Made by a program: the position numbers and the translations under genes. 32,952 nt of DNA from a virus. Location of the stretch: positions 1 to 32,952 of IMG/VR virus record IMGVR_UViG_3300035684_000008. One strand, 5' to 3'. Shown here piece by piece: positions 1 to 32,952 of the stretch; position 1 is the stretch's first letter; every line of letters starts with the position of its first letter. Under the pieces are notes generated by a model. The model did no database searches. It was not told the origin of the DNA and was given only the letters and a program-made list of their open reading frames with translations.

Positions 1-1
1 C

Positions 2-214
2 TTCGTTATCCGGGTGCTATGGCGCGACACTAACGGTCACGACCGAGTCAGCGTGGCAAAGGGTGACGTCTTTCTTCGGGTTCTTCCGAAGGCGTATCAG
101 CCGCTAAACACGGTGAACAGTGACCCGAATTTCGGGTGGGAGTGGAGAGAGGGCGGACACCGGTACCGCGTGACCTCGAGCCTTCGCTCCTCCGTGGAGG
201 CCGACCGTGAGTGA
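2..214 (+). CDS. Unknown protein, 5' end outside the window
   Basis: The frame is open to the left edge of the window, so this is the C-terminal 70 or so residues of a longer gene; a GTG at 14 is only an internal candidate start. The visible part is soluble-looking and rich in Arg, Trp and Tyr, with no motif I recognise. The stop codon lies inside the first codons of the next gene (8-base overlap), so it is translated just ahead of the membrane protein and endolysin. It could be the last gene of a late transcription unit. Function unknown. Confidence 0.6.
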   Translation, partial: FVIRVLWRDTNGHDRVSVAKGDVFLRVLPKAYQPLNTVNSDPNFGWEWREGGHRYRVTSSLRSSVEADRE

Positions 215-431
215 CATGTGGGCGGCAGCCGTCGCGCTCCTCTCCCTCGTCGGCCTGATCGTCAAGCACGTCCTTAGCGACGAGGCGACCCGAAAGGTCG
301 AGAAGGCCTCGATCGACCGCGCGGCCGCGGAGGAGACCAAGAAAGTCGAGAGCGAGATCGAAGTTCAACCCGGGCTCACGGAAGGGCTCGGTAACGCCTG
401 GGAGGCGGCAGATGCAGAGGGTAAGGAGTAG
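207..431 (+). CDS. Small one-helix membrane protein (holin or inner-membrane spanin candidate)
   Basis: 74 residues from a GTG start that overlaps the previous stop. Residues about 5-22 form one hydrophobic segment (WAAAVALLSLVGLIV), followed by a highly charged Lys/Glu-rich helical stretch (about 24-55) and an acidic tail. A short protein with one N-terminal membrane helix and a charged helix, directly upstream of a lysin gene and overlapping it by 20 bases, fits either a single-span holin or an inner-membrane spanin. The sequence alone does not separate these. The position in a lysis cassette is the main argument. Confidence 0.6.
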   Translation: MSDMWAAAVALLSLVGLIVKHVLSDEATRKVEKASIDRAAAEETKKVESEIEVQPGLTEGLGNAWEAADAEGKE

Positions 432-876
432 GCTCGAGGCAGAGAAGCGGTACGGAGCGATCAAGGGTGGGGTATGGGCGAACGCCGCGAAGTGGCTGGC
501 GGTTCTCGAGATCCCCGAACGCCTCGGCGGCAAGTGGGTCAACAGCGCGACCCGGAAGCCGACCAACAAGATTTACTGTAACCGCGAGATTCACGCCCCG
601 CTCCTCGCCGCCCTCGAGGCGCTCGCGGCGCGCGGCCTGCTGGCACAGCTCAAGACCTTCGACGGGGCCTGGTCGATCCGGCCGGTCCGAGGATCCGAGC
701 TCCTCTCGACCCACGCCTACGGGCTAGCGATAGACCTGAACGCGGCCACGAACGCGCTGGGCGCGCGGCCCTCGCTGAGCAAGGAATTCGTCGCGTGCTT
801 TACTGAGCAGGGTTTCAGCTGGGGCGGAAACTTTCGGAGGCTCGACGGGATGCACTTTTCCCTTGCCTGGGAGTGA
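412..876 (+). CDS. M15-family peptidoglycan peptidase (endolysin)
   Basis: 154 residues. The C-terminal half carries the zinc-peptidase signature of the VanY / L-alanyl-D-glutamate peptidase group (M15): STHAYGLAIDLN at about 99-110 supplies His101 and Asp108, and DGMHF at about 145-149 supplies His148. These are the three expected zinc ligands. In this family the enzyme cuts peptide cross-links in peptidoglycan to release phage. No signal peptide is visible, so export would depend on a holin, and the preceding membrane protein is a candidate. Residues 1-60 have no recognised motif and may be a cell-wall-binding or family-specific N-terminus. The last 150 bases are overlapped on the opposite strand by a small Cys-rich frame. 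Confidence 0.85.
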   Translation: MQRVRSRLEAEKRYGAIKGGVWANAAKWLAVLEIPERLGGKWVNSATRKPTNKIYCNREIHAPLLAALEALAARGLLAQLKTFDGAWSIRPVRGSELLSTHAYGLAIDLNAATNALGARPSLSKEFVACFTEQGFSWGGNFRRLDGMHFSLAWE

Positions 877-954
877 GCACTCCGGGCAGCGGCGAACCGC
901 CGAGGTGAAGGGGATCGCCACGAGGCGACGACCGTTACAGCGAGAGCAAGTCAC
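724..954 (-). CDS. Small Cys-pair (zinc-ribbon-like) protein, antisense to endolysin 3' end
   Basis: 76 residues from a GTG start that overlaps the stop of the upstream ribbon-helix-helix gene by four bases (GTGA), a layout typical of translational coupling. The N-terminus has two Cys pairs, Cys3/Cys6 and Cys23/Cys26 (CSRC and CPEC), as in a small zinc ribbon. After about residue 30 there is no recognisable feature, and this part lies opposite the endolysin coding sequence. The Cys pairs and the coupled start support a real gene. The 150-base convergent overlap argues for caution; the true product may be mainly the N-terminal ribbon. Function unknown. Confidence 0.5.
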   Translation of the reverse strand: MTCSRCNGRRLVAIPFTSAVRRCPECSLPGKGKVHPVEPPKVSAPAETLLSKARDEFLAQRGPRAQRVRGRVQVYR

Positions 955-1139
955 CGACGCTTCCGGCAGTGGTCGACACAGGCGTGGATGATCATCGCGT
1001 TCAACGACACCTTCCGCTTCGCGGCCCGTCTCTCGAGCTCGTTCTTCAGGACGACGGGAAGCCGAACGAAGGTCCGCGTTTTACGGATAACGGGCGCGCG
1101 GTGGAGCGGGTCGAGGGCGTCAAGGTCTCGCTTTTTCAT
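951..1139 (-). CDS. Ribbon-helix-helix (Arc/CopG-type) DNA-binding protein
   Basis: 62 residues, very basic. After a short N-terminal arm comes a beta strand (TFVRLP, about 23-28) and two helices (VVLKNELERRAAKR, then SLNAMIIHACVDHCRKR), the order seen in dimeric Arc/MetJ/CopG repressors, whose strand pair inserts into the major groove. Likely a small transcription regulator. It is followed by the Cys-pair gene with a four-base overlap, so the two form a leftward operon. The ribosome site before the ATG is weak. No clear promoter was found in the roughly 100 bases upstream. Confidence 0.7.
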   Translation of the reverse strand: MKKRDLDALDPLHRAPVIRKTRTFVRLPVVLKNELERRAAKRKVSLNAMIIHACVDHCRKRR

Positions 1140-1236
1140 AGAACTGATTTCTCATGCTCCGCGACGACCTGCAATCCCAACCTGACGCCATGACCTCGCG
1201 CGTCCCTTTTTCCCTTTCCCATCCTCGGCGGCCCGG

Positions 1237-1258
1237 TTAAAAGCCTGCGCGTGCAGGC
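1237..1258 (-). terminator. Rho-independent terminator after the leftward zinc-binding gene
   Basis: Read leftward, a 6-base-pair stem (GCCTGC / GCAGGC, plus-strand 1243-1248 and 1253-1258) with a 4-base loop is followed by TTTT at 1242-1239. It starts two bases beyond the stop of the 1260-1580 gene. Confidence 0.55.
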
Positions 1259-1259
1259 G

Positions 1260-1580
1260 CTAATGACTTATCTCGGTGATCATTGGGTTCTCGTTCTCGC
1301 GTTCGCGTTCCTCGTTCTTTGGGGAATTTTCGATAGCCTCCGGACCCGCTACCTGCCCTGACAGGCAACCCCGGCAAATCCTTCCGTCATATTCCTTCGC
1401 GAGCTTATGGATCGGAACCTCTTGGCAGCGGATACAGATCCGCTTGGCGGTGGTGCACTTATACGGAATTGTCTTTCGCAGCTTGAGAACCTTCTTGCCG
1501 CCCGTCAACTGACTGGTGACTTCGAGCTTCTTTTTCCGCGGATTTTTCTTTCGCTTAAAGCTTCTTCCAACGAAACGCAT
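1260..1580 (-). CDS. Basic small protein with a CxxC...CxxC zinc ribbon
   Basis: 106 residues. The N-terminal 40 residues are strongly basic (clusters of Lys/Arg), followed by two Cys pairs, Cys49/Cys52 (CIRC) and Cys69/Cys72 (CRGC), 16 residues apart, which is the geometry of a treble-clef or zinc-ribbon fold. The tail is acidic (Glu/Arg/Asn-rich). The basic arm plus ribbon suggests nucleic-acid binding, perhaps a transcription or recombination accessory. That is inference; I do not recognise the family. It appears monocistronic: a -10-like TATAAT lies about 65 bases upstream and a terminator sits directly after the stop. A purine-rich site (AGAAGGAA) precedes the ATG. Confidence 0.65.
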   Translation of the reverse strand: MRFVGRSFKRKKNPRKKKLEVTSQLTGGKKVLKLRKTIPYKCTTAKRICIRCQEVPIHKLAKEYDGRICRGCLSGQVAGPEAIENSPKNEERERENENPMITEISH

Positions 1581-1646
1581 CGGGTTCTATTCCTTCTCTG
1601 CAGTTCTACGACCTGGTCGAGCGGGAAGCTCGGCCGGGCCGGGGGG

Positions 1647-1652
1647 ATTATA
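1647..1652 (-). promoter_or_regulatory. Candidate -10 box (TATAAT) for the 1260-1580 gene
   Basis: A perfect TATAAT on the minus strand, about 67 bases upstream of the ATG at 1580. The region where a -35 box would lie is all G/C and has no TTGACA-like sequence, so sigma-70 recognition is uncertain. Confidence 0.35.
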
Positions 1653-1654
1653 GC

Positions 1655-1672
1655 GGGGGGCCGGGGCCCCCC
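1655..1672. repeat. GC-only inverted repeat
   Basis: A perfect inverted repeat of 8 bases, GGGGGGCC-GG-GGCCCCCC, lies directly upstream of the candidate leftward -10 box. It could be an operator or simply a GC-rich hairpin. Confidence 0.5.
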
Positions 1673-2158
1673 TTGTGGGCAGGAAGCCCCGCGAGGACGT
1701 AGCGAAGCTAACTGCTCGGCCCGAAGGCAGAGACAGAAGCTCGCTCCCTCCAGCGAGATCGGCTCGAGCCGTCGCTTTCGGGAAGGAGTCACGCCGCTGG
1801 CCGCACTCCTCGGAGGGTTGCATTTCCGGGCGCCATGATCGCGAGCCCAGCTCCCTTGCGCCCATCCCCCGACTCGGGCTCTTGAGGGTCGTCCCTCTTA
1901 GCGGCGTACCAGTCGTCATCCAACTCATGGCTGACCCCGCAGAGCTAATCCGAGTCCTCGCTGGCGCTGGCCGACAAAGGGTAATCCATTCGGCCAACCA
2001 TCAGGAGCGCGCGGCTGTTGTTTGCATCTCCACCCACTCAGCGCCCCAACTTCCTTGAGGTGCCAAAGGTTCCGACTCCGAGAAAAAAGGGGTGGGAATA
2101 AGGAATTACGCGTGGTAATACTCGGCGCAATTCCTGTACTTTGGCGAGTCGGAATATC

Positions 2159-2211
2159 GCCCCATCCACGTGATTTGTAAAAATAAAATCCGTCGATGGG
2201 GCGTTTTTTTT
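2159..2211 (+). terminator. Strong rho-independent terminator (rightward)
   Basis: An 8-base-pair perfect stem, GCCCCATC (2159-2166) with GATGGGGC (2195-2202), extends to 12 pairs with one mismatch (CCACG/CGTCG). An AT-rich loop is followed by eight T residues at 2204-2211. It ends rightward transcription, although no confident gene lies directly upstream on this strand, so it may end an untranslated RNA or read-through from the lysis genes. Confidence 0.75.
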
Positions 2212-2414
2212 ATATCGCTCCGAGCTAGCTCGACGCGTAGGCGCGCAAAGATGGCGCTGGCGGATAGCGCCAACACAAATCACTTTTCTTTGCTCTCGAG
2301 CCGGAGGATAAATCTCCGCGCTAAGGCTGATCAATTTTTCCCGCGTGCTGCGACCACAGCTCCGGGACCGGGCTCGGGCGTCCTCGGCCTTAGCAATCTG
2401 AACCGCCCTGCCCA

Positions 2415-2460
2415 CCGCCCCCGCTGACCTGGCCCCGGCAGGTCCAGAAAGCGGGGGCGG
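2415..2460 (+). promoter_or_regulatory. Long GC-rich two-part hairpin just before the zinc-ribbon gene
   Basis: The 11-base arms CCGCCCCCGCT (2415-2425) and AGCGGGGGCGG (2450-2460) pair perfectly. Inside them GACCTG (2426-2431) pairs with CAGGTC (2439-2444). No T-run follows; instead a TATACT box (2464-2469) and an AAAGGAGG ribosome site come directly after. A cis-acting RNA or DNA element, or a T-less terminator, is possible. Confidence 0.5.
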
Positions 2461-2463
2461 AGT

Positions 2464-2481
2464 TATACTCGCCAAAGGAGG
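2464..2481 (+). promoter_or_regulatory. Ribosome binding site with overlapping -10-like box
   Basis: AAAGGAGG (2474-2481) is a near-consensus Shine-Dalgarno sequence just before the ATG at 2483. The spacing is very short, so the in-frame start might also be read at the GTG codon that follows. TATACT at 2464-2469 resembles a -10 box, with no obvious -35 upstream because that region is the hairpin. Confidence 0.45.
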
Positions 2482-2482
2482 A

Positions 2483-2674
2483 ATGGTGGAACGCTATGGA
2501 GATTGCCCGCGCTGTCGGGGCAAAGGAAAGATCACGATCAACCAGGTCGAAATCAAAGGCGAGGACGGAGAGACCGTTACGCCGGAGAAGGTCGAACAGA
2601 CGAAGGTCGAGCAGGAGTGCCCGCGATGCGGTGGCACCGGCTTCAGCGGCGATGCGATGGACCGCCGGGGCTGA
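2483..2674 (+). CDS. Small DnaJ-type zinc-ribbon protein
   Basis: 63 residues with two CxxCxGxG-like motifs, CPRCRGKGK (Cys8/Cys11) and CPRCGGTGF (Cys46/Cys49), the repeat found in the zinc domain of DnaJ and in many small phage proteins. One pair of motifs would bind a single zinc. The intervening 30 residues are acidic and charged. No J-domain is present, so it is not a chaperone homologue in full. A strong ribosome site precedes it, and it opens the rightward unit that continues into the RecT-like gene 23 bases downstream. Function unknown; nucleic-acid or protein contact through the ribbon is the usual guess. Confidence 0.75.
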   Translation: MVERYGDCPRCRGKGKITINQVEIKGEDGETVTPEKVEQTKVEQECPRCGGTGFSGDAMDRRG

Positions 2675-2697
2675 GGCCCGCGAGAAAGGGAAACGAG

Positions 2698-3756
2698 ATG
2701 AACCCGAATCAGCAGAATCAGAAGCAAGGGAATGGGCAACAGCAGAGGCCCGGTAACGGAGCGGGCCAGCTTCCGGCTCAGCGCCGCGACGTCGCGCCGA
2801 TGGAGATCGCAGGAGGCCGGCTGTTCATGCCGTCGCCGGCTCAGTGGGAGCAGCTCCGCGAGCTCGCGACCGCGGCCCATAAGTCGGGTATGCTCCCGAC
2901 GTCGATCCGGAACCCCGAGGCCGCGGCGATCGTCGCGCTGAAGGGATACGAGCTCGGGCTGACCTTCATGGAAGCGTTCGCCCATATCCACGTCATCAAC
3001 GGGAAGCCGACGATCTCACGCGAGATGATGGAGACTCTCGTTCTTCAGAATATTCCGGGCGCGGCCATCGAGTTCGTCGAGCTCCGGGATCCAGCCGGGA
3101 AGTTCCTCGGGATGAGGGCCGAGGGCCGCCGTCCGAACCGGAAGCCGGCGAGCTGGACGTTCACCCTCGAGGACGCCGCGCGCGCTAACCTCTTGGGTAA
3201 GGACGTTTGGAAGCAGTACCCTCAGGCGATGTGTCTCAACCGCGCGATCTCGGCGCTCTGTCGCGCCTACTTCCCGGACGGCCTCCGCGGCTGTTCCTAC
3301 ACGCCCGAGGAGCTCGAGCCGGCGATCGAAACGACCGGCCGTACGATCGGGCCGGAGGAGTACCGGCAGCCTTCCACGGAGGCGGCGCCGGCCGCGGTTT
3401 CGCCCGAGGTCCTGCCGCCGGAAACGAAAGCCGAGGAACAGGCTACAGCGCCGGCCCCGGGCCCCGGGCCTATGCCCACTCCGTCGCCGGGAAATAACGG
3501 CTACAGCCGGGCTACTCACCTCCGCGGCGTTGCTCGCGAGCAGGGCTATACCGACGCCCAGGTCGGCGACCTGATGGAGTTGATGTTCCGGACCCGGTTG
3601 CCGGCGGAACTCACCGACGAGCAGTTCATCGCGCTCACGAAGCACCTCCGCGAAGTACCGCCGCCGAAGCCGACCGCTGAAGCCGCTTCCTCGCCGGCCG
3701 CGGAGCCCGAGCAGGGAAAAATCGAATTCCCTTGGGAACCGGGCGCCGATGAGTAA
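2698..3756 (+). CDS. RecT-like single-strand annealing recombinase (probable)
   Basis: 352 residues from the ATG at 2698, chosen because AAAGGGAAACGAG precedes it; the frame is open further upstream but overlaps the zinc-ribbon gene. The core (about 45-210) shows the pattern seen in phage RecT/Bet-type proteins: PEAAAIVALKGYELGLTFMEA (about 73-93) and INGKPTISREMM (about 100-111), then an Arg/Ala-rich helix with FPDGLRGCSYTPEEL (192-206). Such proteins anneal complementary single strands during phage recombination. Residues 1-35 are Gln/Asn/Gly-rich and disordered. A Pro/Ala-rich linker (about 220-265) leads to a second helical segment and an acidic end (FPWEPGADE). The tail could be an interaction peptide. 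No exonuclease partner was seen nearby. RecT assignment is by pattern only. Confidence 0.6.
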   Translation: MNPNQQNQKQGNGQQQRPGNGAGQLPAQRRDVAPMEIAGGRLFMPSPAQWEQLRELATAAHKSGMLPTSIRNPEAAAIVALKGYELGLTFMEAFAHIHVINGKPTISREMMETLVLQNIPGAAIEFVELRDPAGKFLGMRAEGRRPNRKPASWTFTLEDAARANLLGKDVWKQYPQAMCLNRAISALCRAYFPDGLRGCSYTPEELEPAIETTGRTIGPEEYRQPSTEAAPAAVSPEVLPPETKAEEQATAPAPGPGPMPTPSPGNNGYSRATHLRGVAREQGYTDAQVGDLMELMFRTRLPAELTDEQFIALTKHLREVPPPKPTAEAASSPAAEPEQGKIEFPWEPGADE

Positions 3757-3823
3757 ACTATAGTTATAGAAGGGGCCAGGGACGGTCCCTTCATCACCCA
3801 CCCACCAAGGATGGAGTACCGCC
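3757..3823 (+). promoter_or_regulatory. Short intergenic with palindromic and hairpin elements
   Basis: Contains CTATAGTTATAG (two CTATA/TATAG half-sites) directly followed by GAAGGGG...GACGGTCCCTTC, which can form a hairpin of six pairs or more. It may hold a promoter for the HNH gene or a weak terminator; no T-run is present. AAGGATGGAG near the end is the probable ribosome site of the HNH gene. Confidence 0.3.
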
Positions 3824-4207
3824 TTGCTCGCTCATCTCAGCGATCGTGTCAGCGGCCGCGTGCCGCGCGGGCATCGCCGCTCGAAGGACTGGCCCCGGAC
3901 GCGGGCCGCTCATCTCGCCGCTCACCCCTACTGCGCCCTTTGTAAAGGAAAGGTGAAGCTCGAGGTTCACCACGTCCTGCCGTTTCACCTTCGACCGGAT
4001 CTCGAGCTCGAGCCATCGAACCTGATCACGCTTTGCGAGGCGAAACGCTTCGGCGTTACCTGCCACCAGTTCGTCGGGCACCTCGGGGACTACCGTTTAT
4101 ACAACCCCGATGTAGTGGCCGACGCCCGTATCTGGGCCGAAAAACTGCATGTAGCAAGGATAAGACTGGGCCGGGTCTGGCCGTTGGTCCCCGCGCCCTC
4201 CGTCTAA
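3824..4207 (+). CDS. HNH endonuclease
   Basis: 127 residues from a TTG start; an in-frame GTG at 3860 is an alternative. The HNH fold is readable: CALC (Cys37/Cys40) and then LEVHHVLPF (His49/His50), NLITLC (Asn66, Cys71) and CHQFVGH (Cys80/His81). The His-His pair gives the catalytic histidine and metal ligand, Asn66 is the N of HNH, and the Cys residues bind a structural zinc. Phage HNH proteins of this size either act as free-standing homing-type nucleases or assist the terminase in cutting DNA for packaging. Here it sits beside recombination genes, about 9 kb from the terminase, so its role is open. Confidence 0.85.
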   Translation: MLAHLSDRVSGRVPRGHRRSKDWPRTRAAHLAAHPYCALCKGKVKLEVHHVLPFHLRPDLELEPSNLITLCEAKRFGVTCHQFVGHLGDYRLYNPDVVADARIWAEKLHVARIRLGRVWPLVPAPSV

Positions 4208-4223
4208 CTTTGCGAGGTGGCAC

Positions 4224-4577
4224 GTGGGTGACTCTTTCGAGGAAAAGGATGACGATCAGAACCCTACCCTGCCGGTTCCGGTGGGATCGCGGCGCGTCTT
4301 CGCGGCGCCCGTCGCTGGCGCCACGAACCCGCGAGGTCAGCTCGAGATGAAGCAAGCCGACTGGCTGACCTGGGAACGCGCTGAGACTCTCGACGAGTGG
4401 GTCGTCCGGATGGTCCTGGAGAAGCGAACAAAAGAAGCGGACTTTCAGGCAGCGTTGCGGTACTTCGGTCGTACGAAATTCGAGCAGATCTGGCTCCAAT
4501 ATCTCGAACGAACGAAGGAGAAAGAAAAGGATGCCGTCGATAGAAGCGTCGCCCCGACCGATCCTCCCGGCCAGTAA
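4224..4577 (+). CDS. Unknown phage protein
   Basis: 117 residues from a GTG start with GCGAGGTGG upstream. The N-terminal 40 residues are acidic, then Pro/Ala-rich and probably disordered. Residues about 45-105 are mostly helical with Trp/Glu/Lys-rich composition (QADWLTWERAETLDEWVV). The C-terminus overlaps the next gene by 47 bases. No family recognised. Confidence 0.6.
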   Translation: MGDSFEEKDDDQNPTLPVPVGSRRVFAAPVAGATNPRGQLEMKQADWLTWERAETLDEWVVRMVLEKRTKEADFQAALRYFGRTKFEQIWLQYLERTKEKEKDAVDRSVAPTDPPGQ

Positions 4578-4929
4578 ATCGTGGATCCTCCGGCACGACG
4601 TCCGGAATAGCTGGGGTATCAAGCTAATCTATGACCACCTCGACGGGACTCGTCTGATCACCGCCGTCGAGCGGATCAAGGACAGCGGTCTCGAATATCA
4701 CGTCAGTATCTCGCAGAACGGCCGACGCGTCTCGAGCCAGCACGCGAGGCAGGTTCTCCTCGGACTCGATACGACGATCCGGGTCGAGGAGTGGCTCGAG
4801 GATAATCACCAGCCGGGGATCGCGCGGAACTTCTGGTGCCACACGGACCCGGCGAAACGGGCCCCCTGCCCGTGCGAAGCTACGGAGAAGCCTATCGCCG
4901 AGGGCGACTTCGTTTGGAGGCAGGTGTGA
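4531..4929 (+). CDS. Unknown phage protein
   Basis: 132 residues, with AGGAGAAAGAAAAGG upstream of the ATG. Composition and codon use match neighbouring genes although the first 47 bases overlap the previous frame. An alternating strand pattern (about 30-65) with LEYHVSISQNGRR is followed by an Arg/Glu-rich helix (VRVEEWL-like, about 83-92) and a His/Cys-bearing end (FWCHTDP, CPCEA). Cys residues in CPC might bind metal. It may be a small enzyme or DNA-associated accessory protein. No family recognised with confidence. Confidence 0.65.
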   Translation: MPSIEASPRPILPASKSWILRHDVRNSWGIKLIYDHLDGTRLITAVERIKDSGLEYHVSISQNGRRVSSQHARQVLLGLDTTIRVEEWLEDNHQPGIARNFWCHTDPAKRAPCPCEATEKPIAEGDFVWRQV

Positions 4930-5198
4930 GCCACGAATATACGGAGGGCCACGTCTTTACTGTGCCAAAAACGGGCTTCTATCAGGTCCGAGCCGCCGTA
5001 ACCCGCTACGAAAAGACCGGCCGTTTTGTGTGGCAGAAAAATCCGCGAAGGCGCTGGTACAGCTTCTGGAGGCCGAAGCAGATACTCGTTCCTGAGTTTC
5101 GCGCGGTGGAGGAATATAGCGGCTCGGAGGTAAAGCTTCTGGTTAAGGGCGAGGCGGTCGAACCCGTGTTACAGCCAATCCGGAGGATCGAGCCGTGA
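4926..5198 (+). CDS. Unknown small basic protein
   Basis: 90 residues. The GTG at 4926 is chosen because it overlaps the previous stop in a GTGA arrangement and has GGAGGCAG just upstream; the frame is open further upstream, but only inside the preceding gene. Beta-rich by eye, with a basic aromatic patch (KNPRRRWYSFWRPK, about 39-52), as in a small nucleic-acid-binding fold. No family recognised. The stop overlaps the next GTG start. Confidence 0.6.
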   Translation: MSHEYTEGHVFTVPKTGFYQVRAAVTRYEKTGRFVWQKNPRRRWYSFWRPKQILVPEFRAVEEYSGSEVKLLVKGEAVEPVLQPIRRIEP

Positions 5199-5710
5199 CG
5201 CTACTTCAAGCCAAAAGGATGTATAGGGTCAGCGGGATCCTCCGCGGGCCCTCGGAAAGAGGCAGACCTTACGAATGGCATCTCCCCGCCGAAAGCCCGG
5301 ACGTGGCCCTCGCGGCGGCCCTCGATCGCGCGCGGCTCGAGTTCGGCGCCCACCTCGTCGACGTCTCGGTCGTTGTGTTGGGGCCCCCCGTCGAGGCGAC
5401 TACCCTTGATGGAATGGCCGAGACCGACAGGCAGGTCCTAAAGGAGGTTCTCGGCCTGGATCCCGGTGCCTGGCTCGACTTCAAACCCTCCACCGATATC
5501 GGACACGCGATGTACGTCGTCACTTGGATGAGGCAGCACGGGTTCAAGTTCGTCCTCGCCGATACCTCGATCAGCGGAGTAGCTGCTGCCTCCGGCCCGT
5601 GGGCGTTTTTCGGCAGGTCGCGGGAGCGCGTACGGCCCATCCCGGGCTCTACCTTCGAGATAGCTATCTGTCTCGCCGCTGTCGAGGCCGTCAAGGCTTC
5701 GCGGGTCTAG
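5195..5710 (+). CDS. Unknown two-part phage protein
   Basis: 171 residues from a GTG start overlapping the previous stop (GTGA). It seems to have two parts. Residues 1-65 form an alpha/beta segment, with YEWHLPAESPDVALAAAL resembling small phage proteins in which a strand-helix unit precedes a helix of Ala/Arg. Residues about 75-171, from STDIGHAMYVVTWM to EIAICLAAVEAV, resemble in layout the short phage 'ABA sandwich' domains (a Ser-Thr-Asp opening and an Ala-Cys closing helix). The resemblance is by eye and not secure. Its 3' end overlaps the convergent glycosyltransferase gene by 20 bases. Confidence 0.65.
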   Translation: MTLLQAKRMYRVSGILRGPSERGRPYEWHLPAESPDVALAAALDRARLEFGAHLVDVSVVVLGPPVEATTLDGMAETDRQVLKEVLGLDPGAWLDFKPSTDIGHAMYVVTWMRQHGFKFVLADTSISGVAAASGPWAFFGRSRERVRPIPGSTFEIAICLAAVEAVKASRV

Positions 5711-6584
5711 CGCCCTCGGGATCCGGCTTCCGGAGTTCCTCGCGCAGCAGCTTGGGTACCGTATGCTTCCACGCCACCTTGTGGTGAAGCCGCGAGCTCC
5801 GGTCCTGGAGCATCGCTACGCGAACCGAGGAAGGCTGATACATGACCGAATAGAAGCTTTTTACGTACGTGCCCGACTCGAGGTACATCTCCGTCATCCC
5901 CCCAGCGTTTGCCTGAGTCTGCGTCTGCTCGAGGGTGATCTGGTTGGTGGTGAGGAGGAGGAGCCCGGTACTCGCGAGGCGGGTATAGGTATTGACGTCC
6001 TCATTCACGCGGCCGACGAACTGAAACCTCCGTTCGGTGCTACAGATGAAGGAGTTCATGCATTTGCGCTTGAGCTGGATCTTCTCGGCGAGCGCCGACT
6101 CGGGGCCACCGATGAAGTCCCCGCCCTGAGCGAACGCCAGTGACGCCGCCCCGGACCGAATATAGAACTCGAGGAGCGCCTCGAAAACGGCGTCGAGGTT
6201 CCGGATCACCTTCGGGTGATAGGTGAAGTCGTCGCCAAACCGGAACTGAAAATGCCGGTAGTCGTCGTCGAGCTGGATGAAGTAGCGGATCCCGAGCTGC
6301 TCCGCGATATCGAAGCTCGCGTTCCGGGCGTAGATGATAGCCCGGAGATCGTCGAAGTTGTCCCCGTTATCGAACGTCCGCGCTACGGCGCGCTTGTCGA
6401 ACACGATCACCTGATCGCCGAAGGTCTCGAGGTACTGCTCCCGCGTCGGGTCGAGGTCGTCGACGATCAGATAGATGGGGCCCGTATAGCCACAGCGCCG
6501 GAGCGAGTCGTAAGTAAAGACCCGATCGGGGCGCCCGTTGGTTAGGATGAACGCGACGAGGCGGTCTCCGGTATCATTCCGCAT
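5691..6584 (-). CDS. DXD glycosyltransferase, GT-A type (TET-associated-like candidate)
   Basis: 297 residues. The N-terminus has a Rossmann-like opening, FILTNGRPDRV (about 12-22) and IYLIVDD (37-43), followed by helices and the metal-binding motif FIQLDDDY (about 102-109), which matches the DXD site of GT-A glycosyltransferases that use nucleotide sugars. The pattern, NGRPD then VDD then LDDDY, resembles the phage glycosyltransferases described near TET/JBP enzymes, some thought to decorate modified bases. A protein or glycan target is also possible. No TET/JBP, thymidylate synthase-like or cytosine hydroxymethylase gene is in this window. The ATG lies within the ParB-like gene's end (11-base overlap), so both are translated together from a leftward promoter near 7540. 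Confidence 0.65.
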   Translation of the reverse strand: MRNDTGDRLVAFILTNGRPDRVFTYDSLRRCGYTGPIYLIVDDLDPTREQYLETFGDQVIVFDKRAVARTFDNGDNFDDLRAIIYARNASFDIAEQLGIRYFIQLDDDYRHFQFRFGDDFTYHPKVIRNLDAVFEALLEFYIRSGAASLAFAQGGDFIGGPESALAEKIQLKRKCMNSFICSTERRFQFVGRVNEDVNTYTRLASTGLLLLTTNQITLEQTQTQANAGGMTEMYLESGTYVKSFYSVMYQPSSVRVAMLQDRSSRLHHKVAWKHTVPKLLREELRKPDPEGARPAKP

Positions 6585-7419
6585 TTCGGTAAGCCTCCGC
6601 GATTTTCTCCGAGAGGACGACGAAGCCGTGCTCGATCGCCTTCTGAAAGTCGATGATCACGAGCGCCGAGTTCTCCATCAGGACCTGAGTCGGCTTCGAC
6701 GCGTGAGCGTAATACTCCGCGATCTTTTCGTAGTTGAAAACTACGTGGCGCCTCGCCGCGATCCGAAGGAACTCTTTCTCCTCCTCGGGAATATCCGCCG
6801 CCTCGATCTCCGCGACCAGGCTATCCGCCTTCGTGGTATCGAATAGCTCCTCGAGCTCGGGCTTTTCGCCTTTCGGTTCGTAGATCGGAGAGTCGATTTT
6901 CTTCGTATAAAGCTCCGCCTCGGCGCTATTTTCGCCTCCGCTCGAACTCCCGGGAAGGTCCTTGAAGAACTCGTCACCGAAGCTAATCAGGTCGAGGTCG
7001 GGGATCCGGAACTGTTCCCCGAGCTCCGGAAGGGAAAGAGACGCCTCGTGCATGAACTCGTAAAGGCCCTGCCGCTCCACCTGCCCGTACTGTGCGACGT
7101 CCTGAAGAACCCGGCGTTTAGCCTCCGTGACGTTCTCCGCGTCGATGAAGACTACCGGGACCGGGGGGATAATATAGCCCTCGGCCGCGCGGAGTTCCCG
7201 GAGAACCCGCGCGCGCTGGTGGCCCCCGACGATGTAGGTTTTCCCCTCGGGGGAACGCCAGACGTAGATCGGGAAGGCGAACCCGGTCTCGAGGATCGCC
7301 CGCTTGAGCTTCGCGTACTCGACGGAGGAAAGGCTTTTAAGGTTCCCCTGGAACGGCTCGAGCTCGTCGAGCGGTAGGACGTGCTTGGTTTCGCACGCGA
7401 TCCGGATCGTTTTGACCAT
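6574..7419 (-). CDS. ParB/Srx-fold protein with a conserved C-terminal extension
   Basis: 281 residues. Residues about 14-125 carry the ParB/sulfiredoxin-type domain: LKRAILETGFAFPIYVW (38-54) and the signature VGGHQRARVL (64-73), with its conserved Gly-Gly-His-Gln-Arg. Such domains use nucleotides or cut DNA in different families, and in phages often accompany DNA-modification genes. The C-terminal part (about 175-281, from YEPKGEKPELEEL) is a separate helical module ending in ALVIIDFQKAIEHGFVVL. The same C-terminal sequence style occurs, to my recollection, in other phage ParB-like proteins; this is not checked. Not a chromosome partition protein: no helix-turn-helix and no parS or ParA partner seen. 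First gene of the leftward pair with the glycosyltransferase. Confidence 0.75.
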   Translation of the reverse strand: MVKTIRIACETKHVLPLDELEPFQGNLKSLSSVEYAKLKRAILETGFAFPIYVWRSPEGKTYIVGGHQRARVLRELRAAEGYIIPPVPVVFIDAENVTEAKRRVLQDVAQYGQVERQGLYEFMHEASLSLPELGEQFRIPDLDLISFGDEFFKDLPGSSSGGENSAEAELYTKKIDSPIYEPKGEKPELEELFDTTKADSLVAEIEAADIPEEEKEFLRIAARRHVVFNYEKIAEYYAHASKPTQVLMENSALVIIDFQKAIEHGFVVLSEKIAEAYRNAE

Positions 7420-7483
7420 AGTTAACCTTCCTCCCGTTGTCGTTACGTGGCGCCTACTTACGGCGCCTATCGAAACCAGAAGC

Positions 7484-7568
7484 TATATAGCAGCTTTTAA
7501 GTCGAATCAAACAGTATATCTTTTTTATATACAGCACGTCAAAACCGGGATATATTTTATATATACAG
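7484..7568. repeat. AT-rich divergent intergenic with repeats (candidate operator)
   Basis: Two similar direct repeats, TATATCTTTTTTATATACAG (7515-7534) and TATATTTTATATATACAG (7551-7568), plus a near-palindrome around AGCTATATAGC (7484-7494), lie between divergent genes. They overlap the leftward promoter, so they are candidate binding sites for the ribbon-helix-helix protein encoded at 7882. That link is inferred from position. Confidence 0.5.
7513..7542 (-). promoter_or_regulatory. Sigma-70-type promoter for the ParB/glycosyltransferase operon
   Basis: Read leftward: TTGACG (plus-strand 7542-7537), 18-base spacer, TATACT (7518-7513). Five of six matches to each consensus box. The region is markedly AT-rich compared with the rest of the window. 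Transcription would start about 80 bases before the ATG at 7419. Confidence 0.65.
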
Positions 7569-7597
7569 TCCGATAAGGGAAAGGTAAGGGATTCGAT

Positions 7598-7861
7598 ATG
7601 ATCGTCGTCGTTTCCAGGGTCGCGGCGCTCAAGGAGTTTACCGAAGGATATCACGGCCGGAAGCTGAGCTCGAAGCTGACGAAAGCGGAAACCGAGTACC
7701 TCGTGAAGTTCTGCGAGGATCACGCGAACCTGGGTCACCTCGAGTTCGAGTACGCGGTCAACCGGGCTCAGCTCGGGACCGAGTCGAAGCCGAAGCACTG
7801 GGCGCTGATGGCCGAGATCCTCGTCAGCGCGAATTCGCGGGCCTTCCGGCCGCGGACCTAA
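7598..7861 (+). CDS. Unknown small protein, first gene of the rightward half of the cassette
   Basis: 87 residues with GGAAAGGTAAGGG upstream of the ATG. Predicted mainly helical: KLTKAETEYLVKFCEDH (about 27-43), then HLEFEYAVNRAQLG. A single Cys lies at about 40. No family recognised. It precedes the ribbon-helix-helix gene by 20 bases and shares its terminator at 8098-8131, so the two form one transcription unit divergent from the ParB/glycosyltransferase pair. It could be a partner of those proteins, but nothing in the sequence states that. Confidence 0.65.
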   Translation: MIVVVSRVAALKEFTEGYHGRKLSSKLTKAETEYLVKFCEDHANLGHLEFEYAVNRAQLGTESKPKHWALMAEILVSANSRAFRPRT

Positions 7862-7881
7862 ACCGTTAAAGGAGGCCACCG

Positions 7882-8049
7882 ATGGCTGCGGTGAAGAAAG
7901 AGAAAAAGGAAAAGATCATTTTATCCCTGACTGCCTCGATGCTGGGTCAGCTCGACGAGAGGGCGGCGCGTTCGGGAGAGAGCCGTCAGGCCGTGATCCG
8001 CGCGCTCCTCGCCCGCGGCCTCGAAAAGAAAAGCCGGAAACGGAGCTGA
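7882..8049 (+). CDS. Ribbon-helix-helix regulator, 55 residues
   Basis: Starts at the ATG after a near-ideal AAAGGAGG site (7868-7875). The basic N-terminus (KKEKKEK) leads into KIILSLTASMLGQLDERAARSG and SRQAVIRALLARGLEKK: a strand followed by two helices, the CopG/Arc/MetJ ribbon-helix-helix order, complete in 55 residues as usual. Probably a dimeric repressor or activator. Its location at the end of the unit flanked by an AT-rich repeat-bearing divergent promoter region suggests it may control both directions, including the ParB/glycosyltransferase genes. Transcription ends at the terminator 49 bases downstream. Confidence 0.8.
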   Translation: MAAVKKEKKEKIILSLTASMLGQLDERAARSGESRQAVIRALLARGLEKKSRKRS

Positions 8050-8097
8050 CGTAAGGTTATAGGGGGGCCGTCAGTCGCCTTCATGGCGCTATCGGCC

Positions 8098-8131
8098 GGG
8101 GCGCTCGCCGTCGAGCAGGCGCCCCTTTTTT
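8098..8131 (+). terminator. Rho-independent terminator closing the cassette
   Basis: GGGGCGC (8098-8104) pairs with GCGCCCC (8119-8125), and six T residues follow (8126-8131). It lies between the ribbon-helix-helix gene and the next unit. Confidence 0.8.
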
Positions 8132-8147
8132 CGATTCGGAGGGCAGT

Positions 8148-8654
8148 ATGAGGCAAGCGATTCTTACCCGGTACCTCGGGCCGACAAACACGAAGGGATC
8201 CCGGGTCCGGGCGACGGCTCAGGCGGGATCCGTTACGATCGCATGGAACGACGAGGCCGATACCGACGCGAATCACCGGATCGCGGCCGAGTTTCTCGCG
8301 TCGATGTACGGATGGCTAAGAAAAAATAGGCTCGAAGGCGGCGCCTTACCCGACGGGAAATCGTACGCCTTCGTCCTGATCGAGCTTCCGAAGGAGGCTC
8401 AGACCGAGGTCAACCGCTGCGAAAGGTGTGGCGAGGATCTCGCCCCCGGGCGGGAAACCTGGCTCACGTACGACCAGAGGTATCAGGCCTATACGGATCA
8501 GGAGGTCCCGATGGAGTACGACCAGGGCGGCTTCTCCTTCGGCGACGCCTGTGCGCGGAAGGAACTCGCTCGTTACGAGCGGGTAAGAAAGGGCGCCGAG
8601 CCCGTCTCGAGGCGGCAGATGAAGGCGGGCCGCGGGGTGGCGACTCGTGAGTAA
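8148..8654 (+). CDS. Conserved phage protein with added Cys-rich C-terminal part
   Basis: 168 residues, with CGGAGGGCAG before the ATG. The N-terminal 80 residues follow a layout that recurs in phage proteins of unknown function: a YLGPTNTKGSR opening (9-19), a short strand (SVTIAW), an Asn/His-starting helix and an end near LPDGKSYAFVL (68-77). The C-terminal part (about 88-168) is extra: CERCGEDL (Cys91/Cys94) and a later Cys135, which may form a small metal site, then a basic helix. The fusion may represent two joined phage modules. Function unknown. The 3' end overlaps the next GTG start by 8 bases. Confidence 0.7.
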   Translation: MRQAILTRYLGPTNTKGSRVRATAQAGSVTIAWNDEADTDANHRIAAEFLASMYGWLRKNRLEGGALPDGKSYAFVLIELPKEAQTEVNRCERCGEDLAPGRETWLTYDQRYQAYTDQEVPMEYDQGGFSFGDACARKELARYERVRKGAEPVSRRQMKAGRGVATRE

Positions 8655-8931
8655 CGGCCCGGTCGATTTCGATACGGTCCTGGGTCCCGCTCCGGAGCGG
8701 CTCCCGACTGACTTCGTAATGTACGCGGTTTATCAGAACCCCTCGGACTATCCCGGGAAGTTCGTCGTTCGCGAGATCATCGCTCGGACGGGGACGCTTT
8801 ACCTCGTCGACCCGCCGACGGCGGTCACCGGGTCGCTCCTGCTTGCGCGCTCGTTGGGCGTGCCGCGCGGGTATCACCGGATCGCCCGCTCGATAGACGA
8901 CGATCCGGTCGTCGTCGAGACCTGGGTCTGA
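8647..8931 (+). CDS. Unknown phage protein
   Basis: 94 residues from a GTG that overlaps the end of the preceding gene. Mixed alpha/beta by eye, with strands around FVMYAVYQNP and LYLVDPP. Neutral to acidic. No motif recognised. Confidence 0.65.
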   Translation: MSNGPVDFDTVLGPAPERLPTDFVMYAVYQNPSDYPGKFVVREIIARTGTLYLVDPPTAVTGSLLLARSLGVPRGYHRIARSIDDDPVVVETWV

Positions 8932-8978
8932 TAGGGTGCTGGCCCGGGGCGTGAAGCTCGGGCTGGGATGAGGGAGCT

Positions 8979-9254
8979 ATGATCAGGAACACGGAGAAGG
9001 CTTTACGAGAGGAGCAACAGTCCTGGGTGGTTCAGCGGTCGGCGCTGGTCGCATCGACGCTGAAGGACTACGGTCTGGCGCTGTTGAGTAACAAGGCGGC
9101 CCGGCAACTCGAGATCCGGGACGAGGACGACCGGCGACTACTGGCCCGGTTATCCCTCGACGACCTGGTCGGCAAGAGCGATCAGTATCGGATCCGGGCG
9201 ATCGAGGACCTTTGCGAGAGGGCCGTTCGCGCGCTCGAGAGCGGGGAAACCTAA
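8979..9254 (+). CDS. Unknown helical protein
   Basis: 91 residues, with GAGGGAGCT preceding the ATG. Nearly all helical and highly charged (Arg, Glu, Asp): KALREEQQSW then RQLEIRDEDDRRLLARLSLDDLVG. It may be a small coiled-coil or regulatory protein. No family recognised. It is followed at five bases by the next gene. Confidence 0.6.
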   Translation: MIRNTEKALREEQQSWVVQRSALVASTLKDYGLALLSNKAARQLEIRDEDDRRLLARLSLDDLVGKSDQYRIRAIEDLCERAVRALESGET

Positions 9255-9258
9255 CCCC

Positions 9259-9654
9259 ATGGCGATGACCGATAGGGAGATTCAGGCGCTCGACGCCTAT
9301 CTGGCGGGCGTCCTCGAGATGCTCCGGGAGTGCCAGACCGGGGCGAACGTCCACGAGATCGCGAACCTCAGGACGTCGATCACGACGGCGCGGCAGTACG
9401 TCGAGCGGTACGGAAAGACCGAGCAGGCCTCGTACGTCCGGACCCGCGCGAACCTTGCGTCGGCGATCGAGCGAAGCCGGGCGCTTTACCGGACCTGGAT
9501 CAGCACGAGGCCGGTCCCCGACGTCCCGGAGCTCGAGCTGTCCCGCGACGGGCAGAAGCTACAAGCTGAGATGGAACGTCAGCGGAGGCGGGTCCAGGGC
9601 GAAATAGAAAGGGCCTTTTCGGTGCCCGCTGAGCTGCTTGGGTATAAACCCTAA
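9259..9654 (+). CDS. Unknown helical protein
   Basis: 131 residues; an ATG at 9265 is an alternative start and neither has a strong ribosome site, so coupling to the previous gene is likely. The protein is helical throughout with two long amphipathic helices (about 7-60 and 62-85) and a C-terminal helix rich in Arg and Gln. No motif recognised. Confidence 0.6.
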   Translation: MAMTDREIQALDAYLAGVLEMLRECQTGANVHEIANLRTSITTARQYVERYGKTEQASYVRTRANLASAIERSRALYRTWISTRPVPDVPELELSRDGQKLQAEMERQRRRVQGEIERAFSVPAELLGYKP

Positions 9655-9686
9655 TTGATAGCCCGATGCCTTAGCACACTCCCTGC

Positions 9687-9692
9687 TATTAT
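9687..9692 (+). promoter_or_regulatory. -10-like TATTAT just before the receiver gene
   Basis: TATTAT ends 7 bases before the GTG start at 9700. If used, transcription would begin almost at the start codon (leaderless message). No -35 box at the right distance was seen. Confidence 0.25.
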
Positions 9693-9699
9693 CGGCCGC

Positions 9700-10080
9700 G
9701 TGGCCGCAAAACACAGGTGCGTCCTCCTCGTCGAGGACGATATCAGCATCCGGGAGACCCTCAAGGACGTCTGCGAAGCGGAGGGCTATATTGTTTTCAT
9801 GGCGAGTAATGGAGCCGAGGCGCTCCGGAAGCTCGAGGTGATCCCGAAGCCCTGCCTGATCCTCTGTGACCTCATGATGCCCGTCATGAACGGCTGGGAC
9901 TTCCTCGACCGCCTTTCGGCTGATCAGGACTTCGCGGTCGTCCCCGTCGTCGTAATGTCCGCTGTAAGCCCCGAGGGGATCCGTAGGCGCGTGAAAGCGA
10001 TCCGGAAGCCCTTCGATATCGAGGCGATCATCGGAACGATCCGTGAGGCCTGTGGCGGCTGCCCTCGGATAGCGTCATGA
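9700..10080 (+). CDS. CheY-like response-regulator receiver domain protein
   Basis: 126 residues from GTG at 9700; a longer frame from a TTG at 9655 exists but adds residues outside the domain. The receiver fold is complete: acidic pocket Glu12-Asp13-Asp14 (LLVEDD), phospho-acceptor Asp57 (LCDLMMPVMNGWDFL), Ser87 (VVVMSA) and Lys103 (RKPF). There is no output domain, so it would act as a single-domain signalling partner, like CheY or Spo0F. In bacteria it would be phosphorylated by a histidine kinase. A phage copy may intercept or redirect host signalling, or be a captured host gene; neither is shown. It sits in a rightward row between unknown helical genes and the resolvase gene, with no kinase in the window. 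Confidence 0.85.
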   Translation: MAAKHRCVLLVEDDISIRETLKDVCEAEGYIVFMASNGAEALRKLEVIPKPCLILCDLMMPVMNGWDFLDRLSADQDFAVVPVVVMSAVSPEGIRRRVKAIRKPFDIEAIIGTIREACGGCPRIAS

Positions 10081-10146
10081 TCTCGCGCCCGCGTTGAAGC
10101 CTCCGCGCTCGCGTGCCATAATTACCGGAGGATAGGAGAGCGCGTT

Positions 10147-10689
10147 ATGTCCCTCGTTGACGATGCAGCGGTACCGGTGGCCCTGGCCGAGATCGGTCAG
10201 CTCTGGCTCCCGTTCTGCATCGCGAGGAAGTCGGAGATGCGGCTGATCAATATCCCGATGCCTCCGAGCTCGAATAATATTTACGGCCAGTACGAAGCGT
10301 ACGGCGAGACGCGACGGGTAAAGTCCGACGGCTTTCGACGCTGGGAGAAGGCGTTCTCCGACTGGTGCCTCGAGCATCACACGGCGCTAGTCGCGGCGCG
10401 CGCCGAGCTCTCGCGCCTTCGGCCGGGGCAGTATATCGAGGTCAGGGCTCAGTTCGATTTCCGGCGCGAAAGTATCCTCACGCGCGAAGGAAAGCCGAAG
10501 CGGAACGACACGTCGAACCGGCTCAAGGTGCTTCACGACGCGATCGCCGGCGCGCTCCGCAAGGACGATAGCCTGTTCTTCGACGGCTCGTTCTCGAAGC
10601 GAGTGCTTACCGAGCGGCTCGCTCCCGAGGTCTGTCACGTCGAGCTGAGAATCGTTGACGCACCGTGGATGCTTGACGGCCCCCGCTGA
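10147..10689 (+). CDS. RusA-like Holliday junction resolvase
   Basis: 180 residues from an ATG with GGAGGATAGGAG upstream; an ATG at 10237 with GAGGAAG before it would give the usual RusA length, so residues 1-30 may be extra. The family pattern is present: PMPPSSNNIY (38-47), the catalytic loop KRNDTSNRLK (118-127) with Asp121, LHDAIAGAL (129-137) and RKDDSLFFDG (138-147) with Asp140/Asp141. The second Asp of the classic RDxDN loop is replaced by Ser, which I believe occurs in a phage subgroup. RusA cuts four-way junctions during phage recombination or packaging. A terminator-like hairpin follows. Confidence 0.8.
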   Translation: MSLVDDAAVPVALAEIGQLWLPFCIARKSEMRLINIPMPPSSNNIYGQYEAYGETRRVKSDGFRRWEKAFSDWCLEHHTALVAARAELSRLRPGQYIEVRAQFDFRRESILTREGKPKRNDTSNRLKVLHDAIAGALRKDDSLFFDGSFSKRVLTERLAPEVCHVELRIVDAPWMLDGPR

Positions 10690-10755
10690 ACCTGTCAGGC
10701 TTGAAGGCGCCATATTGGGATTTCCTTGCTGCTACTGAATTCGATACTCCGGAAC

Positions 10756-10800
10756 GAGCCCTGCTCCGCCGCCAAGACGGGCAGGGCTCATTTCGTTTCC
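10756..10800. terminator. Shared hairpin between convergent units
   Basis: GAGCCCTGC (10756-10764) pairs perfectly with GCAGGGCTC (10781-10789), nine pairs, with ATTTCGTTT following on the plus strand. It lies between the resolvase gene and the reverse-strand C92 gene, whose stop codon it contains, so it may end both units. Confidence 0.6.
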
Positions 10801-11369
10801 GAAGCCGGTGGCGTCTCGTCGACGATCGCGAAGGCGGCCTCGTCGTCGTTCCTCGCGATGATCCGCGCGCCCGGAAGCGCCTCGAGGATCGCGTTGATCT
10901 CTTTCGGACCCATCGTCTCGACGTCGCCATGAATCGCCAGGCCCGCGACGTCGCGGAGGAGGATCGCCACGAGGCGCGAGCACACCCAACGGTCGACGCC
11001 TCCGGGCCAGGGGTTCGCGACCTTCCGTCCGAACCAGCTGGCGACGGTCACGTAACCGATCCCGAGAAGGGTCAGGACGCCGTAATCGTCCTGGGCGTGA
11101 TCGACACAGAACTGCATCACCCGTTTGTAAGTCTCATCCGAGAGCTCGATCTCGAACTCCCGCATGACCCGGACCTGGTGGTTAAATTTCAGCCCACCGC
11201 AAAAATTAACCTTCATCCCGCTGGCCTGATAGATCAGCTCGCGATCGATCCCCCGGGCCTGAAACCTCAGGTAGCAGTGTGAAGCCCAGAAGCGCTGAGC
11301 CAGCATGATCACCGTCGAGAGCGGCTTCGGATGCATGGGCCTCGATAGCCCGACGATAACCTTCCTCAC
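10788..11369 (-). CDS. Permuted papain-like (C92 / NlpC-P60-like) hydrolase
   Basis: 193 residues, third gene of a reversed operon. In permuted papain-fold enzymes of the YiiX/YaeF type the catalytic His precedes the Cys. Here ASHCYLRF (about 29-36) supplies His31 and WVCSRLVAILL (about 128-138) supplies Cys130, with a Cys-adjacent Ser as in the family. The intermediate region has strands and an acidic helix (about 70-100). Members cleave amide or thioester bonds in lipids, proteins or peptidoglycan; the phage versions have unclear targets. The short N-terminal segment (VIVGLSRPMHPK) may be the strand before the His. The start overlaps the preceding gene's stop by four bases (ATGA). No signal peptide. 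Confidence 0.65.
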   Translation of the reverse strand: MRKVIVGLSRPMHPKPLSTVIMLAQRFWASHCYLRFQARGIDRELIYQASGMKVNFCGGLKFNHQVRVMREFEIELSDETYKRVMQFCVDHAQDDYGVLTLLGIGYVTVASWFGRKVANPWPGGVDRWVCSRLVAILLRDVAGLAIHGDVETMGPKEINAILEALPGARIIARNDDEAAFAIVDETPPASETK

Positions 11370-11875
11370 GACCGAGGGATCCCCAGGAAGTCCTGTATCC
11401 GGTGCCGGAACTCGGCGACGGTCTCTGGCGCGATGATCACCTTACCCGGCGTCTCGTCGCTGTAGAGGGGTAAGGGGATCAGAGAGAGTTCCTCGAGCGC
11501 GACGTACATCGACCCCGAAAGCAGCGCGGCCTGGAGCTTCTGCGTCGCGCCCATGACCTGCCGGACCTCGACCGTCGTAAGACCCGCAAGAACGTTCCGG
11601 GTCCCGTAGTCGGCCATCAGGTTCTTGCCGAACTCCATCGCCGCGAGGATCCGGGCCTTGATGATCTCCGCGGCCGTCGGCTGGCTCGCCTGAGCGACGA
11701 GGCCCCTCAGGAGCTGGTCCTCCTCGTCGGAGAGGTCGTCGCCCTCGAGATAGATCCTAACCCATTCGCCATAGCCTTCGACGTATCCCAGCCTGCTCGA
11801 GATCGTCGACGCCCTGAGCGCCTCGTCGAATCGTTGAAGGTTTAGCTTCGGGGCAGCGTAGGTTACTCGGGTCAT
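11366..11875 (-). CDS. Unknown protein of the reversed operon
   Basis: 169 residues. The N-terminal half is mixed and Trp/Tyr-bearing (YVEGYGEWVRIYLEGDDL), and the middle is helical (AAEIIKARILAAMEFGKNLM; LTTVEVRQVMGATQKLQAAL). It ends in an acidic-to-basic helix and could be a small adaptor or base-plate associated protein. The four-base overlaps on both ends (ATGA) tie it to the fibre-like gene and the C92 enzyme. No family recognised. Confidence 0.65.
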   Translation of the reverse strand: MTRVTYAAPKLNLQRFDEALRASTISSRLGYVEGYGEWVRIYLEGDDLSDEEDQLLRGLVAQASQPTAAEIIKARILAAMEFGKNLMADYGTRNVLAGLTTVEVRQVMGATQKLQAALLSGSMYVALEELSLIPLPLYSDETPGKVIIAPETVAEFRHRIQDFLGIPRS

Positions 11876-12672
11876 TCGAGCCTCATCCAGGACATAGATC
11901 GATAGTTGGAAGTGATCGTTCCGGCCGTCGCTCCGACTCTCCAGCGGAGCTCGACCAGCGTCGAGGTGGTCAGCGTGATCTCCTTCGCCACGACGACGCT
12001 CCGGATATCGTTCGCGTTCACGAACTGTTGCCCACGCTCGCAGCTCGGTATCTGGCTCCCGCCCGCAAAGAGGGTGACGAGCGCCTGCATTCCGTTCTTT
12101 GAGACCGAAAGCGTCGTATCCGCGAAAAGCCGGTAGCGGCCCGGCCCGAGGGTGAAGGCCATCGTCGCCAGCGGGACGTAACTCTGGCTCACGGTCTGAG
12201 CCTGTACGACGTCGTCGACCTGTCCCGAGAGAATCGAGACCGGGTGAACGTGATCGGCGCGCGCCAGGTTCTGGGACTGCCCGGCGTCGGCCGCGTTACC
12301 CGTCGTGATCCTCACGGGCGCTCCCGTAGCGATCGGATGGGTATGGTCGACTCGCGGGAAGGCGGGTTGACTTCCCTGGCTCGCGATAGACGCCGCCGTC
12401 AGCTGGACGGGCGTCCCCGCGGAGTCGAGCCTCGCCGCGACCTGATCGGCGAAAGCCTTCGCGGTCGCACGATCGGCGGCGGCGTTGGCCGCGAGCTGAG
12501 CGTCGAAATCGACCCGGACCTTGGCGTCCCGGGCGGCGTCGTCTTGAGCATTCTTATCGAGGAGCGCCTGCCTTTTCGCGTCCTCAGTGGCGTTGGCATC
12601 AAGCTGCTCCTTTCGCGCGATCGTAGGCCCGGCGATTCGGTCCCGAAACCTTTCAGTCATGCTATTTTCCAT
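11872..12672 (-). CDS. Tail fibre-like protein with DHxHP repeats
   Basis: 266 residues from the ATG at 12672; a second ATG at 12660 with a weak GGA site is as likely. The frame extends further upstream but runs antisense to the small terminase gene, and that part is not protein-like. After an Ala/Asp-rich helical stalk (about 15-85) come two repeats, RVDHTHPIATG and RADHVHPVS, the His-x-His-Pro type found in trimeric phage tail fibres, where His may bind metal in the shaft. The C-terminal half is beta-rich (PGRYRLFADTTLSV, ELRWRVGATAGTI) and resembles a receptor-binding head. Its genes are on the opposite strand to the main fibre module. Confidence 0.7.
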   Translation of the reverse strand: MENSMTERFRDRIAGPTIARKEQLDANATEDAKRQALLDKNAQDDAARDAKVRVDFDAQLAANAAADRATAKAFADQVAARLDSAGTPVQLTAASIASQGSQPAFPRVDHTHPIATGAPVRITTGNAADAGQSQNLARADHVHPVSILSGQVDDVVQAQTVSQSYVPLATMAFTLGPGRYRLFADTTLSVSKNGMQALVTLFAGGSQIPSCERGQQFVNANDIRSVVVAKEITLTTSTLVELRWRVGATAGTITSNYRSMSWMRLE

Positions 12673-12710
12673 CGCACAATGCGGGCCTTCTCTGTAGCGC
12701 AAAGTGGCGC

Positions 12711-12716
12711 TATATT
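12711..12716 (+). promoter_or_regulatory. Candidate late promoter -10 box (TATATT)
   Basis: TATATTCAGGCGGC ends at the start codon of the small terminase gene (12725). A similar TATATTCAGGCCGG occurs at 16138. A TTCTCT at 12688-12693 would be at 17-base spacing. The 52 bases between the divergent fibre-like and terminase genes must hold both promoters. Confidence 0.3.
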
Positions 12717-12724
12717 CAGGCGGC

Positions 12725-13165
12725 ATGGGACCGAAAGAACCACAACCGGCGTGGACGCCGACCGAGAAGCAGATCAGCCAGGTCGAGGCTTGGTCCGCGG
12801 TTCGGGTACCGATGGAGCACATGGCCTCTCTCCTCGGGATCTCGAAGGATACGCTCGAGCGGGCGATCAAGAAGAATGATGCTCTGCGTGCGGCACTGGA
12901 TATAGGACGGGCCAAAGCGAGCGCCAATGTGCGGACGACGCTTTACAACATGGGCGTCATCGATAAGGACTTTCAGGCCCTCCGCTTCTGGTGTCAGACC
13001 CAGGAGGGCTTCAAAATCACCGAGCGTCAGGAGCTCACGGGAGCGGACGGGGCGCCGATCGCGACGACCCAGCTTACCCCGGAGCAGAGGCGTCAGGAGA
13101 TCGACCGCATCATGGCACTTCGCAATATCGGGCTAAGCGAGCAAGAGGACCAGGCCGATGAATAG
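12725..13165 (+). CDS. terS: Terminase small subunit
   Basis: 146 residues from the ATG at 12725 (longer starts are antisense to the reversed fibre gene). An N-terminal helix-turn-helix is visible (about 30-55: MASLLGISKDTLERAIKK), followed by an Ala-rich helix, then the phrase ALRFWCQTQEGFKITERQELTGADGAPI (about 90-117), with ITERQELTGADGAPI typical of small phage terminase proteins. It recognises phage DNA and recruits the large subunit. The large terminase is 1.5 kb downstream on the same strand, separated by five or six small genes, which is a little unusual. It begins the main late transcription unit. Confidence 0.7.
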   Translation: MGPKEPQPAWTPTEKQISQVEAWSAVRVPMEHMASLLGISKDTLERAIKKNDALRAALDIGRAKASANVRTTLYNMGVIDKDFQALRFWCQTQEGFKITERQELTGADGAPIATTQLTPEQRRQEIDRIMALRNIGLSEQEDQADE

Positions 13166-13176
13166 CCGGGGGCAAG

Positions 13177-13341
13177 ATGGACAAGCAGCTAAGCGTTAAC
13201 GTGACGCAATATAACGACGGGACGGTCGTCGAGGTCGAGGTCTCGAGCCCGGACCTCAAGCCTGTGACCGTCGAGGATTTTGCTATGGCCCTTTTCTCTG
13301 CCTTCGAGATCGCGAAAGGAAAGCTTCCCGATGCCGAATAG
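13177..13341 (+). CDS. Unknown 54-residue protein
   Basis: An ATG at 13177 with GGGGGCAAG upstream opens a frame to the TAG at 13339. Beta-rich start (SVNVTQYNDGTVVEVEV), then a helix (DFAMALFSAFEIAKG). It overlaps the next gene by 11 bases. No family recognised. Confidence 0.55.
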   Translation: MDKQLSVNVTQYNDGTVVEVEVSSPDLKPVTVEDFAMALFSAFEIAKGKLPDAE

Positions 13342-13555
13342 CTGTGTCCAGTGTGGTGACGAGATCCCCGAGCCGGAGCCGAAACCCGAACCGACGCGAT
13401 CGCTCTGCGACGCCTGTGCCGAGGATATCGACGAAGGGATCCCGGAGCGGTTCAGACCGCGCTGCTTGGGCTGTAACGGGCCAATCGACGACAGTACGCC
13501 CGTATACGAGACCTTCCGCGGTCGCCTCTGTAAAGCCTGTGGGATCGGCCGATGA
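13331..13555 (+). CDS. Double zinc-ribbon protein
   Basis: 74 residues from the ATG at 13331, chosen because the Cys pattern begins at residue 5 and GGAAAGC precedes it. Four CxxC pairs are present: Cys5/8, Cys26/29, Cys45/48 and Cys67/70. They form two complete ribbons separated by a Pro/Glu-rich linker and a helix. The protein is likely to bind two zinc ions. A nucleic-acid or protein contact role is typical but unproven. Placed in the small-gene row between the two terminase genes. Confidence 0.75.
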   Translation: MPNSCVQCGDEIPEPEPKPEPTRSLCDACAEDIDEGIPERFRPRCLGCNGPIDDSTPVYETFRGRLCKACGIGR

Positions 13556-13722
13556 GTACGGCGCTCCCGGAGATCGGTCGTTACCTCGATAAGGTAGCTT
13601 GGCTCCTGTTCTTCAACGCGTCCCTGATATTTCTTTACAAGCGGGACCTCGGTAGGGCCGTGGCGTGCATCGCTTTCGCGACTTACTTCATGTTAGCCCT
13701 CCACCTCGGAGCAGCGAAATGA
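13552..13722 (+). CDS. Small membrane protein, 56 residues
   Basis: Starts with an ATG that overlaps the preceding stop (ATGA). Two hydrophobic helices are visible, about 16-31 (VAWLLFFNASLIFLYK) and about 36-53 (AVACIAFATYFMLALHL), with a short basic loop between (KRDLGR). This small two-helix layout is compatible with a holin or another phage membrane protein. It is not next to the endolysin, so the role is open. Confidence 0.6.
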   Translation: MSTALPEIGRYLDKVAWLLFFNASLIFLYKRDLGRAVACIAFATYFMLALHLGAAK

Positions 13723-14066
13723 TCTATCGTAAAAAGGCAGAGGACTACTGGCGAGATATCCAGCTCGGAACGACGGCGGATCCCGTGACTATTCTGGAGA
13801 AGGCGCTGAAAGAAGCGCACGAAGCGGGACGATACCTAGCGTATCGGGACTTCCGCGGGGACCTCGGCCGGATCCGCCTAGCTTCCATTTTCGACCGCGT
13901 TCGCGCGGACGTAATCGCCCGAGCCTTCCGCTGGTTCGTCGGTTGGACCTGGCGCCTTCCCTTCGTCGTCGTTACCCGTAAGAACCTCGAGGGCTGGACC
14001 GATCAGGTCGTCGACCATGCCGTGTGGCGGACCGCGCGCGTATTCCGCGGAGAGGAGGCGCCGTGA
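13719..14066 (+). CDS. Unknown phage protein
   Basis: 115 residues from the ATG at 13719, overlapping the previous stop (ATGA). A helix (ILEKALKEAHEAGRYLAYRDF) near 25-45 is followed by a basic, aromatic, partly hydrophobic region (ARAFRWFVGWTWRLPFVVV) near 73-91, which could associate with a membrane. No family recognised. Confidence 0.6.
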   Translation: MIYRKKAEDYWRDIQLGTTADPVTILEKALKEAHEAGRYLAYRDFRGDLGRIRLASIFDRVRADVIARAFRWFVGWTWRLPFVVVTRKNLEGWTDQVVDHAVWRTARVFRGEEAP

Positions 14067-14536
14067 CCGGGTCCACTTGGTTCCTGACCTCCGGAAAGCT
14101 TCTAGGCGAGGACTTCAACGAACGTATGAATCGCTTCGGTCTGATCGTTGAGAACGCTGAAAGGAATTGGGATCTCAGCGACCGCGACGAAAATGCCCTC
14201 CGTACCGCGAACGCGTTACTAGCTTTTCGGAAGGCGGAGATAGAACGCCTTCGGCGCCGTATAGACGGCCTCGAGCTCAACGCTGAGATCGTAGATAGGA
14301 ACACCCACGACTGGATGGCCGAGAACGAGAGCCTGAGGGCCGAGCTGGCGCGGCTTCGGTTGAAGCACGGAGGAGTCGGGATGGGGATGGTTTACGGCCC
14401 GGCTAGCTGTGGTATCTGCGGGAAGATGAGCGAGGACTATCACCCGATGGGGCGGTCCCAGGTCTGCGTACAGTGCTTCGAGGGGTTCCCCGAATCGTTC
14501 TATAAAGCAGCAGAGGAACAGCGAGACGATATATGA
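14063..14536 (+). CDS. Coiled-coil protein with a C-terminal zinc ribbon
   Basis: 157 residues from the GTG at 14063, overlapping the preceding stop (GTGA). Residues about 45-102 form an uninterrupted charged helix (LLAFRKAEIERLRRRI, ENESLRAELARLRLK) likely to be a coiled coil. The end carries CGIC (Cys116/Cys119) and CVQC (Cys135/Cys138), a four-Cys zinc ribbon. A dimer with two small zinc heads is plausible. Function unknown. Confidence 0.65.
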   Translation: MTGSTWFLTSGKLLGEDFNERMNRFGLIVENAERNWDLSDRDENALRTANALLAFRKAEIERLRRRIDGLELNAEIVDRNTHDWMAENESLRAELARLRLKHGGVGMGMVYGPASCGICGKMSEDYHPMGRSQVCVQCFEGFPESFYKAAEEQRDDI

Positions 14537-14658
14537 CTCTCTGGGACCTCCGCCAGGCGATCGAGACGAGGACGCCCGTCTGGGCGATGGTCGCGCTTTA
14601 CGCGGTCGCTACCGGCCTCGTCTGGTACGTCCTTACCCGAGGTGGCCGTAAGGGATGA
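14533..14658 (+). CDS. Single-span membrane peptide, 41 residues
   Basis: Begins at an ATG overlapping the previous stop (ATGA). Residues about 16-34 are hydrophobic (VWAMVALYAVATGLVWYVL), with a basic C-terminus (TRGGRKG), so the N-terminus is probably outside or the protein is tail-anchored. Its stop overlaps the large terminase start. Short phage membrane genes at this place are often of unknown role. Confidence 0.55.
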   Translation: MTLWDLRQAIETRTPVWAMVALYAVATGLVWYVLTRGGRKG

Positions 14659-16154
14659 GCAGTAGCCTCGCGGCCCAGGAACGGCGCCTGATCGAGCTCG
14701 CGACGGAGGAGACGCTCGAGCTCGCGCGAAAGGGCCTCCTCACCTTCACGGCGTTCACGAAGCCGAATTACGAAATCAACTGGCACCACCGCGAGCTCTG
14801 TCGCGTCCTGAATCGGTTTATCCGCGGCGAGATTAAGCGCCTTATGATTTTCATGCCGCCTCGCCACGGGAAGTCCGAGCTCGTCAGCCGGCGCCTTCCG
14901 GCGATGCTTCACGGGCTTTACCCGAACGATGAGATTATGTCGGCGACTTACAATAACGAGCTCGCCGCCGATATGACCGCCGACGTTCAGAGGATCATGG
15001 AAAGGCCCAGCTATCAGCTGCTGTTCCCCGAGTCCAAGATTACGCCCGAGGGAACCGTCTCGAGGTTCGCGCGGAACGCCCACGAGCATGAGCTGATCCC
15101 GGTCAAGCGCGCGGACGGGTCGATGTTCTATCCCGAGGGATCGTACAGGTCTCAGGGGATCGGCGGCACCTTCACGGGCCGCGGCGCGAACTGGATCCTC
15201 GTCGACGACCCGTACAAGGGGCGTGAGGAGGCCGACTCGAAAGCGGTTCGAGAGGCAGTCTGGAAATTCTACACCGGCACGCTGTATACGCGTCAGGAGA
15301 AGGACGCCTCAATCCTGATCACCATGACCCGCTGGCACGAGGACGACCTCGCCGGGCGCCTCCTCGCTCAAGCGAAGGCGGATCCGGAGGCCGATCAGTG
15401 GGAGGTCGTCAGCTTTCCGGCGATCCGAGAGACGCTCGATAACCCGCGGGATCCCCGCCCCCTCGGAGAGGCGCTATGGCCCGCGAAGAAAAACCGCGAG
15501 GCGCTTCTGAAGAATAAGAAGCTCGGGATCCGCGACTGGTCCTCTATCTGGCAACAGAACCCGCAGGTCGAAGGCGGGAACGTGATCAAGGAGAGCTGGT
15601 TCAAGTTCTATAAGACGCTGCCGACCCGCTTCGACCAGGTCGTCGACTCCTGGGATTTCGCGGTGAAGGACAAGAAGGGCGCGGACTTCAACGTCGGGCT
15701 GAAGCTTGGGCGCCTCGGGGCGGACAAATACCTCATCCACCAGGAGCGCGGGCAGTGGCCCTTCCCGGTCACGTGCCAGAAGGTCGTCGAGCTCCGGAAC
15801 CGAAAGCCCGTCAGTACGAAGCTACTGTTCGAGGCCAAGGCGAACGGGCCGGCCGTTAAGCAGACGCTCCAGTCGTACGTCTCGGGGATCGTCGAGATCG
15901 AGCCTCGAGGCGATAAGCTCGCGCGAACCCACGCGGTCAGCCCCGAAATCCAGGGCGGGAACGTCTGGCTACCCCACCCCGAGATTGCGCCGTGGATCGT
16001 CGAATGGCTCGCGGAGGTCTGTGCCTTCCCGGCCGGTGTCCACGACGACCGAGTTGACGCACTCACCCAGGCCCTGGACGAGCTCCGTAAAGCTTCCGTT
16101 CTGTACGTCCCCCTCTCGGGCCATGGCACGGGAGTGGTATATTCAGGCCGGTAA
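14655..16154 (+). CDS. terL: Terminase large subunit
   Basis: 499 residues. ATPase: Walker A-like MPPRHGKS (67-74) with Lys73; Walker B ILVDDPY (181-187) with Asp184/Asp185; motif III-like ITMTRWHEDDL (222-232). Nuclease: VDSWDFA (Asp331, Asp334), FEAKANG (Glu393) and HDDRVDAL (Asp464, Asp465 and Asp468), the RNase H-like metal sites that cut concatemeric DNA. The N-terminal adenine-binding region is around 35-45. It packages phage DNA into the capsid with the portal, whose gene is 8 kb downstream. The stop overlaps nothing; the next gene follows after 62 bases. Confidence 0.95.
   Translation: MSSSLAAQERRLIELATEETLELARKGLLTFTAFTKPNYEINWHHRELCRVLNRFIRGEIKRLMIFMPPRHGKSELVSRRLPAMLHGLYPNDEIMSATYNNELAADMTADVQRIMERPSYQLLFPESKITPEGTVSRFARNAHEHELIPVKRADGSMFYPEGSYRSQGIGGTFTGRGANWILVDDPYKGREEADSKAVREAVWKFYTGTLYTRQEKDASILITMTRWHEDDLAGRLLAQAKADPEADQWEVVSFPAIRETLDNPRDPRPLGEALWPAKKNREALLKNKKLGIRDWSSIWQQNPQVEGGNVIKESWFKFYKTLPTRFDQVVDSWDFAVKDKKGADFNVGLKLGRLGADKYLIHQERGQWPFPVTCQKVVELRNRKPVSTKLLFEAKANGPAVKQTLQSYVSGIVEIEPRGDKLARTHAVSPEIQGGNVWLPHPEIAPWIVEWLAEVCAFPAGVHDDRVDALTQALDELRKASVLYVPLSGHGTGVVYSGR
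16138..16143 (+). promoter_or_regulatory. Candidate -10 box (TATATT) at the terL 3' end
   Basis: TATATTCAGGCCGG repeats the sequence before the small terminase gene (TATATTCAGGCGGC at 12711). The box lies inside the last codons of the large terminase. A following ATATAAGC is a second AT-rich spot. No -35 box is clear. Confidence 0.25.
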
Positions 16155-16216
16155 GCGTCGAACTCTCGACGCCCTAAATATAAGCGGGCCGTCAAGCCGC
16201 GGAACGGAGGTAAGTC

Positions 16217-16474
16217 GTGACCGACCTGGAGCTGTTCATCGAGTACATGCAGGGGCGCCTTGACCCTCGGGACTTGCCCCCGGCTCCTGACGAAGGGTAC
16301 AACGAGAGCCAACCCGCGCTGCCTCCGGAGCTCTCCGACCTGGAAGTGAACCGGATCACGGCGCGGATTATCGCGGAGGCCCTGAAGCGTGACAAAGCGA
16401 AAAAGAAGGTCGAGCCGAAAGTGGGCAGCCAACCGAAGTATGGCCCGCTATCTCAAGGCGAGGGCTCTCGATAG
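16217..16474 (+). CDS. Unknown small protein
   Basis: 85 residues from a GTG with GGAACGGAGG upstream. The N-terminus is acidic and Pro-rich (LDPRDLPPAPDEG), the middle helical (LEVNRITARIIAEALKRDK) and the end basic with Lys repeats. It may be a small head- or terminase-associated protein from its place in the late region. No family recognised. Confidence 0.6.
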   Translation: MTDLELFIEYMQGRLDPRDLPPAPDEGYNESQPALPPELSDLEVNRITARIIAEALKRDKAKKKVEPKVGSQPKYGPLSQGEGSR

Positions 16475-16514
16475 CATCGCGATCGGCCTCAAACGAGTTC
16501 AATAGGAGGATCCC

Positions 16515-16823
16515 ATGCCAAATATCCCAGCCCAGGAATTCCACTTCAAGCGTCTCTCGCAGCACCGCGGGTACGACTACAAGATCCTCCGGCGCGAGGC
16601 GATCCCTCAGCCCGAGTATATCGCCGTCGCCGAAAACCTCTCCCTAAGGACCGACGTCCACCTCACCGAGGCCGCGGCCGAGCAGGAGATCCGCGAGTCG
16701 ATCGAGCGTACCTACGCCGAGACCTTCGGGAAGCAGCAGGCCCCGCAGAAGCAGGACGCGGCACCGAAGGCTGCCGAGGCTCCCGCCGACGCAGGAAAGA
16801 AGGCCAAGGGTAAGGCAGCCTGA
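16515..16823 (+). CDS. Unknown small protein with a Lys/Ala-rich tail
   Basis: 102 residues, with AGGAGG before the ATG. The first 60 residues are mixed alpha/beta; the C-terminal third (about 72-102) is low-complexity with Ala, Lys, Pro and Gln repeats (AAPKAAEAPADAGKKAKGKAA). The basic tail could contact DNA. No family recognised. Confidence 0.65.
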   Translation: MPNIPAQEFHFKRLSQHRGYDYKILRREAIPQPEYIAVAENLSLRTDVHLTEAAAEQEIRESIERTYAETFGKQQAPQKQDAAPKAAEAPADAGKKAKGKAA

Positions 16824-16860
16824 TCCGTAGTTTCACCTAGTAAACAGCGAGGCTTTTGGA

Positions 16861-17112
16861 ATGGATATCAGAACGTTCAATCGGGAAATCGAGGGCCGGA
16901 TCCGTCTCGCGCGTAAGCGCCTCGCGGCGGATATCACGGTTCACAGCGAGACGTACAAGAACGAGAGGATCGATATTACCCGCGAGGCCGGCGAGGGCGG
17001 GAAGTTCTTCGCGTTCGTCAAAGGATCAGTGGTAGCCCGAGGCTTCAATCAGAGCGAAGTTCTCGAGGAGGCCCGCGAGTACATCGATTATAAGGCGGGG
17101 CGGTTAAGGTAA
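16861..17112 (+). CDS. Unknown small protein, paralogue-like N-terminus shared with next gene
   Basis: 83 residues. The N-terminus MDIRTFNREIEGRI matches the start of the next gene (MDLKKLNRDVESRL) with the same pattern of hydrophobic and charged residues. The rest is beta-rich (KFFAFVKGSVVARGF) and ends in a helix. It overlaps the next gene's start by one base (TAATG). No family recognised. Confidence 0.65.
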   Translation: MDIRTFNREIEGRIRLARKRLAADITVHSETYKNERIDITREAGEGGKFFAFVKGSVVARGFNQSEVLEEAREYIDYKAGRLR

Positions 17113-17366
17113 TGGACCTCAAGAAGCTAAACCGGGACGTCGAGTCCCGCTTGAAGAAAAAGCTTTCTGCCGGATCCGCGGAGAATACCCGCGAGGCAGA
17201 GCGATCGATCGATAGCGTCTGGTCATCTTTGCGGGCTGCCGTAACGGGCGCGGAGCACCTCAGCTACCTGCTTAACGACGTCGACGAGCGGGAGCTCTCC
17301 GGAGCGGCCCAGCGCCGCCTGGCAGAAATCAGGAGCCTTACTCAGCAAATCTCAAGGGTCCTCTGA
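17112..17366 (+). CDS. Unknown small helical protein, paralogue-like N-terminus
   Basis: 84 residues, starting one base inside the previous stop. After the shared N-terminal phrase (MDLKKLNRDVESRL) the protein is helical: SIDSVWSSLRAAVTGAEHL and SGAAQRRLAEIRSLTQQIS. It may be a small coiled-coil protein. No family recognised; position suggests a virion or assembly role. Confidence 0.6.
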   Translation: MDLKKLNRDVESRLKKKLSAGSAENTREAERSIDSVWSSLRAAVTGAEHLSYLLNDVDERELSGAAQRRLAEIRSLTQQISRVL

Positions 17367-17367
17367 T

Positions 17368-17733
17368 ATGGCAGCCGGACAGTACCCAATCCTCATCGAA
17401 CAGGGCGCGACGTTCGCCCTCGACCTGATCGTGAAGTCGTCGCCGACGGAGCAGGCTCCGGCGGGAGAACCGATCGACCTGGCGGGCGCGACGATCACGG
17501 GCCAGATCAGACCGGACGCCGGGTCCGATAAAATCCTCGCGACGTTCGACGGCATCGTTACGGATCCCGCGTCGGGCGGCCTCACGCTTCTGATCCCGGC
17601 CGCTCGGACGCGCGCGATCGACCCTTTCACTTATCCCGACGCTGTGTATGATATCCTCATCACGTTCCCGAACGGCACCGTTCGGCGGCTGATCGAGGGG
17701 ACGGTCACCATATCGCCGGGAGTTACTCGTTGA
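17368..17733 (+). CDS. Conserved phage beta-sandwich protein (fibre-adjacent)
   Basis: 121 residues. The pattern is IEQGATF (9-15), then PIDLAGATITGQIR (34-47), SGGLTLLIPAARTRAI, YDILITFPNGTVRRLIEGTVTISP (near the end). It recurs in phages as a small protein next to tail or baseplate genes. An immunoglobulin-like fold is probable. The role is unproven but the location directly before the fibre genes fits a virion part. It ends by overlapping the next gene (TTG start at 17730). Confidence 0.65.
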   Translation: MAAGQYPILIEQGATFALDLIVKSSPTEQAPAGEPIDLAGATITGQIRPDAGSDKILATFDGIVTDPASGGLTLLIPAARTRAIDPFTYPDAVYDILITFPNGTVRRLIEGTVTISPGVTR

Positions 17734-18113
17734 GCACAGTCGTCGAGGTCCAGCTCGATTCAATCGTCGTCGAGGCTACCGTTCCCGCGGCGCCGGCGAT
17801 TCACGTTTTGCCCGGGCAGCGGCCCCACGTCGAGGTCATTTTCGCGGGGACTCAGGGCCCGCCCGGGAGCTTCTGGAAGCCGACGGAGGTCAGAGGAACC
17901 CGTACCGTGACTGCGGCTGACCTCGAGCTCGGCGGCTTCGCGCTCCCTTCCCTTCCCGCCTCCAACCTCTCGTTCGTTATCGACGGCGTCTCCATCGTTT
18001 ATGGCCCAGGTCGAGACCTCGACGTACAGGGCACCCTCGTAACCTGGCGGGGTCAAGGCCTTGACGGTAAGCTCGTCGAGGGAGACGAAATCCACTATCG
18101 ATATTTTGTTTAA
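17730..18113 (+). CDS. Virion protein with the shared fibre beta domain
   Basis: 127 residues from a TTG that overlaps the previous stop. The N-terminal 30 residues are Val/Pro-rich, then AGTQGPPGSF is a short collagen-like stretch. Residues about 55-127 hold a beta-rich unit (FVIDGVSIVYGPGRDLD, LVTW, GDEIHYRYF) that I align by eye with the C-terminal unit of the next gene and a middle unit of the collagen-like fibre. The protein is probably a minor virion part joining the fibre set. The TTG start has no strong ribosome site and relies on coupling. Confidence 0.6.
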   Translation: MSTVVEVQLDSIVVEATVPAAPAIHVLPGQRPHVEVIFAGTQGPPGSFWKPTEVRGTRTVTAADLELGGFALPSLPASNLSFVIDGVSIVYGPGRDLDVQGTLVTWRGQGLDGKLVEGDEIHYRYFV

Positions 18114-18121
18114 AAAAGATT

Positions 18122-18151
18122 TTGCGCCACGCGAAATTTTGTTGCTACACT
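18122..18151 (+). promoter_or_regulatory. Candidate promoter before the long fibre gene
   Basis: TTGCGC (18122-18127), 18-base spacer, TACACT (18146-18151). A short AT-rich patch (18111-18151) interrupts the GC-rich late region. Transcription would start about 70 bases before the ATG at 18228. CCAGGAG precedes that ATG. Confidence 0.5.
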
Positions 18152-18227
18152 TCTTGGGCACCGTTTCGAGGAGTAGCAGCAACCGACTAACCGGCCTCAA
18201 AGGACGAGGCCAGGAGTTCAATTTCAC

Positions 18228-19703
18228 ATGGCACAGAATTACACGAAAGTTTCCCGTAGGTTCCTTGGTACCGACGTCGAGCAGTCGCTCAATAAAGCCG
18301 ACGCCGCGATGCCGGCAGCCGAAAAGCAGGGCCTGATCGACGCGACGAACGCCGAGATCGCCCGCGCCACCGCCGCCGAAGGCGCCCTCGGTGGACGGAT
18401 CGACAGCGAAGTTACCGCCCGCCAGGCCGGTGACCAGACCAACGCCGACGCGATCGCCGCCGAAGCCTCTCGCGCCGCCGGCGTCGAAGGTCAGATTCAG
18501 AGCGACCTCACCGCCGAGATCGCTCGCGCAACCGATGCCGAGGACGCTCTCGGCGAGGACCTCGCCTCCGAGATCGCCTCTCGCGTCTCCGAAGTGGGCC
18601 GGGTCGAAGGCCTGGTTTCCTCCGAAGCCAGCCGCGCTCAGGGCGTGGAAGCCGGCCTGCGGACCGACGTCGACGCCGCTCGCGCGATCGCTGACGCCGC
18701 CATGCCGATGGCTCAGAAGCAAGCTCTGATCGACGCCACCGCCGCCGAGGCGACGCGCGCTCAGGCCGCGGAAGCTGCTCTCGGCGTTCGTATCGACAAC
18801 GTCCTGGACAACGCGGATCCCGCGGCTCTCGACTCCTTGGCTGAAGTCGTCGAGGCTTTCCAACAGGCTGACGCCAACCTCAACGGCGCCATCACCGCCC
18901 TGGCCAACGCGGCCGGTAGCGGCCTGACCGACGAGATCGCGGCCCGCGAAGCCGGCGACCTCGCCGAAAAGAACCGCGCGATGGCGGCCGAAGCCGACCT
19001 CCAGAGCAAGATCGACGCGGAGAAAACCCGCGCCGAGGGCGCTGAAGGCCAGCTCCAGAGCCTGATCGGGAACGAAGTCTCCCGCGCCACGGCTCAGGAA
19101 GGCCAGCTCGCTCAGTCGATCGCGAACGAAGCGACCCGCGCTCTCGCGGCCGAACAGGCCGTCGACGGTCGCGTCGACCAGGAGATCGAAGACCGCGAGA
19201 GCGAAATCTCCCGCGTCGAAGGCCTCGTCTCCGCTGAAGCCTCGACCGCACGGGCCGCCGAAGCCGCCGCACAGGCGACCGCGAACGCTGCCCTGCCGAA
19301 GGCCGGCGGGACGATGTCCGGCGAGCTGTTCATGGGCTCCGACGAGTCGATGAACCGCATCCGGAACCTCGCGGATCCGGTCAACGCCTTCGACGCCGCC
19401 AACCGGCGCTTCGTCCTCGAGAACGGCTCGATCTCCAAGAAGCAGCTGTTCGTCCTTCCCGGCTCCGTCGGCCAGCCTCCGACCAGCTACTTCCTCGATC
19501 TCGACTACGTTGCCAAGGTCGACTCGATCTCCTTCATCTCGGACGGCCTCGAGCTGACCGAGGGCGCGGACTACGACTACACCGTCGACTACACCGGCGG
19601 TGTGGGCGGCAAGACCCGCGTGACGATGGGACCGAACCTCCGCAGCGGTGGCGCAACGCCTCTGCTCGCCGGCGACACGGTGGTGATCAAGTACGGGCGC
19701 TAA
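18228..19703 (+). CDS. Long coiled-coil tail fibre protein
   Basis: 491 residues. The N-terminus MAQNYTKVSRRFL resembles that of the next fibre gene and probably anchors to the tail. Residues about 25-365 are Ala/Glu/Arg-rich helix-forming repeats (EIARATDAEDAL, EVSRVEGLVS, EASRAQGVEAG types), consistent with a long trimeric coiled-coil shaft. At about 366-408 is GGTMSGELFMGSDESMNRIRNL, a small fibre motif (GGTM.G) that often precedes a terminal domain. The last 85 residues form a beta unit (YFLDLDYVAKVDSISF, GDTVVIKYGR) shared with neighbouring proteins. It likely reaches host cells or holds later fibre parts. No chaperone or self-cleaving domain was seen. Confidence 0.8.
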   Translation: MAQNYTKVSRRFLGTDVEQSLNKADAAMPAAEKQGLIDATNAEIARATAAEGALGGRIDSEVTARQAGDQTNADAIAAEASRAAGVEGQIQSDLTAEIARATDAEDALGEDLASEIASRVSEVGRVEGLVSSEASRAQGVEAGLRTDVDAARAIADAAMPMAQKQALIDATAAEATRAQAAEAALGVRIDNVLDNADPAALDSLAEVVEAFQQADANLNGAITALANAAGSGLTDEIAAREAGDLAEKNRAMAAEADLQSKIDAEKTRAEGAEGQLQSLIGNEVSRATAQEGQLAQSIANEATRALAAEQAVDGRVDQEIEDRESEISRVEGLVSAEASTARAAEAAAQATANAALPKAGGTMSGELFMGSDESMNRIRNLADPVNAFDAANRRFVLENGSISKKQLFVLPGSVGQPPTSYFLDLDYVAKVDSISFISDGLELTEGADYDYTVDYTGGVGGKTRVTMGPNLRSGGATPLLAGDTVVIKYGR

Positions 19704-19734
19704 TCTAGGGCAACAGGAATAGCGCCAGTAAGCT

Positions 19735-19770
19735 AGCGGAGGCCTACTCACGGACGGGTGGGCCTCCGCT
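19735..19770 (+). terminator. Hairpin between the first and second fibre genes
   Basis: AGCGGAGGCCTAC (19735-19747) pairs with GTGGGCCTCCGCT (19758-19770), 13 pairs with one GU. There is no T-run; the next gene's ribosome site follows at once. It may be a processing or stability element rather than a full terminator. Confidence 0.5.
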
Positions 19771-19790
19771 GGATCACGGAGGAGTACATC

Positions 19791-21086
19791 ATGGCACAGG
19801 TCCCAACTAAGATTCGCAGACGGTATTTACAGAACGCCATCGTCGGCGTCGACCAGGTCGACGAGACGATCGCGCTGAACTCGCGCGTCGGTGGCGCGTT
19901 CGTTCTCCGCGGGGACTTCGATCCCTCGCTCCAGACTTTCCCACTCCACCCAAACAAGGGCGATACGTACGAGGCCTCCGGCCCCGGAGTTATCGGATCC
20001 GAGCGTTTCGCAGAGGGCGACCTTGCTCATTACGACGGCGCGAAGTGGCTCCGGATCCGGAACGAGGTCGACGCCGAGTTCGTCGCCGCCCGGATCTCCG
20101 AAATCCCCGCCGCGCGGAAGCTGCCGATCACGCTGGACGCTCAGAGTCTCTCTGACGGTTTCGTGACGCTGCCCTTCGTGGTGGTCAACCAATCGGTGCA
20201 GGTCTCCGTCGAGGGCGTGATCCTCGAGGAAGGCTTCCACTACTCCCTCGGCGACGTCAACGTGGGCTCCGGTGTCATGAAGACTCGGGTCACCTTCCTG
20301 ACGCCTCTCCTTGCTGGCAGCTCGCAGGCGCTCGTCGAGGGAGATCGTTTGACGCTACAGGCCCACAGCCAGGTGAACCCCGGCCTCGTCGGTGACCAGG
20401 GGCCCGCCGGACCTCAGGGCCCGCAGGGTCCAGTCGGCCCCCAAGGTCCGGAAGGTCCTCAGGGACCAGCCGGGATCCAGGGAGCTCGAGGCGAGCAAGG
20501 CGTCCCCGGCAACACGGGCCCCCAGGGCGACCCAGGCCCGCAGGGACAGCGCGGGGAGCAGGGCTTGACGGGTCCGATGGGCCCTCAGGGTCCGATCGGT
20601 CCTACGGGCGCCACGGGGCCCGAGGGGCCTCGCGGAGAGCAAGGGATCCAGGGTATCCAAGGGATTCCGGGCGCTCAGGGTCCGCAGGGACCGAAGGGCG
20701 ATAAGGGAGACAAGGGCGACGCCGGCGAGGCCGGAGCTCAAGGCATCCAGGGGATCCAGGGCCCCGCTGGCGCGAAGGGCGACCAGGGCGAGCCGGGGAT
20801 TCAGGGTCCGCAGGGTATCCAAGGGCCTCAGGGCCCGATCGGACCTCAGGGCCCGCAAGGACCCGCCGGCTCCGACGCCGACGCTACTGCCGCGGTCGCG
20901 GCGGCGCGCGAAGGCGTCATGCTGAAGGCGTCGAACTTCTCGGACGTCGCCGATAAGGCGGTCGCTCGTACGAACCTCGGTCTCGGGTCGATGGCGACTC
21001 AGAGCGCAAACGCCGTAGCCATCACGGGCGGCACCGTCAACGGCGTCACGTTCGACGAGGTTGTTTTCGACGGCGGAACCTATTAA
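19791..21086 (+). CDS. Collagen-like tail fibre protein
   Basis: 431 residues from the ATG at 19791 (GGAGG just upstream). The N-terminal [13 protein letters not shown] matches the first fibre's start. Residues about 108-195 contain the beta unit shared with the two previous genes ([30 protein letters not shown]). Residues 201-359 are 53 uninterrupted Gly-X-Y triplets, often GPQ, GIQ, GPA and GPI, a collagen-type triple helix. The C-terminus has [19 protein letters not shown] and [13 protein letters not shown], motifs of fibre tips. It is likely a trimeric fibre part between tail and receptor-binding tip, where Pro gives stiffness. Confidence 0.85.
20391..20867 (+). repeat. Collagen-type Gly-X-Y repeat tract (53 triplets)
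   Basis: 477 bases coding for Gly at every third residue without a break. The nucleotide repeats (GGTCCTCAGGG, GGCCCGCAGGG and so on) are variable in the third base, so the tract looks selected at protein level and not recently expanded. Confidence 0.9.
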
Positions 21087-21105
21087 CACTTAAATCACTC
21101 AATCC

Positions 21106-21137
21106 GACCGGAGCTCCATCGCGAGCTCCGGTCTCTT
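21106..21137 (+). terminator. Hairpin between the second and third fibre genes
   Basis: GACCGGAGCT (21106-21115) pairs perfectly with AGCTCCGGTC (21124-21133), 10 pairs, followed by TCTT. A weak terminator or an RNA-processing site. Confidence 0.6.
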
Positions 21138-21171
21138 AACCCAGCTACATAGCAGATTTTCAGGGGGCCAT

Positions 21172-23541
21172 ATGGCAGGACAAGTTAAACTGAAGCGTTC
21201 TTCTGTTCCGGGCAAGGTGCCGACCACAGCCTCGATGGCCGTCGGCGAGCTCGCGCTCAACACCTACGATGGCCGCGCCTTCATGAAGGGCAACGACGGC
21301 ATCAACGACTTTATTCGGGAGCTCACTGAGTCGATCACCAGCACGGCGACCGCCGGCGGGACGACCACGCTGACCGCGACGAGTACGACCACCCACCGCT
21401 TCACCGGCACCCTGCCACAGACCTTGGCCCTTCCCGCCGCAAACACACTCCGGGTGGGCCAACCCTATCACGTCCTGAACCGCTCGACCGACGTCGTCAC
21501 CGTGACCGACTCGACCGGCGCCGTTCTCCTCGCGATCGCTCCGAGCGCGCAGGCCACCTTCCGCGTCGCCGCCAACACGACTGCCGCTGGAACATGGGAC
21601 ATCGCCAACCTGTCGGGCGGCGGTGGCTCCGGCGGCACCGGCATCAACTACCTGTCTTCGGCGAGTGCTGAAGCCGGTCTCGGCGGCGGCATGATCTACG
21701 ACCAGGGTGCTGGCGTCACCATGCCGGCGAGTGCTGGAGCTGCAACTGCTCCGACCGGTGGCCGCGCGGGCATCCTCACGCTGGGCACCACCGGCGTCAA
21801 CCCTCTTCGCGGATCGAAGTCTTTCACTCTGACCAAGACCGCCGTCAATGCACAGGGCCTCGGCGTCGCTTGGCCCTTCACTGCTGACCGCGCCGACCTC
21901 GGCCGCGTCGTCTCGATTCGCTTCGACATGCGTGTCGATTCCGGAACCTTCCTGGCCGGAGACCTGGTCGTCTACGTCGTCGACATGGCAGCAGGAGCTC
22001 CGGTGATTCAGGCAGCTCCACACCAAATTCTCCCCGTCGTGGGCTCTCCTGGCAGGTTCCAAGGCACTGTCCAGCTCCCTGTCACGGGCACGAGCTACCG
22101 TCTTGCCTTCCATGTGGCGAGCACAAACGCCGCCGCGTGGGGTCTCACGATCGACAACATCGAAGTCGGTCCTCAGCCGATCCTCAGTGGATATGGCGGC
22201 ACCGACTGGGCCTCGCCGACTGTCAACCCCGTGTTCTATGATGGCGCCACGGTAGTCGCTCCCACCGGTGCTACCTATAAATGGAAGAAGAATGGACAGG
22301 ATATCGAGGTAATGATCGACACTCGATTCCAGTTTTCGTCGGCGTCGACTGGCAATGTGGAGATCACCTTGCCTAATGGCCTTGTTCCGGACAACGCGGC
22401 CATCGGAGCCTGCGTGGGAATGATCGCTGTCAACACGAACGTCGCCCCGGCTGCCACGATCGCGGTCATGGCTCAGATTGTCAACGGGCGCATTCGCTTC
22501 AGGGCCAAGGATGGATCGAACAACCTTTACGTAAACTGGGCAGACGTCAGGCCTGGATCTGACAACTATCCGCAGTTCTACTTTAAGGTCCCGGTCACCG
22601 GCTGGTCATCTGGTCAGGTTCTGAGCGGCGACGCCGACACGCGGGTCGTTGCTGCATCAGCAGTCGGAGCTTCGCCAACCGCGCTCGCTGTCGGATTCAA
22701 TATGCTCGGTTTCCCAGGAACCGACCTGGATACCCACGGTACTGTTACGGCTACTGGAACCTCGGTCACAACGTCGAAGACGGGATGGTACTATACCTGT
22801 CCGATCGCGGGTCAGTATCTGATCGCGGCGTCTGTGCAGATCGCGAATATCACCCTCGCCACTACGGGCCAGATCCAGCTCTACGTCTACAAGAACGGGA
22901 ACAACGCTGGTCTGATCAGCACGGTGTGGGGCAACGGAGCCGCAGGCCAGTATCCTCAGGTGAGTGGCACGATCCTGCTAAACTGCAAAGCCAGCGATTA
23001 CATCGAGATCGTCGTCAGGAACGTGCACACTGCTGCAGTTACGGTCAACTCCGCTTTCGCTTCGATCCACCGTCTTTCGGGTCCGGCTCAAATCGCAGCG
23101 TCTGAGAGTGTATCGTTCAAGCGCCGCAACGGCGGTGGATCCACTATACCGGATGTTACGTCGACCACAATCCCTTGGGGTACCTCTGTTCTCGACTCGC
23201 ACGGAACTTACGAGGCCGCTACCAACTCCTGGGTGGCGCCGATGCCTGGCACCTATCAGGTGAACGTGGGTATACTTTTCGCCAACAGAGCTTTCGCTGC
23301 TGGAGACTGGGGTCAGGTAGAACTATTCGTTGACGGAGGTTCCGGCGACGTCCTCGCGCGTTGGGTGATCGATACCGCGATTACGAAGCTGCATTACGTT
23401 TCGGGAACAAGGACGATCAAGATCAACGCCGGTGCGCGTGTGAGTATCCGCGTGTTTCAGGACAACGCGGCTGGAACCGACTACGCGCTCCAGGCGGACG
23501 CACGATTCAATATTTTTGAAATTATCAGGGTAGGTAACTAA
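21172..23541 (+). CDS. Multi-domain receptor-binding tail fibre protein
   Basis: 789 residues, with CAGGGGGCC before the ATG. The N-terminus (VKLKRSSVPGKVPTTASM, GELALNTYDGRAFMK) is a fibre N-terminal signature I know from other phages. Then come a small beta unit (about 60-145), a jelly-roll-like part (about 195-335: RGSKSFTLTKTAV, IRFDMRVDSGTFL, YRLAFHVASTNAAAWGLTIDNIEVG) that resembles carbohydrate-binding domains, a KWKKNGQDIEVMI strand segment (about 367), and two C-terminal repeats with the order GWYYTCPIAGQYLIAASVQI and GTYQVNVGILFA that resemble the C1q/TNF fold. Likely binds host surface sugars as a trimer. Domain names beyond beta-rich are by eye. Confidence 0.75.
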   Translation: MAGQVKLKRSSVPGKVPTTASMAVGELALNTYDGRAFMKGNDGINDFIRELTESITSTATAGGTTTLTATSTTTHRFTGTLPQTLALPAANTLRVGQPYHVLNRSTDVVTVTDSTGAVLLAIAPSAQATFRVAANTTAAGTWDIANLSGGGGSGGTGINYLSSASAEAGLGGGMIYDQGAGVTMPASAGAATAPTGGRAGILTLGTTGVNPLRGSKSFTLTKTAVNAQGLGVAWPFTADRADLGRVVSIRFDMRVDSGTFLAGDLVVYVVDMAAGAPVIQAAPHQILPVVGSPGRFQGTVQLPVTGTSYRLAFHVASTNAAAWGLTIDNIEVGPQPILSGYGGTDWASPTVNPVFYDGATVVAPTGATYKWKKNGQDIEVMIDTRFQFSSASTGNVEITLPNGLVPDNAAIGACVGMIAVNTNVAPAATIAVMAQIVNGRIRFRAKDGSNNLYVNWADVRPGSDNYPQFYFKVPVTGWSSGQVLSGDADTRVVAASAVGASPTALAVGFNMLGFPGTDLDTHGTVTATGTSVTTSKTGWYYTCPIAGQYLIAASVQIANITLATTGQIQLYVYKNGNNAGLISTVWGNGAAGQYPQVSGTILLNCKASDYIEIVVRNVHTAAVTVNSAFASIHRLSGPAQIAASESVSFKRRNGGGSTIPDVTSTTIPWGTSVLDSHGTYEAATNSWVAPMPGTYQVNVGILFANRAFAAGDWGQVELFVDGGSGDVLARWVIDTAITKLHYVSGTRTIKINAGARVSIRVFQDNAAGTDYALQADARFNIFEIIRVGN

Positions 23542-24047
23542 TGAAACGGTACCAAATCAGGGAAATCGAATCGAACAGGGTTATTGCCTCCTACGAAGCA
23601 GATGAGCCTCTTCCGCACCAGCCTGAGTGGGGTCAGCCAGCCCGTACAGAGCAGGCCGTGAACGAGGACGGCGTTCCCCAATACGACGAGAACGACGATC
23701 CGGTCCTAGTGGATATTCCAGCGACCTATGAGGTGATCGAGACGGATATTACCGAGGAGGTTCGTCAGCGGAAACGGGACCAGTTCGCTCGCTCGCGGGA
23801 GCAACAGGCCGAGAGCCAAATTCTCGCGGCCCTCGGGAACCGTCAGCCGGTGACGATTCTCGCGCGCGCTATGTCCACGATGGCGGTCGCGGTCAACGCA
23901 TTCGGGGACGCGACGCCGGAGCAGCAGGGAGCCGCTCGCGCCGCCCTGGCCCCCTACCGCTCGATGTTCGAGCAGGTCGAGGGTATCATGGCCGCCCGCG
24001 ATGCCGACATCGCAGCCTACGATCCCGACGCCGAGCAAGGTGCATGA
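23541..24047 (+). CDS. Fibre-linked protein, possible assembly chaperone
   Basis: 168 residues, starting one base inside the previous stop (TAATG). Residues 1-65 resemble the short ends of phage tail-fibre assembly proteins (acidic, Pro-rich, with QPEWGQPA). A helix (TEEVRQRKRDQFARSREQQAESQILAALG) near 72-100 is followed by an Ala-rich helix. Its location directly after the receptor-binding gene supports a chaperone or fibre-adaptor role. No specific family confirmed. Confidence 0.6.
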   Translation: MKRYQIREIESNRVIASYEADEPLPHQPEWGQPARTEQAVNEDGVPQYDENDDPVLVDIPATYEVIETDITEEVRQRKRDQFARSREQQAESQILAALGNRQPVTILARAMSTMAVAVNAFGDATPEQQGAARAALAPYRSMFEQVEGIMAARDADIAAYDPDAEQGA

Positions 24048-24244
24048 TCAAGCCGCCAATCCTCCAGTTCTTCACTTACGACCACCTCCCGCCGCACCTT
24101 CGAGCGGTAAGCCGGCCGTTCTGTGAGCTCGCTTTCGAGATCGTCGGCAGCCTTCCGGATAACCCCGAGCGATCGACGGCTCTCCGGAAGCTGCTCGAGG
24201 CGAAGGACGCCGCGGTCCGCGCCTTGCTATTCAAGCCTTCGTGA
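24044..24244 (+). CDS. Conserved small phage protein (YDHLPPHL type)
   Basis: 66 residues from ATG overlapping the previous stop (ATGA). The phrase FFTYDHLPPHLRAVSRPFCELA (about 9-30; only its first half is needed to recognise it) followed by NPERSTALRKLLEAKDAAVRA is a common small phage protein of unknown function. It is entirely helical by eye. It was here found between fibre and portal genes. Confidence 0.75.
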   Translation: MIKPPILQFFTYDHLPPHLRAVSRPFCELAFEIVGSLPDNPERSTALRKLLEAKDAAVRALLFKPS

Positions 24245-24456
24245 AGGACTATTGGCCTGTCCCGACCAGTGAATTCCGGTGGGCGCGCGCGGTGGGCGCC
24301 AACCGGGTTCTTCAGCAAAAGTTCCGGCGCCGGTGGTGGGATCCCCGAGCACCTCGCGAGACGTGGCGCGACGTGCCGCTGATCCGAACACCACCGGCGC
24401 CAGCCCCCGGCACCGACGATAGCCGCCAGGACGAGGCGCCGCCGCAAATCCCTTGA
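24241..24456 (+). CDS. Small basic protein of unknown function
   Basis: 71 residues from GTG that overlaps the previous stop. Very Arg/Trp-rich (RWARAVGANRVLQQKFRRRWWDPRAP is the core), then Pro-rich and disordered. It could be a short DNA-binding or portal-adjacent peptide. No family recognised. Confidence 0.5.
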   Translation: MKDYWPVPTSEFRWARAVGANRVLQQKFRRRWWDPRAPRETWRDVPLIRTPPAPAPGTDDSRQDEAPPQIP

Positions 24457-26336
24457 AAAGAAATAGCCGGCAAGCGACATTGAGCGCGATGCCGAACCCG
24501 TCCCTACCTCAAGTCAAGTCCTTCGTCGCAGACGCCCCGCAGGAAATTCGCCTCGAGCTCGAGTCCCGTTTCGCGGAGCTCTCCCGCCTCGAGACGGAGC
24601 AGACGCAGCTCGGGACCGCGATCCCGCAGCTTTACGGTACGCTCTCGAAGTTCGTCGCTAACCCTTCAACGGTCAGCGTCGAGACTTACAAGCGGATGCT
24701 CGATACCGACGAGACGATCGGATCCGGGCTCGACTTCCTCAACCTGGCGCTGATCGCGCGCTTCGGCGAGTACAAGCATCCCGTCGACGAGATCCAGCAG
24801 TTCGTCCGGCGCGCGCTGAACCAGATGGAGGGCTCCTGGCACGAGAACCTCGACGAGATGATCTCGGCCGAGTGGGCCGGCTTCTCCGTCACCGAGCAGG
24901 TCTGGGACTACAAGAGCGACTTCGACGGAGCTCCGGCGTTCATCCCGCGCAAGCTCGTCACCTATCCGCCGCTGACGCTCGTGTTCGCTGTCGACCGGAA
25001 CGGTGAGGTTCTGCCGGACGGGATCTATCAGTACCAGCGCCACCACAATACGACGTCTCACCTCGGGATGGGCTTCGGCGGATCCTACGGCGAGGCAGAC
25101 GGTTTCCGCCCCGACCTTTTCGCCGCGGTAGGCGACTTCGCTTATCCGATCCGAATCGCCGCCGACCTCTCGTTCATGACGGTGAGGATCCCCCGCGATA
25201 AGGTCATTCACCTTCGCTCGAGCTCGACGGGGAAATTCAACAATCCCTATGGGAGGAGTATCCTCCGGCGCGCTTACAAGAACTGGGTCATGAAGGACGC
25301 GTTCCTAAAGATGTGGATCGTCGCCGCGGACCGGAAAGGGACGCCGCTGTTGGTAGGGTACGCGGCGCCGAACGACACGGTTCTAGCCCAGAACAATAAC
25401 GAGGAGATGAACGGCGCCATCGTCCAACAGCGGGCGGATATCGCGATGGCTAACGTCTTTAAGACCATCCATAATAGCTCCTTCGTCGTCCTTCCTGGAA
25501 AGAAAGGGGAGATGTACGAAGTCGAGCCCGTAAATATCCAGGGCGATATGAACGTCTTTAAGGACGGGATCGACTATTTTAACCGCGCGATCATGCGCGC
25601 CCTGCTGATCCCTCCGCTCGTCATGACCGGCGGGGATGGCGTCGGCTCGTACTCTCTCGGTGCCGAGCACGCTAAGATTTTTGCCAAGATCATCGACGGA
25701 AAACTGAAGGTCTATAAGCAGGGGATCCTCACGCAGTTTATCCGTAAGATCATCGCGTACAACTTCCCGAAATCAACTTGGGAAAAGCATGGCTATGGCG
25801 AGTTCACCCTCGAGGAGTACGACCCGGAGATCATGGAGCGCCTCGCGAACGTGTTCCAGAGCCTGACCGTGAACGGCTATATGAGTCCCGAGGCCAGCGA
25901 GGACCTCGAACACGTACGCCTGAAAATGGGCCTGCCGAAGGGACTGAAGCTGTCGCAGTACCCGACCACCCCGGGTACCCCCGGACCCTCGCAGCACGAG
26001 CCCGATAGCGGCGAGACTTACGACATCGGCTCGGACACCGACGGGCCGAGCGAGGGCGCTCCCGCGGCCGGAGCTCCGGCGGGCGATGACCCGGCCGTAA
26101 AGAAGGCCGACACGGCGATGAACGGCGCCCAGGTCAGCTCCCTCGTCGACGTCGTGAAGTCGGTCAGTACCGGAGAGCTTCCGAAGGAATCGGCATTGCA
26201 GATCATTATGCACGCGTTCCAGATGGAGCGGCCCGAGGCCGAAAGGATCCTGGCGGGTGCGGGGACACAGACGCCGCGCCCAGCTCCGACGGAACCGCAG
26301 AACGGCGGCCAGCTACCGCCCAACTATAACGTCTGA
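24453..26336 (+). CDS. Portal protein (DUF935 / Mu gp29 type)
   Basis: 627 residues from a TTG overlapping the preceding stop; an ATG at 24489 (start MPNPSLPQ) is an alternative and neither has a strong ribosome site. A portal signature is visible: KRMLDTDETIGSGLDFL, then AEWAGFSVTEQVWDY (about 142-157) and the alpha-helical stem region; the end is Pro/Ala-rich and disordered (about 510-625). The dodecamer sits at one capsid vertex and passes DNA during packaging. The length is within the usual range for this family with an extra tail of about 120 residues. The following MuF-type gene supports the Mu-like grouping. Confidence 0.85.
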   Translation: MKRNSRQATLSAMPNPSLPQVKSFVADAPQEIRLELESRFAELSRLETEQTQLGTAIPQLYGTLSKFVANPSTVSVETYKRMLDTDETIGSGLDFLNLALIARFGEYKHPVDEIQQFVRRALNQMEGSWHENLDEMISAEWAGFSVTEQVWDYKSDFDGAPAFIPRKLVTYPPLTLVFAVDRNGEVLPDGIYQYQRHHNTTSHLGMGFGGSYGEADGFRPDLFAAVGDFAYPIRIAADLSFMTVRIPRDKVIHLRSSSTGKFNNPYGRSILRRAYKNWVMKDAFLKMWIVAADRKGTPLLVGYAAPNDTVLAQNNNEEMNGAIVQQRADIAMANVFKTIHNSSFVVLPGKKGEMYEVEPVNIQGDMNVFKDGIDYFNRAIMRALLIPPLVMTGGDGVGSYSLGAEHAKIFAKIIDGKLKVYKQGILTQFIRKIIAYNFPKSTWEKHGYGEFTLEEYDPEIMERLANVFQSLTVNGYMSPEASEDLEHVRLKMGLPKGLKLSQYPTTPGTPGPSQHEPDSGETYDIGSDTDGPSEGAPAAGAPAGDDPAVKKADTAMNGAQVSSLVDVVKSVSTGELPKESALQIIMHAFQMERPEAERILAGAGTQTPRPAPTEPQNGGQLPPNYNV

Positions 26337-26347
26337 AAGGAGCTCCC

Positions 26348-26581
26348 ATGACCAACCAGAACGCGAGTGATCAGGCCCCCGGCCCCGAGGTCGTCGCCGA
26401 TGACAACGTCCATCCTATTCCCGGTACGCCCGTCGCAGCCCCGGCGCAGGACCGCCCCGGCGGCGCCTTCGCGAACGAGCTCGATAACCTCCTGACTGCA
26501 GCGCGCACGTTCGCGGAGGCGTTCGTTCGTGCGACGTTGACGAAGGTCGAGAACCGGATCCGGTCGTACCTCATCCGGTGA
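26348..26581 (+). CDS. Unknown small head-region protein
   Basis: 77 residues with GAAAGGAGC before the ATG. Pro/Ala/Gly-rich first half (probably disordered), then a helix (FANELDNLLTAARTFAEAFVRATLTKVENRIR). Between portal and MuF genes, so a head-linked part is likely. No family recognised. Confidence 0.65.
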   Translation: MTNQNASDQAPGPEVVADDNVHPIPGTPVAAPAQDRPGGAFANELDNLLTAARTFAEAFVRATLTKVENRIRSYLIR

Positions 26582-26709
26582 GGCAGGTTTGGCGAGGCCG
26601 CAGACGCGCGGACCACGGGTCAATCGACAGTTACCCCGTGATCGTTGGTTGGACTCCAGCCCTCGCCGCCATCCTGCTCGCCCTCGGGCAGGCTATCCCC
26701 AGGTGCTGA
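26578..26709 (+). CDS. Small membrane peptide, 43 residues
   Basis: A GTG at 26578 overlaps the preceding stop (GTGA), and the frame ends one base before the next gene's ATG. A basic N-terminus (RQVWRGRRRADHG) is followed by a hydrophobic segment of about 20 residues (YPVIVGWTPALAAILLALGQ). This fits a one-span phage membrane peptide. Function unknown. Confidence 0.45.
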   Translation: MRQVWRGRRRADHGSIDSYPVIVGWTPALAAILLALGQAIPRC

Positions 26710-27573
26710 ATGGCGTATCATCCGGGTAAGCCCTTCCGAATTCCCCAAGGACGGGCCCAGCAACTCGATAAGGTTCACCGCGCGAAGGATCGCGTCGTGA
26801 TCACCGCGGTCTCGAGAATGGCGATGGTCCTCGAGCGAGCCGCTACTGAGATCATCGACCACTGGCTCCGGACCGGGCACTGGGTTCAGCCGTCGCTCCA
26901 CGGCGCCGACCTCGTAACCGAGCGGTTTTACCGCGACGTAGTAACAGAGGCCTGGCACGCAACGGAGGCCGAGAAGCGGAATGGCGGCGATCGACGGCGC
27001 CTCGCGAGCGCGCCTCCAAAGCCTCCGAAGAACGCCCGGGGCCTTCACGATATATTCGCGAACTCGAAGTACTGGCGCTCCGTTATGAGGCGCTCCGGGT
27101 CGCTCAGCGCGCGACTCCGGAAGCAGTACCTCGAGAAGCTTCGGCGGAAGTTTCAGCAGGTCGTTCCACTGCTGCACAGCGGCGAGGCGAGTCCCGAGGA
27201 CGCCAAGAAGATGATGCGCGAGTCCTGGGACACGACCAGGTCGAGGGTCGAGACGATTTTCCGGACCGAGACGACGAATTACTTCGCTCAGTCGCAGGTC
27301 GAGTTCTTCAAGGACGAGCCCGAGATCATCGGCTTTTTGTTCGACTCCGTCCGTGATACTGCGAGAACAGAGATCTGTAAAAGCCGCCACGGGCTCGTAT
27401 ACCGACCGGGTACTAAGGCGCTCCGCGAAAATACCCCTGCATTGCATTACAATTGCAGGAGTCATTTAATCGCTCTTGCCAACACGCCAGCTAACCGTAA
27501 ATTGGTCGAGGATGAGGACCGGAACCCTGAGAATCGAAACGTGGCGCCTCTCCCGCCCGGATGGAGGAAATGA
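26710..27573 (+). CDS. MuF-type head morphogenesis protein
   Basis: 287 residues. The C-terminal module is the MuF/gpF family: VETIFRTETTNYFAQSQVEFF (about 177-197), then FDSVRDTARTEICKSRHG, LHYNCRSHLI and PLPPGWRK at the end, with the conserved Cys and Arg positions. Such proteins are minor capsid parts or nuclease-like head proteins in Mu-related phages. The N-terminal half (about 1-110) is basic and helical. Placed between portal and protease genes as in Mu-like head clusters. Confidence 0.85.
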   Translation: MAYHPGKPFRIPQGRAQQLDKVHRAKDRVVITAVSRMAMVLERAATEIIDHWLRTGHWVQPSLHGADLVTERFYRDVVTEAWHATEAEKRNGGDRRRLASAPPKPPKNARGLHDIFANSKYWRSVMRRSGSLSARLRKQYLEKLRRKFQQVVPLLHSGEASPEDAKKMMRESWDTTRSRVETIFRTETTNYFAQSQVEFFKDEPEIIGFLFDSVRDTARTEICKSRHGLVYRPGTKALRENTPALHYNCRSHLIALANTPANRKLVEDEDRNPENRNVAPLPPGWRK

Positions 27574-28836
27574 GTGTTCAAGCGTCTAGCCGGCTTTAGC
27601 GGATCTCTGATCGAAACGCCTCCAGCCGAAGGCGACACTCTCGAGCGCCTCCAGCGTCCCGCAATCCTCATCCACGAGGGAACCTTTCAGTCACAGGATG
27701 GCGAGATCGCCTTCGACGAGGCGCGCGTCCGGCGCCTGATCGAGAGGCACAACGCGATGATTAACGAACTCGCCGACCAGTACGGCGGGATCGATAAGAT
27801 GCCGATTGGAGCCTTCCCCCCGTTTATCGATCAGCACGCCGAGGACTCGACCCATAGGATCATGGGTCGTCTCGCGAGCCTCCTCCGGTTCGAGCGCCGG
27901 GATATCCCCAAGGCCGGGAAGAATATCGCCTGTGCCGTCGCCGACGTCGTGATCCTCGGGAAGGATAACGTTCAGAAGGCGAAAGACGGCCGGATCTATC
28001 ACCTTTCGATCGGTATCGACGAGGATACCGAAACCCTCGGAGAGGTCTCGGCGGTCATCGATCCCGCCGCTCCGGGCGCAATGCTTCTCGCGAAGTCCAG
28101 ACGTGCAGTACAACCCGAACCGAAAGGAGGCACGAAGATGCCTAAGAAAAACCTGGAGGCTATGGCACGCCATCGTGCCAAGCTTTCCTCCGTACGTGAA
28201 GCCCTGAACGGGATCAAGTCGACGATCGCCGAGTCCGGTAATCGCGTTCGACTCGAGAAAAAGAAGGCCGATCTCAACGGCCAGTTCAAGCGCCTGATGG
28301 CCGGCGGTCGTATGACGCCAGCCGAGTACAAAAAGATGGACCTCACGAAGCTCGCCGCCCTCGGCGACGACGCCCTCAAGACCGTGATGGACTCCTTTGA
28401 GGTTCGCGAGCCGGTGATCATGCCGGGCCAGCGCGGATCCACGCAGGCAACGGAGGTCACGGAGATGGGTAAGAAGCTCGAGGCTGACCAGCGTAAGCGC
28501 CTGAAGGCCGAAGTCGTCGGTGATATCAAAAGGCTCACGGGCAAGAAGGTTCGGCTCGGCGAGGGTACCTCGGATACCGAGGAGTCGGAGAACCAGGATA
28601 CAGACTCGGGGAAGGTGAAGCATCTCGCCGACGGAGTCGTCATCACCGACACCCCGCCGCCCGCAGCGCCCACCGATACCGATACCCCGGCACCAGGTGC
28701 GCTCGAGGCGATGCAGGCTCAGGTCGACGAGCTGAATACCCAGGTCGGACGCCTCTCCGGAATGATCGAGGAGATCATGAAGGGGATGGAGGAGGAGACC
28801 GAGGAAACCGAAGAAACCGAGGAAGCTCAGACTTAA
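27574..28836 (+). CDS. Capsid maturation protease fused to scaffold (Mu gpI-like)
   Basis: 420 residues from a GTG with GGAGGAAATGA upstream. Residues about 1-175 resemble phage capsid proteases of the Mu I type (RIMGRLASLLRF near 112-123, CAVADVVILG near 132-141, HLSIGIDEDTETLG near 163-176). A linker (about 180-188) leads to a scaffold-like part: highly charged helices (about 200-270), acidic and Pro-rich linkers, and a C-terminal coiled coil (about 375-410) with an acidic Glu/Thr tail. The protease is expected to cut the scaffold during head maturation. A strong internal ribosome site starts a second product (next entry). Catalytic residues were not assigned with certainty. Confidence 0.75.
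   Translation: MFKRLAGFSGSLIETPPAEGDTLERLQRPAILIHEGTFQSQDGEIAFDEARVRRLIERHNAMINELADQYGGIDKMPIGAFPPFIDQHAEDSTHRIMGRLASLLRFERRDIPKAGKNIACAVADVVILGKDNVQKAKDGRIYHLSIGIDEDTETLGEVSAVIDPAAPGAMLLAKSRRAVQPEPKGGTKMPKKNLEAMARHRAKLSSVREALNGIKSTIAESGNRVRLEKKKADLNGQFKRLMAGGRMTPAEYKKMDLTKLAALGDDALKTVMDSFEVREPVIMPGQRGSTQATEVTEMGKKLEADQRKRLKAEVVGDIKRLTGKKVRLGEGTSDTEESENQDTDSGKVKHLADGVVITDTPPPAAPTDTDTPAPGALEAMQAQVDELNTQVGRLSGMIEEIMKGMEEETEETEETEEAQT
28138..28836 (+). CDS. Nested scaffold protein from an internal start
   Basis: An in-frame ATG at 28138 (codon 189 of the protease gene) is preceded by AAAGGAGG (28123-28130) at seven-base spacing, an almost ideal ribosome site inside the coding sequence. Translation here gives 232 residues starting MPKKNLEAMARHR, with the charged helices, acidic linker and coiled coil only. 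This is the same arrangement as Nu3 within lambda C and gpZ within Mu I, where the short product is the bulk scaffold. The start is read from sequence; use in vivo is inferred. Confidence 0.75.
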   Translation: MPKKNLEAMARHRAKLSSVREALNGIKSTIAESGNRVRLEKKKADLNGQFKRLMAGGRMTPAEYKKMDLTKLAALGDDALKTVMDSFEVREPVIMPGQRGSTQATEVTEMGKKLEADQRKRLKAEVVGDIKRLTGKKVRLGEGTSDTEESENQDTDSGKVKHLADGVVITDTPPPAAPTDTDTPAPGALEAMQAQVDELNTQVGRLSGMIEEIMKGMEEETEETEETEEAQT

Positions 28837-28892
28837 CGGCTGGGTCAGCCGCAGGCTGATCGTAGCTGGCTCAACCGAAAGGAGTCATGAAA

Positions 28893-29315
28893 ATGGCTGA
28901 TTTGACGAAACGCGATGCTGTTGGTGCTCGGCAAGATTACCGGGCGAACTTCAAGGAGATCATCGCCAAGCGCAGCGATCTCACCCGCTACGACGGGGGA
29001 CGGATGGTTTTCGCCGCTCCCGGAGCTCTCCACACCCTACTGGCCGGCACCGTCATGGGCCAGGTCACGGCGCCTGGGCCCACCAAGGGCTTCTGGAAAG
29101 CCTACGATCCTAACGCTACCGACGGCAGCCAGAACGCTCTCGGCGTCCTCTCGGAGGAGGCAACGACTAACGAGTTCGGTGACGGCTCGGAGGTCTCGGT
29201 GATCACGAGTGGCGTGCTCTATTACGACAAGCTCATCGGTCTCGATGACGCCGCCGTCGCCGGACTTCGCGCCAAGGTGTTCGTCGAGCACGGCGTAAAT
29301 CTCATTCAGTTCTAA
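28893..29315 (+). CDS. Head decoration protein (lambda gpD-like)
   Basis: 140 residues. The ATG at 28893 is preferred because AAAGGAG lies eight bases before it; an ATG at 28887 is only two bases from that site. The small beta-rich layout (GTVMGQVTAPGPTKGFWKAY, ALGVLSEEAT, VSVITSGVLYYDKLIG and ending in a hydrophobic LIQF) fits lambda gpD/SHP-type capsid stabilising proteins, which form trimers on the capsid surface. Its gene lies between scaffold and major capsid genes, as in lambda (D before E). Confidence 0.8.
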   Translation: MADLTKRDAVGARQDYRANFKEIIAKRSDLTRYDGGRMVFAAPGALHTLLAGTVMGQVTAPGPTKGFWKAYDPNATDGSQNALGVLSEEATTNEFGDGSEVSVITSGVLYYDKLIGLDDAAVAGLRAKVFVEHGVNLIQF

Positions 29316-29332
29316 TCAGGAGGACCAGAACC

Positions 29333-30415
29333 ATGCCACAGTTTTTCTCTACAGAACATACGAGGGTCCTCGAGGAAGCGATCCGCGAGCTCGAGACGGA
29401 TCCGAACGAGTATATCGGCGCGCGCTACATGCCCGCCGTCGACGTGCCTGCCTCGATGGTCTACGTCGATATCTGGGAGTCGCGCGGCGGCCTCGTGAAG
29501 GAGCATACGCTTGGGACGGATCCTCAGTCCGCGCCGAAGCGCCAGTTCCGGACGATGTCGTTCAGCTCGGGGGCCTATAAGGAATTTATCCGCTTCAACG
29601 AGGCGGATATCCTTCGGCTTCGCGAGCTCGGGCTCAACGACCAGTCGAAGCGGGGGATCAGGCAGCACCTGAACGAGAACGTGCTGACGCTGAACAACCG
29701 TATCGAGTCGCGTATCGAGCTCCTTCGCTGGCAGGCGATGCTTAACGGCTACTTCGTCTATGACGGCAAGGTCGTCGACTTCGGCGTCCCCGCGCTGAAC
29801 CAGGTCGCCCCTGCCGTGCCTTGGGGCGAGAGCGCGGGCGGCAGCTTCACTACGGCTATCCCCGAGGCCGATCCGTTGCGGGATCTCCTCTGGTGGCTGA
29901 CTGGCGGTTACGCTCCTTTCCGTAAGTACAAGGTCACCCGCATCGTGATGAACCCCAACACCGAGCGGATGTTCCTCGAGAACCCGAAGGTGCGGGCCCT
30001 CATCGGTCCTCGTTTCGCGGCCGCGGACTTCGCGGGTCTGACCCTGAAGAACGTCGCCGCCTTCCTGATGCCGGGCCTGCCGGATATCGAGATTTACAAC
30101 GGCTGGTACCAGTCCGAATCCGAGGATCCGATCACGGGTAAAATCACCGTCGGCGATGCAGTCTACTTCATCCCGGACGGAAAGATTTTCTTCGAGGTCA
30201 AGCTTCCAGGTGGCGCCAACACGGTCGGGGATTTCCAAATGTCCCTCAACCTGTCTAACGGCTCGATCGATAACCCCGCGACGGGTAAGTTCGTTATCGT
30301 CAAGGAGCATATCGAGGACAAGCCGGAGAACCCGTATATCGACGTCATCGGTGGCGTCTACGGTGGCCCTCGTCTCAAGCGCGGTTTCGACTTGCTGAGC
30401 GCGACGGTCATCTGA
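29333..30415 (+). CDS. Major capsid protein (lambda gpE-like)
   Basis: 360 residues, with CAGGAGGACC before the ATG. The HK97-fold E-type pattern is present: an N-terminal arm (LEEAIRELETDPNEYIGARYMP), a long helix (NVLTLNNRIESRIELLRWQAMLNGY), KVTRIVMNPNTERMFLENPKVR, DIEIYNGWYQ and a C-terminal domain (FIPDGKIFFEVKLPGG). It makes the icosahedral shell. It follows the decoration gene directly and is followed by a strong hairpin, consistent with high expression. Confidence 0.9.
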   Translation: MPQFFSTEHTRVLEEAIRELETDPNEYIGARYMPAVDVPASMVYVDIWESRGGLVKEHTLGTDPQSAPKRQFRTMSFSSGAYKEFIRFNEADILRLRELGLNDQSKRGIRQHLNENVLTLNNRIESRIELLRWQAMLNGYFVYDGKVVDFGVPALNQVAPAVPWGESAGGSFTTAIPEADPLRDLLWWLTGGYAPFRKYKVTRIVMNPNTERMFLENPKVRALIGPRFAAADFAGLTLKNVAAFLMPGLPDIEIYNGWYQSESEDPITGKITVGDAVYFIPDGKIFFEVKLPGGANTVGDFQMSLNLSNGSIDNPATGKFVIVKEHIEDKPENPYIDVIGGVYGGPRLKRGFDLLSATVI

Positions 30416-30424
30416 GAGTACCAC

Positions 30425-30475
30425 GCCCCCAAGTAGGGGCAAAGGTCGGGGGCAGCGGCAACAGCGCCGCTGCCC
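30425..30475 (+). terminator. Tandem hairpins after the major capsid gene
   Basis: A small stem GCCCC (30425-30429) with GGGGC (30436-30440), then GGGCAGCGGC (30450-30459) paired with GCCGCTGCCC (30466-30475), ten perfect pairs with a six-base loop, and TCTCATT after. Either a partial terminator or a stabiliser of the capsid message. Confidence 0.6.
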
Positions 30476-30498
30476 TCTCATTCAGAAAGGAAACAGGT

Positions 30499-31110
30499 AT
30501 GGCTGACAATAAGAAGACCGTGAAGGTGAAGATCCTCCAGCCGGTATCGGGCTGGCGCCCCGGCGATATCGTCGAGGTCGACGAGGCGATCGCTAACCAC
30601 ATGACCCGCGAACGCCAGATTTACGACGGCGCGAAGCTGGTACCGTTTAAGACGGCCGAGCTCGTGGACGCTAACGCCGCGACCGCATCGTCGATGGATA
30701 TCGCGAACCTGACCGTTAAGGATATGGCCGACGTGGGCCTCAAGAACGTCGCTACGCCTCCGCCGGGCGTCTCCGTAGATCCGGCAACGGGCGCCCCAGC
30801 TCCTCGCCTCTCGACCACGACTAACGAGTCGATCCCGCTCGCGACCGGCGCGCCTCTCGCATCGGTTCAGGCTAGCGAGCTCGACCAGGAAAGCCAGGCC
30901 GCGGACGAAGGCGCTCCCGGGTACGACGGAAGTAACCCGCTTTCGCGTGACCGTGACGGCACCGCTAAGGCCCCGGAGCCAAAGCCTGCCGACGCGACCG
31001 CCCCGAAAGCAGGCGAGCAACAGGCCGGCGATAAGAGCCCGGTTCAGAAGCTCGCCGACACCGCCGGGAAGGTCGCGGACGCGATCAAGCCCCAGAAGAA
31101 AACAGCGTGA
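30499..31110 (+). CDS. Unknown head-region protein with a Pro/Ala-rich tail
   Basis: 203 residues, with CAGAAAGGAAACAGG before the ATG. Residues 7-45 form a small beta unit (KVKILQPVSGWRPGDIVEVDEA), like a capsid-surface or head-tail accessory fold. The remaining part (about 60-203) is Ala/Pro/Asp-rich and disordered, with acidic and finally Lys-rich ends (VQKLADTAGKVADAIKPQKK). May be a head fibre or a connector accessory. No family recognised. Confidence 0.6.
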   Translation: MADNKKTVKVKILQPVSGWRPGDIVEVDEAIANHMTRERQIYDGAKLVPFKTAELVDANAATASSMDIANLTVKDMADVGLKNVATPPPGVSVDPATGAPAPRLSTTTNESIPLATGAPLASVQASELDQESQAADEGAPGYDGSNPLSRDRDGTAKAPEPKPADATAPKAGEQQAGDKSPVQKLADTAGKVADAIKPQKKTA

Positions 31111-31133
31111 CCCGAGTAGGGCCAGGAGGATAA

Positions 31134-31739
31134 ATGCCGTCAGCTCGCCCGATCTACTCGACTCTCGATAACGTCAAGCAGCGCCTAGCCGGTAAGGTTC
31201 AGTTCCAGCGCCGCTCGGGCGTCGTCGAGGAAGGCGAGATGTCGGACGACCTCCTGGCCCAGCTCATCGTCGACGCCGAGACCGAGGTCGAAGCGGACCT
31301 CAGCTCCCGGTACGCGGTCCCGTTCGTCACGATTCAAGGGGGCCCGTTCCGTACGCTGCCGGATCACTCCCAGCGGGCTATCCGTACCGCGGTCGAGTTC
31401 AAGGCGGTAATCCTCATCCTCGGCACGGATTTCGGCCGGAGCAGCCCGGTGAACGGTGAGGGCTACCTCCGTTTCGCGTCCGAGCAGTACGAGACCTACG
31501 TCCGAAAACTTCTCGGGCAGAATCAGGAAGGCGCCAACGCGGGACGCTTCAAGTACGCGCCACCGATCGAGGGCCTCCGGCTCGCACCGCACAACCGCGA
31601 GGCTGACGACGGCTACCGCGGGATGCTGATCAATACCGACCAGTCGACACGCGATTCGGTATCGACCGCGATCGAGCAGGTCAGCGGGCGGATCCCGGGT
31701 AAGCGTCGGCTTCCGCCGATCGGAGGGTCGTTCCGATGA
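31134..31739 (+). CDS. Head-tail connector protein (DUF1320 / gp36-like)
   Basis: 201 residues, with AGGAGGATAA before the ATG. The N-terminus (YSTLDNVKQRLAG, then LLAQLIVDAETEVEADLSSRYAVPF) matches the layout of small helical connector proteins that bind under the portal and close the capsid. Helices follow to about residue 130 (AIRTAVEFKAVILILG). The C-terminal Pro/Arg part is extended. The start/stop overlap with the next gene is ATGA. Confidence 0.75.
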   Translation: MPSARPIYSTLDNVKQRLAGKVQFQRRSGVVEEGEMSDDLLAQLIVDAETEVEADLSSRYAVPFVTIQGGPFRTLPDHSQRAIRTAVEFKAVILILGTDFGRSSPVNGEGYLRFASEQYETYVRKLLGQNQEGANAGRFKYAPPIEGLRLAPHNREADDGYRGMLINTDQSTRDSVSTAIEQVSGRIPGKRRLPPIGGSFR

Positions 31740-32368
31740 GCGCAGGGATGAAGGTCGACGTTCGGGCCCTTCGTGACCTCGCGGCGGCGATGGAAAGCCC
31801 AGCGCTTATTTCGGAGATGGAGCAGCTCCCGGCCCGGAGAGAAATCGCTGCTCTCGTCGGCCAGGCGATCGCCGATAACTTCGCGCAGCAGGGGCCGGGC
31901 TGGGAACCTCTCAAGGGCGAGACGATCCGCCGGAGCGTCGCCAAGAAGGTACTGAAGCATCACGAGAAGCTGGTACTGAGCCAGATGGGCTTCAAGAGTA
32001 AACAGGGAGTCCGTAAGGCGCGCCGTATGGCGGAGTTTCACGAGAAGGTCGGTGGCCGCCTCGAGGCGCACGAGGCCCAGAATAAGGGTACGGATCGCGC
32101 TAATCGAATGATCCTTCAAAGAACCGGCCTCCTAAAAATGTCGGCGACTACGCCCGGGGGCCAGCACAATATCTGGCGCCGCGACGGGGTAAACCTCGTC
32201 TGGGGAACCGACCTCGTATACGCCGGCGTTCACAACTACGGAAACGCCGAGCGCGGGATCCCTCAGCGCGAGTTCCTCGTGATCCGCGAGCAGTGGCAAC
32301 AGCAGCTCGAGGAGTACGCAATCCAGCGCGCGCAGGCGATTATCGAGCAGCACCTGGGTGGAAGATGA
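31736..32368 (+). CDS. Virion morphogenesis protein (gpG / gpS-like tail completion)
   Basis: 210 residues from ATG overlapping the preceding stop. NFAQQGPGWEPL near 49-60, an RTGLLKMS helix near 129-136, VWGTDLVYAGVHNYGNAERGIPQREFLVI near 155-183 (read in shorter pieces: VWGTDLVYAG, HNYG, IPQREFL) fit the Mu gpG / P2 gpS family that completes head-tail joining. The insert of about 50 residues (about 65-120, Lys/Arg-rich) is longer than usual. Followed by the next gene with an ATGA overlap. Confidence 0.8.
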   Translation: MSAGMKVDVRALRDLAAAMESPALISEMEQLPARREIAALVGQAIADNFAQQGPGWEPLKGETIRRSVAKKVLKHHEKLVLSQMGFKSKQGVRKARRMAEFHEKVGGRLEAHEAQNKGTDRANRMILQRTGLLKMSATTPGGQHNIWRRDGVNLVWGTDLVYAGVHNYGNAERGIPQREFLVIREQWQQQLEEYAIQRAQAIIEQHLGGR

Positions 32369-32952
32369 ATGAGAAGTACGGGCAAAGGGTCAACGAGGCG
32401 GAGATCGCGGCCGATTTTCTAAGCGGACCGGGCCAGTTCCTCGTCAAGCGGACTCTCGCACAGATGGCCAAGGTCCCCCCATTCGTCGCCATGTTTGGGC
32501 CCTATCGTACGACCGGATCCTCGGAGCTCGCGGCCGCGGCGCAGGCTCAACGCTGGTCCGACTACGCTCGGTACGACTGGTCGGTCCGTCAGCTCCCGGC
32601 GATCTCGGTATACGAGGCCGAGACGGAGACGAAAGAATCGTCGAGCGGACCGATGAACGGGACAGTAGGGATACAGGTATTCTGGCCCGCCAACCTCCGG
32701 CGCTCGGACCTGGCGCGCGTTCCGAACGCCTTTAAAGGCGCCATCGTCAACTTTTTTGAGTCCGAGTCGGTAACGCAAATGCTCGACGAGCACCACCTGA
32801 TCGAGCGTCCCGAGAAAGTCCCGGGTCTGAAGGAATTCGGGCGGTCTATTACGTGGTCGCCGAACGTCGAGGGTATCATTGAAAATACGCTCGTTCCGGT
32901 TACTATGTTGTCCGTGAGGTACAGGATCGATATGGGATCCTGGTATCGCTAC
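32365..32952 (+). CDS. Probable tail-joining gene, 3' end outside the window
   Basis: At least 196 residues from ATG at 32365 (ATGA overlap) open to the right edge. Visible pattern: a helix-led start (EAEIAADFLSG), PPFVAMFGPYRTTG, then a strand-rich core (TVGIQVFWPANLRR) and KEFGRSITWSPNVEG, compatible with tail-terminator or joining proteins that follow gpG-like genes in Mu-like clusters. Identification rests mainly on place in the gene order. Confidence 0.6.
   Translation, partial: MNEKYGQRVNEAEIAADFLSGPGQFLVKRTLAQMAKVPPFVAMFGPYRTTGSSELAAAAQAQRWSDYARYDWSVRQLPAISVYEAETETKESSSGPMNGTVGIQVFWPANLRRSDLARVPNAFKGAIVNFFESESVTQMLDEHHLIERPEKVPGLKEFGRSITWSPNVEGIIENTLVPVTMLSVRYRIDMGSWYRY

Follow-up and report, generated by a model that had tools for sequence, protein, structure and literature searches.

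A TAGT-family glycosyltransferase and its constant partner module as a probable two-component DNA glycosylation unit of phages

Glycosyltransferases of the GT-A type normally need a hydroxyl group on their acceptor, and systems combining TET and TAGT proteins were reportedly first predicted in a 2013 paper. The TAGT of phage T6 adds a second glucose to glucosyl-hydroxymethylcytosine (PMC13216743). The alpha-glucosyltransferase of phage T4, a DNA glucosyltransferase, binds the T4 sliding clamp gp45, and this interaction does not set the level of glucosylation (PMC13216743). Phage proteins with a ParB domain adjoin the carboxymethyltransferase CmoX, the role of ParB being not known there (PMC12783734). 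In a 2026 survey, 288 phage genomes out of 753 had solitary TAGT homologues with neither alpha-GT nor beta-GT, and these were described as "potentially novel transferases" (PMC13216743). The locus presented here belongs to the virus record IMGVR_UViG_3300035684_000008, whose 32,952 bases were taken entire and are called the window.

Two leftward genes of the window share 11 bases (6574-6584). An earlier note on this DNA had read them as coding for a ParB-type VGGHQRA protein and an LDDDY glycosyltransferase with this overlap, and the products do carry YIVGGHQRA and QLDDDY, in 281 and 297 residues respectively (Table 1). Residues 12-228 of the glycosyltransferase match PF20691 (E 1.1e-32, 114 bits against a cut-off of 27.5), which places it in the TAGT family, and the protein gives a strong hit to phrog_842 (E 1.9e-72). 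Its AlphaFold (AF2) model has a pLDDT of 86.9 and a pTM of 0.86. The GT-A fold had been set beforehand as a check, and Foldseek relates the model to the GT-A enzymes WrtF, COLGALT1, TarP, GnT-I and SpsA of the PDB, with E values of 3e-6 and weaker. The gene product is a TAGT glycosyltransferase with a predicted GT-A fold. The alignment of 44 relatives has 54 invariant columns, and the DDD motif is expected to bind the metal and the nucleotide sugar.

Table 1. Features of the TAGT locus in the window (strand + is rightward).
Feature	Coordinates	Strand	Evidence
TAGT-family glycosyltransferase, 297 aa	5691..6584	-	PF20691, phrog_842, AF2 model, PDB GT-A matches
DDD, residues 106-108, DxD-type motif within QLDDDY	6261..6269	-	invariant in 44/44 aligned relatives
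ParB-like protein with C-terminal module, 281 aa	6574..7419	-	phrog_620, E 3.6e-18; homologues upstream of TAGT relatives
Conserved all-helical C-terminal module, ~107 residues (171-277)	6589..6909	-	conservation across relatives
ParB/sulfiredoxin-fold N-domain, about residues 13-137	7009..7383	-	Foldseek; PF02195 in relatives
GGHQR box of the ParB N-domain	7213-7227	-	within the N-domain
Two 26-base direct repeats (7509-7534, 7543-7568) over both promoter-like sites	7509..7568	.	81% alike, 34 bases apart
Promoter-like TTGACG-N18-TATACT, reads into the ParB-like gene	7513..7542	-	10/12 consensus matches
Weaker promoter-like TATACA-N17-TATATT, overlaps the leftward site	7528..7556	+	9/12 matches
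87-aa protein	7598..7861	+	relatives in L188, L189, L010 group, L106
Ribbon-helix-helix protein, 55 aa	7882..8049	+	RHH_1, E 1.8e-6; phrog_4738, E 1.2e-8
Intrinsic terminator, stem-loop 8098-8125 then T6, after the rightward pair	8098..8131	+	fold of 8085-8140

The partner protein matches ParB, Noc and Srx structures in Foldseek (E 3e-5 to 4e-3), which assigns a ParB/Srx fold. PF02195 is matched by 28 of 48 aligned relatives, the window protein itself lying under the Pfam cut-off. Identity across relatives is concentrated in the C-terminal module, where it ranges from 39 to 68% with invariant Y, F, L, R, A, Y, E, D and A. That the module is the conserved portion of the ParB-like protein had escaped the earlier note. 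Searches with the module against Pfam, NCBIfam and PDB sequences gave no credible match, so that a known enzyme was rejected as a reading of the module, and none of the PDB fold matches listed for the partner falls outside its ParB part. The idea of a metal site in the module was dropped because H225 and H239 are not fully conserved, other residues standing at these positions in relatives such as c5, L060 and L064. A role in partition is likewise disfavoured, since no ParA-like ATPase was found among the window ORFs scanned, a set including the virion-protein ORFs only partly, and since the ParB domain is missing in 28 distinct relatives.

Co-occurrence of the two leftward proteins had also been set beforehand as a check. 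A relative of the ParB-like gene lies directly upstream and on the same strand in 85 of 86 loci with a TAGT relative; the lone exception is a contig that starts 50 bases before its TAGT. The search with the module alone matched at least 600 stretches, and in all 78 loci compared among the matches listed a TAGT follows downstream, adjacent to the module gene (65 loci) or with one gene between (13 loci). In ten cases this intervening gene codes for a fusion of a histidine phosphatase with a cytidylyltransferase-like domain. Of the other three loci, L114 has only the nucleotidyltransferase there, L155 a second TAGT and L102 a SAM methyltransferase with a weak score. The inserted genes look like donor-making or sugar-decorating functions; the phosphatase-nucleotidyltransferase fusion or a second TAGT is what is expected of a glycosylation operon. 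No TAGT relatives were found on plasmids. Judged by these sequence comparisons, the constant partner of the TAGT is the module and not the ParB domain, which is new here; the pairing itself may in part be already noted, for example in the 2013 TET/TAGT prediction paper.

The part of the partner that would reach DNA is exchangeable. The module occurs without a ParB domain in 28 distinct sequences; in 26 of these, QxxLF, QxxMF or QxxLDIF falls within residues 1-40 and precedes a variable linker. This N-terminal QxxLF/QxxLDIF resembles bacterial sliding-clamp-binding motifs. It is a short pattern counted in related proteins. The putative clamp-type (QLxLF-type) assignment applies to the relatives' standalone modules, and the fused form of the window falls outside it. 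As a baseline, 30 of the 3,313 rightward ORFs in these loci (0.9%), the modules themselves counted, have QxxLF or QxxMF among their first 15 residues. On the TAGT tree the ParB-fused and standalone architectures require four changes, at least three of them forced by well-supported branches. We read the ParB domain and the putative clamp-type motif as interchangeable routes to DNA. The clamp-binding alpha-glucosyltransferase of T4 provides a precedent for a clamp-recruited DNA glycosyltransferase; it differs from the window TAGT in having a GT-B fold and hydroxymethylcytosine as acceptor.

Relatives of the 87-residue gene led to two records, L188 and L189, which both carry TET/JBP. ParB, TET/JBP and TAGT are overlapping genes in L189, while in L188 the glycosyltransferase that accompanies ParB and TET/JBP is of the GT-B type, by a weak match. 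All relatives of the 87-residue protein found with a narrow search pattern are in phages with TAGT or TET/JBP, or in near-copies of such phages. The ParB N-domain of the window is 45% identical to that of the L189 ParB (E 5e-37), and no module-fused ParB among the loci compared is closer. The L189 operon thus resembles the window in this domain, in PF20691, in its overlapping genes and in having the 87-residue gene in the record. It differs in that the window has no TET/JBP, that the window partner ends in the module whereas the L189 ParB has another C-terminus, and that the two TAGTs are distant (18% identity over 167 residues). The beta-glucosyl-HMC-alpha-glucosyltransferase of T6 shares the Pfam family of the window TAGT, but T6 has a thymidylate-synthase-family gene beside it and no module, whereas in the window the module is present and a gene of that family is missing. 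CmoX systems also link a ParB-type domain to phage base modification, with a different enzyme and chemistry. The ynaK-TAGT pair of Rac-like E. coli prophages has the same gene order and overlap as the window (53% identity for TAGT, 36% for the ParB-module partner) and, unlike the window pair, sits in the late region between trkG and the terminase genes.

Enzymes of the known types that make a hydroxylated acceptor are essentially absent beside the pair. TET/JBP (PF12851) was found neither in the window nor in 40 related records, the same search being positive in G034 and G035, which sets the pair apart from the TET/JBP-TAGT systems. The thymidylate-synthase type (PF00303), positive in T6 and Aeh1, is missing in the window and in 39 of 40 other records with the pair, setting it apart from the T-even hydroxymethylcytosine pathway as well; the sole positive of the 41 is the large Vibrio phage pv27, where the gene is annotated as an ordinary thymidylate synthase. 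A C5-methylase route to a TET substrate was rejected because PF00145 gave just two weak partial matches in the 41 records. Since many of the records are only fragments, an absence in any one of them carries little weight. The pair is also present in Lactobacillus phage c5, whose complete 32-kb genome has a cos site and is annotated with no further modification gene. Around the pair in about 165 loci, no acceptor-making enzyme emerged as recurrent when gene clusters were assessed from their position and, in part, from Pfam. T6 and Aeh1, on the other hand, combine TAGT with a thymidylate-synthase-family gene and lack the module, and two TET/JBP phages, one of them with a TAGT, also go without it. 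Module and hydroxylating enzyme look mutually exclusive in this small sample. The remark of the earlier note that no base-hydroxylating gene is seen is right, by profile search, for TET/JBP and thymidylate-synthase-type enzymes; several window ORFs have no annotation or match and could hold an unrecognised hydroxylase.

The divergent rightward genes announced by the earlier note, for an 87-residue protein and a ribbon-helix-helix protein, are present, as is the central TTGACG-N18-TATACT, which lies on the leftward strand (7542-7513). Two promoter-like sites were found where shuffling predicts 0.7. The direct repeats covering them are a possible operator and the ribbon-helix-helix protein is a candidate local repressor. 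The earlier terminator claim stands for the stem and T6 at the gene end, which is where the evidence lies because the fold (-25 kcal/mol) is only 1 SD better than shuffles (z -1) and the site is absent from a simple terminator scan. The picture of a self-contained, self-regulated cassette is weakened, because the ribbon-helix-helix gene was not found in relatives of the pair and the pair elsewhere commonly precedes terminase genes. The two rightward genes were also rejected as a conserved regulator pair, the 87-residue gene recurring at varying positions. That this gene has relatives, and the ribbon-helix-helix gene none beside relatives of the pair, had gone unnoticed before.

Relatives are found in phages of E. 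coli, Salmonella, lactobacilli, Nocardia, Vibrio and Haloarcula and in genomes of Bacteroides, Muribaculaceae, Pantoea, Superficieibacter and others; TAGT also occurs in phages of Bacteroidota and of a haloarchaeon. Of 5,426 complete genomes of E. coli, 1,572 match the DNA of the pair and about 885 cover at least 80% of it, which we count as an intact pair. In K-12, ynaK is a 254-base remnant, identical along that length, and module and TAGT are lost; the literature on ynaK yielded nothing useful.

The computed families, folds, constant pairing, domain swapping and pattern of hydroxylating genes lead us to favour the hypothesis that the TAGT-module pair is probably a two-component phage DNA glycosylation unit; DNA as substrate, timing and protection are what we infer. 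The TAGT, with its GT-A fold, would transfer a sugar from a nucleotide sugar, and the module would be its obligate co-factor, contributing to the acceptor step, to specificity or to access to the substrate. Recruitment of the module to DNA would fall to the ParB-fold N-domain or, in other phages, to the clamp-type motif, so that the sugar is placed on replicated phage DNA, usually late and just before packaging, where it would block host nucleases. The acceptor would be a group already in ordinary DNA or one made with help of the module, as suggested by the lack of an encoded hydroxymethylase or TET, and the high conservation of TAGT across very different hosts suggests one universal acceptor. 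That TAGT and module glycosylate DNA with no base hydroxylase, using an amino or some other group on a standard base or else a module-made acceptor, as an unrecognised and widespread system for which two genes suffice, is a more tentative proposal, with somewhat less than even chances. Against DNA glycosylation stands the near-complete absence of genes for TET/JBP, thymidylate-synthase-type enzymes and C5-methylases, which leaves no known acceptor base for a GT-A enzyme that would normally need a hydroxyl. The earlier idea of phage DNA glycosylation is strengthened by the GT-A fold and the co-occurrence of the two proteins, its DNA target being the best inference only.

We know of no host base-hydroxylating pathway. 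An ordinary TAGT pathway would nevertheless need only a hydroxylated base from an unrecognised or host-supplied enzyme, the module serving as a DNA adaptor. Known TAGT phages do glycosylate hydroxymethylated bases, the T6 gene lying beside a thymidylate-synthase-family gene (PMC13216743), and the unmatched window ORFs leave room for such an enzyme; the loci surveyed around the pair and the complete c5 genome speak against this explanation, which we consider improbable. Barely better placed, and still unlikely, is the glycosylation of a phage protein (capsid, portal or terminase) with the partner as a scaffold recruiting TAGT to the packaging complex. Among the 119 loci whose sequence extends far enough, at least 69 have a terminase-cluster ORF that begins no more than 2 kb downstream on the same strand. 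This position suggests late expression and is also compatible with a virion or packaging protein being modified. The glycosyltransferase genes between portal and protease in cluster O mycobacteriophages are proposed capsid modifiers (PMC4351075), and the GT-A matches include enzymes acting on protein hydroxylysine. However, ParB folds and clamp-type motifs belong to DNA, the nearest relative of the window's ParB N-domain belongs to a TET/JBP operon, and TAGT and module are unchanged across phages of very different hosts. The window pair, moreover, lies ~7 kb from the terminase gene in the opposite direction, apart from the virion genes and with its own leftward promoter. The host surface, which the earlier note had offered as an alternative target, becomes less likely because the constant partner carries ParB or clamp-type motifs. 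The cell-wall enzyme TarP is among the fold matches, but TAGT is not a known surface family and the pair is also in a haloarchaeal virus, so that a cassette modifying O-antigen or teichoic acid with no role at DNA is very improbable.

The module gives the solitary TAGTs a named partner whose DNA-reaching part is exchangeable. E. coli, with near-complete pairs in many strains and only the remnant in K-12, is a tractable test system. Should DNA prove to be the target, a pair of genes may be enough to give common temperate phages a sugar-modified genome, met by restriction and CRISPR enzymes, and the acceptor chemistry would be new.

The gene of TAGT, the PF20691 glycosyltransferase, is convergent in the window with an ORF matching Phage_ABA_S, with a 20-base overlap at the TAGT 3' end. 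The phage genome also encodes a stand-alone response-regulator receiver domain. The ORF carrying long collagen-like repeats sits amid presumed virion genes.

Other ORFs of the window (positions in the whole record)
Feature	Position	Strand	Evidence
ORF with Phage_ABA_S-domain	5195-5710	+	domain match, E 1.6e-6
Response-regulator receiver domain, stand-alone	9655-10080	+	PF00072, E 2e-16
Second ribbon-helix-helix-type protein, Arc-like repressor match	951-1139	-	phrog_582, E 1.4e-6
Long collagen-like Gly-x-y repeat region within ORF	19758-21086	+	Gly-x-y repeats

The ParB-module gene, the overlapping upstream partner of TAGT, has left a 5' remnant in Escherichia coli K-12, ynaK (locus L168, NC_000913.3 1425377-1425640). 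Strain 50579417 carries the intact gene, labelled in RefSeq as a pseudogene "missing C-terminus"; contrary to this label, its reading frame stays open up to its end.

The operon L188:1688-4075 is composed of ParB, a TET/JBP dioxygenase and a different, GT-B-like glycosyltransferase that takes the place of TAGT. A second, divergent TAGT (L155:5344-6198) lies in tandem with the first, as if two sugars were added one after another. A histidine phosphatase-cytidylyltransferase-like fusion separates TAGT from the C-terminal helical module of its partner in loci L105, L113, L129, L135, L146, L147, L154, L156, L161 and L162, and in L114 a nucleotidyltransferase without the phosphatase part is found at this place. 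These inserted enzymes could possibly supply a dedicated nucleotide sugar or polyol.
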